A stretch of 64,000 nucleotides of DNA from an uncultured Saprospiraceae bacterium. GTDB taxonomy: Bacteria; Bacteroidota; Bacteroidia; Chitinophagales; Saprospiraceae. A program made the translations under genes and the position numbers. Every line of letters starts with the position of its first letter. Position 1 is the stretch's first letter. The notes under the pieces were generated by a model. That model saw nothing but the letters and a program-made list of their open reading frames with translations, was not told where the DNA came from and did not search any database. Shown here piece after piece: positions 1 to 64,000 of this stretch. The DNA lies in NCBI GenBank assembly GCA_937923485.1, contig CALDUE010000126.1:1-64000 (forward strand). The letters are read 5' to 3'.

Positions 1-54
1 GAGTTGAAAGATGCTTATGCAGACTTTTTCGCGCGCTGGCAGGAAGGATTGTAG
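1..54 (+). CDS. C-terminal end of a gene cut by the window edge (possibly xylulokinase)
   Basis: Frame 1 is open from the first base and ends at TAG (52-54), encoding 17 residues that end FFARWQEGL. It lies 63 bases upstream of xylA on the same strand. Xylulokinase (xylB) commonly sits next to xylA in Bacteroidetes, and a short helical tail of this kind would fit a FGGY-kinase C-terminus. The fragment is too short to prove identity, so the xylB call is context only. Confidence 0.4.
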   Translation, partial: ELKDAYADFFARWQEGL

Positions 55-117
55 CAATTGGAGTGTACGGTCTTAATTTTAGCTGTGTATTTACTCCGCC
101 GACACTACATTTAGGCC

Positions 118-1428
118 ATGCCACAATATTTCCCGACTGTAAAAAAGGTTCAGTACGAAGGACCAGAATCTAAGGATCCATTAGCGTTTCGCTACTATGA
201 TGCTGATCGCGTTGTAGGCGATAAAACTATGGCAGAGCACTTGCGTTTTGCGGTCGCTTACTGGCATTCGTTTGGAGGAAAGGGCGGTGATCCTTTTGGC
301 CCAGGTACTATTTCATTTCCTTGGGAGAAAGGTCGTGATGCAAAGACTCGTGCGCGCAAAAAGCTCGACGGTGCTTTCGAATTCATGGAAAAAATCGGTG
401 CTAGGTTTTACTGCTGGCACGATTACGATCTCGTAGAAGAAGGCAAGACCCTCGCTGAAAGTGAGGACCGTATGCAAGATGCGGCCAAGCATGCCAAAGA
501 GCTGCAAAAAGCGAAAGGCATTGATTTGCTTTGGGGAACGAGCAACGCTTTTTCGAATCCACGTTTCATGAATGGTGCTGCAACCAATCCTGATTTCCAG
601 GTAGTGGCTCATGCTGCGGCGCAGGTAAAGACAGCAATTGATACCACGGTTGCTCTTGGTGGACATAACTATGTGTTCTGGGGCGGTCGCGAGGGCTACA
701 TGAGCTTGCTCAATACAGACCTAAAGCGCGAACGTGAGCACATGGCAATGTTCTTAACGATGGCAAGAGATTACGGTCGTAAGAATAAATTCAAAGGCAA
801 GTTCTTGATTGAGCCGAAGCCGATGGAGCCAACCAAACACCAGTATGACTATGATAGTGAGACGGTGATTGGGTTCTTGCGCGAGTTCAATTTGATGGAT
901 GATTTCGCGCTCAACATTGAGGTAAATCACGCTACCCTCGCGGGCCACACCTTCGATCATGAACTCCAAGTGGCAGCCAATGCGGGCGTACTTGGAAGCA
1001 TTGACGCCAACCGTGGCGACTACCAGAATGGTTGGGATACCGATCAATTTCCAACCGACCCAACAGAGTTGCTACTCGCCATGCGCGTCATCTTAAAAAA
1101 CGGCGGAATCGGCGCTGGTGGCATCAACTTCGATGCAAAGATTCGTCGCAACTCTACTGATCGCGAAGACCTCTTCTACGCACACATTGGTGGCATGGAT
1201 GCGTTTGCGCGTGCGCTCATCAATGCACATGCAATGATGGAAGAAGGTACACTCGAAGACTTTGTGAAGCAGCGTTACAGCAGCTTTGACAAGGGTAACG
1301 GTAAGAAGTTTGAGGAGGGCAAGCTTTCGCTAAAACAACTGGCGAATATTGGGAAGAAGCAAGGTGCTTTTGACTTACAGAGTGGACGTCAGGAGTGGGC
1401 GGAAAATGTGGTGAGTCGGTGGGTGTAG
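118..1428 (+). CDS. xylA: Xylose isomerase
   Basis: Cytoplasmic metal-dependent enzyme converting D-xylose to D-xylulose. The 436-aa length is the usual size for class II XylA. The conserved start region (YFPTVKKVQYEGP), the AYWHSF(G)G motif near residue 50 and the catalytic FYCWHDYD segment (H101, D104) are present, followed by the metal-ligand regions LIEPKPMEPTKHQYD and FDHELQ. The end, SGRQEWAENVV, is also typical. It follows the tail of another gene by 63 bases, probably in a xylose operon. A weak -7-like box (TACATTTA, 106-113) lies just before the ATG. A one-mismatch copy of the iterated 14-base word sits at 1323-1336. Confidence 0.97.
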   Translation: MPQYFPTVKKVQYEGPESKDPLAFRYYDADRVVGDKTMAEHLRFAVAYWHSFGGKGGDPFGPGTISFPWEKGRDAKTRARKKLDGAFEFMEKIGARFYCWHDYDLVEEGKTLAESEDRMQDAAKHAKELQKAKGIDLLWGTSNAFSNPRFMNGAATNPDFQVVAHAAAQVKTAIDTTVALGGHNYVFWGGREGYMSLLNTDLKREREHMAMFLTMARDYGRKNKFKGKFLIEPKPMEPTKHQYDYDSETVIGFLREFNLMDDFALNIEVNHATLAGHTFDHELQVAANAGVLGSIDANRGDYQNGWDTDQFPTDPTELLLAMRVILKNGGIGAGGINFDAKIRRNSTDREDLFYAHIGGMDAFARALINAHAMMEEGTLEDFVKQRYSSFDKGNGKKFEEGKLSLKQLANIGKKQGAFDLQSGRQEWAENVVSRWV

Positions 1429-1609
1429 TTGGCGTTCGACGAGCTCTGCTCGGGCCAGTTTACGTTTAGCGTGTGATTTACCGCCGCGATAAATCGCATG
1501 CTACCCTTCGACAAGCTCGGGGAATCTCAAGCGAGCTACGCAGCTTACCTGCAGAATGCACAAACAATAGCCAATCTCAACTTCTCTTTTGCTCGCGGTA
1601 TAAGATCAG

Positions 1610-1646
1610 AAGCCCTTCTGATTTGCGAATTGGAAGGGCTTTTTTT
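1610..1646 (+). terminator. Rho-independent terminator after xylA, with an alternative hairpin
   Basis: A perfect 9-bp stem (AAGCCCTTC at 1610-1618 with GAAGGGCTT at 1633-1641) is followed by a run of T to 1646. The left arm overlaps a second perfect hairpin, ATCAGAAG / CTTCTGAT (1605-1612 with 1615-1622), so the two stems exclude each other. The rest of 1429-1604 holds no convincing gene, only short GC-rich inverted repeats near 1438-1523 of the kind seen between Bacteroidetes genes. On the other strand the hairpin lies just past the stop of the 1653-2498 gene. Confidence 0.7.
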
Positions 1647-1652
1647 GTGCGA

Positions 1653-2498
1653 TTATATCCCGTCTGCCACAGAAAGGCGTCTGAGTACTTTATCCTTCGT
1701 ACGCTCTATTCGCGCAAGAATTTCTTGCTCGAACCGCCTACCACTATACACTCCTCGACCATTGACACGAGTAGCTGAACGTTGCACACGCTCAAAATAG
1801 GCGTCAAAATAAGCGCACGTACTTGGAGAAGAACTTCTAACAAAATTAGGATTGTCGAAGGTTACAAAGACTTCCTCACGTTCTGGGCTTTTTACAGAAA
1901 TAATGCTTGCTGTACTATGGAATTGATTCTGAGAAAGTGAAAAAGAACTCCCGCCTACTTTCTCACACTTTTGAGATGAGTTTTTAATTTCACCTACCAA
2001 ACGAGTAAGTGACTCAAAGATGATTTTCGCATCTTCAATACTCATCGCACGGGCTTCTGCGAGGTATAGTATTTGGTAAAGAATGCCACGAAAAGGTGTT
2101 GCTCCCCAAACTTCTTCTGAAGCAACACTAAAATAGCCTTCGGCTACCTGCTTTGCTCTGGTTATCCAGTCAGCCCTCTTATCCAGCTGATGACTCAAAC
2201 TAAAGTTCTCTTCAATTCGCTCAACATTCTCCGTCTCAAAAGCGAACAACTTAAATGCAGCGAGTGCTGGTTCGGCCAACAACCAAAAAATAGGTATATC
2301 GGTAGTTGAAATCCTGACCCTAGCAGATTGATTCCACTCAGGCTTTGCGTAATGCTCTACAACAGATCCAAGACCAGCAATGTAAAGATCTGCATCAAAA
2401 GATTGCCCGAGGAGATTCACAACCTCAAATGGAAGGTATTGTCCTGATAGTTCACTTTCACTTAGCGGTACATCGAGCAGCTTGCTGAGAAATAGCAT
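1653..2498 (-). pseudogene. C-terminal part of a disrupted helix-turn-helix protein
   Basis: This 281-codon frame starts at an ATG one codon after a TGA (2502-2504) that ends the helix-turn-helix frame at 2502-2687. Both are in the same frame, and the first residues (EMLFLSKLLDVPLSESE) read as the natural continuation of an XRE-type helix-turn-helix domain, where the last helix and the 'LLxVxLxEL' turn follow directly. The remaining 260 residues are unrecognised: mostly helical, without a signal peptide or membrane segment, with a serine-rich stretch near residue 190-230. I read the locus as one 343-codon regulator broken by a nonsense codon. A downstream restart at this ATG could still make a truncated protein without DNA binding. 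Confidence 0.6.
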
Positions 2499-2501
2499 TT
2501 C

Positions 2502-2687
2502 TCATGCCCCAAATTCCATCCGACCTGACTTTCTTTTATAAAAGGCGCTCTCACTCAGACACAGTTGCTCAGCAAGCTCTGCGGCACTGAGGCCTTTCTC
2601 TGCTATTCGAATAGCCAAAGCTGAGAGCCAAATGGTATAAAATCCTTTTCCATCATTACGCATACTATTCATTTTATCTGCTGCCAT
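2502..2687 (-). pseudogene. N-terminal helix-turn-helix part of the disrupted regulator
   Basis: The frame encodes 61 residues. Residues about 30-57 (GLSAAELAEQLCLSESAFYKRKSG) form a good helix-turn-helix of the Cro/C1 or similar class: 'LSAAELAEQL' as helix 1-2 and 'SESAFYKRKSG' as the recognition helix. It ends RMEFGA-TGA, and reading through the TGA gives a continuous protein with the 1653-2498 frame. On its own it lacks the last helices of the fold. It could be a pseudogene, a sequencing error (TGG or CGA read as TGA) or, much less likely, a recoded stop; no SECIS-like hairpin was noticed after the TGA. Confidence 0.6.
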
Positions 2688-2978
2688 TTCCTATCGATGC
2701 CTGGTTAGTATTTCTCGAATATAGCCATCCGACGGAGTAAATAATCGTAATTCGAAAATTTTCAAGCCTTTTCACGTTTTTCTTTATCGAAAATCGAAAA
2801 ATAGGATGGCATTATTCTCGATTTCCGCATGACTGCTATAAAATGGAGATCTCAGTTGCGATTTCCGCAACTCAACAGATGCGGAGTGCCAATAATCGAA
2901 AGAAAAGTCTAAGACTGCTCCATTACTTTTGGAAGGCGATCTACTCGTGGATGCTCTAAGCAGTTTAAATACCTCATC
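2688..2978. promoter_or_regulatory. AT-rich divergent intergenic region with repeats and a likely promoter
   Basis: No gene is visible in these 291 bases between the divergent regulator fragment and the lipoprotein array. The word CGATTTCCGCA occurs twice, 40 bases apart (2819-2829 and 2859-2869), and the second copy sits in a small hairpin GTTGCG/CGCAAC (2855-2871). Repeats of the type TCGAAAA run through 2748-2803. TACTTTTG at 2924-2931 matches the Bacteroidetes -7 box TAnnTTTG and would drive the lipoprotein genes with a leader of about 45 bases. The repeats could be operator sites for the adjacent regulator (inference). Confidence 0.45.
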
Positions 2979-3608
2979 ATGCAGTCTATAACTTTCAAGA
3001 TAATCACTAATATAATCGCGATGAGTGTTCTTTGCTGTGTGTACGGATGCGACAAAGAATCTAATACAGATGCGCTACGTCGCAAGTACCCTATTCCTAC
3101 AGAATTACCTGAAGTCACTTGTGATGGTGCCAATACGGTCGGTGCACGGTTTGATTCCATTCTATTTGTAGCTAATTACTTCCCTAATACTTCTTCTTGG
3201 GGTAGCCCAACGCCAGAGGATGGAGTGAGGGCTTTTTTCAGATACCCTTCCGGTGGTTTAGAGCCGTTTATCGAAGTATTTGCAGAACATCCTATTAGGC
3301 CAAATGAAATTGATAATCGACGCATGAATTCTTTCTTATGGTATTACCCTAATCTTGATAGTTTAGCTCACCTTTCATTTAGATATGTCGGGGGGGGGGT
3401 AGACTTCAACTCTAAATCTACTTCCATATCTCAAGATTTAGACCACAACCTTAGTTTCAACATTCAAGATAGCATACTATGTGGTTCTATTGCAATGTTG
3501 ACTCTTACAGAAACAAGTAAGTCCGACATTGGGAACCCCGAAATATATGACACCATCATCATACGCGATTTCCGTATTGATGTTCCTGTACACTTGGGGC
3601 GTTACTGA
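2979..3608 (+). CDS. Putative lipoprotein, copy A of a four-gene tandem family
   Basis: The 209-aa protein has a short signal peptide ending in a lipobox-like VYGC (C24), then DKESNTDALRRKYPIPTELP, a stretch shared almost unchanged by the next gene. Two cysteines conserved in all four copies (in VTCDG and in LCGSI) could form a disulfide, and the end PVHLGRY is also family-wide. Residues about 90-175 differ from the paralogs. A run of ten G (3390-3399) encodes GGG after RYV. Losing one G creates an immediate TAG, and gaining one gives a stop five codons after the glycines, so the gene may be phase variable. I do not recognise the family. It is probably attached to a membrane and exposed to periplasm or surface. 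Confidence 0.75.
   Translation: MQSITFKIITNIIAMSVLCCVYGCDKESNTDALRRKYPIPTELPEVTCDGANTVGARFDSILFVANYFPNTSSWGSPTPEDGVRAFFRYPSGGLEPFIEVFAEHPIRPNEIDNRRMNSFLWYYPNLDSLAHLSFRYVGGGVDFNSKSTSISQDLDHNLSFNIQDSILCGSIAMLTLTETSKSDIGNPEIYDTIIIRDFRIDVPVHLGRY
3390..3399 (+). repeat. G10 homopolymer inside lipoprotein gene A
   Basis: Ten consecutive G are followed by TAGAC. In the present length the codons are GGG GGG GGG GTA GAC. G9 would read GGG GGG GGG TAG, a stop. G11 would read GGG GGG GGG GGT AGA CTT CAA CTC TAA, also a stop. The aligned position in copy B is VGNG, without a homopolymer. Long G tracts are the classic slipped-strand site of phase-variable genes. Confidence 0.85.
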
Positions 3609-3838
3609 TCTAGTCATCTCAAATGTTATAGCTGTTTAGTATTTTTTTGACCACAGCTTTAATGCTGCGCAATTGAAAAAACGATGAAATTTATTCCTTC
3701 GATACTACGCTCATCCCTAGCTCTCCTCTTTTTATGTGGAGTTTTGGCGACAGCTCTAATGTCCTGTGACAAAGAATCTAATACTGATGCGCTACGGCGC
3801 AAGTATCCAATCCCCACCGAGCTGCCCGAAGCAACTTG
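3567..3838 (+). repeat. Duplicated segment, first copy (pair with 4281-4552)
   Basis: About 270 bases, covering the 3' end of gene A, the whole A-B spacer and the first 155 bases of gene B, recur 714 bases downstream with only scattered changes. The spacer, with its T7 run and the AGCTGT/ACAGCT arms, is copied almost unchanged, although non-coding DNA should diverge fast. This points to recent tandem duplication or ongoing gene conversion. Confidence 0.85.
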
Positions 3839-4322
3839 TGAGGGATTAAATACGGTCGGTGCACATTTTGATTCCATTCTATTTGTAGCTAATTACTTCC
3901 CGAACACCTCTTCATGGGGAAGTCCAACGCCGGAAAATGGAGTAAGGGCGTATTTCGATTTCTTAGACGATGACACGCCTTATATCAGAGTACTAGCAAC
4001 ACATCCAATTCGTCCTGAGGAGATAGATCCGAGGAGAATGAACTCAACTATTTGGTACTTTCCAATAGAAGACAGTATTGGACTGGCTAGTTTCCTGTAT
4101 GTTGGAAATGGAATTGAATTTTCAACTAAAAAAGTGGGGCTTCCTAAACAGTTTTCCAGTGGTATTTTCTTCGACCCTATCGATAGTGTACTATGCGGCA
4201 CCATACCTGAATTAACTCTTATCGAGACTAGTAGTATCGATATCGGCGACCCTGTCATCTACGACACTATCATCATGCGAGATTTCCGTATTGATGTACC
4301 TGTACACTTGGGGCGTTACTGA
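3684..4322 (+). CDS. Putative lipoprotein, copy B of the tandem family
   Basis: The protein has 212 aa. The signal peptide ends in the lipobox LMSC (C28), followed by DKESNTDALRRKYPIPTELP. The first half matches copy A (GSPTPENGVRA, VGAHFDSILFVANYFPNTSS), while the signal peptide is nearly identical to copy C. The two family cysteines (ATCEG, LCGTI) and the ending DIGDP..YDT...RDFRIDVPVHLGRY are present. The middle, about residues 85-175, is variable. It starts 75 bases after gene A. A one-mismatch copy of the iterated word (GTTTTGGCGACAGC, 3741-3754) lies in the signal-peptide codons. The function is unknown. Confidence 0.8.
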   Translation: MKFIPSILRSSLALLFLCGVLATALMSCDKESNTDALRRKYPIPTELPEATCEGLNTVGAHFDSILFVANYFPNTSSWGSPTPENGVRAYFDFLDDDTPYIRVLATHPIRPEEIDPRRMNSTIWYFPIEDSIGLASFLYVGNGIEFSTKKVGLPKQFSSGIFFDPIDSVLCGTIPELTLIETSSIDIGDPVIYDTIIMRDFRIDVPVHLGRY

Positions 4323-4552
4323 TCTAGTCATCTCAAATTTTATAGCTGTTTAGTATTTTTTTGACCACAGCTTTAATGCTGCACAATTGAAAAAACGATG
4401 AAATTTATTCCTTCGATACTACGCTCATCACTAGCTCTCCTCTTTCTATGTGGAGTTTTGGCGACAGCTCTAATGTCCTGCGATAAAGAATCTAATACGG
4501 ACGCACTAAGGCGCAAATATCCTATCCCTACAGAGCTCCCCGAAGCAACCTG
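4281..4552 (+). repeat. Duplicated segment, second copy (pair with 3567-3838)
   Basis: This is the second copy of the 3'-end, spacer and 5'-end unit, covering the end of gene B, the B-C spacer and the start of gene C. The offset is exactly 714 bases throughout, so no net insertions or deletions separate the two copies. Confidence 0.85.
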
Positions 4553-5036
4553 CGAAGGAAAAAACACCATCGGCTGCTACGTCGACTCTATCCTCTTTGT
4601 AGCAAACTATTTCCCAAATACAAGCAGCTGGGGATCACAAACCTATGAAGGGGGTGTAAGAGCTTTTATTGAAAATCCTGACGATGACTATATCCAGATC
4701 ATTGCAGAACACCCTATTCGTCCTCATGAAATTGATAATAGATGGATGAGGCTGAGCATTTGGTATTGGCCAGAAGTAGATTCAATAGGGCATATTTCTT
4801 TTCAATATATTGGGAATGGCGAAGATTTCGATGCTAAACACAATCGTTTAGTCCCAACCTCACATCCACAATACAACTTGAGCTATGACTCTGCCCTCCC
4901 CCGTCTGTGCGGGGCTATTTCTTACGCTGAAATAGCCGAGTATAATCCACAAGATATTGGAGACCCACTTGTCCGTGACACATTAATACTCCGCGATCTA
5001 CGCCTAGACCTACCCGTATATACGGGACGCTACTAG
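4398..5036 (+). CDS. Putative lipoprotein, copy C (mosaic of B and D)
   Basis: The protein has 212 aa with lipobox LMSC (C28). Residues 1-52 are almost identical to copy B. From ATCEGKNTIGC to about residue 110 it switches to near identity with copy D (SSWGSQTYEGGVRAF, ENPDDDYI.IIAEHPIRP). The last third is again its own, ending LRLDLPVYTGRY as in D. This clean switch shows recombination among the four paralogs. C and D have an extra cysteine (IGC) that A and B lack. The spacer to gene D (5037-5096) is unlike the A-B and B-C spacers. The function is unknown. Confidence 0.8.
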   Translation: MKFIPSILRSSLALLFLCGVLATALMSCDKESNTDALRRKYPIPTELPEATCEGKNTIGCYVDSILFVANYFPNTSSWGSQTYEGGVRAFIENPDDDYIQIIAEHPIRPHEIDNRWMRLSIWYWPEVDSIGHISFQYIGNGEDFDAKHNRLVPTSHPQYNLSYDSALPRLCGAISYAEIAEYNPQDIGDPLVRDTLILRDLRLDLPVYTGRY

Positions 5037-5096
5037 GCAATTCAAAATTTGAATACCTCGACTATCAGCTCCCCTTGCATTCTCAAAATTTAAGAA

Positions 5097-5711
5097 ATGA
5101 AAATCCTATTTCTCACATTAGCTGTAGCGCTTATTTCGGCAATTTTTGCTTCATGCGACAAAGAATCTCAAAACGATGAATACCGTCGATTGTATCCTAT
5201 TCCTACGGAATTACCTGAGGCAACCTGCGAAGGAAAAAACACCATCGGGTGCTTCGTCGACTCTATCCTTTTTGTCGCCAACTATTTCCCAAATACAAGT
5301 AGCTGGGGATCACAAACCTATGAAGGAGGTGTAAGAGCATTTATTGAGAATCCTGACGATGACTATATAAATATCATTGCAGAACACCCTATAAGACCTG
5401 AAGAAATTGACTCTCGATTCATGAGAATTGATATTTGGTGGAACTTAAAAGAAAACAAAGTAGATCTACTCAAATTTCAATACAGTAACCCAGGTTACTT
5501 ATTTGGCTTTGACTTAGACACAGTAAATAATGCAAGAAATTTCCTGTTCGACATAGTTTACGATAGTGCTTCAACACGCTTGTGTGGTTCAATATCCAAT
5601 GCCCCTTTGATAGAATACACAGCAAGAGATATTGGGGACCCCCTAGTTTTTGACACCCTGACACTCCGCGATCTACGCTTAGATCTACCCGTTTACATGG
5701 GCAGATACTAG
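5097..5711 (+). CDS. Putative lipoprotein, copy D of the tandem family
   Basis: The protein has 204 aa. A short signal peptide ends in the lipobox FASC (C20), followed by DKESQNDEYRRLYPIPTELP. It carries the block ATCEGKNTIGCFVDSILFVA and GSQTYEGGVRAF shared with copy C, a private middle section rich in Asn and Asp, and the family ending DIGDPLV.DTL.LRDLRLDLPVYMGRY. It has the two conserved cysteines plus the extra IGC cysteine. It ends the array and is followed 61 bases later by the large secreted esterase-like gene. No enzymatic motif was recognised. Confidence 0.8.
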   Translation: MKILFLTLAVALISAIFASCDKESQNDEYRRLYPIPTELPEATCEGKNTIGCFVDSILFVANYFPNTSSWGSQTYEGGVRAFIENPDDDYINIIAEHPIRPEEIDSRFMRIDIWWNLKENKVDLLKFQYSNPGYLFGFDLDTVNNARNFLFDIVYDSASTRLCGSISNAPLIEYTARDIGDPLVFDTLTLRDLRLDLPVYMGRY

Positions 5712-5772
5712 AATCTAAAATGTAACAAATTTTTAACTGCTGCCATTGCGCGGCTAGCCAAACCTATGCATC

Positions 5773-6669
5773 ATGCAGACATTCCGAACTATTTTTCTTA
5801 CCCTATTTGCTTCTTGGCTTGCGCTCAGCGCAAATGCCCAGGCATTCACACAGGTCGATACGCTACCCGACCCTTTCACTTCTATTCGAGAACTCTACTA
5901 CGAACTCGACACCTTACAAATGCCTACTGGATATCTTATCGATGCTACCTGGGCCATGGCTGATGTTACACCTTATAAGGGGAATGTTATTCCACCTGAC
6001 TCAATGGCAGTAGACTTTGGTGACTACCAAAGCCTTTACATTTCAACATTTGGAATGTCAATGACGGAAGCAACTAAAAATTCCTTTCTCACCTTTCGAC
6101 ACATGAATGCAGGTATGTTTGCCAGAGATACTGCTCGACTACACGGCATTGCACTCGCTTATGACCGGTTAGATCCTGCAGCAGTAGATGACAACCTCAT
6201 CACCATCGATACGGTTGCATATCGGCTGTATGACGTTCCTGGCCGATCTCGGTCGCCTTATTTACCTGACACAATGGTCACGCTCACCATTGCAGGCGGT
6301 CGTTCAGATACGCTCACTCAAAACTTTATTTTTGAGGAACAAGACTTACTTGGCCAACTGTCGAATGCCAGCATTTTCTACCTAGATGCAGGACAAGGTT
6401 TCGTAAAACACGACTTTGGGGAGCTTTTCAGCCTAACTTTTCCAAGCTTTGATGAATATCAGCTTACGCTAAAACTAGCCACCACAGGCGGATGGAAATA
6501 TGCAAAGATTAAACTAAATCTCGAACAACCTCAATACAAAACAGAAGAAGAAACCTGTGATGAAAGTGTAGCTTTTACAGGAGGTGATTACTGCATAAAA
6601 TTTAGCGGTAAATGCGGAGAAAGACTCTTTCTGTTAATGGCTTTGACCCTACTGGTGAGGGCGATTTGA
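5773..6669 (+). CDS. N-terminal part of a secreted esterase-like protein (frame-disrupted)
   Basis: This 298-codon frame has a clear signal peptide (TLFASWLALSANAQA, cleavage near residue 23) and a beta-rich N-terminal region without recognised motifs. Its natural reading probably ends near KFSGKCGE. The last 15 residues (RLFLLMAL...) look like out-of-frame reading of DNA that in the other frame encodes KTLSVNGFDPTGEG, the usual lead-in to a PGAP1-like alpha/beta-hydrolase ('EGFDP'). One extra A in GAGAAAGAC (about 6617-6624) would join it to the 6612-9950 frame as a protein of about 1390 aa. It may be a real indel, a -1 shift or a sequencing error. Confidence 0.7.
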   Translation: MQTFRTIFLTLFASWLALSANAQAFTQVDTLPDPFTSIRELYYELDTLQMPTGYLIDATWAMADVTPYKGNVIPPDSMAVDFGDYQSLYISTFGMSMTEATKNSFLTFRHMNAGMFARDTARLHGIALAYDRLDPAAVDDNLITIDTVAYRLYDVPGRSRSPYLPDTMVTLTIAGGRSDTLTQNFIFEEQDLLGQLSNASIFYLDAGQGFVKHDFGELFSLTFPSFDEYQLTLKLATTGGWKYAKIKLNLEQPQYKTEEETCDESVAFTGGDYCIKFSGKCGERLFLLMALTLLVRAI

Positions 6670-9600
6670 GGCTAGATCGGCTTAATAGAGAGTTTGCATT
6701 CGTTTTTGATGGCAATCACCCTAATGGAGGTCAAACTTTAAAAAAGGTCTTGCTAGATGACTATGGATATGACCTCATCTTTGTCACTTTTGACAACGGT
6801 GTGGCAAGTAACATTACTACAGGCGATTGGCTTGTAAATGCGATCAAGAGTATGAACGCTCGTAAGCTAGCAGACGGTGTAACTGAAAAAACACCAATTA
6901 TTGGTGTAAGCATGGGTGGTCTAGTAACTAAGATTGCTATTGCAAAAATGGAAGCAGATAACTATGACCACCAATTGTCAAAGTATTTTTCTTTTGACAC
7001 TCCTCTTCGGGGCGCCAATATACCTCTTGGACTCCAACATGCAGCTGCTCACGTGTACCGCGCTAAAGTTTTAGGGGTGCTCATCCGTAAGCTTGATTGT
7101 GGAATTAGAGAAACAGGCAGAGCCCTATTCAATCCAGCTGCTAAAGAAATGTTACTAGTGACAGCAGATGCAGAAGCGACTTACCGCCATTGGCCATTTC
7201 CTTCAACGGTTGTTCACACAACTACCACTGCAGACCATTTAGCATTTCAAAACTATTTCGATGGGCTTTCGATTAATATCCCACACTATGCTATTTCTAA
7301 TGGAGCGGCTGCAGGCAATCAATCTGTTGTTGGTTCAGGTACATCACAAATTTCCCCCAATGCTCTGATACTAGACATCAAAAGCCTACCAATACCGTTG
7401 AATATGCGAATAAAAGCAAAATTCTTACCACAGTGTTTTTCTGTTAGAGCAGGAGGATTTCAAATTTCTTCAGCTGCTCTAGATTTAGCTTTTGACGGTC
7501 TTCCAAATTACGATCTTTTAGCTGGTGGCACTCGTGGAACACACGATCGAGGTGAAAAGAAGAATTGTAAAGATAAATGGCCAAAAAAGAAAAGTTTCTC
7601 TCAAGAATATGTTGCAGACTACCACAGCTTCATTCCTACCCTAAGTTCGCTTAACCTAACCCTACCAGGCGAACTTCCAGGATCTGGAACGGGGTCGGAC
7701 TACCGTTTTGCAGGTGTTGAAATGCTAGCAAGCAGACATAATGATGTACCATATAATGTTCAAAACCACAGCCATGTAACTGTGACACCAGGCATTGCGG
7801 ATTTCCTTGTCAATAATTTAATACCCGTTAGCGACTTAAGTCCAACAGCTATCGACCCAAGCACTTCAATTCTTAGCTACCCCTACAACTTTGGACAATC
7901 TTCTGCGGGAGTAGGTGGACCTATCAGTACATCTACATACCTGCATGGGGTACTCGGGGTGACCTCGTCTGGAGCTATTCTAGTCAATAACGATGACGTT
8001 ATCAGCAATACCACCATTACATCTAACCCACAAAATAACACAGCTCCATTCCAGCTTACACTAACTACCGGCCCTTGCGATTCACCTCCCGCCGACATCA
8101 CCCTTCAATCTGGAGCAGAGTTTATCGTAGGCGAAAACCAAACGCGAACAGCACAAGTATTTGCCTTGCCGGAGACCCGTGTCACTGTCCAAAGTGGCGG
8201 GACACTGAGTGTCAATACTGGTTCAACCTTCAGACTTCAATCTAGTGGCCCAGATAACAATGGCGGTATTGTAGTCCAAGCAGGAGGGTTGATTGACGCC
8301 AAATGGGGCGGCCGCATCATTGCTAACGGAGGCCTTATCCGTGTAAAAAGTGGCGGTATGCTCCGCACCTCTTATAACGGTCAAATCATCGCTCGCAATG
8401 GTGGCCGTATTATACTCGAAGACGGTGCACTCGTCCAGTTGTGGGGAGGAGATGTAGACCCTGAAGGAAATGGTCAAGTCTGGATTCAATCTGGAGGCAC
8501 ACTGGAAATACTTGGTGACTATGAAACCTCTGGAAACGGGTATTTTCACTTTTCACAAGGGAACGAAGTAGAGGGCCCAGGTGCGCTCAAGATCGAACAT
8601 AAAAATCGAGAATATCGTCGAATGTATGTTGATCATGGAGCTAGCGTGACACTAACTGGGCAAGATTTCTATGCCCAATCGGCGAGAATTATCTACGACG
8701 GTTCTAGTGGGCTTAAACTGAGAGATGGTTCAGAAGCTGACGTATCAACTTGTGTTTTTGAAGGCGGTCGAGCTTCGATTCAAACTGACCTCACTGCCAA
8801 AGCGAACATCCGTCATTCTGATTTTCGAGAAAGTAAAACAGGGGTAGAATTTCTCACCGAAGATGTTGCTGGAGGCAGTGCCACAGTGCGCAGTTGCACC
8901 TTTACAAATTGTACTGAAGGGGTCGTTGCCCAACATAAAGGTGATGCGACACTCTCTATAAATTCTTATCCTTCAATTCGCTCAAGTGAGTTTATCAATT
9001 GTGAATACGGTTTGTACATACAGGAGCACCCATCAGTTTCCGTCTACAGTTCATCTTTCACCAGCTCAAATGAGGAATACGTTGCAATAGACGCTACCGA
9101 TGCGGGATTAGTCGATCTAGTCAACTGTGAAGTATTCGGGTACACGAATGATGATTCGGGGGCTATCAGATCAGATAAAGTGAGTGACTTTCGACTGGAT
9201 GCTGGAGAATATCATAACAACTCAACAGTAATGACAGTATACGGCACAAGCGATATTACCCTAACCGAATGCGTTGAATTTTCAACCAACGATATTGGCA
9301 TAGACTGTTTCGCAGCAAGCACCATCGATTTTAATGGTTCAGACTGGACAAACACCTCTCCTGCTGTACAAAGCGCAAATGCAGCGGTAACCGTAACGAG
9401 TACCAAGTCCAACAGCTTTGTACATGGAGGTGATCCATTCTTTCAGTTCGAGTCCACTGGAAATATTGAAATGGAAAACAACAGTTGGATGCTAGAGCTT
9501 GATGGTAATGACTTACCAATCCAAAGTGCTTGGTTTGACCTTAGTGGCTCTGGCAACCCAAGCGTTACCGTAACCACGCTAGGTGAAGGATGTGGTAGTG

Positions 9601-9950
9601 ACTGTCAAAACCTAGATGACTGCCGTCGTTTCTGTGAATACTATCCAGAAAGTGATTTTTGTCAGATTAAGCCGCCTCTCGGAGGTTTCAAAGGCGAAGG
9701 CGATGGCCCAGGATTAGTCCTATTCCCTAACCCCGCAAGTGGTCAAGTGACAATCGTCAATTTACCTGACGACCAATCTTACAGCCTGACAATCTATTCG
9801 GCTACTGGACAAATAATGCAGACCTACACTAGTCTTCAAAGTCCTGTACAAGAAATTGGGGTCTCTGATTTAGTCCCTGGGTTTTACTTGCTTCAACTTT
9901 CAACTGAAAGTGGAGCTATGCAGCAAAAGCGGTTCTCAATCGCTAGGTAG
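6612..9950 (+). CDS. PGAP1-like esterase / right-handed beta-helix protein with T9SS sorting domain
   Basis: The 1112 codons are read from an ATG that overlaps the previous frame by 58 bases; a stop (TAA) lies directly upstream in this frame. Residues about 20-250 form an alpha/beta-hydrolase: FVFDGNHPNGG, the nucleophile elbow GVSMGG (Ser in GxSxG) and FDTPLRGANIPLG, as in PGAP1-type lipases/esterases. A long region follows with many short beta repeats (VQSGG, VKSGGML, CTFTNCTEGV) typical of a right-handed beta-helix. The end (LVLFPNPASGQVTIV ... LVPGFYLLQLSTESG) is a T9SS type A sorting domain. The product should be exported and released or anchored at the surface. It lacks its own signal peptide, which is encoded by 5773-6669. 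The substrate is unknown. Confidence 0.8.
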   Translation: MRRKTLSVNGFDPTGEGDLRLDRLNREFAFVFDGNHPNGGQTLKKVLLDDYGYDLIFVTFDNGVASNITTGDWLVNAIKSMNARKLADGVTEKTPIIGVSMGGLVTKIAIAKMEADNYDHQLSKYFSFDTPLRGANIPLGLQHAAAHVYRAKVLGVLIRKLDCGIRETGRALFNPAAKEMLLVTADAEATYRHWPFPSTVVHTTTTADHLAFQNYFDGLSINIPHYAISNGAAAGNQSVVGSGTSQISPNALILDIKSLPIPLNMRIKAKFLPQCFSVRAGGFQISSAALDLAFDGLPNYDLLAGGTRGTHDRGEKKNCKDKWPKKKSFSQEYVADYHSFIPTLSSLNLTLPGELPGSGTGSDYRFAGVEMLASRHNDVPYNVQNHSHVTVTPGIADFLVNNLIPVSDLSPTAIDPSTSILSYPYNFGQSSAGVGGPISTSTYLHGVLGVTSSGAILVNNDDVISNTTITSNPQNNTAPFQLTLTTGPCDSPPADITLQSGAEFIVGENQTRTAQVFALPETRVTVQSGGTLSVNTGSTFRLQSSGPDNNGGIVVQAGGLIDAKWGGRIIANGGLIRVKSGGMLRTSYNGQIIARNGGRIILEDGALVQLWGGDVDPEGNGQVWIQSGGTLEILGDYETSGNGYFHFSQGNEVEGPGALKIEHKNREYRRMYVDHGASVTLTGQDFYAQSARIIYDGSSGLKLRDGSEADVSTCVFEGGRASIQTDLTAKANIRHSDFRESKTGVEFLTEDVAGGSATVRSCTFTNCTEGVVAQHKGDATLSINSYPSIRSSEFINCEYGLYIQEHPSVSVYSSSFTSSNEEYVAIDATDAGLVDLVNCEVFGYTNDDSGAIRSDKVSDFRLDAGEYHNNSTVMTVYGTSDITLTECVEFSTNDIGIDCFAASTIDFNGSDWTNTSPAVQSANAAVTVTSTKSNSFVHGGDPFFQFESTGNIEMENNSWMLELDGNDLPIQSAWFDLSGSGNPSVTVTTLGEGCGSDCQNLDDCRRFCEYYPESDFCQIKPPLGGFKGEGDGPGLVLFPNPASGQVTIVNLPDDQSYSLTIYSATGQIMQTYTSLQSPVQEIGVSDLVPGFYLLQLSTESGAMQQKRFSIAR

Positions 9951-9970
9951 AGTACAAATTTAAAGAGTGT

Positions 9971-10010
9971 TAGAAGTGGGTGTGTTCTGAATAGGATGCA
10001 CCCACTTCTA
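9971..10010 (+). terminator. Hairpin after the esterase gene
   Basis: A perfect 12-bp inverted repeat (TAGAAGTGGGTG at 9971-9982 with CACCCACTTCTA at 9999-10010) encloses a 16-base loop. It is followed by TTAAATTTAG rather than a pure U run, so it may be a weak terminator or an mRNA 3'-end stabiliser. Confidence 0.55.
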
Positions 10011-10063
10011 TTAAATTTAGGGGCAACACCCTTATAACTAAATTTTTAGTTACACCTTTGAGC

Positions 10064-10945
10064 ATGCTTATCGTATCTCGCTTACTGCTATTGCTAGCTG
10101 CCTGCTCCAGTTTGGTTGCTGCAGCCCAAACCCACACCCTCACCTCCTGGAAAGGTTCAGCCTATCACATTGAGGATAAATACTTGCAAGCTGGATACGG
10201 TCCGCATGTAATTGACGGTGAGTTCTTCGGTCATATTGAATTGGAAGCACTGAACATCGAACTACAGCCAGAAGACCAGACCTTCCCAGGCGTATACGAG
10301 CGCGTCCAATTTGGGATTATTGTCCGCTCAAAGCTGGATATACTAGAGGCCGGATGCTACCAATTAAGCCTAAATTCAGATGACGGCTCTGTACTCTGGA
10401 TCGACGATGAGTTGGCCGTTTCTAATGATGGGCACCACAAAGAACGCCGTGTTACAGATAGTCTAGTCTTTGATAAAAAAACCTACGAAGCGAAGGTCTG
10501 GTACTACAATGCCTATTACGGCGGCTATGCACTAGAGTTGGATATAGATCGGATCGGGCCGGCTGAAAGCTGTCCCAATGTTGAGCTTACAGTTCCCCCT
10601 AAGGAGCCAATCATTTTAATAGGTGCTCAGCTATTCAGCCATGGTAGCTACATCATACTACGCAGAGGCGCTGAGCAATTTGATGAACTTGTCGCTCAGT
10701 TAAGAACGATGGACATCAAGAAGATTACCATTATTGGCCATACCGATGATACTGGAGAAGAAGCGGACAATCTTGTTCTCTCTGAACGACGAGCAGAATC
10801 GGTTCTTAGCTTTTTACAGAGTCGAGTGAATTTAACGGGTGTAGAAGTCGTCCTCTTGGGAAAAGGCGAATCTGATCCCGTTGCAGACAATGCTACACGC
10901 GCAGGCCAAGTCCGTAATCGTCGGGTCGAGATTCTAGTCGAGTAA
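10064..10945 (+). CDS. PA14-like domain fused to an OmpA-like peptidoglycan-binding domain
   Basis: The 293-aa protein has a signal peptide (LLLLLAACSSLVAAAQ). Residues about 25-175 look like a PA14 carbohydrate-binding fold: CYQLSLNSDDGSVLWIDDELAVSNDG..., then KVWYYNAYYGGYALEL. Residues about 190-290 are an OmpA-like domain (ITIIGHTDDTGEE, LSERRAESVL, GKGESDPVADN, RNRRVEILV) that should bind peptidoglycan. I prefer the ATG at 10064 over the upstream in-frame TTG at 10058, because the TTG lies inside a CCTTTG that resembles a -7 box. It may tether a glycan-binding head to the cell wall, but the role is inferred. Confidence 0.8.
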   Translation: MLIVSRLLLLLAACSSLVAAAQTHTLTSWKGSAYHIEDKYLQAGYGPHVIDGEFFGHIELEALNIELQPEDQTFPGVYERVQFGIIVRSKLDILEAGCYQLSLNSDDGSVLWIDDELAVSNDGHHKERRVTDSLVFDKKTYEAKVWYYNAYYGGYALELDIDRIGPAESCPNVELTVPPKEPIILIGAQLFSHGSYIILRRGAEQFDELVAQLRTMDIKKITIIGHTDDTGEEADNLVLSERRAESVLSFLQSRVNLTGVEVVLLGKGESDPVADNATRAGQVRNRRVEILVE

Positions 10946-10948
10946 AAT

Positions 10949-11557
10949 TTAATTCAACGGCTTCACACCTATATGCCAACCAAACCTTACCGCGAGGTAT
11001 CGAATTAAGATGACCACCGCTATCGCAATCCCAATATTGAGGTCACGAAAGGCATTAAGCTGCTCAGCCATGAGATAGATAACTCCTCCAATAAGGCAAG
11101 CAGAAGCATATATTTCTTTTCTAAAAATGAGCGGCACTTCAGCGCAGAGTACATCTCGCGTTACACCTCCAAAGACTGCCGATACAATTCCCATCATCAC
11201 AGCGATAACGGGCGACAAACCGAGATTGAGTGTTTTTTCAAGCCCCATGATGGTAAATAGCCCGATTCCAACCGTGTCGAAAATGAACATGCTGCGACGT
11301 AGCTTACTGATATACCCGCGTCCTAAGTAGCAAATTGGCAGCGCGATGCCAACCAGTCCGATATACGTAAGGTCATTCATCCACCCCACAGGTGTTTGAC
11401 CCAGAAGCACATCCCGTAAGGTGCCGCCTCCAACAGCGGTGACAAAGCCAATAACTGCTGCGCCTACAAGGTCAAATTTCTTGTCGATCGCAGTCAGAAT
11501 TCCGCTGATGGCGAAGACAAAGGTACCGGCAAGGTCAAGTGCGTAAAGGATAGACAT
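10949..11557 (-). CDS. TRIC / UPF0126 family membrane protein (cation channel)
   Basis: A 202-aa integral membrane protein with about seven hydrophobic segments and the two family repeats, each with a glycine-rich GG(V/G)TRDV-type motif: TAVGGGTLRDVLLG near residue 40 and SAVFGGVTRDVLCAEVP near 125. This duplicated pattern marks the bacterial trimeric intracellular cation channel family (YadS/YicG-like). It converges with the PA14-OmpA gene with only 3 bases between them. The physiological substrate is not deducible; potassium is the usual proposal for the family. Confidence 0.88.
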   Translation of the reverse strand: MSILYALDLAGTFVFAISGILTAIDKKFDLVGAAVIGFVTAVGGGTLRDVLLGQTPVGWMNDLTYIGLVGIALPICYLGRGYISKLRRSMFIFDTVGIGLFTIMGLEKTLNLGLSPVIAVMMGIVSAVFGGVTRDVLCAEVPLIFRKEIYASACLIGGVIYLMAEQLNAFRDLNIGIAIAVVILIRYLAVRFGWHIGVKPLN

Positions 11558-11643
11558 CTGACCACGAAGCTAGATCGTTCCTACCTTTCGCATAACAGTT
11601 TTCTACCCTATGCAGGAGATGGGATTTCTCCCTTCTAATATTG

Positions 11644-11651
11644 TACTTTCG
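11644..11651 (+). promoter_or_regulatory. Likely -7 box of hutH
   Basis: TACTTTCG lies 23 bases before the hutH ATG and matches the Bacteroidetes -7 box TAnnTTTG at all but one defined position. The same octamer is found before aspS (27208-27215). No good -33 element is visible. Confidence 0.4.
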
Positions 11652-11674
11652 GCGGCCCTAACCTGTTGTAGCAT

Positions 11675-13186
11675 ATGCAAGCATCATTCTCCTTTGGCAG
11701 TGATACACTAACTCCAAAACTTGCCCTAGCGCTAGCTCATTCTAAAGTTGATGCAAAAATCAGCGCTGAGGTACATCGTGGGGTCGCGGAAGCACATGAT
11801 CAGATTGTAGCGATAGCACAATCAGACTCAGCGACCTACGGGATCAATACGGGATTCGGACCATTATGCGCAACGATTATCCCTAAAGATCAACGAGCGA
11901 TTCTTCAGGAAAAACTTTTGCGTAGTCACAGTGTCGGCATGGGTAAGCCCGTGCCGATTATTGTCTCCCGTCTCATGTTGATTCAAAAACTCCATGCCCT
12001 TTGCCTTGGGAAAAGTGGAGTCAGCCCAGCTGTCATCGAGCGCATTTTATGGTTAATCAATCACCAGTATTCTCCAGTAGTTCCGAGTCAAGGAAGCGTC
12101 GGTGCATCTGGAGATTTGGCGCCCTTGTCTCACCTTTTCCTCCCATTGATAGGTGAAGGCCACCTCAATGAAGGTTTTGACGCAAGTCTACCTGCTCGAC
12201 CAACGAGTGAAGTCTACGTGGAACATGGCCTTGAAGCCATCGAACTCGGCCCTAAGGACGGTCTAGCCTTAATAAACGGTACACAGTTTATTGCCGCACA
12301 CGCAGTACTTGCCGTTGATCGATTGGAAAATTGCTTGAAGCACGCCAATCTTATCGGTGCGATGATGGTCGATGGTATTCAAGCTTCGACTAGTCCTTTT
12401 GATGAGCGACTTCATGCACTTCGTCCACATGCAGGTGCGGTACATGTTGCAAACAGCTTGCGCCAAAACATGGAGGGCAGTGAGATTCCCGCAGCCCACG
12501 CAGATTGTGAGCGTGTTCAAGATCCCTATTCAATTCGCTGCATGCCTCAGGTACACGGAGCGAGTTATGATGCGTGGAAACACCTACACAATGTGCTCAC
12601 GGTCGAGCTTAATAGCGTAACCGACAACCCTGTTCTTGTTGGACATGAAGAGGTAATCAGCGGTGGAAGTTTTCATGGACAACCGATGGCCTTACCGATC
12701 GACTACGCTACCCTAGCAGCAGCCGAATTAGGGAGTATAAGTGAGCGCCGAATCTATCTCAGCTTGCTAGGCATCCATCCGAATGTGCCGACTCTTTTAA
12801 TGAAAGATGCAGGTCTGGACAGTGGCTACATGATCTTGCAATACACTGCTGCTGCATTGGTATCTGAGAACAAAACGCAATGCTTCCCAGCTTCTGCTGA
12901 TTCTATTCCAACGGGCATGGGGCAAGAAGACCATGTAAGTATGGGCAGCATTGGCAGTCGCAAATTGCTACGCGTCGTTACCAATTTGGAGCGTGTACTT
13001 GCAATTGAGTTGTTGTGTGCTGGACAGGCATTGGACTTCCAACGTCCGCTGAAATCAGGTAAAGCTGTGGAGCATGCGCATGCTGTTTTGCGGAAGCACA
13101 TCACCCACGCAACCGAGGACAGAATCTTCGCTTACGACATGAAAGCCGCTGAAGATTTAGTAAAGAGTGGAGCGCTGCTCGCCTAA
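11675..13186 (+). CDS. hutH: Histidine ammonia-lyase
   Basis: Cytoplasmic MIO-dependent lyase that deaminates histidine to urocanate, the first step of histidine catabolism. Its 503 aa are the normal length. The segment GSVGASGDLAPLSH contains the Ala-Ser-Gly triad (A144-S145-G146) that cyclises to the MIO cofactor. YGINTGFG near residue 55 and QDPYSIRC-type residues around 285 are present, and the QEDHVSMG segment near 411 completes the active site. No other hut gene is in the window, so the pathway partners must be elsewhere. It converges with the MtfA-like gene with a single base between the two stops. Confidence 0.96.
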   Translation: MQASFSFGSDTLTPKLALALAHSKVDAKISAEVHRGVAEAHDQIVAIAQSDSATYGINTGFGPLCATIIPKDQRAILQEKLLRSHSVGMGKPVPIIVSRLMLIQKLHALCLGKSGVSPAVIERILWLINHQYSPVVPSQGSVGASGDLAPLSHLFLPLIGEGHLNEGFDASLPARPTSEVYVEHGLEAIELGPKDGLALINGTQFIAAHAVLAVDRLENCLKHANLIGAMMVDGIQASTSPFDERLHALRPHAGAVHVANSLRQNMEGSEIPAAHADCERVQDPYSIRCMPQVHGASYDAWKHLHNVLTVELNSVTDNPVLVGHEEVISGGSFHGQPMALPIDYATLAAAELGSISERRIYLSLLGIHPNVPTLLMKDAGLDSGYMILQYTAAALVSENKTQCFPASADSIPTGMGQEDHVSMGSIGSRKLLRVVTNLERVLAIELLCAGQALDFQRPLKSGKAVEHAHAVLRKHITHATEDRIFAYDMKAAEDLVKSGALLA

Positions 13187-13187
13187 C

Positions 13188-14009
13188 TTATGATCCGTGA
13201 TCTTCTCTGTAAGCCAGTGCGGGATCGTGCTGTGTTGGGTCTTGCTTAAAAATATCCTCCAGCATTTCAAATAGTTTGGGATGCTCCTCTTTCATGGCTT
13301 CTGGGCGAAAGAAGAAGAACTCTGTTGAGACTGCGAAAAATTCAGCTTCATTGGTAGCTCCGTAATCATCAAGAAGACTTTGTCCTCGTATGATTTTACG
13401 AATTTCAGCCTGCACGAGGCGCATCCAGGGACCCGCGAGTCCGTCCTCCAAATAGTAGTCGGGAGACCCGTCAGTTTCACCATCGCTCATGTCGAGCAGG
13501 TGGGCGAACTCATGGACCCCGACGTTGCCATCGGTATGCTCCTTAAATCCTTGATGTAGCGCTGGCTTGCTCAAAACCATGGCGCGTTTCAATTCTCGGT
13601 TGCCTACCATTCCGAGGATATTGCGATTGGTGGAGTCTGGGTTGAAGTCTCTCGAAAAGCGATCTCCATGAAGGATCACTTCATCAATGTTAGGGTAATG
13701 CCAGTCTGGAAACCCAAACAGCGGAATTTGAGCACTTGCCGCGACGAATAATTTATCCGTTAGACTCACTGATGTTTTCGCGCCATTGATGGTTACTCGC
13801 TCAAGGAAACCCTGGACACGCTTTGCGAATACTGCTTTGCGCTCAGGTGAAAGCTCTCTAAAGTAACGGACGCGTTCATTTAGAATGTCAATCCATTCTT
13901 GAGGTACGGGTTCTTCAGGTAAGGTTCGCCGGGATTTCCAGAAAAGATAGAAGCCCGCAAGGACGAGTAGCGTTAGTAAGGCAGCGATGATAAGGTAGGC
14001 GAGGTCCAT
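13188..14009 (-). CDS. MtfA-like zinc metallopeptidase (M90 family)
   Basis: A 273-aa protein with one N-terminal membrane anchor (residues 4-23) followed by a soluble domain. The motif VGVHEFAHLLD (H166, E167, H170) is the gluzincin HExxH-type site, and TNEAEFFAVSTEFFF near residue 225 supplies the downstream glutamate, as in MtfA (YeeI), a zinc aminopeptidase linked to glucose transport regulation in enterobacteria. WHYPNIDEVIL and SRDFN are also family features. The anchor is common in Bacteroidetes versions. The target here is unknown. Confidence 0.88.
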   Translation of the reverse strand: MDLAYLIIAALLTLLVLAGFYLFWKSRRTLPEEPVPQEWIDILNERVRYFRELSPERKAVFAKRVQGFLERVTINGAKTSVSLTDKLFVAASAQIPLFGFPDWHYPNIDEVILHGDRFSRDFNPDSTNRNILGMVGNRELKRAMVLSKPALHQGFKEHTDGNVGVHEFAHLLDMSDGETDGSPDYYLEDGLAGPWMRLVQAEIRKIIRGQSLLDDYGATNEAEFFAVSTEFFFFRPEAMKEEHPKLFEMLEDIFKQDPTQHDPALAYREDHGS

Positions 14010-14054
14010 GGGATAAAAAACAGGGATGGAGTATTGATGGGAATTTTGAGCGCG

Positions 14055-14103
14055 GGAGTAGGGTTGTCCTACGGATTGGCAATCCGTAGGACCACCCTAC
14101 TCC
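14055..14103. repeat. 23-bp-arm inverted repeat (REP-like / bidirectional terminator)
   Basis: The arms 14055-14077 and 14081-14103 are complementary with a single mismatch around a 3-base loop. The inner core reads GTCCTACGGATT ... AATCCGTAGGAC. It sits between the acyltransferase gene and the MtfA-like gene and covers the acyltransferase stop codon (14097-14099). A palindrome of this length ends one gene and may be copied elsewhere in the genome as a REP-type element, but no second copy was seen in this window. Confidence 0.7.
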
Positions 14104-14660
14104 TCAGGAATCTCATACGCCAACTCAGGAGCATACCCTATTGTGCCCCTGAAAAAATCATGAAAGGACTTTAAGGTGTCTTCATAGTCTTCGGTCACTT
14201 CATAAGGTTCGCTCCAGCGCATGGTTTTTGTATCCCATTCAAAGGCGCAAAAGACAATCGGCACATTTGCAGCACGGGCCATATAATGAAATCCACTCTT
14301 CACTTTATCCGTCTTTGACCGCGTACCTTCAGGTGTAAGGCACAAGCGAAACGTCTCGTTCTCCGCAAAAATCTTAGCGACACCTTCTACAAAATTGGTA
14401 TTCCCCGTGCGGACCACTGGCTTCCCTCCCATTCGCTTCATAATCCACCCTAGCGGAGGCTTGAATAGTGAATGCTTCGCAACAAAACCAATGCTAATAC
14501 CCGTTACTTCACGGAACAGCACGCCGACTGGAAAGTCCCAGTTACTTGTATGTGGATAGACCACAACGAGACACTTGGATACGTCGTGAGGTAGAGGTCC
14601 TTTCAAAGACCATCCCCATTTCTTGAAAATCCAAGTCGAGATGCGTTTAGTAAGAGACAT
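14097..14660 (-). CDS. 1-acylglycerol-3-phosphate acyltransferase-like protein
   Basis: A 187-aa PlsC-family acyltransferase. It has the catalytic HX4D motif (HTSNWD, H37 and D42), the acceptor-binding block around RMGGKPVVRTG and the TPEGTRSK motif (family FPEGTRS) near residue 120. It has no strong transmembrane helix, so it is probably membrane-peripheral. Short members of this type are common in Bacteroidetes and act in phospholipid or acyl-lipid synthesis; the exact acceptor is unknown. Its stop lies inside the 14055-14103 palindrome. Confidence 0.88.
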   Translation of the reverse strand: MSLTKRISTWIFKKWGWSLKGPLPHDVSKCLVVVYPHTSNWDFPVGVLFREVTGISIGFVAKHSLFKPPLGWIMKRMGGKPVVRTGNTNFVEGVAKIFAENETFRLCLTPEGTRSKTDKVKSGFHYMARAANVPIVFCAFEWDTKTMRWSEPYEVTEDYEDTLKSFHDFFRGTIGYAPELAYEIPEE

Positions 14661-14731
14661 AAGAGGGTAAATGAACCACTACTGGTTTTCATGCGAGCAG
14701 CGACTAAAGGCAAATCTATCTAACTAAGCAT

Positions 14732-14739
14732 TACTTTTG
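14732..14739 (+). promoter_or_regulatory. -7 box directly before the Kir channel start
   Basis: TACTTTTG matches TAnnTTTG exactly and ends six bases before the ATG at 14746. Transcription starting a few bases downstream would give a leaderless or nearly leaderless mRNA. The in-frame TTG at 14737 lies inside the box and is therefore unlikely to be the start codon. Confidence 0.5.
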
Positions 14740-14745
14740 ACGCCC

Positions 14746-15699
14746 ATGCGATTAAATCCCTTCAGTAATCCTTTTAACGCGAACGAGGAACGTCCCGAAA
14801 ATCTCGGGTTTGGTGAGAAGGGGACTGCCCAAAAGGGTATAAAGCTGATCAATAAAGACGGTAATTTTAACATTCACCGCTCTGGACCGAGAAGCCTCTT
14901 CGCCTATCAATGGCTGATTGAGATGTCTTGGCCGAAGTTTTTCCTGTATGTGCTCACTTACTACACGGCTGTAAACTTGTTACTAGCACTTGGATTTTAC
15001 CTTATTGGCCCAAGTGGAATTAGTGGAGTAAAAGCTGACCCGTGGTACGAGAGTTTGATGGACTGCTTTTTCTTCAGTGTCCAAACCTTTACCACCGTTG
15101 GGTATGGTAGAATGTCTCCGCTCCACCTCCCCCATCAATTACTCGCTGCCCTTGGAGCACTTATAGGTTTAATGAGTCTAGCACTGGCTACAGGTCTGCT
15201 GTTCGCACGTTTTTCTCGACCTCAAAAATTACTCATGTTTTCTTCGAAGGGGCTCATTTCTCCGTACAGCGATGGCCTTTCGTTCCAATTTAGACTTGCC
15301 AGTAGATCGTCAACCAAACTGATTAATGTCTCTGCGCAAATCGTTTATTCTTGGATTTCTGACATAGGAGGCCACAGAAAACGCAACTTTCATCTCCTGC
15401 AGTTGGAGCGTTCGGAAATAACGATGCTGCCTCTTGATTGGACCGTAGTGCATCCTATTGATATTTCTAGCCCTTTGGCTGGATTGACGCAGACCGAAAT
15501 TCACGAAAGCGACGGTGAATTCATCGTACAGATTAGTGCTTTCGATGAGACCTATGCTCGCCAAATTTTCGAACACACGAGCTACTATGCGAATTGCCTG
15601 GAATGGAATCACAAATTTGCACCCATGTATAGCCCTTCCCACGACGGAAGGTTAGAATTACACCTAGACCGTATAGACGAGAGTAGAGAAGTCGCCTAA
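14746..15699 (+). CDS. Prokaryotic inward-rectifier potassium channel (KirBac-like)
   Basis: The 317-aa inner-membrane channel subunit is predicted to form tetramers. An N-terminal slide-helix region with KLINKDGNFNIHR precedes TM1 (about residues 63-88). A pore helix and the K+ selectivity filter TTVGYG (T117-G121) followed by RMSP come next, then TM2 (about 132-158). The C-terminal 150 residues are the beta-rich cytoplasmic Kir domain (HIL-type segments such as WTVVHPIDISSPL). The start was moved to ATG 14746 because the longer frame begins in the -7 box. Confidence 0.92.
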   Translation: MRLNPFSNPFNANEERPENLGFGEKGTAQKGIKLINKDGNFNIHRSGPRSLFAYQWLIEMSWPKFFLYVLTYYTAVNLLLALGFYLIGPSGISGVKADPWYESLMDCFFFSVQTFTTVGYGRMSPLHLPHQLLAALGALIGLMSLALATGLLFARFSRPQKLLMFSSKGLISPYSDGLSFQFRLASRSSTKLINVSAQIVYSWISDIGGHRKRNFHLLQLERSEITMLPLDWTVVHPIDISSPLAGLTQTEIHESDGEFIVQISAFDETYARQIFEHTSYYANCLEWNHKFAPMYSPSHDGRLELHLDRIDESREVA

Positions 15700-15757
15700 T
15701 AAATTTTAGGGGTATTAAACCTTCACAGCGCTTGATCGTCGAAGAAGTGTGGCCTCA

Positions 15758-16336
15758 ATGAAAGATTCAGATATCGTACATGGATTGTCTCTCTCTAACC
15801 AGAGAGATGCGGCCATGCGAGAACTTACAGAGAGGTACGGCCCAAGACTTTTTCAACGGATTAAGTCTATCGTCACCGTCGATGCCGATGCACAAGACGT
15901 CTATCAAAATGCGCTTATCAAAGCACTCCGTGGAATTGAGAACCTTAAAGCGGATAGTTCGCTGTATAGCTGGCTCTATCGGATTGCTTCAAACGAAGCA
16001 TTAGACTTTTTAAGAAAGCGGAAGCGTACAGCTTCTACGCCTTTCGGCAAAACTGGCGACGAACCGCAATCGGATGGACTGGCAAACAGTCGTGCTGCGG
16101 AAACAAAAGGAATGGGAGCTTCTGAAATCGAGGAAATGCTAGCCAATGCTATTGCCCAACTGCCCGAACAGCAACGCAAAGTGTTCAAAGCTAGATACTT
16201 CGACGAAACGCCTTATTCTCAACTAGCGCTTACCTTTCAAAAAAGTGAAGGTGCGCTTAAAGCAAATTACCATCACGCCGTTCAAAAAGTCACGACTTTT
16301 GTGCGCAAACACGCTACAACATCAACCCTATCATGA
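15758..16336 (+). CDS. ECF-type RNA polymerase sigma factor
   Basis: A 192-aa sigma-70 family protein. Region 2 (ADAQDVYQNALIKALRGIENL, then SSLYSWLYRIASNEALDFLRKRKR) binds core polymerase and the -10 element. A linker of about 40 residues precedes region 4 (QLPEQQRKVFKARYFDETPYSQLALTFQKSEGALKANYHHAVQKV), which holds the helix-turn-helix. An in-frame GTG at 15749 could add three residues. The stop overlaps the ATG of the next gene (ATGA, 16333-16336), the usual arrangement of an ECF sigma with its anti-sigma factor. Confidence 0.93.
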   Translation: MKDSDIVHGLSLSNQRDAAMRELTERYGPRLFQRIKSIVTVDADAQDVYQNALIKALRGIENLKADSSLYSWLYRIASNEALDFLRKRKRTASTPFGKTGDEPQSDGLANSRAAETKGMGASEIEEMLANAIAQLPEQQRKVFKARYFDETPYSQLALTFQKSEGALKANYHHAVQKVTTFVRKHATTSTLS

Positions 16337-16866
16337 GTAGTAATACGCCATTCGACGATGTTCAACAGGAACTTGAAGGACTAAGTCCTCTTCTTGCCAG
16401 TATGCGCGAACAAAAGCAGATTGAGGCGTCCTCTTCTGTAGACATGGATACGTTGCATAACTTAGGGAATGCCGCGCTTCAAGCTGTCCTACTAGAAGAA
16501 CCTAGCAAGCAGTCTCCTGCTCCTACGATGCGTGTCGTTCACCGCGGTTGGTCAACGATGAAGATAGCTGCTGCGGCTGCTGTGGCTCTCTTGGTCGGTG
16601 CTTTGCTCTCCTACTCTATTGTCTCTGAATATACTGCAGACGCAGGCTATGTAAGTGCTAATCAGGAGATTTCGGCAGAGCTAGTTGCGAGTTTTGAGGA
16701 AGAAACTGCAGACCCAATAGCCTTCCTACTCGACGATGAATCTTATGTCTATGACGACAATGAGATCGCCTTCTCTCCTTTAGAAGATGTTTTACTCGAT
16801 TGGGCAGACGATGGCAACGTTGATGAAGTGTTATCCGAAGAATTGATCTTTGCAGCATTAAGATAA
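16333..16866 (+). CDS. Single-pass membrane protein, putative anti-sigma factor
   Basis: The 177-aa protein is translationally coupled to the ECF sigma gene by a 4-base overlap. Its N-terminal 70 residues are hydrophilic and presumably cytoplasmic. A transmembrane helix lies at about residues 77-97 (IAAAAAVALLVGALLSYSIV), followed by an acidic extracytoplasmic tail rich in Asp and Glu (LLDDESYVYDDNEIAFSPLEDVLLDWADDGNVDE). Position and topology fit an anti-sigma factor, but no zinc-binding ASD motif (HxxxCxxC) is visible, so the call rests on context. Confidence 0.75.
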   Translation: MSSNTPFDDVQQELEGLSPLLASMREQKQIEASSSVDMDTLHNLGNAALQAVLLEEPSKQSPAPTMRVVHRGWSTMKIAAAAAVALLVGALLSYSIVSEYTADAGYVSANQEISAELVASFEEETADPIAFLLDDESYVYDDNEIAFSPLEDVLLDWADDGNVDEVLSEELIFAALR

Positions 16867-17322
16867 CCTTCTCTTGACCGTGTATTGAAAATCAATGCAC
16901 CTAGTAGCTAGAGTTTTACGTTTATTTGTGACAAGGAGATGCAACACATTTCCTGCAATATTTCAGTACCTAATTTTAGGTGAAATTTCCCCAGCAACGG
17001 CTAGTGGGTTTTGGCGAAAGCAACGTGACTCTTTGAAAAGTGTTGAAATGGAATCTTAACGGCATTCCATGTTTGAACGTAGTAATACATGAGCCCGCAC
17101 AAGGAATTAGTCCTTCTGCAGACTTGACTACCATCAATATCTTCCCAGAAAAAGAATCGTTCTAATCGTCTTTGCTCAAGCTAATTCGTCAAGGAGAGTC
17201 CTAGTATCGGTATTGGATTTTCGATCATCCACCCACTTCAACCTTGCGTTGGAGAAGGCTCTGGCAGGTCATTTTTTTCTATCATTCGCTTAGCGCGTGA
17301 TGGAATACGACAATATCTATTT
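16867..17322. other. 456-base region without a clear gene; contains an iterated-word copy
   Basis: No convincing gene or RNA was found. It holds the only exact intergenic copy of the iterated 14-base word (GTTTTGGCGAAAGC, 17008-17021). A 41-codon frame from GTG 17040 to TAA 17165 (product contains NVVIHEPAQGISPSADLTT) has protein-like composition but no support. T7 at 17271-17277 precedes the rnc start by about 45 bases. Confidence 0.5.
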
Positions 17323-19203
17323 GTGCTAATACTTCGGTTTCTACTAAGGATTTACAACCTCTACTTCTCGAAAGACAAAAATCTGGCGCAACGCGTTCGT
17401 CAGATGACTGGTTTCGTACCTGCACGTCTTTCGATCTTCAAATTGGCCTTTTCTCACAAGAGTAATCAAGGGACTAGAGATTTCGCTCAAACCAACAATG
17501 AGCGTCTCGAGTATTTGGGCGATGCCGTACTCGGTACCATCGTCGCAGAATACCTCTTTAAAAAGTACCCCAATGGAGACGAGGGCTTTCTTACGAAAAT
17601 GCGCTCAAAAATCGTAAAGCGTAAAAGCCTCAATTACATCGGTGATCAGATGGGCCTCGACGTTTTGTTGACTGAATACAATCGGACTCGCTTGAGTTCT
17701 TCGATGCTAGGCAACGCAGTAGAGGCACTTGTAGGAGCGGTTTATTTAGAGAAAGGCTACCGAGGTACAGAGCGATTTGTCATTCAGCGAATGCTCAAGC
17801 TTTATGTAGACATGCATGAGCTGGAGACGGTAGATGACAACTATAAGAGTCAGCTGCTTGAATATTGCCAGAAGAATGGCATGCAGGTCACCTATAAGTT
17901 GCTCAACAAATTCAAGCAAGATCGCCGCGATCGGTTCAAAGTAGCTGTGATGGTAAATGGCGAGCAACTCTCGCTTGCCGATGATTTTAATAAGAAGTCT
18001 GCAGAGCAACTTGCAAGTCTTCGTGCGCTGCAAAAATTAGGTTTGATTGACAAAGCGACTCCACAAGAGGATGGGCGCAAGTCTCCAGCCAAGAAAACGA
18101 AGAAAGTAAGTGATAAGCCTACAAAAGCGCGTTCGGAGCGAAAGCCGAAGCCTGCTGCGAAATCACCAACTGCTAAAAAGACTTCCGTAAAATCTAATGA
18201 ACGAAGTGCTGCAGTTCCTGTATCTAAAATTCAAGCTGAAAAACCGAAGCGTGCTCCACGCAAGCAGCCGAAGTCAGCCGTCGCCAAAACTCCAAGACCA
18301 ACCTCCAATCAATCAAAAACCAGCCCTTCGGGAGCAACGTTGCCAGCGCGCAAGCAACGTCGCAACAACAGCCGATTGGGTAGAGTAATCTGGAACGGGA
18401 TACAAGCTGGAGGTACATCTATCGAACTTGTAGACGAGCTATGGTATTTCGAAAAGGAATCGAGAGCAACTCCTGCCACCAAACCTAAAGTTGAAAAGAA
18501 GCAAGCCTCAGGTAAAACTCAAGGTTCAAAGCGTTCAAGTGGAGCTTCCGCCAAAACTAAGACTGTAGAAAATGCGCTTCAAGCTACGGGTGTAGATGTT
18601 CCCTCGAAAAGCCTCATTTCAACTGCTTCAAAAAAGGTAAAGCCTTCCTCAGCACCGAAAACGAGAAATTCTCGTGTACGTAGACCAATACCGCTGCGTT
18701 TACTAACGCCTATTGTAAAAGACGCATCCGCTGTAATGGCGATTGATTTTAATGAGCTATTTGGCCTATCGAAAGCAAGCACTTCTGCAAGTAGATCACG
18801 GCCTAAGAAAACGGATCGTAAGCCTAAGCAAAAACCTCCCGTAAAAAAGCGTGTAGCTTCGAAGAAGCAAGACAAGAGTGTACAACAAAGTGTCCGTGAA
18901 GAATCTTGGGAGGATACTCCTTTAGGACTCTCTAGTGCAAAAGCTGCCCTCAAGAAACCTGCTTCAGTTCGGAAGTTGAGGCCAAATGGCGAAAAGAAAC
19001 CTGGCGCTACACCCAAATCAAAAGTGGCTTCTGAAAAAATTGCTGCGTGGGAGGATACCCTACTTGAGATCGATAGTGATGGCGAAGCAGTCACTACCAA
19101 ATTCCCTAAGATGTACAAGACGTCTAATGGAAAGGAATCTACTGGACGCAGGAGGCCTCAGCGAAGGAGACCAGCACCAACAAAGAAGAAAACAGAAGAC
19201 TAA
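17323..19203 (+). CDS. rnc: Ribonuclease III with a long basic C-terminal extension
   Basis: Double-strand-specific endoribonuclease for rRNA and mRNA processing. Residues about 18-165 are the catalytic domain with the signature NNERLEYLGDAVLG and the second acidic site in AVEALVGAVYLEKGY. Residues about 170-242 are the dsRNA-binding domain (YKSQLLEYCQKNG ... KKSAEQLASLRALQKL). A normal RNase III ends here at about 240 aa; this one runs to 626. The extra 380 residues are low-complexity and rich in Lys, Ser, Ala and Pro, so probably disordered, with Trp-containing islands (DELWYFEKES, ESWEDTPLGL, AAWEDTLLEID). The start is GTG 17323; the next ATG would remove part of the domain. Confidence 0.92.
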   Translation: MLILRFLLRIYNLYFSKDKNLAQRVRQMTGFVPARLSIFKLAFSHKSNQGTRDFAQTNNERLEYLGDAVLGTIVAEYLFKKYPNGDEGFLTKMRSKIVKRKSLNYIGDQMGLDVLLTEYNRTRLSSSMLGNAVEALVGAVYLEKGYRGTERFVIQRMLKLYVDMHELETVDDNYKSQLLEYCQKNGMQVTYKLLNKFKQDRRDRFKVAVMVNGEQLSLADDFNKKSAEQLASLRALQKLGLIDKATPQEDGRKSPAKKTKKVSDKPTKARSERKPKPAAKSPTAKKTSVKSNERSAAVPVSKIQAEKPKRAPRKQPKSAVAKTPRPTSNQSKTSPSGATLPARKQRRNNSRLGRVIWNGIQAGGTSIELVDELWYFEKESRATPATKPKVEKKQASGKTQGSKRSSGASAKTKTVENALQATGVDVPSKSLISTASKKVKPSSAPKTRNSRVRRPIPLRLLTPIVKDASAVMAIDFNELFGLSKASTSASRSRPKKTDRKPKQKPPVKKRVASKKQDKSVQQSVREESWEDTPLGLSSAKAALKKPASVRKLRPNGEKKPGATPKSKVASEKIAAWEDTLLEIDSDGEAVTTKFPKMYKTSNGKESTGRRRPQRRRPAPTKKKTED

Positions 19204-19251
19204 CAACCTCAGCGCCCTCTAGCGGTTTAGTAGCTAGATAAACTTATCATC

Positions 19252-19866
19252 ATGTCTGAAACTGCCACTAAAAGTCCTGTAATGCTCTACACAGAGCAAA
19301 CACCGAATCCAGAGTCGCTAAAGTTTGTGACCAATCGCATGCTCTACACGGGCACAGCAGATTTCAGGGAAGTTGAACTAGCTGACGAATGGAGCAAGCT
19401 CGCTTCTGAGTTGTTTAAGCAGCCTTACGTCAAGGGCGTTTACATCTGCAATAACTTCGTAACCATCACCAAGGAGTTCAATTATGCTTGGGATGACATC
19501 ATGCTTCAAGCCAAGTCATTCATAAAAAAGTGGATCGAGGAAGGCAATGAAATTGTCAAAGAAGGTTTTGCGGAAGCATCTGAAGCGATGGAAGCTGAGC
19601 GTCGCGCCAACTACGAGTACTCTGGAGACGATGAGGCCATCGTGGCGAAGATTGAGGAACTTATCGATACCTACGTGCGTCCAGCAGTAGAAATGGACGG
19701 TGGCAACATTGCCTTCAAGAGTTTCAAAGAGGGTGTTGTGACAGTAATCATGCAGGGAAGCTGCAGTGGTTGTCCCTCATCCACAGTTACCCTCAAGAGT
19801 GGTATAGAATCTATGCTCAAGCGTATGATACCTGAGGTGACGGAAGTTATGCAGGAAATGGGATAA
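19252..19866 (+). CDS. Nfu-type iron-sulfur cluster carrier
   Basis: A 204-aa protein with an N-terminal Nfu_N domain (YTEQTPNPESLKFVTNRML, then GVYICNNFVTITK) and a C-terminal NifU-like domain (EELIDTYVRPAVEMDGGNI) bearing the cluster-binding CxxC in GSCSGCPSSTVTLK. Such proteins accept a Fe-S cluster at the CxxC of a dimer and pass it to target apoproteins in the cytoplasm. The domain order and length are typical for Bacteroidetes. It is 48 bases downstream of rnc on the same strand and is followed by a strong terminator. Confidence 0.94.
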   Translation: MSETATKSPVMLYTEQTPNPESLKFVTNRMLYTGTADFREVELADEWSKLASELFKQPYVKGVYICNNFVTITKEFNYAWDDIMLQAKSFIKKWIEEGNEIVKEGFAEASEAMEAERRANYEYSGDDEAIVAKIEELIDTYVRPAVEMDGGNIAFKSFKEGVVTVIMQGSCSGCPSSTVTLKSGIESMLKRMIPEVTEVMQEMG

Positions 19867-19916
19867 ATCTTCTTGCTGACCTAAGCAGCAAGGTTCAATT
19901 CTTTTTTATTTAAGAG

Positions 19917-19959
19917 CCCCGTCTCATTTCGTATTAGTACGAAATGGGACGGGGTTTTT
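19917..19959 (+). terminator. Rho-independent terminator after nfu
   Basis: A 17-bp stem (19917-19933 with 19938-19954, one G-U wobble) with loop TTAG and a following T5 run. The stem core is CCCCGTCTCATTTCGTA. It ends the rnc-nfu unit. Confidence 0.92.
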
Positions 19960-20172
19960 GCATTATAAAATATTTAAATATTACACAAAAAACGGGTAAC
20001 CCGCATCTGGTATTCTCCAAATTCAAATAAAGAGCCTATATCATTTATTTTGGCATATTACTGCCGAAAATAGTTATTTAATTGTCAATTTCAGAAATCA
20101 AATGTTAGCCCTTTGTAGCTGATAATCAGCCGACTACCCTATGTAAGGGACGCTTTCGCAGGATACCTCTGT

Positions 20173-20180
20173 TATCTTTG
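20173..20180 (+). promoter_or_regulatory. -7 box of the T9SS beta-helix gene
   Basis: TATCTTTG matches the Bacteroidetes -7 box TAnnTTTG exactly, 37 bases before the ATG at 20218. It lies in a 351-base gap (19867-20217) that otherwise holds only the nfu terminator and an AT-rich stretch with no gene visible. Confidence 0.6.
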
Positions 20181-20217
20181 TAATCTCAATTCAACAAACC
20201 TGCGAAACCGTAATCAT

Positions 20218-22257
20218 ATGCAATTCACTACTACAATTACGACCTTATTGTTAGTTACAATAAGCTTAACTTCAATTGGTCAAACGATCCGCTACGTCTC
20301 ACCAACAGGTACCGGAAGTGGAACAAGTTGGGCAGATGCTTCTGGCGACCTTAACGCTATGCTACTTGCATCGACTTCTGGCGACGATGTCTGGGTAATG
20401 CAAGGCACCTACTTTCCTACACAATGTGTTAGTGGCTGCACAGAAGCGGAGCGCGAGACTTCATTCGCTTTACAAAACGGTGTAAATCTTATTGGAGGCT
20501 TTATCGGTAACGAGACAAATCGCACACAAGCATCTCCGAGTAATCTTACCATACTCTCAGGTGATATCGGCATTGCAAATGATGATTCAGATAACTCTTA
20601 CAACATTGTCACGTGCAACAGTTGTGGAATCAATGCAGGTCTTGAAAATTTCACCATCTCTGGCGGAAACGGTGACCGCCTAGCAAGTGCTGGTCCTAAC
20701 GAGTTGGGCCGCGCAGGAGCTGCACTTTACTTGAACGGACAAGCTGGTCAAGCAAATCCGGTAGTGACGCGTTGCACCTTCACCAACAATACTGTAATCG
20801 GTCGCGGTGGTGCAGTCTACTGCAATGGTTCTCCAGGAGAGAGTTCACCAGTTTTTAATTTCTGTACGTTTAGTAATAACAGCTCAAATGGAGAAGGTGG
20901 AGCACTTGCAATTAACGGAACGAATGGTACAGCGAATCCAAAATTTAGAGATTGTCGATTCACCAATAATCAAACAGTTTTCGATGCATCTGTCACCCAA
21001 TCAGGAGGAGCAGTTTACGGTGTTACCCAAGGAGGTAATGCAGTAATCGATTTTACAAGATGTCTTATACAAGGAAACAGCGCTGATGCTAACGCAGGTA
21101 GCGGCGTAAATAACAATACTTCAGGCCTCGGTGGCGCGATGTACTTTACTTCATCAGGATCTGGAGTCTTACAGGTCAATGTGACTAATTCAATTATTGA
21201 TAATAATTCAGCTTTTTCTGGCGGAGGCATTTACAACTTGGGAGGAGTAACGTACTTCGAGAACGTAACGATGACCAATAACCTTGCAACTGGAACAGGT
21301 GGATCTGGCGGAGGACTTTATGTAAACGGAGGTGTAGCTGACGTTATTAATTCAATCTCATTCGGAAATGATGTTACCCAAAACCAGTTTGGCGGAAAGG
21401 ACATCCGTTTCGTGAACGGTACAGTAAATATCTCTTACACGCTTGTTGAAGCTGCGAATAGTACTGATCTTTTGAGCCAAGCCGATCCTAATAACTCAGA
21501 CGTTCTCAATGCTGGAGCAGGCATGATCTACGGTCAAGATCCTCAACTCGTTTCAAGTGCAGGATATCCTGAAATTGGTTCTCCAACTTCTCCTGCAATC
21601 AATTCAGGATTCAATAGTGGCATAACGGTATCAGGCGGCGACTTCCTCGGAGCTAGTCGAATCTCGGATGGCACCGTAGACTTGGGCGCAGTAGAAAGCT
21701 CTCTCGCACCGCTTCCTGTTGAGCTTATCTCCTTCAAGGCTGAGGCACTGAAATCTAGCATCCGGCTCGACTGGGTTGTAGCTTCTGAAGTAGACCTCGC
21801 GGGTTACAGAGTACTTCGTCGCGACCCAGCAGGCGGATTTGATGAAGTTATCTTCGTTCCTGCAATGGAAAATGGTTCGTACTACTACGAAGATGATGCG
21901 ATTATTCCTGGCGAAACTTACTACTATCAGCTCGTGAGCGAAGACTTAGATGGTACTACCTATGATTCTGACCTTATTACCGCTCGTGTAAAGGCCGAGT
22001 CCAACGATAAGATTGTAGCTAACCTCTATCCAAATCCTGCTGACAGGATTTTAAATGTAGCTCTTGCACCAAGAGAAAATGCAAGAACGGTATACGCAAC
22101 CGTACTGAACATGAATGGCCAACGTATGATCTTCAAGGCATATACCCAAGACGGTGAGCATGTACTTAATCTGTCTGACTTGCCAAATGGCAACTACGTC
22201 GTTAGACTATCTGAAGGTGATCGCACACAAACAGAGGCGATTACTATTCAGCACTAA
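20218..22257 (+). CDS. Secreted beta-helix protein with T9SS sorting domain
   Basis: A 679-aa exported protein. A signal peptide (LLLVTISLTSIGQ) precedes RYVSPTGTGSGTSWADAS, the typical entry of right-handed parallel beta-helix / polymorphic outer-membrane-like repeats. Residues about 140-480 contain repeated TFTNN, GGAVY, GGALAI and NNSS motifs and end in PAINSG and VDLGAVES, as in 'choice-of-anchor Q' proteins. Then a fibronectin-III-like domain (PLPVELISFKAEAL ... YYYQLVSEDLDG) and a T9SS type A sorting domain (NLYPNPADRILNV ... LPNGNYVVRLSEGD) follow. It is probably an adhesin or polysaccharide-interacting surface protein; no catalytic residues were identified. Confidence 0.9.
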   Translation: MQFTTTITTLLLVTISLTSIGQTIRYVSPTGTGSGTSWADASGDLNAMLLASTSGDDVWVMQGTYFPTQCVSGCTEAERETSFALQNGVNLIGGFIGNETNRTQASPSNLTILSGDIGIANDDSDNSYNIVTCNSCGINAGLENFTISGGNGDRLASAGPNELGRAGAALYLNGQAGQANPVVTRCTFTNNTVIGRGGAVYCNGSPGESSPVFNFCTFSNNSSNGEGGALAINGTNGTANPKFRDCRFTNNQTVFDASVTQSGGAVYGVTQGGNAVIDFTRCLIQGNSADANAGSGVNNNTSGLGGAMYFTSSGSGVLQVNVTNSIIDNNSAFSGGGIYNLGGVTYFENVTMTNNLATGTGGSGGGLYVNGGVADVINSISFGNDVTQNQFGGKDIRFVNGTVNISYTLVEAANSTDLLSQADPNNSDVLNAGAGMIYGQDPQLVSSAGYPEIGSPTSPAINSGFNSGITVSGGDFLGASRISDGTVDLGAVESSLAPLPVELISFKAEALKSSIRLDWVVASEVDLAGYRVLRRDPAGGFDEVIFVPAMENGSYYYEDDAIIPGETYYYQLVSEDLDGTTYDSDLITARVKAESNDKIVANLYPNPADRILNVALAPRENARTVYATVLNMNGQRMIFKAYTQDGEHVLNLSDLPNGNYVVRLSEGDRTQTEAITIQH

Positions 22258-22369
22258 AAACTATTAAGAGTTCCCTTCGCAGGGATATATTGAGAAAGTG
22301 GTACGGAATGTAGCTTTAACTGCCTCCACCAATCATAGATCGCCAAGATCAGCGTACCCTAACTACACA

Positions 22370-22398
22370 CGCCTTTTCGACCTTGTGTCGAAAGGGCG
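22370..22398. terminator. Bidirectional hairpin between convergent genes
   Basis: The arms 22370-22381 and 22387-22398 pair over 12 bp with one G-U wobble around a 5-base loop (CTTGT). They sit between the 3' ends of the beta-helix gene and the convergent hypothetical gene; TTGTATTTT follows on the + strand. Confidence 0.65.
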
Positions 22399-22406
22399 GT
22401 TGTATT

Positions 22407-23012
22407 TTATCTGCGCGTCAACTTCGCCCACTGCCGCGTGGGTAGGACAAAGGAATTTACGACAGGAATGGAATCACTCCGTATTCCTTCGGGAGTCTTA
22501 ACCTGCAGTACGGTATCCCCCGTGGCAATTACACCAGTCATTGGACCTGAAATAATTTCATGGTATATCGTATCGCCAATTAACTCGTCTCGCGTAAATA
22601 ATAAATTATTCATTACTTCGAATCGGCTAAAAAATACATCTCCATGTACATAGCCGTCAAGTAATATACCATTGTGTTCATCTATTCGCCAGTGCACAGA
22701 CGTAGAAGTATCGGTCGGACACATTGTATAAGGACGATTATCAGACTTTGCCTCACCATAGGCTATTCCCCAAGTATAGCAACCTTCTGCCAACGGCTGG
22801 ATACTTAAATGAAAAGGAGTACTCATTACCTCCTTCATACCTCGTTCGACGGATAAGATTCCTTGCCACTCTCCTACCCATGCTGCGGGAAAGTTCGGTT
22901 TCTCAATCTTGCTTACTGACTGCATAGCTGTTACCTGCCCATTTGTCTGAGCGATTAAAAAGGGCGAGCAATAACATAGTACTGCTGAAAGGATCAAAAG
23001 TCGAGTAGCCAT
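22407..23012 (-). CDS. Secreted hypothetical protein
   Basis: The 201-aa protein has a signal peptide (LLILSAVLCYCSPFLIAQ, cleavage near residue 22). The mature part starts with NGQVTAMQS and contains PAAWVGEWQGIL, a 'W.G.W.G.L' opening common in small secreted beta-barrel proteins of Bacteroidetes that resemble lipocalin-type folds, followed by CYTWGIAYGE and a C-terminal half rich in beta strands. I do not recognise a family. It lies 27 bases upstream of where the comF gene ends, on the same strand. Confidence 0.75.
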   Translation of the reverse strand: MATRLLILSAVLCYCSPFLIAQTNGQVTAMQSVSKIEKPNFPAAWVGEWQGILSVERGMKEVMSTPFHLSIQPLAEGCYTWGIAYGEAKSDNRPYTMCPTDTSTSVHWRIDEHNGILLDGYVHGDVFFSRFEVMNNLLFTRDELIGDTIYHEIISGPMTGVIATGDTVLQVKTPEGIRSDSIPVVNSFVLPTRQWAKLTRR

Positions 23013-23039
23013 ACTTCAAAGCTACCATTCCCCATCGAT

Positions 23040-23795
23040 TTAAAAACGAGCCAAGGCTAGCACAGCGACTTTAAAACTTGCCGGCTTAGCAGGAAGAACA
23101 GCCCTGCCTAAAGCTTCCAGTGTTGCACCCGTAGTCATAACATCATCTACGAGCAACACATGTTTTCCCGAAAGGAGGTGTAGCGTGGAATCATTTGCGT
23201 TCTGCTGTTGTGGTCTTTGCGAAAGCTCAAAAACGGACTCTACATTTTCCATTCTTTCGAACTGTGATTTACGCGTTTGGGTCTCCGTAAATTGCTTTCG
23301 CTTTACAGCAAATGGAAGGCATTCCGCATTTATTACTTCGGCAATACCCGCCGCCACGCGTTCCGCTTGATTGTACCCACGTGTACGAAGCTTAGCTTCA
23401 TGTAATGGAACAGGGATTACATAATCTACCTCCCCAAAGACGAATGAATTCTTGATGAGTTGACCTAGCCAGCCACCAAGTTTTACGCCTACCTCTGGTC
23501 GATTATCATACTTCAATAACCACATCAATCGTTGGGCTGGAGTTCCTTGGCTATAGGGCAGTAGCGCTGCTGCACGCTCAACTGCGAGCCTACCCCAAAA
23601 TCGATCTGTGACGGTATTTTCAACGAGATGATGAAGGTCAAGAGTGGTCATCGTTGATCTACATCTAATGCAAACAAACTGAGTCCCCGTAGGAATAGAT
23701 CGTTCACAGACAGCGCAGGCTTCTGGAAACGTTAATTCCGCTAAGCCCGCTGCTATTTTGTCTAAAATAGATGTCTTGTTTCTTGGTCTTTTCAC
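23040..23795 (-). CDS. ComF-family phosphoribosyltransferase-like protein
   Basis: A 251-aa cytoplasmic protein with an N-terminal zinc-ribbon-like region (EACAVCERS and FVCIRCRS, two CxxC pairs) and a C-terminal type I phosphoribosyltransferase domain with the PRPP loop VLLVDDVMTTGATL. It also has VIPVPLHEAKLRTRGYNQAERVA, the ComF signature. In competent bacteria ComF helps natural DNA uptake. This matters because the window is rich in an iterated word with uptake-sequence-like behaviour. The longest frame starts at TTG 23813 within a -7-like stretch (TATCTTTTG), so the GTG at 23795 is preferred. Confidence 0.9.
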   Translation of the reverse strand: MKRPRNKTSILDKIAAGLAELTFPEACAVCERSIPTGTQFVCIRCRSTMTTLDLHHLVENTVTDRFWGRLAVERAAALLPYSQGTPAQRLMWLLKYDNRPEVGVKLGGWLGQLIKNSFVFGEVDYVIPVPLHEAKLRTRGYNQAERVAAGIAEVINAECLPFAVKRKQFTETQTRKSQFERMENVESVFELSQRPQQQNANDSTLHLLSGKHVLLVDDVMTTGATLEALGRAVLPAKPASFKVAVLALARF

Positions 23796-23900
23796 CAGCC
23801 AAAAGATAGCCAAATCAACTGAAAGTCTAACTGCTCGGTTCTGAACCTATAGCTACATATTCGGCTAAGACGAGACGATCAAATCCAAAAGAATTCGAAA

Positions 23901-25106
23901 CTAGATTAATTCAATAATAGCTGCGATGCCTTGGCCTCCGCCAGCGCAAAGCGTTACTAGACCGAGCTTCTTGTTCCTTTGCTCCAATTCATCAACAAGC
24001 GTACCTACCAACATCGCTCCTGTTGCACCTACCGGGTGACCGAGTGCGATTGCCCCCCCATTGACATTTACGTTGGTGTCCTTTAAACCAAAGTGCTTCA
24101 TGAAAGCAAGTGGTACAGCAGCGAAGGCTTCATTGATTTCGATGAGGTCGATGTCTGCCATCATAAGTTCTGCTTTCGCCAAAACCTTTTCTGTGGCAGG
24201 GATCATCCCCAAGAGCATAATAGTAGGTTCCGAACTTGCCACAGCCACCGCTCGAATACGAGCACGTGGTTTCATTTTTAATCTCTTGCCCGTTGCTTCA
24301 TTTCCCAGAACAACAAGACTAGCTCCGTCAACTAGACCTGAACTGTTGCCAGCCGTATGCCGATGCGCAATTTCTCCAAGAATTGGATAGCGACGAAGCG
24401 CAAGTGCATCGAATCCCAGCTCACCTGTTTTGGCGAAAGCTGGACGAAGACCTCCCAAAGCTTCTAATGTTGAGCTAGGTCTAGGGTGCTCATCTTCTTC
24501 AAGTAAAACGATACCGTTTTCATCCTTGATAGCAATAAGCGATTTCTTAAAGAGTGACTTCTTTCGTGCTGCCTCCGCTCGTACTTGAGATTGCAAGGCG
24601 AATGTATCTAAGGTCTCGCGACTCATGCCATGCAAAGAGGCTATCAAGTCGGCGCTAATGCCCTGAGGGATTGCTGCCGTCTCTAACATCAAAGCAGGAT
24701 CGTCAAGTAGCGGTCCGCCATCACTCCCTAGCGGAACTCGACTCATGGACTCTACTCCCCCAGCAACGATGAGGTCATCCCATCCAGCAGCAATGCGGGC
24801 GGCGGCACTGTGAATGCTCTCTAAACCACTCGCGCAGTAGCGATTAACTTGAGCTCCAGCGACTCCGTCTGGCCAAGAAGCAGCAAGCAGACTCGCCTGA
24901 GCAATGTTGTAGCCTTGATCGCCAACCGGTGTAACACAACCCAAGAGTAAATCAGCAACTGCTGAAGGATCGAGTGAAAGACGCTGAGTGATTGCTTGAA
25001 GCAAATCAGCGACTAATTGGTGTGGCGCAACCTCGTTGAGACCGCCACCTATACGCGCTCGGCCCCTCGGAGTACGAACACAATCGAAAATCAGAACATT
25101 CTGCAT
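23901..25106 (-). CDS. Acetyl-CoA C-acyltransferase (thiolase)
   Basis: A 401-aa thiolase acting in fatty-acid beta-oxidation (or the reverse condensation) in the cytoplasm. The acyl-enzyme cysteine is in NRYCASGLES (C91), the active-site His is in GGAIALGHPVGATG and the second Cys in TLCAGGGQG, all in the usual places. GGVESMSRVPLG is also typical. The length matches the family. Partner beta-oxidation genes are not adjacent. It contains two exact copies of the iterated 14-base word in opposite orientations (24172-24185 and 24427-24440). Confidence 0.95.
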   Translation of the reverse strand: MQNVLIFDCVRTPRGRARIGGGLNEVAPHQLVADLLQAITQRLSLDPSAVADLLLGCVTPVGDQGYNIAQASLLAASWPDGVAGAQVNRYCASGLESIHSAAARIAAGWDDLIVAGGVESMSRVPLGSDGGPLLDDPALMLETAAIPQGISADLIASLHGMSRETLDTFALQSQVRAEAARKKSLFKKSLIAIKDENGIVLLEEDEHPRPSSTLEALGGLRPAFAKTGELGFDALALRRYPILGEIAHRHTAGNSSGLVDGASLVVLGNEATGKRLKMKPRARIRAVAVASSEPTIMLLGMIPATEKVLAKAELMMADIDLIEINEAFAAVPLAFMKHFGLKDTNVNVNGGAIALGHPVGATGAMLVGTLVDELEQRNKKLGLVTLCAGGGQGIAAIIELI

Positions 25107-25373
25107 ACTATTCGCGAAGGTAGAACCTCTCAGTCGGGCGTGCTGAGTGCTTGGTCAAGAATTCATGGATCACTTGATTTTCTCTCATTTTGCTGCATTC
25201 AACTTCCTTTTGATGATTCACAAATAGAATGGATGTCTCCTGCATCGGCTTTGCCTTCGAAATTTCAAATTCAAGGCTGAAATTTAAGAACAAACGTGAA
25301 CCTTAGTCCATTCACTTAGGTTCCACGTCGAAAGAGTCCGTCTCTTAATAATATCTTTTCTCAACTTGAAAAC

Positions 25374-25754
25374 ATGAACTACATCACCGAACCTATCAAT
25401 TTACTTATGGACGTCAACACTGCTGGTATTGGGGGTGGTTTGACGGGAATTGTCATCAACACCCTCGTTTTGATTGGCTGCAACAAGTACATCAATGGTG
25501 TCTCTATCGCCTCTCCTGTGAGTGCGGCGATAATGGCAGTCATCATCGGAATCTTGACGTGGGTATTTGGAATCTTAAATTTCGGATTCTTGAACTTCTT
25601 GACTCTGGGGCTATGGTCTCTTCTCATCAGCGCCGCAGCGATCATGGTCGCAGACAAGCTAATGGATAGTGTCAAGTTCGAAGGATTCACGACAGCGCTT
25701 ATGGTCGCCTTCGTATTGGCAGCCGTGAATTGGTTACTCGGAAGTCTCTTTTAA
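25374..25754 (+). CDS. Phage-holin-family (Mem_trans) small membrane protein
   Basis: A 126-aa, almost wholly hydrophobic protein with four predicted transmembrane helices (about residues 20-38, 46-64, 76-95 and 104-124). The pattern, with short loops and a central NFGFLNFLTLGL segment, fits the phage holin family 4 / DUF360 group of small membrane proteins found in many bacteria outside phages. The 3' end overlaps the convergent hemA gene by 21 bases. No phage genes surround it, so a lysis role is not implied. Confidence 0.8.
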   Translation: MNYITEPINLLMDVNTAGIGGGLTGIVINTLVLIGCNKYINGVSIASPVSAAIMAVIIGILTWVFGILNFGFLNFLTLGLWSLLISAAAIMVADKLMDSVKFEGFTTALMVAFVLAAVNWLLGSLF

Positions 25755-27041
25755 GAGTTGTTCAAAGCCAAACTTGGCTTCGATGTCTGTTAGATCAAAC
25801 TCTTCTTCAGGCTTGGCAGCCTCACGCGCCGCTTTCATCGGAATTCCGATACACTTCTTTTCCATGTAGTGCATCATGCGTTCGATGAGCTCTACGGTGT
25901 CTCCGTCCAGACTGGCTAGCTCCCGATGAAAGACAACTCGCATGGCCTTTTTACGTACTGAACGAATTTCGTCAGGCACGTGCTTCATGGCTACCTCTAT
26001 TCTGCGCTGTTGCACACGCTCCCGAAAGACAGAAAGTTGCTCTCCGATGAGCTTTCGGGCTTGAGCAACTTCACCCGAACGAAAGGCTAAATTCTCTTGA
26101 GCTAACTGACGAAGATCGTCAATCTGAATGTAGGTAGGACGAAACTTCTGAACCACCTTTGCTTCCACATTATGAGGGACGGACAGGTCTACCACAACCT
26201 TATCGGTAGCTTTTTCTCCATTGAGAAGCTTCCTGAATAGATCGGTCGTTAGTATTGGAGTCGTCGCAGATGTACAAACAACAAGTAGGTCAAAACCCAC
26301 ATCGTAGGTCTCGAGGTCTTCAAGTGAAATACCGTCACCACCAAAGACAGCTGCGAGCTTCTCAGCTTTCTTAATTGTTCGGTTGGCCACCGTCACATTT
26401 GCAAAGCCTTGTTTGACTAGGAATCGAGAGACGAGCCAATTGGTCTGTCCTGCTCCGACCATCAACACCCTTGCTTTGGCAGGGTCGAGACGCTGTTGAC
26501 GAATACGCTGCGCCGCTAGGCTTACAACCGAGACAGGCTTCTGTCCAATTCTGGTTTTGTGATAGACGGTTTTAGCAGCTGCAACTGCACTCTGCATCAA
26601 AATACGGAGGTGATCGCCGCAAAGTCCACAATCGTGACAGGAAAGGTAGGCGTGGCGCAATTGCCTTAAAATCTCACGTTCGCCAACAACCATACTATCA
26701 ACGGAAGCCGCTACATCGTAAAGGTGAAGAATTGCAGCCGATCCGCTGAGGAAAAGCGGCTTAGCCTGGTCGGCGTCGTGCGGAATACCTAACGAACGTT
26801 GAAGCTCGAATAAAGTAGTTGGATCACGATCCTCTTGATAAAAGAAAAAGAGAATCCTGTTGCAAGTCGACAGATAAAAAACTTCATCCCACCCCAATTC
26901 CTTACGGAGTCTCGACAAGGTGCTGTTCTGCACTTCCGCAGGAATCGAGTACGGTTCCAGTTGGTCTAAGGACGCTTGGCGATGCGTGAGGGTAAAGAGT
27001 CTGTAGGCGCTTAGCATGTATTCTTCTAGTACTACAAACAT
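25734..27041 (-). CDS. hemA: Glutamyl-tRNA reductase
   Basis: Reduces glutamyl-tRNA to glutamate-1-semialdehyde, the first step of the C5 tetrapyrrole pathway. The catalytic cysteine lies in FYLSTCNRI (C60). DVAASVDSMVVGEREILRQLRHAY and the NADPH-binding RVLMVGAGQTNWLVSRFLV follow, and a C-terminal dimerisation domain completes 435 aa. An internal ATG at 27017 (MLSAYRLF) is an equally good start and closer to the family N-terminus. No other heme gene is adjacent. Confidence 0.94.
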   Translation of the reverse strand: MFVVLEEYMLSAYRLFTLTHRQASLDQLEPYSIPAEVQNSTLSRLRKELGWDEVFYLSTCNRILFFFYQEDRDPTTLFELQRSLGIPHDADQAKPLFLSGSAAILHLYDVAASVDSMVVGEREILRQLRHAYLSCHDCGLCGDHLRILMQSAVAAAKTVYHKTRIGQKPVSVVSLAAQRIRQQRLDPAKARVLMVGAGQTNWLVSRFLVKQGFANVTVANRTIKKAEKLAAVFGGDGISLEDLETYDVGFDLLVVCTSATTPILTTDLFRKLLNGEKATDKVVVDLSVPHNVEAKVVQKFRPTYIQIDDLRQLAQENLAFRSGEVAQARKLIGEQLSVFRERVQQRRIEVAMKHVPDEIRSVRKKAMRVVFHRELASLDGDTVELIERMMHYMEKKCIGIPMKAAREAAKPEEEFDLTDIEAKFGFEQLLKETSE

Positions 27042-27207
27042 AACCGATCCTTTGCTGTCTTTCGGGTTGACTGTGTCAGCACCTAGTCACTAGCTCGTGA
27101 CAATTGTCAATTTTTTGGGGCAATAAATTGGCATTACTTGATGCATGTCAAAAACACAACACTTCCGTGTCACGTATATAGAATCGGCATAACGGGTCGA
27201 AACTTCC

Positions 27208-27215
27208 TACTTTCG
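27208..27215 (+). promoter_or_regulatory. Likely -7 box of aspS
   Basis: TACTTTCG, the same octamer as before hutH, lies 84 bases upstream of the aspS start. The leader between them includes a two-mismatch relative of the iterated word ending at 27290. Confidence 0.4.
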
Positions 27216-27299
27216 CCGCCCAAAGGCAAAAGTTGAGGTTTCGACCTCTTACAGCTTTAGCTGCGCTGATCTTAAGATTCGCCAAAACCTACTTTGAAT

Positions 27300-29057
27300 A
27301 TGTATCGTACGCACACCTGTGGTCAATTGCGCCTTACCGACGCTGGACATGATGTAACCCTTGCGGGTTGGGTCCAAAGCAAACGTCAATTTGGAAGCCT
27401 TATCTTTTTGGATGTGCGCGACCGCTATGGGATTACACAAGTAGTCGTGGACCCAGATTCTGGGGCAGACATGCAGAAGATCGCGGATTCGCTAGGACGC
27501 GAATTTGTCATCCAAGCAAGCGGAGCTGTGCGTGAACGAGAATCAAAAAATGCAGATCGCGCTACTGGCGATGTAGAGGTTTTCGCGAAAGCGATAACCA
27601 TTCTCAATGCTGCCAAGACTCCACCGTTTACCATCGAAGACGAAAGCGATGGTGGTGAAGACATTCGGATGCAGTACCGCTACCTCGATTTGCGTCGGGG
27701 GCCGTTGCAAGACGCAATCATCTTTAGAAGTAAGATGGCTCAGGCTGTACGTGCGCATTTGAGTGAAAATGGATTCCTCGAAGTTGAGACGCCAGTGCTC
27801 ATTAAATCAACGCCTGAAGGCGCACGCGATTTTGTGGTTCCTAGCCGCATGAATCCTGGCAACTTTTATGCCTTGCCGCAGAGTCCACAGACCTTTAAGC
27901 AACTGCTCATGGTGAGTGGTTACGACAAGTATTTCCAGATTGTGAAGTGCTTTCGTGACGAGGATTTACGCGCCGATCGTCAACCTGAATTTACTCAGAT
28001 TGACTGCGAAATGGCCTTTGTTGAGCAAGAAGATATCCTCAACACCTTCGAAGGTTTGACGCGTCACCTTTTCAATTCAGTACTTGATGTTGAGTTGGGT
28101 GACTTCCCTCGTATGCATTATGACGAGGCCATGCGTCGCTTCGGTTCCGATAAGCCAGACATGCGTTTTGGACTTGAAATCATTGACTTCAATGCAGAGG
28201 CGAAAGGCAAGGGATTCAAAATTTTCGATGAGGCTCCCTTGGTGGCTGGCATTAGTGTTCCCGGGGCTGCTGCGTACACGCGAAAGCAGCTCGATAAACT
28301 CACTGAGTGGGTGAAGCGTCCGCAGATTGGTGCCAAAGGCATGGTCTATGTAAAGTGTAATGAGGATGGAAGCTTTAAGAGTAGTGTTGACAAATTCTAT
28401 GACCAAGATGCGCTTACAGCTTTCGCCAAAACAGCTGACGCCAAGACAGGCGACCTGGTCCTGATCCTTTCGGGTGAAGTCGACAAAGTGCGCAAGCAAC
28501 TCGGCGAGCTTCGTCTTGAAATAGCCAAGCAACTCGACTTAGTGAAGCCTGGTGATTTCAAACCACTTTGGGTAATTGACTTCCCACTTCTGGAATGGGA
28601 TGAGGACGGTGGTCGTTTCCATGCAATGCACCACCCGTTCACGAGCCCAAAACCAAGTGAGCGTCACCTTATGGATTCAACTGATCACGAGGTACTTAAG
28701 AACTTGAAGGCTGATGCCTATGACCTAGTCATCAATGGTTCTGAAATCGGAGGTGGAAGTATCCGTATCCATGATCGGGCCCTTCAATCTCGCAACTTCG
28801 ATCTGCTTGGTTTCTCAAAAGAAGAAGCGGAAGCACAGTTTGGTTTCTTGATGGGAGCTTTTGAGTATGGTGCCCCACCACACGGAGGAATTGCTTTCGG
28901 GTTTGACCGTCTATGTGCAGTAATGCAAGGCAAGACGAGCATTCGCGACTACATCGCTTTCCCTAAAAACAACCAAGGCCGCGACGTGATGATCGATGCT
29001 CCAGACACCGTGAGTGAGGAGCAGCTAATGGAGCTGGGCTTGAAGTTGAGGGGGTAG
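27300..29057 (+). CDS. aspS: Aspartate--tRNA ligase
   Basis: The 585-aa class II aminoacyl-tRNA synthetase charges tRNA-Asp. It has the N-terminal OB-fold anticodon domain ([25 protein letters not shown]), motif 2 ([21 protein letters not shown]), the bacterial GAD insert domain and motif 3 ([11 protein letters not shown]) near the end. The ATG at 27300 is preferred over an in-frame TTG at 27294. An exact iterated word (28419-28432) and a one-mismatch copy (27579-27592) lie in the gene. Confidence 0.97.
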
Positions 29058-29116
29058 GTTATGGCCTGGCGCAACTACGCTGCATATCTCTTTCAAATAT
29101 AAACAATTTGTGTTCT

Positions 29117-29124
29117 TACCTTTG
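29117..29124 (+). promoter_or_regulatory. -7 box of the exonuclease-BRCT gene
   Basis: TACCTTTG matches TAnnTTTG exactly and lies 32 bases before the ATG at 29157. The in-frame GTG at 29124 begins on the last base of the box, which rules it out as the start. Confidence 0.6.
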
Positions 29125-29156
29125 TGCTTGGATTTCCCAAACGCACCACCTTCCCT

Positions 29157-30131
29157 ATGGACTTCGTCGCAATAGATTTTGAAACCGCCAATCGCAATTG
29201 GGCCAGCGCCTGCGAGATAGGGATGGTGGTCGTCGAAGACGGACGAGTAGTGGACACATATCGCAGGTTGATACGGCCAACGCCCAACCAATTTGATTAC
29301 GGCAACATCCGAATTCATAAGATCACGCCTGAGCAGGTGATGCACGAGCCCACCTTTGCAGAGCTTTATGATGAAATGCTACCCTACTTCGAAAATAAGC
29401 ACATGGTGGCCCACAACGCCAGCTTTGACATGGGTGTATTACTAGGCTCTATAAAGCAGTATGGCTTACCTGTTCCTTCTTTGACCTACTCATGTACGGT
29501 GCAGCTAGCGCGGCGGGTTTGGCCCGAAGCGCCACGGTATGGGTTGGGAATCATTAGCGCCTATCTCGGCATTGAACTCGATCATCACCAAGCCCTCTCA
29601 GATGCGAATGCATGCGCACAGATCATGATTCAGGCGCAGCAGATATTCAGTACACCCCATGTTGACGAGCTCTTGAGAGAAGTTGGTCTTCAGCCTCGAA
29701 GCATTGACGACTATGGAAGCTCGACCAAAAAGAAAAAGAGCTCCCGATCAAACAGGACAGCTACACGAAAAGCTGCCATTGCAAAAGAAACCAAACAAAG
29801 GACACAGATCCATAACTGGCCAAGTCACCCTAAGATCAAAGACATCGTTTTTGATGCGAGTGATGCGCACGAAGGTCATCCAGTGTATGGCAAGCGCTTT
29901 GTGTTCACAGGCGAACTCACGACTTGTAGCCGTGAAGAGGCCCAACGTAAAGTACTTGAGCTCGGCGGCAAGTGTACAACAGCTGTAAGCAAGTCGACCG
30001 ACTATGTTGTACAAGGAGTTCCGACATGGCGAAGAGTAACAAGCAAGGTGAAAAAGGCTCAAGAGCTAGGAGCCGAAGGGCTGCCCGTGAAGCTGATTGA
30101 CGAAGAAGCCTTTCTTGAATTGTGTGGCTAG
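29157..30131 (+). CDS. DnaQ-like 3'-5' exonuclease fused to a BRCT domain
   Basis: A 324-aa protein. Residues 1-170 form a DEDDh exonuclease: FVAIDFETAN (ExoI, D and E), HNASFDMGVL (ExoII, D) and HQALSDANACAQI (ExoIII, H and D). A Lys/Ser-rich linker (STKKKKSSRSNRT) leads to a C-terminal BRCT domain (GKRFVFTGELTTCSREEAQRKVLELGGK, STDYVVQG) of the kind found in NAD-dependent DNA ligase. The combination suggests DNA repair or lagging-strand processing rather than polymerase proofreading. The ATG start follows an exact -7 box. Confidence 0.92.
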   Translation: MDFVAIDFETANRNWASACEIGMVVVEDGRVVDTYRRLIRPTPNQFDYGNIRIHKITPEQVMHEPTFAELYDEMLPYFENKHMVAHNASFDMGVLLGSIKQYGLPVPSLTYSCTVQLARRVWPEAPRYGLGIISAYLGIELDHHQALSDANACAQIMIQAQQIFSTPHVDELLREVGLQPRSIDDYGSSTKKKKSSRSNRTATRKAAIAKETKQRTQIHNWPSHPKIKDIVFDASDAHEGHPVYGKRFVFTGELTTCSREEAQRKVLELGGKCTTAVSKSTDYVVQGVPTWRRVTSKVKKAQELGAEGLPVKLIDEEAFLELCG

Positions 30132-30144
30132 TGCATTCTCAGCA

Positions 30145-30387
30145 CTAGGCTCTCGCCCTTGCTATAAATTTCCATAAGGCCCAAAGGCTGAGAATTGTGA
30201 TCGGTAATCCGTGCATCAGGAGGTCAAACCAATCTCTTGTGCCCATGCCTTGAGCTCCACCCAGTACCCAACGGACTTTGCCAAACAGATGCGGCTCAGG
30301 AGTAAAAGGTGCCAAGGCTAATCCAATTGCTGCAGCAAACAAAAACAGCATACTTGATGGACTCACTTTTTCTTTTTGGCTTGACAT
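30145..30387 (-). CDS. Small two-helix membrane protein
   Basis: An 80-aa protein with two transmembrane helices (about residues 12-27 and 58-75) joined by LAPFTPEPHLFGKVRWVLGGAQGMGTRDWFDLLMHG. The 'PEPH..GK..W..GG..GM...DW.D...HG.P' pattern recurs in small conserved Bacteroidetes membrane proteins of unknown role. It converges with the exonuclease gene and is 13 bases downstream of the DUF4442 gene on the same strand, perhaps as the last gene of that operon. Confidence 0.8.
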   Translation of the reverse strand: MSSQKEKVSPSSMLFLFAAAIGLALAPFTPEPHLFGKVRWVLGGAQGMGTRDWFDLLMHGLPITILSLWALWKFIARARA

Positions 30388-30400
30388 GGTTCAAGTTTGC

Positions 30401-30934
30401 TTAGGGGGTTTTGGCGGAAGCTGTCTCTTCTTTACGGGACAATCGGCGCTGTTTATACCACGCCTTGTCAGCAACATAAAGTTCCCGTTCAAGCTCAGCT
30501 ACGACATCGCCGTTTTTGTCCTTCCATTGCAAGGTTAACCAACGCGTCCACCTATGTTCTGTAGCAATAGTTGCTTTAATCTCATCAATGAGCTCCTCAT
30601 CAAGTTTGATTTGCATGCTCAGTTTTGATTTCCCAGGCTTTCGAAACCGAATCTTGGCTGCTTTGTCCCAGACCACGTATTTATCCTTGCCCATTACATT
30701 CATGAGCATGACCATCAAAAAGGGATCATTTGCGGCGAACATTGCACCTCCAAAAATGGTCCCAACGTAGTTGTACGTGAACGGATTTAGGCCGAGTGAA
30801 AGGCGCACCTCACGCCAATCGGCTGCGATGTATTTGATCCTCCCTCCAGTACCAAAGTACATGGGGTAACAGTTCATTCCAAACCTGAAAGCACGAGTGT
30901 ACCAAGATTCACCAGCGTGTTTGAGTAAGCGCAT
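30401..30934 (-). CDS. DUF4442 / hotdog-fold thioesterase-like protein
   Basis: A 177-aa cytoplasmic protein resembling the DUF4442 group of hotdog-fold acyl-CoA thioesterase-like proteins. GTIFGGAMFAANDPFLMVMLM is the central hotdog helix, with the 'GG...A..' pattern at the active-site position. WREVRLSL precedes it and KAAKIRFRKPGKSKL forms a following strand. Its substrate is unknown. It lies 8 bases after the 30943-31491 gene, consistent with one transcript. A one-mismatch copy of the iterated word overlaps its 3' end (30408-30421). Confidence 0.85.
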   Translation of the reverse strand: MRLLKHAGESWYTRAFRFGMNCYPMYFGTGGRIKYIAADWREVRLSLGLNPFTYNYVGTIFGGAMFAANDPFLMVMLMNVMGKDKYVVWDKAAKIRFRKPGKSKLSMQIKLDEELIDEIKATIATEHRWTRWLTLQWKDKNGDVVAELERELYVADKAWYKQRRLSRKEETASAKTP

Positions 30935-30942
30935 TAATTGGT

Positions 30943-31491
30943 TTACTCGGCGTTCGCTGTGAGATCTGGCTGCTCAACGTTAGGTCTAAAACCAATTGTA
31001 TTATGCTGTGGCACATCGTCATCATAGTCTTCCCACTTCGTTACTTCTGTGAGAAGCAAATCAACATGTTGATGGAACCTAGACGCGTTTAGCTCTTCAG
31101 GACGGAAGATCGCGACCGTCTTTGGTGGTTGCGGCTGACCGTAATTCTCAATAAATGGATAATGAATAATGACCATCACTTTTCCATTAAAAAGCTGCTG
31201 GTACATGAGACTGCCATTATGCTTAATGAGATCTCGTTTTACTCCATCGGCAACCTCTTGTGACATCCCTGATTTCACATTACCCAAAGACAAGGTTATA
31301 ACTGCCAAGTTGCAGATTTCTTCCTTCTCCTCGATAACTGCAGATAGCCCGATCTCTTTTGTAATCGTATTAAGCTCGGCCATGATTTGTGCACCTAAAG
31401 CATCGCCCCAAGCTTTACGATAGGCTTTTGTATTGGCGAGTACCTTTTGGTATTCAGCCACTTTTCTTTGTAGATTTTCTAGGTTGGTCAT
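30943..31491 (-). CDS. Conserved hypothetical protein
   Basis: A 182-aa soluble protein. An N-terminal helix (residues 1-50, NLQRKVAEYQKVLANTKAYRKAW) precedes an alpha/beta domain with MYQQLFNGKVMVIIHYPFIENYG and PPKTVAIFRPEELN. No signal peptide, membrane segment or known catalytic motif was noticed. It is the first gene of a likely operon with DUF4442 and the small membrane protein, and diverges from the VOC gene with 53 bases between the two starts. Confidence 0.75.
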   Translation of the reverse strand: MTNLENLQRKVAEYQKVLANTKAYRKAWGDALGAQIMAELNTITKEIGLSAVIEEKEEICNLAVITLSLGNVKSGMSQEVADGVKRDLIKHNGSLMYQQLFNGKVMVIIHYPFIENYGQPQPPKTVAIFRPEELNASRFHQHVDLLLTEVTKWEDYDDDVPQHNTIGFRPNVEQPDLTANAE

Positions 31492-31544
31492 GCGGACAAG
31501 TTAGCACGCGATTTAAATTTACAACTCACCTTACTTTGCAGACC

Positions 31545-31964
31545 ATGCATAACCATCTTTTTCATCTCGCCTTTCATGTTACTGACCTTGACTCGACACG
31601 CGACTTTTATGGCCGAATCTTAGGATGTATAGAAGGCAGAAGTACCGACACTTGGGTTGATTTTGATTTCTTTGGTCACCAAATAAGCTGTCACCTCGGG
31701 GAGCCTTTCGCGACTACAAATACGGGGCTGGTCGCTGGATTAAAGGTTCCTATGCCTCATCTGGGAGTAGTACTCGACCTGCCGACATGGCAAGCCGTCA
31801 ATGCTCGTTTGGAGGCCGAACCAACTACCGACTACGTTTTCCAGAAGATGCTTCGCTACGAAGGGGAACCTGGGGAGCAGTGGACGGTTTTTGTGAAAGA
31901 TCCTTCGGGCAATCCGATTGAAATCAAAGGATTCAAAGACCTAGCTGGGCTCTATGCGACGTAG
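31545..31964 (+). CDS. VOC-family (glyoxalase/dioxygenase-like) protein
   Basis: A 139-aa vicinal-oxygen-chelate protein. HLFHLAFHVTDLDSTRDFYGRILGC is the first beta-alpha-beta-beta-beta unit, with the metal-ligand His early in the strand. PHLGVVLDLPTW opens the second unit, and FVKDPSGNPIEIKGF supplies the closing Glu ligand. The enzyme could be a lyase or dioxygenase; the substrate is unknown. The ATG 31545 is preferred over an upstream start at 31389, because the longer frame overlaps the divergent gene and TACTTTG (31532-31538) sits just before the ATG. Confidence 0.9.
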   Translation: MHNHLFHLAFHVTDLDSTRDFYGRILGCIEGRSTDTWVDFDFFGHQISCHLGEPFATTNTGLVAGLKVPMPHLGVVLDLPTWQAVNARLEAEPTTDYVFQKMLRYEGEPGEQWTVFVKDPSGNPIEIKGFKDLAGLYAT

Positions 31965-31966
31965 CC

Positions 31967-32821
31967 TTAGCGCTCGAGAAACTGGACAATCTTATCCAGT
32001 ACATGCTCACCTTGTAAGCGATGCCCCTCGTCTTTAAACGTGGCGAGTTCAGCATTTGGCCAAGCTTCGTGAATGGCAACTCCTTCATGGCAAGGACATA
32101 CAGCATCGTCAGTACTGTGAATGATGAGCGCTTCGGTATTATTGATTGTTTTGGCAGCAGCTACGTTCGAAAAATCTCCGATCGCGAGCTCTTCGTCTTG
32201 TCCAACATTTATCAGTTCAGTAATATGCTTATCGAAAGCATTTCTCACTCGATCACTGAGGTTAAGCATTCGATGATAGCGATCAAAAACATGATTGCTC
32301 TCGTCGAATGCCGCCATAATCACCGCTCGTGACGGCCTCCGTTCGGTATCTAGCCGCGCGCATAATTGAACAGCTGCACCGCCTCCAAGACTGTGACCAA
32401 CAACCGCGTCGAAAGGACCGTAGTGTAGTTCAACTTGCTGAAGACAATCGATATAGAAATTAAAAGGTGTTTCCTTTCCGCCGCTCTGTCCAGCCGCTGG
32501 TCCGTCAAAGGCGATGACCTCCATTCCTTTTTTGAGAAGTCGTTGCACAAGAGGTTGCCAGCGCCCCGAATGGCTTTCCCAGCCGTGAATCAGCAGTACT
32601 TTCTGCTGGCTTCCTTCTTCAACTTTCCATCGATAGCCTACCAAGGAATGACCAACATCAATGGTGAGTAGCTCAGCTTGATTTAAGCATTCTTGCTCGG
32701 ATGTTTTTGCGGAAATTCTGCGTGGACGAATAAATAATCGAACCGCAATGTTGCCCGCTAGTTTTGGCGAAAGCCGCGCTATGGTATTGATCGCACTACC
32801 GAGGACATGAAGTTTATTCAA
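31967..32821 (-). CDS. Alpha/beta hydrolase
   Basis: A 284-aa serine hydrolase. The oxyanion region VLLIHGWESHSGRW, the nucleophile elbow VVGHSLGGGAAV (Ser in GHSLGG), an acid in HSTDDAVCPC and the final His in FKDEGHRLQGEH complete the catalytic triad. The substrate is unknown; carboxylester or lysophospholipid hydrolysis are family options. The start TTG overlaps the stop of the MBL gene by four bases, implying coupled translation. The exact iterated word (32761-32774) encodes LSPK here. Confidence 0.9.
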   Translation of the reverse strand: MNKLHVLGSAINTIARLSPKLAGNIAVRLFIRPRRISAKTSEQECLNQAELLTIDVGHSLVGYRWKVEEGSQQKVLLIHGWESHSGRWQPLVQRLLKKGMEVIAFDGPAAGQSGGKETPFNFYIDCLQQVELHYGPFDAVVGHSLGGGAAVQLCARLDTERRPSRAVIMAAFDESNHVFDRYHRMLNLSDRVRNAFDKHITELINVGQDEELAIGDFSNVAAAKTINNTEALIIHSTDDAVCPCHEGVAIHEAWPNAELATFKDEGHRLQGEHVLDKIVQFLER

Positions 32822-33465
32822 ACCGAATTGCTTGCGCGGACGAAAGGATTATTGACCCGCTCGTAGGCAACTGTTGTCTCGGGACCATGACCTGGCCAGA
32901 CGACCGTCGACTTCGGCAAGGTGTACACTTGCTCTTGAATACTCTTTAGCAAGGTTGCGTGATCTCCTCCTGGTAGATCTGTGCGTCCAATAGATTCTCT
33001 AAAAAGCACATCTCCGCCTATCAATAAGCCCTCGCTTTCGCAGTAAAAGCAGATGCTTGCTGGGGAATGACCGGGGGCGAGTAGGAGTTTTAGCGAAATC
33101 TCACCAAACTTCAGTTCTTCATCCTCTTTGAAGTCATAAATAGGCTCGGGGAGTTGGCGCAGCAGCATCCCGTACATCGCGGCCACTTTTGGATTGGATT
33201 CATAGACCACCTGTTCTCCAGGATGCATTCTAGGTTTCAGGCCGTAGGTCTCGAATATGTGTGCCAAGCCAAGGACGTGGTCGATGTGTGCATGCGTGAG
33301 CCAACAGGCAGTTAAAGTGAGGTTATGCTTTCGCAAAAACCCATCAAATTCTTCGCATTCTGAAGTATCGTTCATCCCAGGATCGATGACTGCCGCTTGG
33401 CCAGCTTCGTTGGCTAAGATGTAAGTGTTTTCCTGAAAAGGATTGAAAGTGATTCGATGTAGCAC
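32818..33465 (-). CDS. MBL-fold hydrolase (glyoxalase II-like)
   Basis: A 215-aa metallo-beta-lactamase-fold enzyme with ENTYILANEAGQAAVIDPGM at the N-terminus, the metal-binding THAHIDHVLG (HxHxDH), APGHSPASICFY and the last His in VVWPGHGPETT. This is the arrangement of the hydroxyacylglutathione hydrolase-like subgroup that cleaves thioesters. The start is a GTG. It is the first gene of a two-gene operon with the alpha/beta hydrolase. Confidence 0.92.
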   Translation of the reverse strand: MLHRITFNPFQENTYILANEAGQAAVIDPGMNDTSECEEFDGFLRKHNLTLTACWLTHAHIDHVLGLAHIFETYGLKPRMHPGEQVVYESNPKVAAMYGMLLRQLPEPIYDFKEDEELKFGEISLKLLLAPGHSPASICFYCESEGLLIGGDVLFRESIGRTDLPGGDHATLLKSIQEQVYTLPKSTVVWPGHGPETTVAYERVNNPFVRASNSV

Positions 33466-33523
33466 GGCTCCAAGGTAATTCTACTAGCCAACCAAAATGC
33501 ACAAATAAGCGTACTTGCTACGT

Positions 33524-34390
33524 ATGCGCTTATTTCTATTACACCTTCTACTTAGTTTAACGGGATTGCTCTTTGGACAAGGTCCTATTGATGGTTACCT
33601 AAAATCAAAGGGTGAGACAGACATCGCTGTGGGTCTAAGCACCTCAGGGGCTAATCTTTTTGTAGGTGGAGATGGAACGGAATTCGACTTGCCGTTCAGC
33701 GGTCAACTCCTAAGTGCTTTTGGAATTTATGGCGTCAACGACAAGCTCAATGTGATTGTGAGCATTCCCTTTGTGATCACAAATTCCACTTCTGGTTTGC
33801 AAGATGGAGGTTTGTTTCTGAAGGGCTTGCTGAAGCGCTGGAAATTTGGAGAGAACCAAGAAAAATCTTTTGATGTAATTGGGTCCTTAGGAGTGAGTGT
33901 CCCTTTGAGTCAGTACGAGGTCGTCAATGCGGGTGCCATAGGTCAGCGTGCGCAGGTAGTGCACCCACGGCTAGTGGCGCAGTACAACCAGCCTGGTTTT
34001 TTTGCGAGTACCGTGCTTGGATACAATTATAGATTTGACGAGCTTGATAGAAACAGGCTAGAAGAAATTCAACGCACACGTCCAGCCTATAGACCTAACC
34101 AGCCGAAGGACTTTGTTACGGGTTTGCTGCGTATCGGATTCCCTAGCGAACGCTTCTATGCCGATGCTTGGCTGGAGGTACAGCGCACCTTAGGGGGTAG
34201 TGACTTTACGCCCGATGTCGAAGAGTTAGTGCAGTCGTATCAGGTCGACTACCAGCAAATTGGAGGTACCGTCTACTACTCAGAAGGCCCAACGTGGGGC
34301 TTTGCCGCGAGTGGTGCGCTGTTCTTGGGTGGTAAGAACACAAGCGAGCTTTATCGTGTAAGTGGGACGCTGGTGTATAAGATACGATAA
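33524..34390 (+). CDS. Putative outer-membrane beta-barrel protein
   Basis: The 288-aa protein has a signal peptide (LFLLHLLLSLTGLLFGQ). The mature protein is dominated by alternating polar/hydrophobic strands with Gly and aromatic residues (DIAVGLSTSGANLFVGGD, FFASTVLGYNYRF, GFAASGALFLGG) and ends in a short strand, VSGTLVYKI. This is typical of transporter-like outer-membrane barrels of Bacteroidetes, though I cannot name the family. The ATG 33524 is preferred over TTG 33515. It converges with the amidohydrolase gene, leaving 3 bases. Confidence 0.75.
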   Translation: MRLFLLHLLLSLTGLLFGQGPIDGYLKSKGETDIAVGLSTSGANLFVGGDGTEFDLPFSGQLLSAFGIYGVNDKLNVIVSIPFVITNSTSGLQDGGLFLKGLLKRWKFGENQEKSFDVIGSLGVSVPLSQYEVVNAGAIGQRAQVVHPRLVAQYNQPGFFASTVLGYNYRFDELDRNRLEEIQRTRPAYRPNQPKDFVTGLLRIGFPSERFYADAWLEVQRTLGGSDFTPDVEELVQSYQVDYQQIGGTVYYSEGPTWGFAASGALFLGGKNTSELYRVSGTLVYKIR

Positions 34391-34393
34391 CCC

Positions 34394-35677
34394 CTACTCC
34401 CCCCGCGTATACTTCGCCTTATACTTCTTGGCCAATTCTGTTTGGCGACTACGTAAATCAACTTCGCGACCTCCAATCCAAGCTTGCTCAAGGATGTTGG
34501 TGCGTATTTCTAAGGCATCGCCCACACTAATGAAAAGGGTGGCATCTTTCCCAACTTCCAAACTACCGACGCGATCAGCGATGTTCATCATGGTGGCTGG
34601 TGTAAGTGTGAGGCCTTTGACGGCCTCCTCATACGGAAGTCCATACCCAACAGCGTGGCCCGCATTAAGAGGTAAGCGACGTTGCTCCCATGCACCGCCC
34701 ACACTAAAGGCAATTGGAATGCCCGCTGCATGTAGCTGACCCGGTGTCTCAAAAGGCTGACTTACCAAATCATCTCCCCGCTGAGGCAAGGCATGAACAG
34801 GTCCAACCACAACGGAAATTCCTTTCTCTTTGAGTAGGTCTTTGAGCAGGTATGCATCTTGCCCACCTACCAAAATAGGCTTGAGGTCATACCGATCAGC
34901 GAAGGCAATCGCATCTTCTATTTCGCGCGCAAAACTTGCATGGATATAAAGCGACTGCTTACCGGCAAAAACAGGCTCCATGCTTTGAAAACGTGGATTA
35001 TCAATGGCATCTGCGGTTTTGGCGTAAGCTTGAGCCTGATCAAAATACTGCTGAATAGACTGCACCTGTTCGTTGTACTTCTCATTCTTCTTCATGCCGC
35101 CAGGTGCAGCCCACCAACCCGTCATTCTGAAATCTCGCGGCCAGTGTAGATGCATACCCTCATCGGCCCCGATTGCTGCATCCTCCCAATTCCAACCATC
35201 CATTGACATGGCGCTACTCTGACCTGCGATTCCACGACCGTCTGGAGTTACTTGGGCGACGAGCACCCCGATATTTCGTACCGTCGGGATGATTTCTGAA
35301 TCTGTATTGAAGGCGATTAATGAACGTGCATTAGGATTGAGGTATCCAATCTCACGGATGTCATCGGTGGCTCTGACAGCGTCTATTTCTACGAGGCCAA
35401 GTCGCGTATCCATCGCTATAAATCCTGGATACACATCCTTACCTGAAGCGTCGACCACCGTATGCCCAGCGAGCGAAGGAGCACCTGTTTGCGCACCTAC
35501 ATAGGTTAGCTTACCATTCGCAAAAGTGATAACCGCATCCTCGATTGCAGTGCCCGTACCAAGGTGAGCCGTAGCTCCAGTAATTGCAATCGGATTTGCT
35601 TGTGGAGCACCAGGAATAAACTGCGCTTGCAGCTGATTTAAAAGAAGAGTAAAAGCTAAAATTAAAAACGTTCGCAT
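34394..35677 (-). CDS. Amidohydrolase-fold protein lacking metal ligands
   Basis: A 427-aa exported protein (signal peptide RTFLILAFTLLLNQLQAQ). The amidohydrolase frame is clear: a composite-sandwich domain (ITGATAHLGTGTAIEDAVITFANGKL) and the C-terminal GSLEVGKDATLFISVGD. However, the metal-binding HxH expected after PGFI is replaced by AMDTR, and the later Asp region reads FSVGGAWEQ. It is probably not an active metallo-hydrolase and may be structural or a partner of the 995-aa protein encoded 42 bases upstream in the same operon. Confidence 0.88.
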   Translation of the reverse strand: MRTFLILAFTLLLNQLQAQFIPGAPQANPIAITGATAHLGTGTAIEDAVITFANGKLTYVGAQTGAPSLAGHTVVDASGKDVYPGFIAMDTRLGLVEIDAVRATDDIREIGYLNPNARSLIAFNTDSEIIPTVRNIGVLVAQVTPDGRGIAGQSSAMSMDGWNWEDAAIGADEGMHLHWPRDFRMTGWWAAPGGMKKNEKYNEQVQSIQQYFDQAQAYAKTADAIDNPRFQSMEPVFAGKQSLYIHASFAREIEDAIAFADRYDLKPILVGGQDAYLLKDLLKEKGISVVVGPVHALPQRGDDLVSQPFETPGQLHAAGIPIAFSVGGAWEQRRLPLNAGHAVGYGLPYEEAVKGLTLTPATMMNIADRVGSLEVGKDATLFISVGDALEIRTNILEQAWIGGREVDLRSRQTELAKKYKAKYTRGE

Positions 35678-35719
35678 GATTGAATCTTTTTGGGTGAAAA
35701 TGGAGGCTTTGAAATTAAG

Positions 35720-38707
35720 TTAGTGAATTGAATCACATTCATAATGCTCGCCACCGTGGCCCTCAACGGGCTTGGTGCGTTTGCCTGCATTTTTCTCATC
35801 TAGCATCGCTTGTGCAAGACGATTGCGCTCAACACGCATTGCTTGCTGACGCTTTTTCATATCCGCTCTGTCGAAGTAAAGTTTACCATCGACCCAGGTT
35901 TTATCCGCTCTCGCATACACACTCATCGGGTGCGCATTCCAAAGTACGAGGTCGGCATCCTTACCTGCTTTTATAGAACCCATCTTATCATCGAGGTGAA
36001 GTAATTTTGCTGGATTAAGGGTAACAAATTTCCAAGCATCTTCTTCACTCAAGCCGCCGTATTGAACCGCTTTTCCAGCTTCTTGGTTGAGGCGACGACC
36101 AAGCTCTGCATCATCTGAATTGTAAGCAACAGTAACCCCTTGCTCAAACATAATCGGTCCGTTCTCTGGAATGGCATCCCAAACCTCAAATTTGTAAGCC
36201 CACCAATCACTAAAGGTTGAAGCGCCGACGCCATGCTCTTTCATTTTATCGGCGACTTTATATCCTTCTAAGATATGTGTGAAGGTGTTCACATTAAAGT
36301 TATGACGATCGGCAACCTTCATGAGCATGTTGATCTCCGATTGACGATAAGAGTGGCAGGAGATAAATCGTTTTCTATTGACGATCTCAGCAATAGCTTC
36401 AAGGTCTAGATCACGTCGCACCGATTTGTCACCGGCTTGACGAGCTTTGTGATAAGCTTCTGCACGCGTGAAATAATCTTCATAGACCTGCTCTACACCC
36501 ATGCGCGTTTGTGGGTAGCGCGTGGTATTTCCTCCCCAATTGCTTTGCTTCACATTTTCTCCCAAGGCAAACTTGATAAAGCCATCGGCTCCTTCAATTT
36601 TGAGTTCTTCGGGTGTGTGTCCCCAACGCAATTTGATGAGTGAAGACTGCCCTCCGATCGGATTCGCAGATCCGTGAAGTTGTTGAACTGCAGTAACACC
36701 GCCTGAAAGGTGACGGTAGAGGTTAACATCCTCGGAGTTAACTACATCTCCAATTCTTACTTCTGCCGTCGATTCTTGCGAACCTTCATTTACGCCACGA
36801 GAAATAGCGATGTGCGAGTGCTCGTCAATAATCCCGGTAGTCAGGTGCTTGCCTGTACCATCAATTTCTTTTACGCCACTAGGCACTTTCAAGCTTTCGC
36901 CAAAACCAGAAATCTTTCCGTTGACCACATAGACATCTGCTTTCTCGATGATACCAGCATCTTCATTCGTCCAGACCGTCGCATTACGCACGACGAAGGC
37001 TTCACCTTTCGGCAAGACAAGCGTCCCATAAGGAGCAAATGGCTTTGGCAACTCAGGCAAGGTCGCAACTTGTGATCTGGACTTAGGCTTGTCTTTCTTC
37101 TTTTCGGACATTTCATCGGCTGGCTTTGCCCCGTCGTACTCGGCTGTCCACGTCATCCAATTTCCTGTGGCATCATAGCCTTGACCATACCATCTCTTCG
37201 CATCTACCAAACCGCCGAGTCGAATAACAGCAGCTCCTTTCGCCGTGTCTGAAGGAAAGGAAAGAGCAATCCGATCAACCGTACGCTTCAACTTTGCATC
37301 TACAAATGCTGAATCTGCGCGTACTCGAACCTTCGCCTTGCCCATTGCATCAACCTGCATGAGATAGGCGATGTCCCCAACCTGTACGCGATAGTCGCCC
37401 TCGCTAATGTCTTCATTAAATGGTGCGAGCATGAAAGGCTCACCTGATACCCAAGTTTGGTAGACTTTCGACTTTTTACCGACAGGCCATTCATCCAAGA
37501 TAATGAGGTTGGCCATTTTTCCATTTTCGAGAGAGCCTAAGTCTTTGCGCATCCCAACAAAGTCTGCTGGTGTGGTGGTAAGTGCAGCAAGCAATTCAGA
37601 ATCGCTCATTCCTGCTCCTCGCACACGATCGAGGCGCTCAAAAAAGGACTTCTCATCTTTGTCCAAGCCGTCGAGCGTAAAGGCAACTTGATGTCCAGCT
37701 TTCTTTAGGTAAACCGCGTTGGCATCAGCTAGCTCCCAGTGCATGAGATCTGCGTATCCAGCCATTTGAGCGTCGTAAGGGTCAGCTACATCGTAGGCAT
37801 CAGGGAAGGTCAGCGGAACAATGAATTTCTCTCTACGCGTAAAACCGTCTAAGCGCTGATAAGAATCTCCATCACCTTTGATGATGTAGCGCTTACCGAA
37901 TTCATCAGCCAACTTCATAGCACGAAGCGCTTCTAACTTGTCACCTACTGCGAAAATTTGTGGCAGACTTTGCAAGTCCGTCCAAGACTCAATACTGAGG
38001 TTGGTGACTTCCTTTTTGCCATAGCTATTGTACCAATCTGCATCGAGATAGGTTTGACGCAACAAAGCAATCATCCCCATCAATGAGCCTGGATAAATCT
38101 GGGTACTCGAGCCCTTCGAAAAGCTCATTAAATGAGCGGCTCTTTCATTGATCACTACTTCGCGCGGAGATTTATCGCTAAGTGATACTACCGCCGCCGA
38201 ACCTCTCGATATTCCATCTGGCCGATGACTTAGTACCGTTGTAAAACCGAGCTTGCGTAAAGCTTCTGCGCGCTTGTTATCTGTTGTGAAATGCGCAGCC
38301 GCATCGTATTCAGACTTTAGCGCTTGGTTCCAACTAAAAGGTCCGCCTGTCTTGGTTTGATACTGTGGATTGTTCCAATCGCGCTTCGGCTTTTCTGGTT
38401 CTGGCTGACCGTAGTCGCTCATCAAATCAATAAACCCAGGAACGATGGTCTTGTCACCAGCGTCAACCAAGATGGCCCCAGCAGGAATGTTCGCATCAAC
38501 ACCCACATTTATCACACGACCATCTTTAACGATTATGGTCGCATTTTCGAGCATCCGATCTGGTGTGATGTACACCTTAGCAGCCTTGATGGCATAGCTG
38601 TTTGGACGTTTATCTGAAGGCGCGGTAACAGGAACGGTTCCTTGTGCGAGGGCGAAGGAGCAAAACCCTAGAGACAGAATGAGGAGGAGTAAATAGTGAC
38701 GCTGCAT
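35720..38707 (-). CDS. Secreted tandem amidohydrolase (one degenerate, one intact domain)
   Basis: A 995-aa exported protein (signal peptide HYLLLLILSLGFCSFALAQ). Two amidohydrolase modules follow each other. The first (residues about 35-440) has PGFIDLMSDYG in place of HxH and ends DLGSLENGKMANLI. The second (about 570-970) has GIIDEHSHIAIS (HxH), a His in FISCHSYRQSE, THILEGYK and the metal Asp in YNSDDAEL, then GSIKAGKDADLVLW. Only the second should be catalytic. Substrates may be cyclic amides or peptides (inference). An exact iterated word is at 36893-36906. Confidence 0.9.
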   Translation of the reverse strand: MQRHYLLLLILSLGFCSFALAQGTVPVTAPSDKRPNSYAIKAAKVYITPDRMLENATIIVKDGRVINVGVDANIPAGAILVDAGDKTIVPGFIDLMSDYGQPEPEKPKRDWNNPQYQTKTGGPFSWNQALKSEYDAAAHFTTDNKRAEALRKLGFTTVLSHRPDGISRGSAAVVSLSDKSPREVVINERAAHLMSFSKGSSTQIYPGSLMGMIALLRQTYLDADWYNSYGKKEVTNLSIESWTDLQSLPQIFAVGDKLEALRAMKLADEFGKRYIIKGDGDSYQRLDGFTRREKFIVPLTFPDAYDVADPYDAQMAGYADLMHWELADANAVYLKKAGHQVAFTLDGLDKDEKSFFERLDRVRGAGMSDSELLAALTTTPADFVGMRKDLGSLENGKMANLIILDEWPVGKKSKVYQTWVSGEPFMLAPFNEDISEGDYRVQVGDIAYLMQVDAMGKAKVRVRADSAFVDAKLKRTVDRIALSFPSDTAKGAAVIRLGGLVDAKRWYGQGYDATGNWMTWTAEYDGAKPADEMSEKKKDKPKSRSQVATLPELPKPFAPYGTLVLPKGEAFVVRNATVWTNEDAGIIEKADVYVVNGKISGFGESLKVPSGVKEIDGTGKHLTTGIIDEHSHIAISRGVNEGSQESTAEVRIGDVVNSEDVNLYRHLSGGVTAVQQLHGSANPIGGQSSLIKLRWGHTPEELKIEGADGFIKFALGENVKQSNWGGNTTRYPQTRMGVEQVYEDYFTRAEAYHKARQAGDKSVRRDLDLEAIAEIVNRKRFISCHSYRQSEINMLMKVADRHNFNVNTFTHILEGYKVADKMKEHGVGASTFSDWWAYKFEVWDAIPENGPIMFEQGVTVAYNSDDAELGRRLNQEAGKAVQYGGLSEEDAWKFVTLNPAKLLHLDDKMGSIKAGKDADLVLWNAHPMSVYARADKTWVDGKLYFDRADMKKRQQAMRVERNRLAQAMLDEKNAGKRTKPVEGHGGEHYECDSIH

Positions 38708-38755
38708 AGCGCCAAGTTAACCATCACAGCGATTCAGTTTATCTCCGTCGCGTAA

Positions 38756-39451
38756 CTATCCTCGATCAATATCAGAGCTTCCTGTTGAGCGAACATCAAC
38801 TTTTGAAGCATTGCCATAATATTCGATATCACTGCCCCCATTGGCGCGGGCCTTGAGTGATTTCGAGACATTCAATGAAATATCCCCTGCTCCATTGGCG
38901 GTCACCTCAGCAACTTCGGTCATAAAATCCTTCGCTTCGATATCAGCTCCACCATTGGCTACCATTTTAGCTTTTCGAGCACTGCCCGAAATGTAAATGT
39001 CCGCTCCTCCATTAGCAATAACTTTGATGGTTTCTACCTCTACGATCAAGGTGAGGTCAGCTCCTCCATTGCTGGTAGCTGTAAAGGATTCTCCTTTCCA
39101 GGTGTCTTCACTCACAACGTCGCTCCCGCCATTGGCGAGAACTCCGCTGAGAGCTGGGGTTGTTATCATCACTTGAATTCCCTTACGAAGCGACGACTTA
39201 CTTAATCGATTCCAATCTTTTTGATCAAAGGAAATTTTTAATTGATCACCTTCTACGGTCACTTCCACAACATCGAGTACAGTTTGATCTGCTTCGATAG
39301 TAACAGCATGCTCATTCCCTTTTTTTATGACTGCTTCTATTCCGTAGTTGATGGCCACCATATCGAATGCACCTGGGCTAAAGGACTTGCTTTGGCCGAA
39401 GACTGAAAGCGTAAGTAGTAGTGATGCGAGGAGTATGGTGATGCGTGTCAT
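38756..39451 (-). CDS. GIN-domain (DUF2807) secreted protein
   Basis: A 231-aa protein with a signal peptide (ITILLASLLLTLSVFGQ). The mature part is a head-GIN beta-helix-like domain with repeated turns: LANGGSD, TSNGGAD, IANGGAD, VANGGAD, TANGAGD and ARANGGSD, ending RSTGSSD. Each marks one coil of a right-handed parallel beta-helix. This DUF2807 family is common and secreted in Bacteroidetes and has no assigned function. It stands alone, 48 bases before the amidohydrolase operon start. Confidence 0.9.
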   Translation of the reverse strand: MTRITILLASLLLTLSVFGQSKSFSPGAFDMVAINYGIEAVIKKGNEHAVTIEADQTVLDVVEVTVEGDQLKISFDQKDWNRLSKSSLRKGIQVMITTPALSGVLANGGSDVVSEDTWKGESFTATSNGGADLTLIVEVETIKVIANGGADIYISGSARKAKMVANGGADIEAKDFMTEVAEVTANGAGDISLNVSKSLKARANGGSDIEYYGNASKVDVRSTGSSDIDRG

Positions 39452-39576
39452 GATTTATTTATTTACGCCGAGGCGTTTTATTGCGGACTGATAGCCCTCA
39501 GCACAAAGACTCCCCCCACATACAAGAGTTGCATAGCCATCTTTAAATTATCCATCCTTCTTACAATCTTAGCGAC

Positions 39577-41319
39577 ATGCAGTCTACCCTACTCTTTCAG
39601 TTTCCCACCTTAGCGGTTCTTATTCTTATTTCAGCCCCCTTTCTCGTGGGCCTGTCGGCTTGCGCCAAAACCCCTGACACAGAGGTGGCCGACCAGCTCT
39701 TCGTGAATGGCAAAGTCTACACTGTCGACGAGTCCAGCCCTTGGGTAGAAGCTTTTGCCACAAAAGGAGCTCGAATCGTTGCAACAGGATCAACAGCTGA
39801 AATCGAAGAACTTGCCTCAAGAGACACAGAAGTTACAGACCTCGATGGGCGTTTTGTGATGCCAGGCTTCATTGAAGGTCACGCGCATTTTGGCGGACTC
39901 GGCAACTCTCTACTCAACCTCAATTTACTTGCAACAACCTCTTGGGCAGAGATCATCGACTCTGTGCGGGTGCGCGCTGAGCGTGCAAAACCAGGAGACT
40001 GGATTTATGGCCGTGGATGGCACCAGGAGAAGTGGACAGACACTGGCTACGAAACAGTAGATGGGTACCCGCTTCATGATGCATTGAGTGAGGTTTCGCC
40101 TAACAATCCAGTAGTGCTCACCCATGCGAGTGGCCACGGCGCCATGGCCAACGCGGCTGCAATGAAAGCTGCTGGTATTAGCGGAGAAACTGCTGACCCG
40201 GAAGGTGGTCGAATCCTTAGAAATGCGCATGGAGAACCCATTGGCATCTTTGAAGAACGCGCCACTGCCCAACTCTACGAAGCATTGCAAGCCTACTATG
40301 CAAGTCTTCCTCAAGAAGATCGAATCGCTGAGCAAGTTCAAGCTTGGAAACTCGCGAGTAAAGCCTGCATCGAACAAGGCATCACTAGCTTTCAAGATGC
40401 AGGAACATCACGGCGAGACTTAGACGCGTTGAAGGTTTTGGCGGAAGCTGACTCATTAGATGTGCGCTTATGGCTGATGCTACGCGAAAGCTGCGAAGAG
40501 ATGTCTGGACCCGAAGGTAGTGCAGAAGGGCTGCCATGGATAGACATCGGGGAGGATAAGCTCACTGTCAGAGCAATCAAGACTGAACTCGACGGTGCCC
40601 TGGGTAGCTATGGTGCTTGGTTACTTGAGCCGTATAGCGATAAGCCAGACTTCATGGGCCAGAATACTACGACGATCGAAGAAGTGAAATGTATAGCCGA
40701 TTTGGCCTTTTCGAAAGGTATGCAACTCTGCGTCCACGCCATCGGCGACAGAGCAAATAAAGAAACGTTAGACATTGTCGAGGTGTATTCCAACCAAGTC
40801 GACACCGCCTTACGCTGGCGAAATGAGCACAGCCAGCACGTTGCTGTTGAAGATATTCCCCGGTTTGCTTCTACGGGTACCATCGCAAGTATGCAAGGCA
40901 TTCACGCGACCAGCGATGCTCCATTTGTTGTGGCTCGCTTAGGGGTAGAACGTGCACGCACAGGTGCTTATGCTTGGCGCTCCTTACTTGATGCTGGCGC
41001 AGTTGTAACCAACGGCACAGATGCTCCAGTCGAAGAAGTAAGTGCTTTGGCAAGTTTGTACGCAATGACGACGCGCAAGCAAAAACCTGGTGGAGAAGCC
41101 TTCTTCCCTGAGCAGGCACTCACAAGAGAAGAAGCGATTCACGCGTATACCATGGCCAATGCCTATGCGGCCTTCGAAGAAAATCAAAAAGGAAGCATCA
41201 CACCTGGAAAACTAGCCGACTTCATCGTGCTAGATCGAAACCTCGTGGAGTGCGAAGTTGACAGCATACCGAGTGCAAAAGTGCTTGGCACGTACGTAGG
41301 AAGCAAAAAGGTGCTTTAG
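39577..41319 (+). CDS. Amidohydrolase lipoprotein (YtcJ-like)
   Basis: A 580-aa lipoprotein. The signal peptide ends in the lipobox LSAC, followed by AKTPDTEVADQLFVNGKVYTVDE. The metal-dependent hydrolase core shows MPGFIEGHAHFGG (HxH), LTHASGHGAMANA, LCVHAIGDRANKE and RNEHSQHVA, with the metal Asp in TNGTDAPVEEV and the closing GSITPGKLADFIVLD. This is the YtcJ-like amidohydrolase_3 group acting on N-acyl or related amides. It has no obvious operon partner; divergent from the GIN-domain gene. A one-mismatch iterated word lies at the lipobox codons (39658-39671). Confidence 0.93.
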   Translation: MQSTLLFQFPTLAVLILISAPFLVGLSACAKTPDTEVADQLFVNGKVYTVDESSPWVEAFATKGARIVATGSTAEIEELASRDTEVTDLDGRFVMPGFIEGHAHFGGLGNSLLNLNLLATTSWAEIIDSVRVRAERAKPGDWIYGRGWHQEKWTDTGYETVDGYPLHDALSEVSPNNPVVLTHASGHGAMANAAAMKAAGISGETADPEGGRILRNAHGEPIGIFEERATAQLYEALQAYYASLPQEDRIAEQVQAWKLASKACIEQGITSFQDAGTSRRDLDALKVLAEADSLDVRLWLMLRESCEEMSGPEGSAEGLPWIDIGEDKLTVRAIKTELDGALGSYGAWLLEPYSDKPDFMGQNTTTIEEVKCIADLAFSKGMQLCVHAIGDRANKETLDIVEVYSNQVDTALRWRNEHSQHVAVEDIPRFASTGTIASMQGIHATSDAPFVVARLGVERARTGAYAWRSLLDAGAVVTNGTDAPVEEVSALASLYAMTTRKQKPGGEAFFPEQALTREEAIHAYTMANAYAAFEENQKGSITPGKLADFIVLDRNLVECEVDSIPSAKVLGTYVGSKKVL

Positions 41320-41343
41320 ACTGGAATTGTCTAAAGCACCTTT
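41307..41343. terminator. Bidirectional terminator
   Basis: A perfect 15-bp stem (41307-41321 with 41329-41343) around a 7-base loop, flanked by A-rich DNA on the left and T/A-rich DNA on the right. It overlaps the end of the amidohydrolase gene (stop at 41317-41319) and serves the convergent desaturase gene as well. Confidence 0.85.
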
Positions 41344-41368
41344 CAAAAATTGATAGAAGTATAGGCAA

Positions 41369-42430
41369 TTACGCCATACGTACACGCTCGCGGCGGTAGT
41401 ACTCCTTGAAAGAGATCATGCGTGCAGTCTCCTCGTCCCAAAGCTTGTTGAACATCATTGGAAGACTTTCAAAGAAGGTGACTGAGGTCACATACTTCTG
41501 AAGAATCGGATTCTCCTGCGCACACTTGCGGAGGTTATAGTTTGGAATTCGTGAGCTAAGGTGATGGATGTGGTGGAATCCAATGTTACCCGTCAAAAAG
41601 TGCATGAAGCGAGGCAGCCTGTAAAAGGTAGCTCCGCGAATTGCTGCGAGAAGGTAATCCCACTGCTTGGTCCAACGCATATACGTGTCCTCGTGCTGAT
41701 GCTGTACGTAGAAGAACCAAAACGCAATTACGCCGAAGAAGAACACGGTGATTCCTTGAACCATAAGGAACTTCTGCCATCCAAGTAAGTAGCCCAAACC
41801 AGCGTAGACCGCTACAAGCGTAATGTTATTGATGTGCTGCTTTACGTGCACCTTCTTCCAACCTGGGAAAGTGATTTTTGAAAGCCTTAGCATGACACCG
41901 AGGTAGATCACTGGTATGACACCGAAAATCACAAGCGGGTTGCGGAAAATGCGGTACTTCAATTTTTCCCACTTGGTCTTCACACGGAACTCATCCACCG
42001 TGAGAAAGTCAATGTCGCCAATGTCGCGGTGCTCTAATTGTCCAGTGTGACCGTGGTGATAGCTGTGAACGCGAGCCCAATAGTTATATGGAATGGTAGA
42101 AAAGTATGAACATACCCAACCGATGGCCTCATTGGCTTTGCGGCTCTTCGTGAACGAAAAGTGGCCACAATCATGCTGGATGATAAAGATGCGTACGAGG
42201 AAAAAAGCATTGAGAACTCCCAAGCCTAATGTCAACCAAATGCTGTAATCAACTGCGAAGTACATCGCCACCCAAATTGCGATGAATGGACCGAAACTAT
42301 TGACCAGCTGCAAGATAGCCTTTGACCAGCTTGGCACTTGATATTTCGCTACGATACTCTTCCAATTGGCAAGCTCCGTCTTAATGGTAGCTTCATTTAG
42401 GGTATTGAAGGGGGAGCTTAATTTAGTCAT
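41369..42430 (-). CDS. Fatty acid desaturase
   Basis: A 353-aa integral membrane diiron desaturase that introduces a double bond into acyl chains of membrane lipids. The histidine clusters are complete: HDCGHFSF, HSYHHGHTG and HIHHLSS, plus HQHED around residue 240. Several transmembrane helices surround them (for example residues 43-62 and 68-88). It carries no signal peptide, as expected. Cold-induced regulation is typical of the family but cannot be read from this sequence. It stands alone, between a terminator and a divergent gene. Confidence 0.93.
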   Translation of the reverse strand: MTKLSSPFNTLNEATIKTELANWKSIVAKYQVPSWSKAILQLVNSFGPFIAIWVAMYFAVDYSIWLTLGLGVLNAFFLVRIFIIQHDCGHFSFTKSRKANEAIGWVCSYFSTIPYNYWARVHSYHHGHTGQLEHRDIGDIDFLTVDEFRVKTKWEKLKYRIFRNPLVIFGVIPVIYLGVMLRLSKITFPGWKKVHVKQHINNITLVAVYAGLGYLLGWQKFLMVQGITVFFFGVIAFWFFYVQHQHEDTYMRWTKQWDYLLAAIRGATFYRLPRFMHFLTGNIGFHHIHHLSSRIPNYNLRKCAQENPILQKYVTSVTFFESLPMMFNKLWDEETARMISFKEYYRRERVRMA

Positions 42431-42687
42431 TCAAGGTAGGTTATCGGCTAACGCAAAGTGCACTAGCCTCGCACAATACATGTGATAGCTGCGAATATAA
42501 GCACTTGGAGCCGTCACAATGTTGTTGCAAAAAACGCATTTTTGCAAGAGAATTGTCGCTTTTCTGCGATGACGCTAGATTTCTTGCTAAACAAACGTTT
42601 GAAATTTGTTCATTGGTATTCTACCTTGACTTAAGTATTCACCTAGCGTTCACACAACTTAGCGGCCCACTTCAACGTAATAATACC

Positions 42688-44052
42688 ATGATTTTTCAAC
42701 GTGTTCTTCTTTCAGCATGTTTTGCCTTGAGCGTACTTTCTCTCTCCGCACAACAAGTTACCGTAAAAGTGCCTAATTGCGACGATGATATCTACCAATT
42801 TCGATTCAATGGTGTCACTTTCGTCAAAACGAAACCACTGGAGAAGCAAGCTGATGGTTCTTATACCCTAGCGAACGATGTCGAAATCACAGGTATTACT
42901 TACATCGGACCTGGATCTGGAGGCCCTATTCCAATCGTTTTAGACGGAAAAGAGTCTTTCACCATCAGCGGTAATTGTCGCAAAATGTCTGCAGCAATCA
43001 TGACTGGATCTCCAGAAAATGATGCCTACGCTGAAGTCAAGCGTGATTTTCAAACCCTTAATCAGAAAGGTCAAAGGCTAACTAAAACATTGAGTGTTAC
43101 TAAAAGCGGCTCACCCGCTTTTGAAGCTTCAAAACTGAGCTTGAAAGAAAATGATGATGAAAAATTGGCAAAATTAGAGCGTCTTCGTACAGAAGGAAAT
43201 GACTTCCTCGCTTCGGTCATGGCTGCAAACCTCTACACAAGCTTTGTCAATAGTGAGAAGCCATACACCAATGAATTAATGTACTTCGTTAATGAGCGTT
43301 TTCAGTATGCTGACTTCTCTCAACCTGTTTATGTTGGCAATCCTTGGGTATTTGAAAGTTACCGAGATTATACAAAAACACTCGTGCAAGCCAAGGTTCC
43401 TTCACAAATGCTTGAAGAAAGCCTCAATACTCAACTTGATCTCGTTTACAACTACCCGGCAGTTCATAAACTAGCGCTTGGGGGTGTGATTGCTACTTTG
43501 AAGGGTGCTAATAATCCTGCTGCAGCAACTTTCGCTAAGCAATATATCAAGCGCTATAGTACCGAAGAGCCCGAAGCGGTGGCTCCGCTCAAGCAAACCA
43601 TTTCTCAATTAGAAGCTTTCGCTGACGGTGCTGTTGCCCCTGCTTTTACGCAGATGTCAATTGATAGCTCTGGAATGATTGGGCCTGAGGACTACAGAGG
43701 TAAAATCTTACTTATTGATTTCTGGGCTAGCTGGTGCGGACCTTGCCGCAAGGAGAATCCGAACGTAGTCAAGATGTACAACAAGCACAAAGCCGAAGGA
43801 TTTGATATTCTAGGCGTAAGTCTTGACAAGCAGCATAGCCGTTGGGTAGGAGCTGTCGAAAAGGACAATCTCCAGTGGAAGCATGTGTCTGATTTAAGAG
43901 GTTGGCAAAATGCCGTTGCTCAGCAATACGGTGTTCGCTCTATACCTGCAACTGTACTCTTGGATCGCGAAGGACGCATCGTTGCTCGCAACTTGCGCGG
44001 ACCTGCGCTCGAAGCTAAAGTTGCAGAGCTACTCGCTTTGGAAAAAGGATAG
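42688..44052 (+). CDS. TlpA-like thioredoxin-fold protein
   Basis: A 454-aa exported protein. The signal peptide is VLLSACFALSVLSLSAQQ, assuming the ATG at 42688. The frame extends upstream to 42505 but those codons look non-coding. The N-terminal about 300 residues are of DUF4369-like character (beta-rich, then helical). The last 140 residues form a thioredoxin fold with FWASWCGPCRKENP (redox CxxC) and a cis-proline region SIPATVLLDREG. It probably acts in periplasmic thiol-disulfide exchange or cytochrome maturation. It stands alone on this strand. Confidence 0.92.
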   Translation: MIFQRVLLSACFALSVLSLSAQQVTVKVPNCDDDIYQFRFNGVTFVKTKPLEKQADGSYTLANDVEITGITYIGPGSGGPIPIVLDGKESFTISGNCRKMSAAIMTGSPENDAYAEVKRDFQTLNQKGQRLTKTLSVTKSGSPAFEASKLSLKENDDEKLAKLERLRTEGNDFLASVMAANLYTSFVNSEKPYTNELMYFVNERFQYADFSQPVYVGNPWVFESYRDYTKTLVQAKVPSQMLEESLNTQLDLVYNYPAVHKLALGGVIATLKGANNPAAATFAKQYIKRYSTEEPEAVAPLKQTISQLEAFADGAVAPAFTQMSIDSSGMIGPEDYRGKILLIDFWASWCGPCRKENPNVVKMYNKHKAEGFDILGVSLDKQHSRWVGAVEKDNLQWKHVSDLRGWQNAVAQQYGVRSIPATVLLDREGRIVARNLRGPALEAKVAELLALEKG

Positions 44053-44074
44053 TAGCCCGTCCTAAGAGCTAATG

Positions 44075-44521
44075 CTATCTTAAAAGATCGGCCAAACGAT
44101 CTGGAAACTCTTCTTTGAATAGACGCCAGCGGCTGCCTGAAGCGATAAAGGTGACCTTGCGTCCAAAGCTTCCAGGCTCCGCGAGTTCAATACGTACAAG
44201 TCTGAAAAACCCGACCGAGGTTTCTGTTACTTCCTTGACATTGGTCCAAGGATAACGTGCTTGACGAAAGAAATCCGTGATGTACACCCACTCACGCCCC
44301 ATTTCAACACGTCGAAGGCGCCATACGGTGAGCAAAAAGAAGGTCATCATGACCACATAGAATGTGGTAAGTCCAAAGCGTAATGTGCTACCCTTCAGGT
44401 TGGCGTAGTATTCCAGTGGGTGAAGCCACAAGAAGATAACCGTTGCTCCTATGAATACTCCAAAAAAAATAGGCAAGAACAGCCGATAAAAGAGTGTAAG
44501 GTTGGTTGATACTTGATTCAT
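44075..44521 (-). CDS. Two-helix membrane protein with a PH-like domain
   Basis: A 148-aa protein with two transmembrane segments (about residues 12-34 and 48-69, FFGVFIGATVIFLWL and TTFYVVMMTFFLLTVW), then a soluble part of about 75 residues, WVYITDFFRQARYPWTNVKEVTE ... RVRLVRIELAEPGSFGRKVTF-like, compatible with a bacterial PH-like fold. The longer frame begins with a TTG at 44542; the ATG at 44521 is preferred. It lies 36 bases downstream of tatC on the same strand. Confidence 0.75.
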   Translation of the reverse strand: MNQVSTNLTLFYRLFLPIFFGVFIGATVIFLWLHPLEYYANLKGSTLRFGLTTFYVVMMTFFLLTVWRLRRVEMGREWVYITDFFRQARYPWTNVKEVTETSVGFFRLVRIELAEPGSFGRKVTFIASGSRWRLFKEEFPDRLADLLR

Positions 44522-44557
44522 AGGAGTCGTTGGACTGTACAACAGCGGCTAGATCAC

Positions 44558-45418
44558 TTAGTTGAGACGCGCTAAATCTTTGGCTTCTTCGGCTGCTTGG
44601 CGACGCTCTACACGCTTGGCGATGATGATACTCACCTCATACAGACCATACAAAGGAAGCCCCAATAGAAGTTGAGTGATTGGGTCTGGAGGCGTAATCA
44701 TAGCGGCCAAAAATAAGAGAACAACCACGGCGTGCTTGCGATAACCTGCCATCATGTCTGAGGTCACTAAACCAACGCGTGCTAAAAAGTACACGAGAAC
44801 AGGAAGCTCAAAAATGAGCCCTGCTGGAAGCGTAAACAGTGTCAAATACGAGATATAACTATCCAAAGAAGGTGCTGATTCTACTCCTGGTAATTCATAC
44901 CCGAGCAAAAACGTCACTGCAAAGGGAGCGATAACAAAATACCCAAACAATATTCCTACACCAAAAAGAGAAGAAATAATAAATACGACGCCCCTCGCTG
45001 CTTTTTGCTCCGCCTCGTAAAGCCCTGGCTTTATGAATTTCCAAATTTCGTAAAACACATAAGGAAAAGAGAGGATGAAACCAATGATGATAGATACTTT
45101 GATATGGACGATAAACTGCTCACCGAAGGTTGGGGTAACCCAACGAAAGTCGGGCATCTCAATGCAGAATCGATCGCCCAATCCTAACCAGTCCCCAAGA
45201 TTGCAGAAAGCATTAAACGTGAAAAAATCTTGCTGCGTTGGCCCCAAGACCACGGTACCGAAAACGAAATTTTTAGCTGCAAATACGCCGAGAGCAACGA
45301 TGAGAATAGCCAAGCCCGCCCGCACAATGTGCCAGCGCAATGTTTCAAGATGCTCGAGAAAGCTCATCTCGGCTTCCTGCTGCTCTAGTTTATCAACGTC
45401 TACCTGATCCAGTGGCAT
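44558..45418 (-). CDS. tatC: Sec-independent protein translocase TatC
   Basis: A 286-aa integral inner-membrane protein, the twin-arginine signal-binding subunit of the Tat pathway. The cytoplasmic start MSFLEHLETLRWHIVRA is the TatC hallmark, and SFPYVFYEIWKFIKPGLYEAEQKAAR is the second family signature; six transmembrane segments follow the usual pattern. No tatA is next to it, so TatA/B must be encoded elsewhere. It lies in a minus-strand cluster with pdxH and the copper genes. Confidence 0.95.
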   Translation of the reverse strand: MPLDQVDVDKLEQQEAEMSFLEHLETLRWHIVRAGLAILIVALGVFAAKNFVFGTVVLGPTQQDFFTFNAFCNLGDWLGLGDRFCIEMPDFRWVTPTFGEQFIVHIKVSIIIGFILSFPYVFYEIWKFIKPGLYEAEQKAARGVVFIISSLFGVGILFGYFVIAPFAVTFLLGYELPGVESAPSLDSYISYLTLFTLPAGLIFELPVLVYFLARVGLVTSDMMAGYRKHAVVVLLFLAAMITPPDPITQLLLGLPLYGLYEVSIIIAKRVERRQAAEEAKDLARLN

Positions 45419-45501
45419 AGGTCTGCAAGGTAGCGCGACTCGGCCAACGATTACTATAGAATCTACGAGCTTTTACAGGTTCTAGATAGAAGCTTCGTTC
45501 T

Positions 45502-46143
45502 CTATGGGGCTAGACGGTCAATAGTCCAAACCCCATCTGTTTTGCGGAAGCGAAATCGATCGTGTAGACGGCTAGATCTCCCTTGCCAAAATTCAATCTC
45601 TTCAGCTGCGATCCGATAGCCGCCCCAATGTGGAGGCACAGGAATCTGATCTACTTTTTCGTACTCAGCACTCAAGGATTCAAGTTTGGTTTCTAGCGGC
45701 CAGCGATCTGGAATTTCTTGACTTTGTGGACTTGCCCATGCGCCAATCTGCGATCCTTTAGGACGAGAATGAAAGTAACGCGCGGTCTCCTCTTTTGAGA
45801 TTTTAACTACTCCTCCTCGAATGCGAACTTGACGCTCGTGGCCAAGCCAATTAAAAACCAAGCTTGCATACGGATTCGCTGTCAAGTCCTTGGCTTTGGC
45901 ACTTTCGTAATTCGTGTAAAAGACAAATCCACTTTCGTCAAAACCTTTAAGTAAAACGATTCGGGCATTTGGCCGACCGTCTGCGTCGACAGTTGCCAAA
46001 GTCATCGCATTGGGTTCTGGTAACTTGTCCTTTATCGCCGCACTGATCCAAGCATCAAACTGTAAAATAGGATCCTTAATAAGGTCTGCTCGCTCAAGCG
46101 CACCACGCTGATAATCTTCTCGCAGTTGGTCAACTTTTGCCAT
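45502..46143 (-). CDS. pdxH: Pyridoxamine 5'-phosphate oxidase
   Basis: The 213-aa FMN enzyme oxidises pyridoxine- and pyridoxamine-phosphate to pyridoxal phosphate. Typical motifs: MTLATVDADGRPNARIVLLKG, FVFYTNYESAKAKDL, ASLVFNW, ERQVRIRG, FHSRPKGSQIGAWAS and the C-terminal FWQGRSSRLHDRFRF that binds the phosphate. Length is usual. It lies 13 bases after the small copper-chaperone gene in the same direction. Confidence 0.97.
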   Translation of the reverse strand: MAKVDQLREDYQRGALERADLIKDPILQFDAWISAAIKDKLPEPNAMTLATVDADGRPNARIVLLKGFDESGFVFYTNYESAKAKDLTANPYASLVFNWLGHERQVRIRGGVVKISKEETARYFHSRPKGSQIGAWASPQSQEIPDRWPLETKLESLSAEYEKVDQIPVPPHWGGYRIAAEEIEFWQGRSSRLHDRFRFRKTDGVWTIDRLAP

Positions 46144-46156
46144 TAGTTACGGTCGT

Positions 46157-46375
46157 TTATGCTTGAATTTCGGTTGCTGTAAATCCAGCGGAGCGTACAG
46201 TGGCAATCACAAGTTCAGCACTCGCTCCGTCCTCCAAAGTGACAGTGAGTGTTTTTTCCTTATTGGCTGTGTCAACCGACCACTCTTTTACCTCTGCATT
46301 CGCATCAAGTTTTGGCTTGACCTTGCTGATGCAACTACCACACATGATGTTGGTGGTGAAAGATAGTTTTTTCAT
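46157..46375 (-). CDS. Small copper-binding HMA-domain protein
   Basis: A 72-aa heavy-metal-associated domain with the metal motif MCGSC (IMCGSCISKVKPKL), a single ferredoxin-like fold. It is 48 bases downstream of the copA stop in the same direction, so it probably acts as the cytoplasmic chaperone that hands Cu(I) to, or takes it from, the CopA transporter. The domain is complete. Confidence 0.9.
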   Translation of the reverse strand: MKKLSFTTNIMCGSCISKVKPKLDANAEVKEWSVDTANKEKTLTVTLEDGASAELVIATVRSAGFTATEIQA

Positions 46376-46423
46376 AGCTCAAAGGTAAGTTTCGCTCGCT
46401 GCTTCCGAGAGTCGAACACTCGA

Positions 46424-48691
46424 TTACAGCTTGATGTTGCGCAGGCGCAGGCTGTTCATCACCACACTCACCGAACTGAGCGCCATGGCACCTCCTGCGA
46501 TCATCGGACTGAGCAAAAATCCATTGATCGGATAGAGTAGTCCCGCCGCAATTGGGATGCCGATCAGGTTATAAATGAAGGCCCAGAATAGATTCTGCCG
46601 AATGCCGCTAGAGGTCAACTTCGAAAGTTTTAGAGCTTTCGCCAAAACCCGCAAATCAGGACGCAGCAGTGTGATTTTAGCTACATCAATTGCGATGTCA
46701 CTCCCCTGCCCCATGGCCACACTGACATCTGCTTTAGCTAGAGCCTGAGCATCGTTGATACCGTCTCCGACCATCGCTACGGTTTTTCCTCGAGCCTGTA
46801 AAGCTGCGATAAAATCTTCTTTATCGCTCGGCAAAACTCCTGCACGATACTCGGTGATTCCGACAGCTTCGGCGACTGCTTTTGCTGAAGGTTCGGCATC
46901 GCCAGTAAGCATATATACCTCTATGTCGCGCGACAATAATTCGGCAACCGCTTTCTTCGATCCAGCTTTTATCGCATCGGTTAGGCCGTAGACGGCCAGT
47001 ACCTCTCGCTCGTCAGCAAAATAGATGGTAGTGTAGGCCTTTCGGCAAAACGCATCACAAATTTCTCGAACTTCAGGAGTCAAGGAAACGCCTGCTTGCT
47101 TCAGTAGTCGCTCGTTTCCAACGTAGTAAGTTTGGTCATTGACTTTAGCCATTACCCCTGCTCCCGTAATACTTTTAAAGCTGTCTGGAGCCCCGCTCGC
47201 AGCGCGAGAATCCACGCCGTAGGGCGGGGCTTTCGCCAAAACTCCTTCCTCGCTAAGGGAATCCACGAGTGAATCTGCAAGCGGATGCTCAGAGTGTCGC
47301 TCTATGCCAAGTAAAATCTGTTTTAGCGAAAGCTGAACAGTGGCGTCAACAAACCAAACCTGATCAGAAACACTGGGTTTTCCTACCGTCAAGGTTCCTG
47401 TTTTATCAAGCACGATGGCATCCACTCTCCTTCCAAGCTCAAGGCTTTCAGCATCTTTAATCAAAATGCCTTCTTGTGCTCCTTTACCGATGCCTACCAT
47501 GATGGCCGTTGGTGTTGCTAGACCTAGCGCACACGGACAAGCGATCACCAAGACAGACACACTCGTCAGCAAGGCGTGCGTCAATGCTTGCTCGCCTCCG
47601 ACTAGCATCCAAATGGCAAAAGTGAGTAGCGCGAGGACGAGTACCGTTGGTACGAACACCGCAGCTATTCGATCGACGAGCTTCTGCACAGGTGCCTTGC
47701 TGCCTTGAGCCTGGCGTACTTGGTGGATGATCCTTTGCAGAGTGGTATTCGTACCGACACGTTCCGCTTCAAATCGAAAGGCCCCTTTTTGATTAACGGT
47801 CCCAGCAGAAACTGAGTCGCCCGTGGTTTTTGCGACAGCTGTAGGCTCTCCTGTGAGCATGCTTTCATCGACATATGAGCTACCACTCGTAAGCTTTCCA
47901 TCAACGGCAATTCGTTCGCCTGGCTTCACGAGTAAGATGTCTCCGATCTGTACTTCGTCGATTGAAATCTGCTCTTCTCGTCCGTTGCGCTCAACAGACA
48001 CCGTTTGAGGTTGTAAACCAATAAGGCTCCTAATCGCTGAAGAAGTATTTGATTTTGCCTTGGCTTCTAGAAGTTTACCCAAAGAGACGAAGGTGATAAT
48101 CACCGTTGCAGCCTCATAGTAGACGTGCGGCTCAAGCCCCTGATTTTGCCAAAAGGAAGGATAAAAAGTATTGGCAAGACTATAGATGAAGGCGATTCCA
48201 GTGCTCAAGGCTACGAGTGTATCCATGTTGGCGCGCCCGTGTTTGGCTTGTCGATATCCACCGACATAAAAGTGCCTGCCAAACCAGAATAGAACAGGAA
48301 TCGATAGCACAAAAGAAATCCATTTCCCTTCTGGCCAATCCATCGCAAACATGCCAATGAGAAAGATGGGAATGGTAAGCAGACCTGCCCACAGCGTATC
48401 ACGCTTCAACTTTTGATAGGCCTTTTCTTCTAAGTCTTGCTGTACCGATAGCGGGTCTGCCACATCTACGATCAGTCCGAAGCCAACGGCTTCTAAGGCA
48501 GCTTGTAGCTCAGCAGTCGAAATGGATGCATCGTGCTGCACGCGTGCGGTGGCATTGGCGTAGTTGACATCAGCTAAGGATACGCCAGGTAAATCTTCGA
48601 GGATTTGCTGCACACTCACCGCACAACCCGCACAGGACATCCCCGTAACGGGATAATCGCTTTTTGTGAGCTTCGAAGTGGTGGTTTGCAT
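46424..48691 (-). CDS. copA: Copper-exporting P1B-type ATPase
   Basis: A 755-aa inner-membrane pump. It has an N-terminal HMA domain with GMSCAGC, transmembrane helices MA-MB and six more, the metal site [13 protein letters not shown] (CPC), the phosphorylation site [26 protein letters not shown] and the final NSLRLR. This makes it a Cu(I) exporter of the CopA class. The ATG at 48691 is used; the frame extends 20 codons further to 48751 into the palindromes and is unlikely to be translated. Exact iterated words lie at 46635-46648 and 47229-47242. Confidence 0.95.
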
Positions 48692-48743
48692 GCTGTATAA
48701 ACGCCGACGAGGAAATGGGGTTGTGGGCTCAGAAAGGACAAAA

Positions 48744-48769
48744 TGACCCAATTAACGTTAATTGGGTCA
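48744..48769. promoter_or_regulatory. 26-bp perfect palindrome, first copy
   Basis: A perfect palindrome with half-site TGACCCAATTAAC, repeated 32 bases on (48776-48801). The two copies occupy most of the gap between divergent copA and the DUF4143 ATPase gene. The 32-base spacing is about three helical turns, as expected for a regulator binding two operators on one face of the DNA. Confidence 0.75.
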
Positions 48770-48775
48770 ACCAAT

Positions 48776-48801
48776 TGACCTAATTAACGTTAATTGGGTC
48801 A
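48776..48801. promoter_or_regulatory. 26-bp palindrome, second copy, ending at the ATPase start codon
   Basis: Identical to the first copy except for one C to T change (TGACCTAATTAAC in the left half). It ends one base before the ATG at 48802, so a bound protein would block the start of transcription or translation of the ATPase gene. Confidence 0.75.
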
Positions 48802-49953
48802 ATGAAGACGCAAATTCTAGCTAGAACAGTACTGCCTCAAATAATGAGGGCACTTCAACCTCAAAAGGTTGTAGTCATTCTCGGACCAAGACGGGTCGGT
48901 AAGACTGTATTGCTGAAGCAGCTTGCGGACCAGCTCGATGAAGAACCTCTATTTCTGAATGGAGAAGATATGGCTGCACGTGAATTACTACAACGTAGGT
49001 CTATTGCAAATTTCAAAGCACTCCTTGGAGAGAAAAGACTATTATTTATCGACGAGGCCCAAAAGATTGAGCATGTAGGAGCGATATTAAAACTTATGGT
49101 CGATGAGATCGAGGGTATTAGAATCGTATCGACGGGATCCTCCGCATTCGACTTAGAACAAAGTACAGGAGAACCTTTGACGGGAAGAAAAAAGACCTTC
49201 AGGCTTTTCGCATTATCTGAAGGAGAGTTAAATTTTGTGGAATCTGAGATCGAGAAAAAGGATGCACTCACTCAACGACTCGTTCTAGGAAATTATCCAG
49301 AGTTATTTCACATTTCTGACCGCGAAGACAAAGTTGACTATCTCAGAGAAATGGTAGAATCCTATCTACTTAAAGATATTTTGAGTTTTGAGCAGATTGC
49401 AAAATCTGATAAAATCTTAGGTCTCCTGCGACTACTAGCTTTTCAGGTAGGTAAAGAAGTTTCTCATAACGAGCTAGGTCAACAACTCGGTATGAGTAAA
49501 AATACAGTTGATAAATATTTAGACTTGCTAGCTAAGGTCTATATAATTCAACCTATTGGTGGATTTAGTAGAAATCTTAGAAAAGAAGTGAGCAAATCAA
49601 AACGTTACTATTTTCTTGATAATGGAATTAGGAATATCCTTGCTGCTAATATGAATCCAGTTGAACAGCGTAGAGACGTCGGAGAAATTTGGGAAAACTA
49701 TCTGATAAGCGAACGCCTTAAACTTCAATCCTATCAAAGAAAACTCAGCTATAATTATTACTGGCGTACGTATGATCAGCAAGAAATAGATTGGGTAGAA
49801 GAGCGAGATGGGCAACTCTTCGGGTATGAATTCAAATGGAATTCAAGGAAAATTGCAAAACCGCCGGCTGCATGGAGGAAGGCATATCCTGATGCACATT
49901 TTGAAGTAATCAAACCCGACAATTACCGCGAGTGGCTTGAGATAGACAACTAA
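48802..49953 (+). CDS. DUF4143 / AAA_14 ATPase
   Basis: The 383-aa cytoplasmic protein has an N-terminal AAA-like ATPase domain (Walker A GPRRVGKT at residues 28-35, Walker B LLFIDEAQ near 92, sensor STGSSAFDL) and a C-terminal DUF4143 region (residues about 200-375) that includes a winged-helix-like segment GQQLGMSKNTVDKYLD and a possible nuclease-like patch (DWVEERDGQLFGYEFKW). Such proteins are widespread, often in accessory DNA, and have no settled function. Its start codon abuts the second palindrome. AT-rich codon use differs from the neighbouring copA and GT2 genes, suggesting transfer. Confidence 0.9.
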   Translation: MKTQILARTVLPQIMRALQPQKVVVILGPRRVGKTVLLKQLADQLDEEPLFLNGEDMAARELLQRRSIANFKALLGEKRLLFIDEAQKIEHVGAILKLMVDEIEGIRIVSTGSSAFDLEQSTGEPLTGRKKTFRLFALSEGELNFVESEIEKKDALTQRLVLGNYPELFHISDREDKVDYLREMVESYLLKDILSFEQIAKSDKILGLLRLLAFQVGKEVSHNELGQQLGMSKNTVDKYLDLLAKVYIIQPIGGFSRNLRKEVSKSKRYYFLDNGIRNILAANMNPVEQRRDVGEIWENYLISERLKLQSYQRKLSYNYYWRTYDQQEIDWVEERDGQLFGYEFKWNSRKIAKPPAAWRKAYPDAHFEVIKPDNYREWLEIDN

Positions 49954-49956
49954 CTC

Positions 49957-51075
49957 CTACCTCCTCGCCTTCCTACCCTTCCATTCAAATTCAAAAGGGA
50001 GTAGCGACAGTGTTCCGATGCCCGCTACATAGAGTGCATGCACGAAGCTTTGGAACGGGTAAACCCAAAGGATGATTTCTTCGTGATCAAAGTGTCGAGC
50101 AGCCACGCGCAACAGCACGTAATCGACGATAATTTTGGATGCCCAAGCCATAAAGAGCGAATCACTGTCAACCAATCCTAGTAGCATTAACGGAATTCCA
50201 GCGATGAGTCCTAAGTGAAAAGCCCAAACCAGTCCCAGGGTTAGCGTGAGCGATGGCTGATGATTGAGGCCCGTTTTCGCCGACCATCGCCAGCGTTGTT
50301 GGATGAATGACTTTACATCATTTTGAGGGGGTGTAAAAACGATCGCTTCTGGAGAACTGGCGAAGGCTAGTTGCCCTGAAAACTGCTTAAGTAGTTTACC
50401 AAGCAAGACCATGTCATCGCCACTCAAGCTTTCTTTGCCCGAAGGACTTTGGTAGCCCCCAACCTCTTCAAATGCTTTCTTCGAAAAGGCCAGATTGGCT
50501 CCATTCCCCATAGCGAAATCACCAAGCCTGAGACTGGCCGCAGTGATGAGCATCATACCACAAAAATCGAGCGCCTGCCATCGTTCAAACCAGGTATTGG
50601 TTGGAGAGAGCATTACCGGACCTGCTACTGCTACCGTGTTTTCATCACGGGCCGCATCCATGGACTGCAGCCAATTACGGCTAGCAATTACGTCGGAATC
50701 CATTGTCGCTATCCATTCCCCTTTTGCTATAGAAATAGCGTAAGACAGCGCTGCTTTTTTGCCTGATTGATTGGGGGGTAATTCAAGAAGAGTAACCTCT
50801 TTTATTGCAGAGACTATCGAAGCAGTAGCATCAGTGCTGTGGTCATTGACCACGATAATTTCCGCCCCTTGATCAATGAGACTTTCAAGTGTTTGAGCAA
50901 TGTGTGGGGCCTCATTACGAGCAGGAACAATTACGGTCCACTTGACTGGGGGGGCTTGTGGCTTCTTGCTTCCTTTTCCTTCCTTTATGAACTCGATCCA
51001 ATTCCAATAGAAACGCCCCTGAATGAAGAGGTAGCAGAACGTGAGTACGTAAGCAATGAGGGTAAAGGCGAACAC
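49957..51075 (-). CDS. Family 2 glycosyltransferase
   Basis: A 372-aa protein with an N-terminal membrane segment, a GT2 nucleotide-sugar domain (WTVIVPARNEAPHIAQTLESLIDQ, NDHSTDATA, ATMDSDVIAS with the DxD-type metal site), the acceptor motif QRWRWS, and C-terminal transmembrane helices. It resembles membrane glycosyltransferases that make lipids or polysaccharides. The product is unknown. It converges with the ATPase gene and follows the hypothetical membrane gene (51099-51584) by 23 bases on the minus strand. Confidence 0.9.
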   Translation of the reverse strand: MFAFTLIAYVLTFCYLFIQGRFYWNWIEFIKEGKGSKKPQAPPVKWTVIVPARNEAPHIAQTLESLIDQGAEIIVVNDHSTDATASIVSAIKEVTLLELPPNQSGKKAALSYAISIAKGEWIATMDSDVIASRNWLQSMDAARDENTVAVAGPVMLSPTNTWFERWQALDFCGMMLITAASLRLGDFAMGNGANLAFSKKAFEEVGGYQSPSGKESLSGDDMVLLGKLLKQFSGQLAFASSPEAIVFTPPQNDVKSFIQQRWRWSAKTGLNHQPSLTLTLGLVWAFHLGLIAGIPLMLLGLVDSDSLFMAWASKIIVDYVLLRVAARHFDHEEIILWVYPFQSFVHALYVAGIGTLSLLPFEFEWKGRKARR

Positions 51076-51098
51076 GATGCGAAAGTCGCCCGAATTAT

Positions 51099-51584
51099 TT
51101 ACTCTTCTTTGGGGATTCTAATTACAAGTCCGTCGTCTCGTTTCACTTCCGTGAAATCTGAATCATCGACACCGATTGCCCCGCCCATGCCTGGCTGATT
51201 GCGCATCTGTTCGGCAGCACGCTGCTGCATGTCACCGACGGCACTTTTGACCTTTTTGAGAAGAAGCGCTTTGCCTAGCAAGTAGAAGGCAACAAAGGGT
51301 GCAAACACTACTGTTGCTGCTCCAAGGACAATGCCTTTGAATGGATTCTCTGTGAAGGTCTTCCCGAGCCAATTGACAAAATCGACGGGAACTCGCTTAT
51401 CTACATAGTAGGCAGCCGCGGCTACGATAAGTCCGATACCAAAGAAAAAGGGAAGACCAGAAACGAGTGTGCTTACCGTAAAAGCAGCGATGCGAAAGAG
51501 ACCATAAATGATGAGTGCAAACACCAATAACCCAACGATTGCTGAGCCTAAACTTGGGCGTGCGGTGGTATAACGTTGCGTCAT
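51099..51584 (-). CDS. Hypothetical membrane protein
   Basis: A 161-aa protein with three hydrophobic segments (about residues 10-33, 40-62 and 85-107, for example VGLLVFALIIYGLFRIAAF) and a hydrophilic, basic C-terminus containing EQMRNQPGMGGAIGVDDSDF. No family was recognised. The ATG at 51584 is preferred over a TTG at 51605. It lies between the ABC exporter and GT2 genes on the minus strand and may belong to the same transcript. Confidence 0.75.
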   Translation of the reverse strand: MTQRYTTARPSLGSAIVGLLVFALIIYGLFRIAAFTVSTLVSGLPFFFGIGLIVAAAAYYVDKRVPVDFVNWLGKTFTENPFKGIVLGAATVVFAPFVAFYLLGKALLLKKVKSAVGDMQQRAAEQMRNQPGMGGAIGVDDSDFTEVKRDDGLVIRIPKEE

Positions 51585-51681
51585 GGTACTAAGGTAACTC
51601 GCCAAGGCACTTGCTTGTTTGAGGCTATTCGATGAGGGTGGCTAATTTCTCGACCGGCTAAAAAAATTGCTCACTGTGCAG

Positions 51682-53436
51682 CTATGCTTCGACATACTGC
51701 ATCTCCCACAACTCGCGGAAATGCCCTTCTTCTATGGCAAGCAATTCTTCACGCGTACCGAACTCGACCACTCTGCCTTTGTCTAGCACCAAAATTTTAT
51801 CCGCGTGACGAATGGTCGCTAGTCTATGCGCGATGACGATGCTCGTACGTCTCTCGATAAGCTTCTCGATAGCGTACTGAATTACCGCTTCCGATTCTGG
51901 ATCGATAGAGCTCGTTGCTTCATCGAGTATGAGCACATCAGGATTGAAGACCAATGCACGTACGAAGGAGATGAGCTGACGTTGCCCCATTGAAAGTGTT
52001 GCGCCTCGTTCATGCACGATGTGGTCGTAGCCTTGGGGAAGGCGCATGATAAACTTGTGCGCACCGATCATCTTGGCCGCTTCTATTACTTGCTCACGAC
52101 TAATGCTCGGATCGGCCAGTGTGATGTTTTCGGCAACGGTACCGCCAAAGAGGAATACATCCTGTAGGACAATGGCAATTCTAGACCTGAGTGAATCAAG
52201 TTTGTAGTCCTGAATCGGCTCCCCATCAATGCGGATCTCCCCTCGCTGAATCTCGTAAAAACGACTCAACAGGTTGATGATCGTCGATTTTCCAGAGCCT
52301 GTTGATCCGACGATAGCTAGTGTCTGTTTGGCCTGAAGGGCAAAGGTCACTTCTTGCAAAACCCACTCGGCTTCGATATAGGCAAAGCTTACCTTGTCAA
52401 ACTCGATGTTCCCTTCCAAGTGTTTTGGCGAAAGCTGCCCTTCATCTGGTATCGTATCCTCTCGATCGAGGACTTTAAAAACGCGTTCGGCGGCGACGAG
52501 CCCCATTTGCAGGGTGTTGAACTTGTCTGCCAAGGTCCGAATAGGACGGAAAAGCATGTTGAGATACAGAGGGAAAGCGACAAGTACCCCAAGACTTACT
52601 TCTCCGCCAATAACTCCTCGAGCGCCCCACCAGACCATGAGCCCCAGACTTGCCGCAGAGAGTATTTCAACGACGGGGAAGAAGACAGCGTAATAGAAGA
52701 TCGAATTTAGGTTTGCCTGCGTGTATGCACGGTTGATTGTGCGAAAACGTGCGGCCTCTTGCTCTTCTGCATTGAACACTTGAACGATCGCCATCCCGCT
52801 GATGCGCTCTTGTAAAAAGGCGTTCATTTTACTGATCTGGGTACGGACTACCTGAAAGGCAGCCTTCACCTTTTCTTTAAAGATGTAGCTCGCGATGATG
52901 AGTAAGGGAATCGTAGTCAGACAGACTAAAGTCAATCTCCAAGAAATTGAGAACATGATACCAAGGACAACGATCACTACTAAAATATCGGCAATAATGG
53001 CGATGCCTCCATCGGTGAACACTGTATTTAGTGTCTGAATATCGTTGATCGTACGCGTGGTAGAAGTTCCAATTGGGGTGCGATCAAAATAGGTGAGACG
53101 GAGACTGGTGATATGCGAAAACACCTTGTCTCGCAAATCTCGAACAACACTCTGCCCTAGCCAATTGGTGATATACGTAAAGCCGTAGCGCACCAAGGCT
53201 TCTAGGATGAGCACCCCAGCAATGATCAAGGTCATTTTTTGAAGCCCCTGAAGATCAAATTTTACGATGTAGTCATCGACCATTGCTTGAACCAAACGCG
53301 GTCTAAGAGCGGCTAATGGCGCTGAAATGATCGCCAAAAGGGCGCTAATAATCAGTAACCCTCTGTACGGACTCGCCTCTTTGAGAAGTCGTCCAAGAAG
53401 GCCATAATTGGCGCTAGGTTTTTCAGGTGAAGCCAC
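51682..53436 (-). CDS. ABC exporter (fused permease and ATPase)
   Basis: The 584-aa half-transporter works as a dimer in the inner membrane. Residues about 20-300 hold six transmembrane helices. The nucleotide-binding domain follows with Walker A VGSTGSGKST, Q-loop, signature LSMGQRQL, Walker B LILDEATSS and an H-loop in VIAHRLATI. It is closest to MsbA/multidrug-type exporters; the substrate is unknown. The start is read as GTG 53436, because the longer frame's TTG (53463) overlaps TACTTTGT (53457-53450), a -7 box. The exact iterated word lies at 52422-52435. Confidence 0.93.
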   Translation of the reverse strand: MASPEKPSANYGLLGRLLKEASPYRGLLIISALLAIISAPLAALRPRLVQAMVDDYIVKFDLQGLQKMTLIIAGVLILEALVRYGFTYITNWLGQSVVRDLRDKVFSHITSLRLTYFDRTPIGTSTTRTINDIQTLNTVFTDGGIAIIADILVVIVVLGIMFSISWRLTLVCLTTIPLLIIASYIFKEKVKAAFQVVRTQISKMNAFLQERISGMAIVQVFNAEEQEAARFRTINRAYTQANLNSIFYYAVFFPVVEILSAASLGLMVWWGARGVIGGEVSLGVLVAFPLYLNMLFRPIRTLADKFNTLQMGLVAAERVFKVLDREDTIPDEGQLSPKHLEGNIEFDKVSFAYIEAEWVLQEVTFALQAKQTLAIVGSTGSGKSTIINLLSRFYEIQRGEIRIDGEPIQDYKLDSLRSRIAIVLQDVFLFGGTVAENITLADPSISREQVIEAAKMIGAHKFIMRLPQGYDHIVHERGATLSMGQRQLISFVRALVFNPDVLILDEATSSIDPESEAVIQYAIEKLIERRTSIVIAHRLATIRHADKILVLDKGRVVEFGTREELLAIEEGHFRELWEMQYVEA

Positions 53437-53760
53437 GTAGGGCAAACCTACAAAGTACTGCAAGGTTTTAGTGAGCCTTCCAAAAATCCAATTCGCTCAT
53501 GCAACACGTAAGCAAGGATGAACTGTATCATCTTTCGGTTACAAGTTTGTGAGAACCAAATCGATAGAGGACTATGCAGCATCTTTGAAGAAGAAATTCA
53601 AGCATTTTTATTCGAATCTGATGGCAATTGTAAGCGGGCTGCGATATTTCTAGAGTTTTACTACCCCAAACAAGGGGTTTTGTACCTAGAATCGGGGCTC
53701 GCATTGCTTCGGAGACTAATTTTCATCTCAGTAGCGTAATCACACAGCAAACACACCTTT
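53437..53760. other. Divergent intergenic region with the ABC-exporter promoter
   Basis: This stretch holds the TACTTTGT -7 box of the ABC gene on the minus strand (53457-53450). An open frame of 73 codons at 53518-53739 (+) has a cysteine-rich, non-conserved-looking product and is not considered a gene. No promoter for the large + strand gene at 53761 could be picked with confidence. Confidence 0.4.
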
Positions 53761-56700
53761 ATGCCAAAGTTATATGCAGCGGTTCTTTCAGCATTCATTC
53801 TCTTCACGAGTCTTTCACTGTCAGGCCAAGTAACTTATACTGCAAACGATATCAATCCTGCTTATACGGGAAGATTTCGTCCAGGCGTCAACCTTAGATA
53901 CTTACCACCTTGGAATACATTCCAACTTGGAGAGCTTGCCGCTGGTAATCCAGCACTCGGCGTACGAGGCGTAGGAGCGCGTAGCACACGTCCAGGTCTA
54001 TTTGACAACGTCCTTGATGAATTTGGCTATGGTCTCAACGTAGATGCGTATGACTATTTCCGCGATTTAGGAATGTCGGAGCTTACAGCAATCGTCGGTT
54101 TTCCGAGTGATCGCCACCGCGCATGGTCAGATCGTCATTGCCCTGAGACCGATAAGTGGAACGAGCTCTTTGATGGTATCTATGAGCCTATCTGGGACGA
54201 TGGTACCGATGGGACGCCTTACAACGAGGACAATGAGTATGCAGCCTACCTCTACCAGATCGTATCGACCTACACCGATGATGTCCGCTTTTGGGAGATT
54301 TGGAACGAGCCTGGTCTATATACGGGCAACGACAGTCAAGTATTCTGGGGTGAACCAGATTATCCAGGTTCTTGGTGGGTAAACGATCCAGATCCATGTG
54401 ATTACAGCCTACATGCTCCAATCGAGCACTTCGTACGTACACTTCGCATCTCTTATGAGATCATCAAAACCATCAGCCCGGACGATTACGTAGCCATTGC
54501 TGGTGTTGGATCACAATCTTTCTTGGACGCGATCTTACGAAATACGGATAATCCAGATGATGGGTCTATCACTCCAGAATACCCTAACCTTGGAGGTGCA
54601 TATATCGACGTTCTTGGATTCCATACCTATCCTCACCTTGATGGATCTACATCGTTTAGTCCAGACAACTACTTCGAGCGTCACTCAGACGGTGCCGCAG
54701 ATGGTTTGATCAATCGTCGTCTAGGTGGATACCAGCAGGTACTTGCCAATTATGGCTATGATGGAGTTACTTATCCAAAGAAGCAGCACATCTGTACTGA
54801 GATTAACGTACCGCGCGAAATCTTTACCGGCGACTACTTCGGTGGCGAGGATGAAGTAATTAACTTCATTGGTAAAGCGCTTATCGGAGTTAAAACCTCT
54901 GGCGTTCACCAAATGCACGTCTACTCGATCTCTGATAAAGTTGATGAGCAGGATGCAGATTTTGAGTTTGACCTCATGGGTCTTTACAAGAAATTAGCAG
55001 GTGTTAGTCCTTACAACCAAGAGCTCAACGACGAAGGAATCGCTTACAAGACTGTAGCCGATCTTATCTATCCAACGGATTACGACGAAGCGCATACGGT
55101 CCAGCTCAATGCACAACCAGGCACACGTGCTTATGCTTTCGCCAAAACAGACGGCGGCTACGTCTATGCATTGTGGGCAGAAACCCAGATCGACCTTAGT
55201 GAAAACGCTAGTGCGACGTTCTCTTTCCCTGCTGGACTAAATCTCGGACAATTAACTAAGTACGAGTGGGACTTCTCTGAAACTGGCAATACCACACAGG
55301 TATCTCCGAACAACATTCAGCTGGATGCTCGTCCAGTGTATTTTGTTTCAGCAGGCAATGGCACTGCTAACGTGGCTCCGACACCAACACTAGCTACTCC
55401 GAACTCGACGGTCAACGGCAACTTTGATGTCAGCGTTCAATGGACAGAGCGCGTTGACGGTCTTGCTTTAAGCGATTTCATTGTGACCAATGGTCAGGTG
55501 CTTAGCCTTCGCGGTAATGGAGATCGCCATGATCTTACCATCGCACCTGTAAGTGCAGGTGTAGTGACTGTGCGCCTTCCGGCAGCTGCAGCAAAAGACT
55601 TAACTGACCTTCCTAGTCTTGCTTCTAACACATTGACAGTTAATACCACCGCAGGTGGAGGAAGTACGAGTACGCCAGATGCGGACTTGGAGCTTTCGAT
55701 CGTAGGCGCTTCGACTACTGTTCCACGTAATACCGAAACAACTTTCCTTATCACACTGACCAATACTGGTCAGCGCGAAGGAAACGATATACGTGTTGAG
55801 TTCCCGCTCCCAGTAAACCTTAGCTATGTAAGTAGTATGGCGAGTCAGGGAGACTATGCTCCATGGGATGCCGACTGGGATGTTGGAACACTTGAAGGTG
55901 GTGAGTCTGCGACCCTTGAGCTTACGCTTTTCAACTTGAGTGACGACGTACGAACTGCTTTCACACAAGTAATCAATATGCGTCAGACAGACCCGGATTC
56001 AGATCCTGGCAACGGCGTTTGCTGCGTTGCCAATGAGGACGACGAGGCTGTCTTCACCTTTAACGGTTCTGCTCCACAGGACCAACTGGCTGATCTTTCT
56101 CTTGTCATGGGTAGCCCTCAAGCTGCGGTGAATGCTGATGGTACATTCGAAGTGTTGGTCACAGTCGAGAATGATGGACCTGATCCAACATCTGGAATTG
56201 CAACGAATATCACATTACCCATGGGATTGACTATCGTTAGTTCTGACATTCCGAGTGGTACGAGCATAAATGGTTCACGTTGGAATATTAACCGACTTAA
56301 TGTTGATCAAGGATATACACTTGGTCTGACTTTCCGTACCAATACTCCTGAATCTGGAGCAGTGGTGACTGCAGAGATTGTTAGCAGCAGCCAGTTAGAT
56401 CCTGATAGTACACCAGATAATGGTGACCCTTCCGAGGATGATCGCTTTGTGCTCGTCGTCCCTGGAAATCAACCCAATCCAACACCGGATATTGAGTTGA
56501 CACTGATTGCAGATAGAACGGTATTTAGTTCACGTGAAGACATCACCTTCACCGCGCAGGTCGTCAATGCTGGCAACTCTACTGCTGAGAACATAGAGGT
56601 ACACTTCCCACGACCAGTAGGTATGGTGTATTCTAACCACACTTCATCACGGGGCGTCTATGACCTCTACTTTGAAACATGGACACTGCCTACTGTAGCT

Positions 56701-57198
56701 CCTGGAGAAACTGCGACGTTGCAGTTGACACTATTTGCAATGCGTGGTGATCCTGCCATAACTGCTTTTGCGCAAGTCAGCGGTTCTGATACAGGTGATT
56801 CTGATAGCTCGCCAAACAATCGTATTTGCTGTACTCCGATCGAAGACGATGAGGCTATGGTACGTATCCAACCTAGGTTGATTCGTACTCCGGGTATCCG
56901 CGTCAATTATGAATTAGAACTGGACGATGATACAGACATCCCAGTTAACCAATTCAAAGTCCATAGTGTAACTCCAACTGGTGCGCAAAGTGTTACAGTT
57001 GCCTTCTCAACGGAACTTGACCAGACAAATGCTACACTCGTAGACAACCTCGGTCGCGTTGTTCGTACAATAGAACTAGCAGAAGGAAAAGGCTCTTTCC
57101 GAGAGCTTATTGACCTCAGTGATCTTGCACCTGGTATTTATAACCTTGTGGTAGATACCAAAGTTGGAAAGGAGACTACAAGGATCATTCACATGTAG
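53761..57198 (+). CDS. Secreted glycosidase-like protein with DUF11 repeats and T9SS-type end
   Basis: The 1145-aa protein starts with a signal peptide (AAVLSAFILFTSLSLSGQ). Residues about 25-440 form a TIM-barrel glycoside hydrolase-like domain with FWEIWNEPG (proton donor Glu of a clan A 'NEP' motif) and ICTEINVPRE (candidate nucleophile). A Big-like domain (APTPTLATPNSTVNGNFDV) and three DUF11/CARDB-like repeats follow (around residues 635, 775 and 905; LTNTGQREGND, VENDGPDPTS, VVNAGNSTAEN). The end (DNLGRVVRTIELAEG ... LAPGIYNLVVDTKVG) resembles a T9SS type A sorting domain. The substrate polysaccharide is unknown. Confidence 0.85.
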   Translation: MPKLYAAVLSAFILFTSLSLSGQVTYTANDINPAYTGRFRPGVNLRYLPPWNTFQLGELAAGNPALGVRGVGARSTRPGLFDNVLDEFGYGLNVDAYDYFRDLGMSELTAIVGFPSDRHRAWSDRHCPETDKWNELFDGIYEPIWDDGTDGTPYNEDNEYAAYLYQIVSTYTDDVRFWEIWNEPGLYTGNDSQVFWGEPDYPGSWWVNDPDPCDYSLHAPIEHFVRTLRISYEIIKTISPDDYVAIAGVGSQSFLDAILRNTDNPDDGSITPEYPNLGGAYIDVLGFHTYPHLDGSTSFSPDNYFERHSDGAADGLINRRLGGYQQVLANYGYDGVTYPKKQHICTEINVPREIFTGDYFGGEDEVINFIGKALIGVKTSGVHQMHVYSISDKVDEQDADFEFDLMGLYKKLAGVSPYNQELNDEGIAYKTVADLIYPTDYDEAHTVQLNAQPGTRAYAFAKTDGGYVYALWAETQIDLSENASATFSFPAGLNLGQLTKYEWDFSETGNTTQVSPNNIQLDARPVYFVSAGNGTANVAPTPTLATPNSTVNGNFDVSVQWTERVDGLALSDFIVTNGQVLSLRGNGDRHDLTIAPVSAGVVTVRLPAAAAKDLTDLPSLASNTLTVNTTAGGGSTSTPDADLELSIVGASTTVPRNTETTFLITLTNTGQREGNDIRVEFPLPVNLSYVSSMASQGDYAPWDADWDVGTLEGGESATLELTLFNLSDDVRTAFTQVINMRQTDPDSDPGNGVCCVANEDDEAVFTFNGSAPQDQLADLSLVMGSPQAAVNADGTFEVLVTVENDGPDPTSGIATNITLPMGLTIVSSDIPSGTSINGSRWNINRLNVDQGYTLGLTFRTNTPESGAVVTAEIVSSSQLDPDSTPDNGDPSEDDRFVLVVPGNQPNPTPDIELTLIADRTVFSSREDITFTAQVVNAGNSTAENIEVHFPRPVGMVYSNHTSSRGVYDLYFETWTLPTVAPGETATLQLTLFAMRGDPAITAFAQVSGSDTGDSDSSPNNRICCTPIEDDEAMVRIQPRLIRTPGIRVNYELELDDDTDIPVNQFKVHSVTPTGAQSVTVAFSTELDQTNATLVDNLGRVVRTIELAEGKGSFRELIDLSDLAPGIYNLVVDTKVGKETTRIIHM

Positions 57199-57222
57199 AT
57201 CCGATAGCTTTTCAAGCTGCTT

Positions 57223-57259
57223 AAAAGACCTACTAGATTTCTAATCTAGTAGGTCTTTT
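57223..57259. terminator. Bidirectional terminator
   Basis: A perfect 17-bp stem (57223-57239 with 57243-57259) with a 3-base loop, followed by T on the + strand and preceded by A on the left. It serves the glycosidase-like gene and the convergent Ppx/GppA gene. Confidence 0.9.
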
Positions 57260-57268
57260 TTTGTCTCG

Positions 57269-58189
57269 CTAGGTGTGTTGTTCTGCTAATTCTAGCAGGG
57301 CTCCCTCTTTCAGGGCGTAATCGCAGGTTAGTATTTCGTCTTGCGGAAACATTCGTAGTACATGCACTATCAATGCAAGAGCCACCACAATCATGTCCGC
57401 CCGACTATCTGGCAGTCGCGGATCTGCAAATCTTTGTGCATCATTCATTCCCGCCGCTTGCTCATACAAGCTAATGATATGCGTAGCTGGTAAGCTGGTT
57501 ACCGCATCATTCACACGCTTGCCGTAGAGATCGCCGATCACGTCAAATGTGCCACTCGCACCTACGAGCACAGCTCTATTGCCGACCTCGTTTTTGAGAT
57601 TCTCCAAAGTCTGGGTTAGATGAGCAAAAAGCACGTCTTCCTGAACATGGTCGTCTGGACTTTTACGAAAAGGTTCTTGGGTATGAAAGCCTTGGCGCAA
57701 CACTTGAGCTCCAATTGGATAGCTTTCGCTAAAACGAATCTCACTTTCCTCGACAACGATGAATTCGACACTACCACCACCGATGTCCATGATGAGGTAG
57801 CGCTCATTTGCTGGAAGCCCAGCCGCTAGAACGCCTTTAGATATTAGACCAGCTTCTCGCTGACCGTCGATTATCTGAATCGGAATCCGTAACCTTTTCT
57901 CTAATTCAGTCTTTAGCCGTTCACCGTTTAAGGCGGTGCGAAGTGCGGCAGTTCCGAAGGCAACAGAGGCTGCAACCTTGTACTTAGCAAGGGCGTTTCC
58001 TAATGCTTCTGCGGCTGCCAAGGCCCGCTGAAAAGGCTCTTTGCCAATGGTTTTTATTCCATCACTGGCTACTTTCACAAAATGCCGCTCGCGATAGGTC
58101 ACTTCTAGTTTGCCCTGAGTCCAGTGCCCAATGAGTAAGTGAAATGTATTTGTGCCTAGATCAATGCAGGCAAATAGCTGCTTATTCAA
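57269..58189 (-). CDS. Ppx/GppA family phosphatase
   Basis: The 306-aa actin-like ATPase-fold enzyme hydrolyses polyphosphate and/or the (p)ppGpp pentaphosphate. Motifs: ACIDLGTNTFHLLIGHW (phosphate 1), GTAALRTALNG, YLIMDIGGGSVEFIVVE (phosphate 2) and LVGASGTFDVIG. The start TTG overlaps the 3' end of the lipoprotein gene by eight bases, suggesting coupled translation. A one-mismatch copy of the iterated word (57722-57735) is in the gene. Whether polyphosphate or pppGpp is the substrate cannot be told from the sequence. Confidence 0.93.
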   Translation of the reverse strand: MNKQLFACIDLGTNTFHLLIGHWTQGKLEVTYRERHFVKVASDGIKTIGKEPFQRALAAAEALGNALAKYKVAASVAFGTAALRTALNGERLKTELEKRLRIPIQIIDGQREAGLISKGVLAAGLPANERYLIMDIGGGSVEFIVVEESEIRFSESYPIGAQVLRQGFHTQEPFRKSPDDHVQEDVLFAHLTQTLENLKNEVGNRAVLVGASGTFDVIGDLYGKRVNDAVTSLPATHIISLYEQAAGMNDAQRFADPRLPDSRADMIVVALALIVHVLRMFPQDEILTCDYALKEGALLELAEQHT

Positions 58190-58694
58190 TGGGTTGGTAG
58201 TCTTTCATGATGGCAGCAAACTGGTTATTCAGAAAGGCCACACCCACTTCGCTCATGCTGTTGGCATATACTGGTGCGTTGTCCTTCATAAAAACCAAAT
58301 AAGTGCATCCATTCGAAAAGTAGAGGTCGGCCTCAGCAGCGTTACGTCCTTTAATTTGGTAAAAGATACGTCCAATAGGTTTACAAGCCGCATTCATCTC
58401 GGCAGGTTGTTCGCCGATATTCGCGATGGAATACATGATGCCTTGTTTGTTGTCCATGCTCATGCTGAAATCCATATTGTAAAACAAATAGTCGACATAG
58501 TCCGCACTATCTACAAGTGACTGCATGAGCTCATTTGGAATTACGGGCAAGCTGTTTCCTTTCGCTTGTGGGGTTTTGGCGGAAGCAGAAACCTCCTCAC
58601 CACCTCCCTTAGTTGATTCATTCCCTTTGTCTCCACATGCTAGTGTAAACAGTACGAAACAAAGAAATATGAGAGGGTAAGTGGTGCGATTCAT
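58182..58694 (-). CDS. Hypothetical lipoprotein
   Basis: A 170-aa protein. The signal peptide ends in a lipobox (FTLACG, Cys near 20), followed by a Lys/Gly-rich linker and a conserved-looking domain with VDSADYVDYLFYNMDFSMSMD and CTYLVFMKDNAPVYANSMSE. It overlaps the start of the Ppx/GppA gene by eight bases and follows the 58704-59318 gene by nine bases, so the three genes form an operon. Function unknown. A one-mismatch iterated word (58573-58586) is in the linker codons. Confidence 0.8.
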   Translation of the reverse strand: MNRTTYPLIFLCFVLFTLACGDKGNESTKGGGEEVSASAKTPQAKGNSLPVIPNELMQSLVDSADYVDYLFYNMDFSMSMDNKQGIMYSIANIGEQPAEMNAACKPIGRIFYQIKGRNAAEADLYFSNGCTYLVFMKDNAPVYANSMSEVGVAFLNNQFAAIMKDYQPIE

Positions 58695-58703
58695 AGAACA
58701 AGG

Positions 58704-59318
58704 TTAAAACGTTCGGCGCAAACGAAAGCCCAATTGCTTCAAAAATTGATTTCTCTCTTCAGCTCTTTGCTGCATTGGAGTAATGCTGGTGTGGTAATTT
58801 AGGCCAGCTGCCCACTTTAGCGACCAGACGTAGTAGGCACCGCCAAGTATGTTAACTCCATTTTGACGATATGGATTTATAGCGATCAAATCACTACCAT
58901 CAATACCAACAGCCTCTTCAGATATCAACCTCAGATACTCAGCTCCGGCGTAGAATTCCAATTTGTAGAAAGTCTCATCTTCACTGAGCCAGTCCATGTA
59001 ATGCACTTTGAACGGAACCGCGACATAGTTTAGAGAAATCTTGTCGTAGATACTTCTCTGCAGCTCTATCTCTCTCGAAGTAGCATTAGCTCCGTACTGA
59101 CTAAATGAAATGGTCAGCGATCCTCTCCAGCGGTCTGAAAAGTCGGTATACACGCCAACACCGACGAATCCTCCCAAGTTATTCCAGCCTGCGAGTTCAT
59201 CTCCTTGAACTTGATTAAGGTTAGGTCCAACCTCAAGGAAGCCAGCAAATGTCTGAGCTTGAGTAGCAACCGCGATCCCAAGGCTGACGAGTAGAAGTAT
59301 TCCACGAGTTGTCATCAT
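58704..59318 (-). CDS. Outer-membrane beta-barrel-like protein
   Basis: The 204-aa protein has a signal peptide (GILLLVSLGIAVATQAQ) and strand-rich mature sequence with GFLEVGPNLNQVQGDELAG, SLTISFSQYGANA, VPFKVHYMDW, LEFYAGAEYLRL and a C-terminal GFRLRRTF. This is the pattern of the 'PorT-like' beta-barrel family common in Bacteroidetes outer membranes. It is the first gene of a likely operon with the lipoprotein and Ppx/GppA genes. Confidence 0.8.
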   Translation of the reverse strand: MMTTRGILLLVSLGIAVATQAQTFAGFLEVGPNLNQVQGDELAGWNNLGGFVGVGVYTDFSDRWRGSLTISFSQYGANATSREIELQRSIYDKISLNYVAVPFKVHYMDWLSEDETFYKLEFYAGAEYLRLISEEAVGIDGSDLIAINPYRQNGVNILGGAYYVWSLKWAAGLNYHTSITPMQQRAEERNQFLKQLGFRLRRTF

Positions 59319-59367
59319 AAGGGCTAAGATAGTGAGAAGGTATGCTTGACTTTAGCATCTTTGTGAC

Positions 59368-59649
59368 GTGGCATCAGATAAAAAAGAACTCGCACGAACT
59401 GAGGCTTTGCTAAAAGCTGCAGGATTCACACTTCGCTATGAGCGGGGACATTTTAGAGCAGGCTATTGCGTGGTCCATGAGCGCAGTGTTATTGTAGTAA
59501 ATCGCTTTTTTGACACCGCTGCTCGAACGCTCAAACTTCGTGAACTCATTGGAGGTTTAGACTTGAGCTATGAAGATATTCCAGAAGAGCATCACGAGCT
59601 TTTTGCGGATATCTTGAAGACGAATTCTGTATCTGAAACCGAATCTTAA
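59368..59649 (+). CDS. Small conserved hypothetical protein
   Basis: A 93-aa soluble protein read from GTG 59368. Residues 7-30 (ELARTEALLKAAGFTLRYERG) are followed by GYCVVHERSVIVVNRFFDTAARTLKL, a compact alpha/beta arrangement I have no family for, and an acidic C-terminus. TCTTTG (59358-59363) lies five bases before the start, suggesting a leaderless or nearly leaderless mRNA. The MBL gene begins 9 bases after the stop, so the two are probably co-transcribed. Confidence 0.7.
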   Translation: MASDKKELARTEALLKAAGFTLRYERGHFRAGYCVVHERSVIVVNRFFDTAARTLKLRELIGGLDLSYEDIPEEHHELFADILKTNSVSETES

Positions 59650-59658
59650 CCTAGTATC

Positions 59659-60435
59659 CTGACAACTTCACTAACTCTTCTTGGCACGGGTACATCGCAA
59701 GGAATCCCTGTGATCGCTTGCTCTTGTGAAGTATGTGCAAGTACAGATGATCGCGATACGCGTTTTCGATGCTCCGCGCTTCTGGAGAATGGTAACTCGC
59801 GCGTCTTGATCGACTGCGGACCAGACGTCCGTCAACAACTGCTTAAGGCTGGAGTTGATGATTTAGATGCGGTGGTAATCACCCACGAACACAACGATCA
59901 CGTTATTGGACTAGACGACCTGAGACCATTCATTTTCAAAAGAAAATCGGCCTTTCGCATCTATGCGGAGCCTAGAGTTCAGGAAGAGATCAAGCAGCGT
60001 TTTGCTTATGCTTTCGCCAAAACCCCCTATCCGGGCGCGCCAAGGTTCGAGTTGATCGACTTGAAGATTGGGCAGTCCATTACAATTGGCACTTTGCCTC
60101 CGATTACTCCTATACGCGTGTTGCACGGGGACTTACCGATTGTAGGTTTTCGCGTAAGCTCATTAGCCTACCTCACCGACGTAAAGTCTGTACCGAAAGA
60201 GACGATAGAAGCGCTCAAAGGTTTGGACACACTCGTTACCAGCCTTTTACACCATCATGTGCACCACAGCCACATGAACGACTCGGAAGCTATTGCCTTC
60301 GCGGAGGAAGTAAATGCCACTCATACAAACTTCATCCACATGAGTCATTTGGCAGGTTTTCACGAAAGTATAGAAAGCAGACTCCCCCCGAATATGAAGC
60401 TAGGATACGATGGTCTTGTAATCGAAGTGAAATAA
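59659..60435 (+). CDS. MBL-fold hydrolase (PhnP / tRNase Z-like), non-canonical start likely
   Basis: The metallo-beta-lactamase-fold enzyme has TLLGTGTSQGIPV (the conserved first strand and 'GTGTSQG' loop), VITHEHNDHVIG (HxHxDH) and a C-terminal HMSHLAGFHE. These fit the phosphoribosyl 1,2-cyclic phosphodiesterase / tRNase Z-like group. The conserved first strand lies upstream of the first ATG/GTG/TTG (GTG 59710). In frame, only CTG 59659 or ATC 59656 follow the upstream TAA (59647-59649), so one of these should be the start; I choose CTG. The exact iterated word is at 60010-60023. Confidence 0.85.
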   Translation: MTTSLTLLGTGTSQGIPVIACSCEVCASTDDRDTRFRCSALLENGNSRVLIDCGPDVRQQLLKAGVDDLDAVVITHEHNDHVIGLDDLRPFIFKRKSAFRIYAEPRVQEEIKQRFAYAFAKTPYPGAPRFELIDLKIGQSITIGTLPPITPIRVLHGDLPIVGFRVSSLAYLTDVKSVPKETIEALKGLDTLVTSLLHHHVHHSHMNDSEAIAFAEEVNATHTNFIHMSHLAGFHESIESRLPPNMKLGYDGLVIEVK

Positions 60436-60466
60436 GCGAGTATTCTGTTTTCTTTGTAGCTCAAAC

Positions 60467-61216
60467 ATGCCATTTGCTATGAAGTTACTTGAAGGAAAAG
60501 TTGCCATTGTTACCGGAGGAAGTCGTGGAATCGGAGAAGCGATCGTTCGCCGTTTTCATGCCCACGGTGCTAAAGTTGCATTTACCTACGCTCGGTCTGC
60601 CGATAAGGCAAATGCCATCGTTGCTGAACTGGGCGAGAACGTCAAAGCCTTCCAAAGCGATGCTGCAGATTTTGCTCAATCAGAACAACTCATCAAAGAT
60701 GTTTTAGAGGGATTTGGCCAAATTGATGTGGTCGTCAACAATGCGGGGATAACCCGCGACAACCTCATGTTGCGTATGGCTGAAACGCAATGGGACGAAG
60801 TGATTCATACCAACCTCAAGTCTGTTTTCAATTTGACTAAACACGTCATGCGTACGATGATGAAAGCGCGCTCGGGCTCTATCATCAACATGAGTTCTGT
60901 GGTTGGTGATTTTGGAAATGCAGGTCAAGCAAATTACGCTGCGAGTAAAGCTGGCATTTTTGGTTTCACAAAGAGTATCGCCAAGGAAGTAGGCTCGAGA
61001 GGAATCCGCTGCAATGCGATAGCTCCAGGCTTTATCGCTACCGAGATGACTGAAGTTCTTGACGACAAGACCAAGCAAGGATTTCTCGATGCCATCCCAA
61101 TGCGCAGGCTGGGTAATGCGACAGAAGTTGCTGATGCTTGTGTATTCCTTGCAAGCGACATGTCTTCTTATGTGAACGGACAGACGATCAGCGTTTGTGG
61201 GGCGCTCAATACTTAG
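60467..61216 (+). CDS. fabG: 3-oxoacyl-ACP reductase
   Basis: A 249-aa short-chain dehydrogenase reducing 3-oxoacyl-ACP in fatty acid synthesis. NADPH-binding TGGSRGIG, NNAGITRDNLML, the catalytic Ser in SIINMSSVVGD and the YxxxK (NYAASKAG) are complete. The FabG pattern 'GxxxRDNLMLRM' distinguishes it from general SDRs. The ATG at 60479 (MKLLEGKV) is an alternative start. TCTTTG at 60451-60456, within a TTTTCTTTG stretch, is a possible -7 box. It is followed by queG with a 6-base gap. Confidence 0.94.
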   Translation: MPFAMKLLEGKVAIVTGGSRGIGEAIVRRFHAHGAKVAFTYARSADKANAIVAELGENVKAFQSDAADFAQSEQLIKDVLEGFGQIDVVVNNAGITRDNLMLRMAETQWDEVIHTNLKSVFNLTKHVMRTMMKARSGSIINMSSVVGDFGNAGQANYAASKAGIFGFTKSIAKEVGSRGIRCNAIAPGFIATEMTEVLDDKTKQGFLDAIPMRRLGNATEVADACVFLASDMSSYVNGQTISVCGALNT

Positions 61217-61222
61217 AATAGA

Positions 61223-62152
61223 ATGACTCCCCTCCCAACGCAAGAATTAAAACGCAAGGCACATGAATTGGGCTTTGCGTTTTGCGGGGTGGCAAAGGCG
61301 GAGTTCATGGAGCCCGAAGCTCGTCAACTCGAAAGTTGGTTGAATGCTGGCAACAATGCCCGCTTGGACTATATGGCCAATCACTTTGACAAGCGGGTTG
61401 ATCCAACCAAGCTTGTACCTGGTGCAAAGACGGTCGTGGTGCTTGGATTAAACTACTTCCCAGCCGACGAGACGCCTTCCTTAGAGGCGCCTAAAGTGGC
61501 GCGCTATGCGTATGGCGAGGATTACCACTATGTGGTGAAGCGTCGTGGCAAGGAACTTTTGAAACAGCTACAGGAGCAGTATGGTGCGGTAGAAGGTCGC
61601 GTGTTCGTTGATTCTGCTCCTGTGCTGGAAAGACAGTGGGCTCAACGAACGGGACAGGGTTGGTTGGGAAAGAATACGCTCTTACTACGCCGAGACATGG
61701 GGAGCTATTTTTTCTTGTGCGAGCTAATCATCGATCTAGCTTTTGAGCCAGACGGGCCAATGGATGATTTTTGTGGGACCTGTACCAAATGCATCGATGC
61801 TTGTCCAACAGATGCAATTGCTCCAAATGGATATCTACTCGATGCGGGGAAATGCATCAGCTATTTGACCATTGAGTTGAAAGAAAGCATTGACGACAGC
61901 TTTCGCCAAAACATGGAGGGTTGGGCCTTCGGTTGCGACATTTGTCAGGAAGTATGCCCGTGGAATCGATTTTCAAAACCGCATACAGATTCTGAGCTAC
62001 AGGCGTACCCTGAGTTGGCTTCGCTGGACGAAAAGGCTTGGCTTGAAATGACGACGGAGTCATTTCAGAAGGTCTTTAAGAAGTCTCCATTAAAACGAAA
62101 AGGTTTGCCGGGTATCCAGCAAACCATTTCATTTATCAAAAAGTCTGATTAA
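61223..62152 (+). CDS. queG: Epoxyqueuosine reductase
   Basis: The 309-aa cobalamin- and Fe-S-dependent enzyme performs the last step of queuosine synthesis in tRNA. Two 4Fe-4S ligand sets are present: CGTCTKCIDACPTDAI and CDICQEVCPWN, and GWLGKNTLLL and SAPVLERQWA are typical. The length is slightly shorter than E. coli QueG, as in many Bacteroidetes. It lies 6 bases after fabG. The exact iterated word (61899-61912) encodes SFRQN here. Confidence 0.95.
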   Translation: MTPLPTQELKRKAHELGFAFCGVAKAEFMEPEARQLESWLNAGNNARLDYMANHFDKRVDPTKLVPGAKTVVVLGLNYFPADETPSLEAPKVARYAYGEDYHYVVKRRGKELLKQLQEQYGAVEGRVFVDSAPVLERQWAQRTGQGWLGKNTLLLRRDMGSYFFLCELIIDLAFEPDGPMDDFCGTCTKCIDACPTDAIAPNGYLLDAGKCISYLTIELKESIDDSFRQNMEGWAFGCDICQEVCPWNRFSKPHTDSELQAYPELASLDEKAWLEMTTESFQKVFKKSPLKRKGLPGIQQTISFIKKSD

Positions 62153-62165
62153 TCTAGACCGTGAC

Positions 62166-62594
62166 CTAGAATTCTACAGCAGCTTCAGGCTTGGCTAGGA
62201 CATTGATGTTGCCCCAAAAGTCTGTAATCGTCGCGATTATCTGTAGATACTGCACGGCAGTTTGCGGTCGCTGTACGAAGGCGTTTGCCCCATTCTCATA
62301 GCATGAAATGATCCTACTAGGATCTGATTGCTCTGAAAAAACGATAACTGGGATCGTTCGAAAATTTTCGTCGCTTGACAAGCGAGTCAGTAAGTCAGTT
62401 TCAGAAACGCCCGGCACGTTTAAGTCGAGAAGCACAAAACAGAGATCATAGTTATCTGAATTCTGCAAGTATTCCAAGCAGTCTTCCCCTGAAGAAACGT
62501 AGTGTACATCATAAGACTCACCTAACGCCTCGAAAGCGTTTCTTAAGAGGATTTGGTTTGCTTCTACGTTTTCAGTAATGAGAACTCGCTTCAT
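62166..62594 (-). CDS. Single-domain response regulator
   Basis: A 142-aa receiver domain without an output domain. The phosphorylatable Asp is in LLDLNVPG near residue 58. The conserved Thr/Ser is in VIVFSEQSDPS, and the last residues (VQRPQTAVQYLQ) take the place of the usual K-P switch, where the Lys is replaced by Gln-Arg (QRP). It converges with queG and has no sensor kinase beside it. The function is unclear. Confidence 0.87.
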   Translation of the reverse strand: MKRVLITENVEANQILLRNAFEALGESYDVHYVSSGEDCLEYLQNSDNYDLCFVLLDLNVPGVSETDLLTRLSSDENFRTIPVIVFSEQSDPSRIISCYENGANAFVQRPQTAVQYLQIIATITDFWGNINVLAKPEAAVEF

Positions 62595-62691
62595 TTCGTG
62601 CTAATTTGTACTTAGCTACAAGCAAAACATTTGCCAGAAGTCGTCTATGATTCTTCTATGGTCAATAAGGAACGTTAAATGGTAAAATAGA

Positions 62692-62724
62692 AACGCCCAC
62701 AGGTCACTTAGACCCATGGGCGTT
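62692..62724. terminator. Hairpin between porP/sprF-like gene and response regulator
   Basis: AACGCCCA (62692-62699) pairs with TGGGCGTT (62717-62724); the loop contains a second small stem GGTC/GACC. It is downstream of the PorP/SprF-family gene on the minus strand, with a modest A/T run (AAAATAG) beyond it. Confidence 0.6.
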
Positions 62725-62747
62725 CCTATTGAACTAAGAAATTTCAA

Positions 62748-63680
62748 TTACTCATAACGAGCGGCATCCACAGTCTTTTCAGTTGAATCGAAATCGAATC
62801 CCAAAGTGATCTCATGGGATCCGCCGTTATAGGTCTGAAATCTACCGAAGTTGATGTCATAACTGTAAAACAGGCGCAAACGGTCAAACTTGGTTCCTAG
62901 AAGGACTCCCACATCGTTTCCTACTCCAGCACGGTATCCGAGACCAGCAACAAACTGTTCGTCCAAGAAACTTGCAATTGCATTGAAATCAACGCGGAAA
63001 GGTGTTCCAAAAACTCGACTGATCAGGACAGAAGGAGTCACTTTAAAGTTGCGCTCACGAATACGAATGTCCTGTCCAACACGAAGAATAAAGTGATCTA
63101 ATCCACCGCGCCCATCGTCATCGTTTCCTTGGATGTTATCGAGCCTAGCCGAAATGAGCGTTGGGAAAGTCAAACCAACGAAGGTTTGGTTTCGGTAACG
63201 CGCGTGAAATCCCAATGCTGCATCAAAGGTATTTTTACCGTCTAGTGCTTCGATCGCGTCGGGGTCACCCTCTTGAAATTCATATCCGCCGATTACTCGG
63301 TTACGCAAACGAAAGTTTGAGAACGAAGTAGAAAAGCCTGCTGCTAGTCGCCAATCATCGACATCGGCGTGGAAAGCATAAGCACCTTTTACCGTGTAGC
63401 GAAAGGTGCTAGCCACGTTTTCACCAAAAATTTGACCTCCGAGTCCAATGTTCTTATTGACTGGACCATTATAGTTCAGCGCGTACGTATTTGGTGCATC
63501 AGGAAAACCGGTAAAAGAAGATCGGTAATTCAATCTGATTTGATGAAGATCATCAAAACCTGCGACTGCAGGATTCAAGAGAAACGGTTGAACCGTGTAT
63601 TGCGTGAAAATGGCCTCATTTTGTGCAGTGGCTTGGCCTACGACAAAAATTAGACTGGCTATGTATAGAAGCTTCTTCAT
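62748..63680 (-). CDS. PorP/SprF family type IX secretion membrane protein
   Basis: The 310-aa outer-membrane protein has a signal peptide (LLYIASLIFVVGQATAQ) and the family opening NEAIFTQYTVQPFLLNPAVAGF, then RLNYRSSFTGFPDAPNTYALNYNGPVNKNIG and a barrel with GLGYRAGVGNDVGVLLG near the end. PorP/SprF proteins sit in the outer membrane and anchor T9SS type B cargo on the surface. The neighbour 63739 carries a type B sorting domain, the usual gene pair, transcribed in the same direction. Confidence 0.94.
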   Translation of the reverse strand: MKKLLYIASLIFVVGQATAQNEAIFTQYTVQPFLLNPAVAGFDDLHQIRLNYRSSFTGFPDAPNTYALNYNGPVNKNIGLGGQIFGENVASTFRYTVKGAYAFHADVDDWRLAAGFSTSFSNFRLRNRVIGGYEFQEGDPDAIEALDGKNTFDAALGFHARYRNQTFVGLTFPTLISARLDNIQGNDDDGRGGLDHFILRVGQDIRIRERNFKVTPSVLISRVFGTPFRVDFNAIASFLDEQFVAGLGYRAGVGNDVGVLLGTKFDRLRLFYSYDINFGRFQTYNGGSHEITLGFDFDSTEKTVDAARYE

Positions 63681-63738
63681 AAGAAAGCTGAATTAAATCG
63701 GTTGAAGGGAAGGGTGTGGGTGTGGTGTGCTCGCTCGA

Positions 63739-64000
63739 TTATTGTCGAATGATATTTAATGAGCCTCGTTTCTGAATCTCATCATTGTTTGTATCTCGAT
63801 ACAGTAGCACATAGAAGTAACCTCCTTCATCAAGAAGTTCACCAGAGCGTGTGCGGCCGTCAAAAACTACAGAGGTGTTGTCATAGCCTTCAAATTCTCG
63901 AACAAGCTGTCCGAATCGATTGAAGATTTGGACGCTGTTGTTCGGGAAATCCTCAATGCAATTAATCAGGAACAAGTCATTGAGGTCGTCCATCGTCTCG
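63739..64000 (-). CDS. C-terminal end of a T9SS type B (CHU_C) cargo protein, cut by the window edge
   Basis: The open frame continues past the window end. The visible 86 residues contain DDLNDLFLINCIEDFPNNSVQIFNRFGQLVREFEGYDN and DGRTRSGELLDEGGYFYVLLYRDTNND, the signature 'N.V.IFNRWG..V....GY.N..W.G....G..LP.GTYFY' of the gliding-motility-associated C-terminal sorting domain. It directs secretion by T9SS and, with the adjacent PorP/SprF protein, surface attachment. The main body of the gene lies outside the window. Confidence 0.9.
   Translation of the reverse strand, partial: ETMDDLNDLFLINCIEDFPNNSVQIFNRFGQLVREFEGYDNTSVVFDGRTRSGELLDEGGYFYVLLYRDTNNDEIQKRGSLNIIRQ

Follow-up and report, generated by a model that had tools for sequence, protein, structure and literature searches.

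A G10 tract in the first gene of a Saprospiraceae lipoprotein array is a candidate slippage switch within a family of lipoproteins with recurrent poly-G

Slippage-mediated switching is, by a modest preference, the best explanation for a run of ten G residues (G10) in lipoprotein A of an uncultured Saprospiraceae bacterium, whose genome was analyzed here through a 64-kb stretch of contig (the window) and its relatives. This reading now ranks first because relatives of the genus g100 carry poly-G both in frame and out of frame, with enrichment over the background. The family-level pattern of poly-G is the more interesting result compared to the tract of A. More tentatively, mosaic tandem lipoproteins of the DUF6252/Riean_0653 type and a T9SS-secreted PGAP1-like hydrolase may together constitute a contingency module of Bacteroidota that has not been described before, in which poly-G/C tracts would independently switch the lipoproteins (in the window and g100) and the hydrolase partners (in genomes G114, G068 and G120). 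In the proposed mechanism, the G10 in the first of the tandem lipoprotein genes would serve as a contingency site prone to slippage, where the gain or loss of one G at replication would shift the frame and end the protein at residue 140-145, ahead of the conserved C-terminal strands. In a clonal population, lipoprotein A would then be functional in some cells and not in others, and later slips would restore the frame. The tract of A presumably varies in length in real populations, truncation would be expected to inactivate A, and the switching of A may be selected, perhaps because it varies a protein that acts as a surface antigen, as a phage receptor or in partnership with the secreted hydrolase.

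The G10 homopolymer (3390..3399, + strand) lies within the 209-aa open reading frame (ORF) of lipoprotein A (2979..3608, +), as the first-pass annotation had claimed. The run begins exactly at codon 138, fills codons 138-140 (GGG GGG GGG) and ends on the first base of codon 141 (GTC GGG GGG GGG GTA GAC). The same annotation had placed a TAG after the three glycine codons upon loss of one G and an early stop upon gain of one G; both are borne out by the computed frame outcomes, in which the G9 allele encodes 140 aa followed by TAG and the G11 allele encodes 145 aa. The G8 allele is likewise truncated (144 aa), while the G7 and G13 alleles keep the frame (208 and 210 aa). Thus, the locus has the arrangement by which phase-variable loci are recognized, i.e., a homopolymer of mutable length within an ORF where a change of one base truncates the product. 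In the structure model of A, the tract codons fall in a loop that follows a predicted strand, and the product truncated at residue 140 is without the conserved C-terminal strands. The tract is located about two thirds into the gene, whereas the tracts of classic switches are usually 5'-proximal.

Lipoprotein A is followed in tandem by its paralogs B (212 aa, 3684..4322, +), C (212 aa, 4398..5036, +) and D (204 aa, 5097..5711, +). The absence of a homopolymer from these other copies, also noted in the first-pass annotation, is upheld: the codons that correspond to the tract are GGA AAT GGA in B and GGG AAT GGC in C, while D is unrelated at this position and has no such site. The assignment of A as a lipoprotein is similarly sound, as A has a signal peptide with a VYG/C lipobox. 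The signal peptide and lipobox cysteine by which Bacteroidota lipoproteins are recognized are found in the array, where lipoboxes (VYG/C, LMS/C and FAS/C) read by eye are followed by DKES in all four proteins, placing an acidic DKE after the lipobox cysteine. The surface-type character given to A in the first-pass annotation is putative. B and C have common 5' ends (93-98% identity over the signal peptide), A and B are alike in the middle and 3' end, and C and D are alike in the middle. This mosaic pattern of identity suggests that A-D may have arisen by duplication with local gene conversion. The intergenic spacers of A-B (3608-3683) and B-C (4322-4397) are near-identical, including a T7 run, and are a possible substrate for recombination.

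Based on sequence comparison, A-D appear to be a divergent branch of the Riean_0653 (NF052634)/DUF6252 lipoproteins. None of the four has a match in Pfam, and the scores against NF052634 (41.6 bits for D, the best of the array, 38.7 for C, 25.0 for B and 23.4 for A) are all below the curated cut-off of 57. Homology nevertheless extends over most of the length, with hhalign aligning A-D to the family members of relatives at 97% probability (E 9e-11, 157 columns), including the C-terminal block lost upon truncation at residue 140. A family member of genome G100 matches DUF6252, again with a score below its cut-off. In Riemerella, Riean_0653 is needed for full hemolysis but the protein is not itself hemolytic (PMC7881567); this role should not be transferred to the distant A-D branch. 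Searches of Rfam and, by sequence, of solved structures returned no match, and a fold search with models of A (pLDDT 62) and of G100 copy 2 (pLDDT 76) returned nothing significant, the best being LpqH-like (E 0.04). No ortholog of A-D was found in 199 genomes of the same family, GTDB contigs, viral contigs or plasmids. Thus, the tract of A is known at one length, from one draft genome.

Downstream of the array is a partner gene in two parts. The 5' part (5773..6669, +) matches the partner profile at E 1e-9 and loses its frame near 6612-6640, while the 3' part (6612..9950, +; E 2e-39) includes a PGAP1/DUF676-like region with weak Pfam matches, a GVSMG motif and a T9SS C-terminal sorting domain. 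The frameshift near 6612-6640 has no long homopolymer at the break and reflects either an assembly error or a real pseudogene. The array and partner occupy a lineage-specific segment of 8.7 kb (1459..10123), which is replaced by about 1 kb between the same flanking genes in the congener G001. Of 62 fetched loci, 20 have a hydrolase homolog beside the lipoprotein family, and on this basis the pairing of lipoprotein and hydrolase is considered recurrent across the sequences compared. Tandem copies are common among the lipoproteins of the family and, as in the window, often precede a gene for a PGAP1-like hydrolase with a T9SS tail. In G100, short 5' remnants of the hydrolase gene are observed after individual lipoprotein copies (L269 4010-4267 and 5031-5336), which suggests that the G100 array may have grown by duplicating lipoprotein-hydrolase units.

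The evidence that carries the family-level pattern is from 60 loci around family members, selected by profile hits. G100 was followed up because one copy had a G8 run, and G215 was added as its congener. On contig C65 of G100, the G8 of copy 2 is in frame (177 aa), whereas the G10 of copy 3 is out of frame and ends the deposited protein at 88 aa; the complete C-terminal half of copy 3 is open in another frame, with no further lesion. A homolog of G215 has G10 in frame at the same site as the G100 copies, another G215 copy is broken exactly at GGC-G6 at this homologous site, and a further copy has G8 in frame. Thus, the two species of g100 present both frame states at one homologous hairpin, and slipped-strand switching is the simplest account of these in-frame and out-of-frame alleles in otherwise intact paralogs. 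In the lipoprotein genes of the g100 genomes (10.1 kb), there are four G/C runs of at least eight, as opposed to none in the 285 kb sampled as background and flanks (Fisher P 9e-7). Across the 60 array loci, 7/7 runs are located in genes of the lipoproteins or hydrolases, 30% of the total sequence (P 2.4e-4), and without g100 the count is 3/3, all in hydrolases (P 0.019); as these P-values assume independent runs, the shared ancestry of paralogs and the run-prompted follow-up of G100 mean that they somewhat overstate the evidence. The four lipoprotein tracts outside the window are all from g100, and about 36 kb of family members from other genera have no G/C run of at least eight. In the predicted models, the A and g100 tracts each encode a turn after a strand. 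The hairpin of A differs from that of the g100 site; thus, the tract of A is at best of independent origin, and that its G10 is an independent switch is plausible by extension from g100.

Runs are also found in the partner genes of three genomes (G114, G068 and G120). A G11 marks the exact point at which the G114 hydrolase gene is split (L375 about 7727-7779), and other partners have C9 after the start codon (L322 1054-1062) or C8 after the signal peptide (L287 1160-1167). Slippage was rejected for the in-frame stop of the G136 partner gene (L283), as the stop is in the same frame. Separately, four family relatives (L206, L213, L220 and L221) have poly-C10 directly after the start codon (M..FTPPP) and before the signal peptide; the tract keeps the frame in two of them and breaks it in the other two, and these are candidate phase-variable leaders of secreted proteins. 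In the genome of the window, a C8 run of L010 1482-1541 (G000:C54:31785-31792) separates an upstream ATG from a signal-peptide ORF in another frame and may be a leader switch or a 5' UTR. In relatives, a few cases of a poly-C leader following the start codon (TTTTAC8) are convincing, but the array locus is not one of them. Poly-G/C in relatives was rejected as a general sign of switching, as many runs are at contig ends or in housekeeping genes.

The rarity of the tract bears on whether it arose by chance. The run at 3390-3399 is the only G run of at least eight in the 64-kb window, as well as the only G/C run of this length, and the 3.31-Mb draft genome (216 contigs) has just one other G10. 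G/C runs of at least ten are expected at 0.19 per genome from the geometric tail of observed runs (estimated from 621 kb of contigs not picked for runs) or 0.73 by a first-order Markov model, and in-frame G10 runs at 0.44 from triglycine sites and codon usage. With about 0.2-0.7 such tracts expected in this genome versus one credible tract observed, the G10 of A, taken by itself, does not strongly exceed chance. These values leave room for an alternative that is possible, if on the doubtful side, in which the GGG AAT GGN of the paralogs became GGG GGG GGG by substitution in a tolerant Gly-Gly-Gly turn, with slippage at a low rate and no selection. The codon number at the site is the same as in B and C, and the site falls in a predicted loop where model confidence is low (residues 139-151), as such a chance origin would have it. 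Similarly, in-frame G10 occurs in housekeeping genes of relatives, namely those of thiolase and an FAD-dependent oxidoreductase (Rossmann-type GGG motif), and in-frame G8 occurs in the metK of this genome. Against chance, GGG is the rarest glycine codon of the genome (12%), and poly-G recurs in the lipoprotein family with out-of-frame states in g100.

The second G10 of the genome (L007 4993-5002; G000:C7:9992-10001) is a C10 in the acceptor arm of a tRNA-Met, 13 nt from a contig end, where it makes an A-C mismatch at a position that is paired in 11/11 relatives. This C10 is likely a base-calling or consensus error and, thus, calls for caution on the G-runs of this assembly. An artifact in which one or more non-G bases in or beside a G-rich stretch were miscalled as G is also conceivable for A, since the only other G10 is very likely of this kind, long poly-G is found at the contig ends of several relatives, and the partner gene is frameshifted 3.2 kb from the tract; it is considered unlikely, as the tract of A is located 3.4 kb into a contig of 67.8 kb, with its frame preserved and its flanks in good alignment with the paralogs. 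It is very improbable that A is a decaying duplicate whose tract arose among several neutral changes to a lineage-specific island: the island is missing from G001, the partner gene is split and partner-gene remnants occur in g100 arrays, but the ORF of A is complete, with a signal peptide, a lipobox and conserved blocks at the N and C termini, some near-identical to B.

Slipped-strand switching, as proposed in the first-pass annotation, is thus partly supported: its frame arithmetic holds and the g100 family members with both frame states strengthen it, while the single length known for A, the late position of the tract and the presence of mismatch repair weigh against it. With regard to repair, mutS (MutS1) is intact and mutL is apparently split over two contig ends; thus, working mismatch repair is probably present. 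Unlike this genome, C. jejuni is not known to possess MutSL mismatch repair. G10 tracts are of mutable length in the measured case of C. jejuni, with deletion at 0.0018 and insertion at 0.0004 per division, or about 2e-3 (PMC8224891).

In comparison to known systems, the window resembles the poly-G/C loci of Campylobacter jejuni and Neisseria in having an in-frame G/C tract of 8-12, prompt stops upon a change of one base and a probable envelope product, and the g100 relatives share with these loci the in-frame and out-of-frame states. The window differs in its few tracts per genome, its mismatch repair genes, its tract late in the gene and its single known length. The GGG loops of housekeeping enzymes (thiolase, FAD oxidoreductase and metK) have the same codon arrangement with in-frame G8-G10; by contrast, they are conserved glycine motifs outside of any array, with no out-of-frame relatives among those examined. 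A-D share with the NF052634/DUF6252 lipoproteins the lipobox, an LPxxTxxGxNTxG block, a C-terminal SGTF...DGRFD-like block, tandem copies and a T9SS hydrolase neighbor, but are longer and below the curated cut-offs, and the family definition includes no homopolymer. Arrays of immunity lipoproteins next to secreted (phospho)lipase effectors include, for example, Tle/Tli of the T6SS. The tandem diverged lipoproteins beside a hydrolase gene, and the hydrolase remnants between copies in G100, are reminiscent of this organization, a likeness of gene arrangement; however, the partner hydrolase has a T9SS tail and is without T6SS features. In the literature library searched, no paper combined Saprospiraceae with phase variation. 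Phase variation by simple repeats has been described chiefly in host-adapted Proteobacteria and Campylobacterota, while Bacteroidota are better known for DNA inversions. If true, a lipoprotein/hydrolase module switched by poly-G would bring this mechanism to a further phylum and habitat, in a mostly uncultured family of Bacteroidota, and would suggest that a lipoprotein family of unassigned function is under selective pressure (from phage, predators or rivals).
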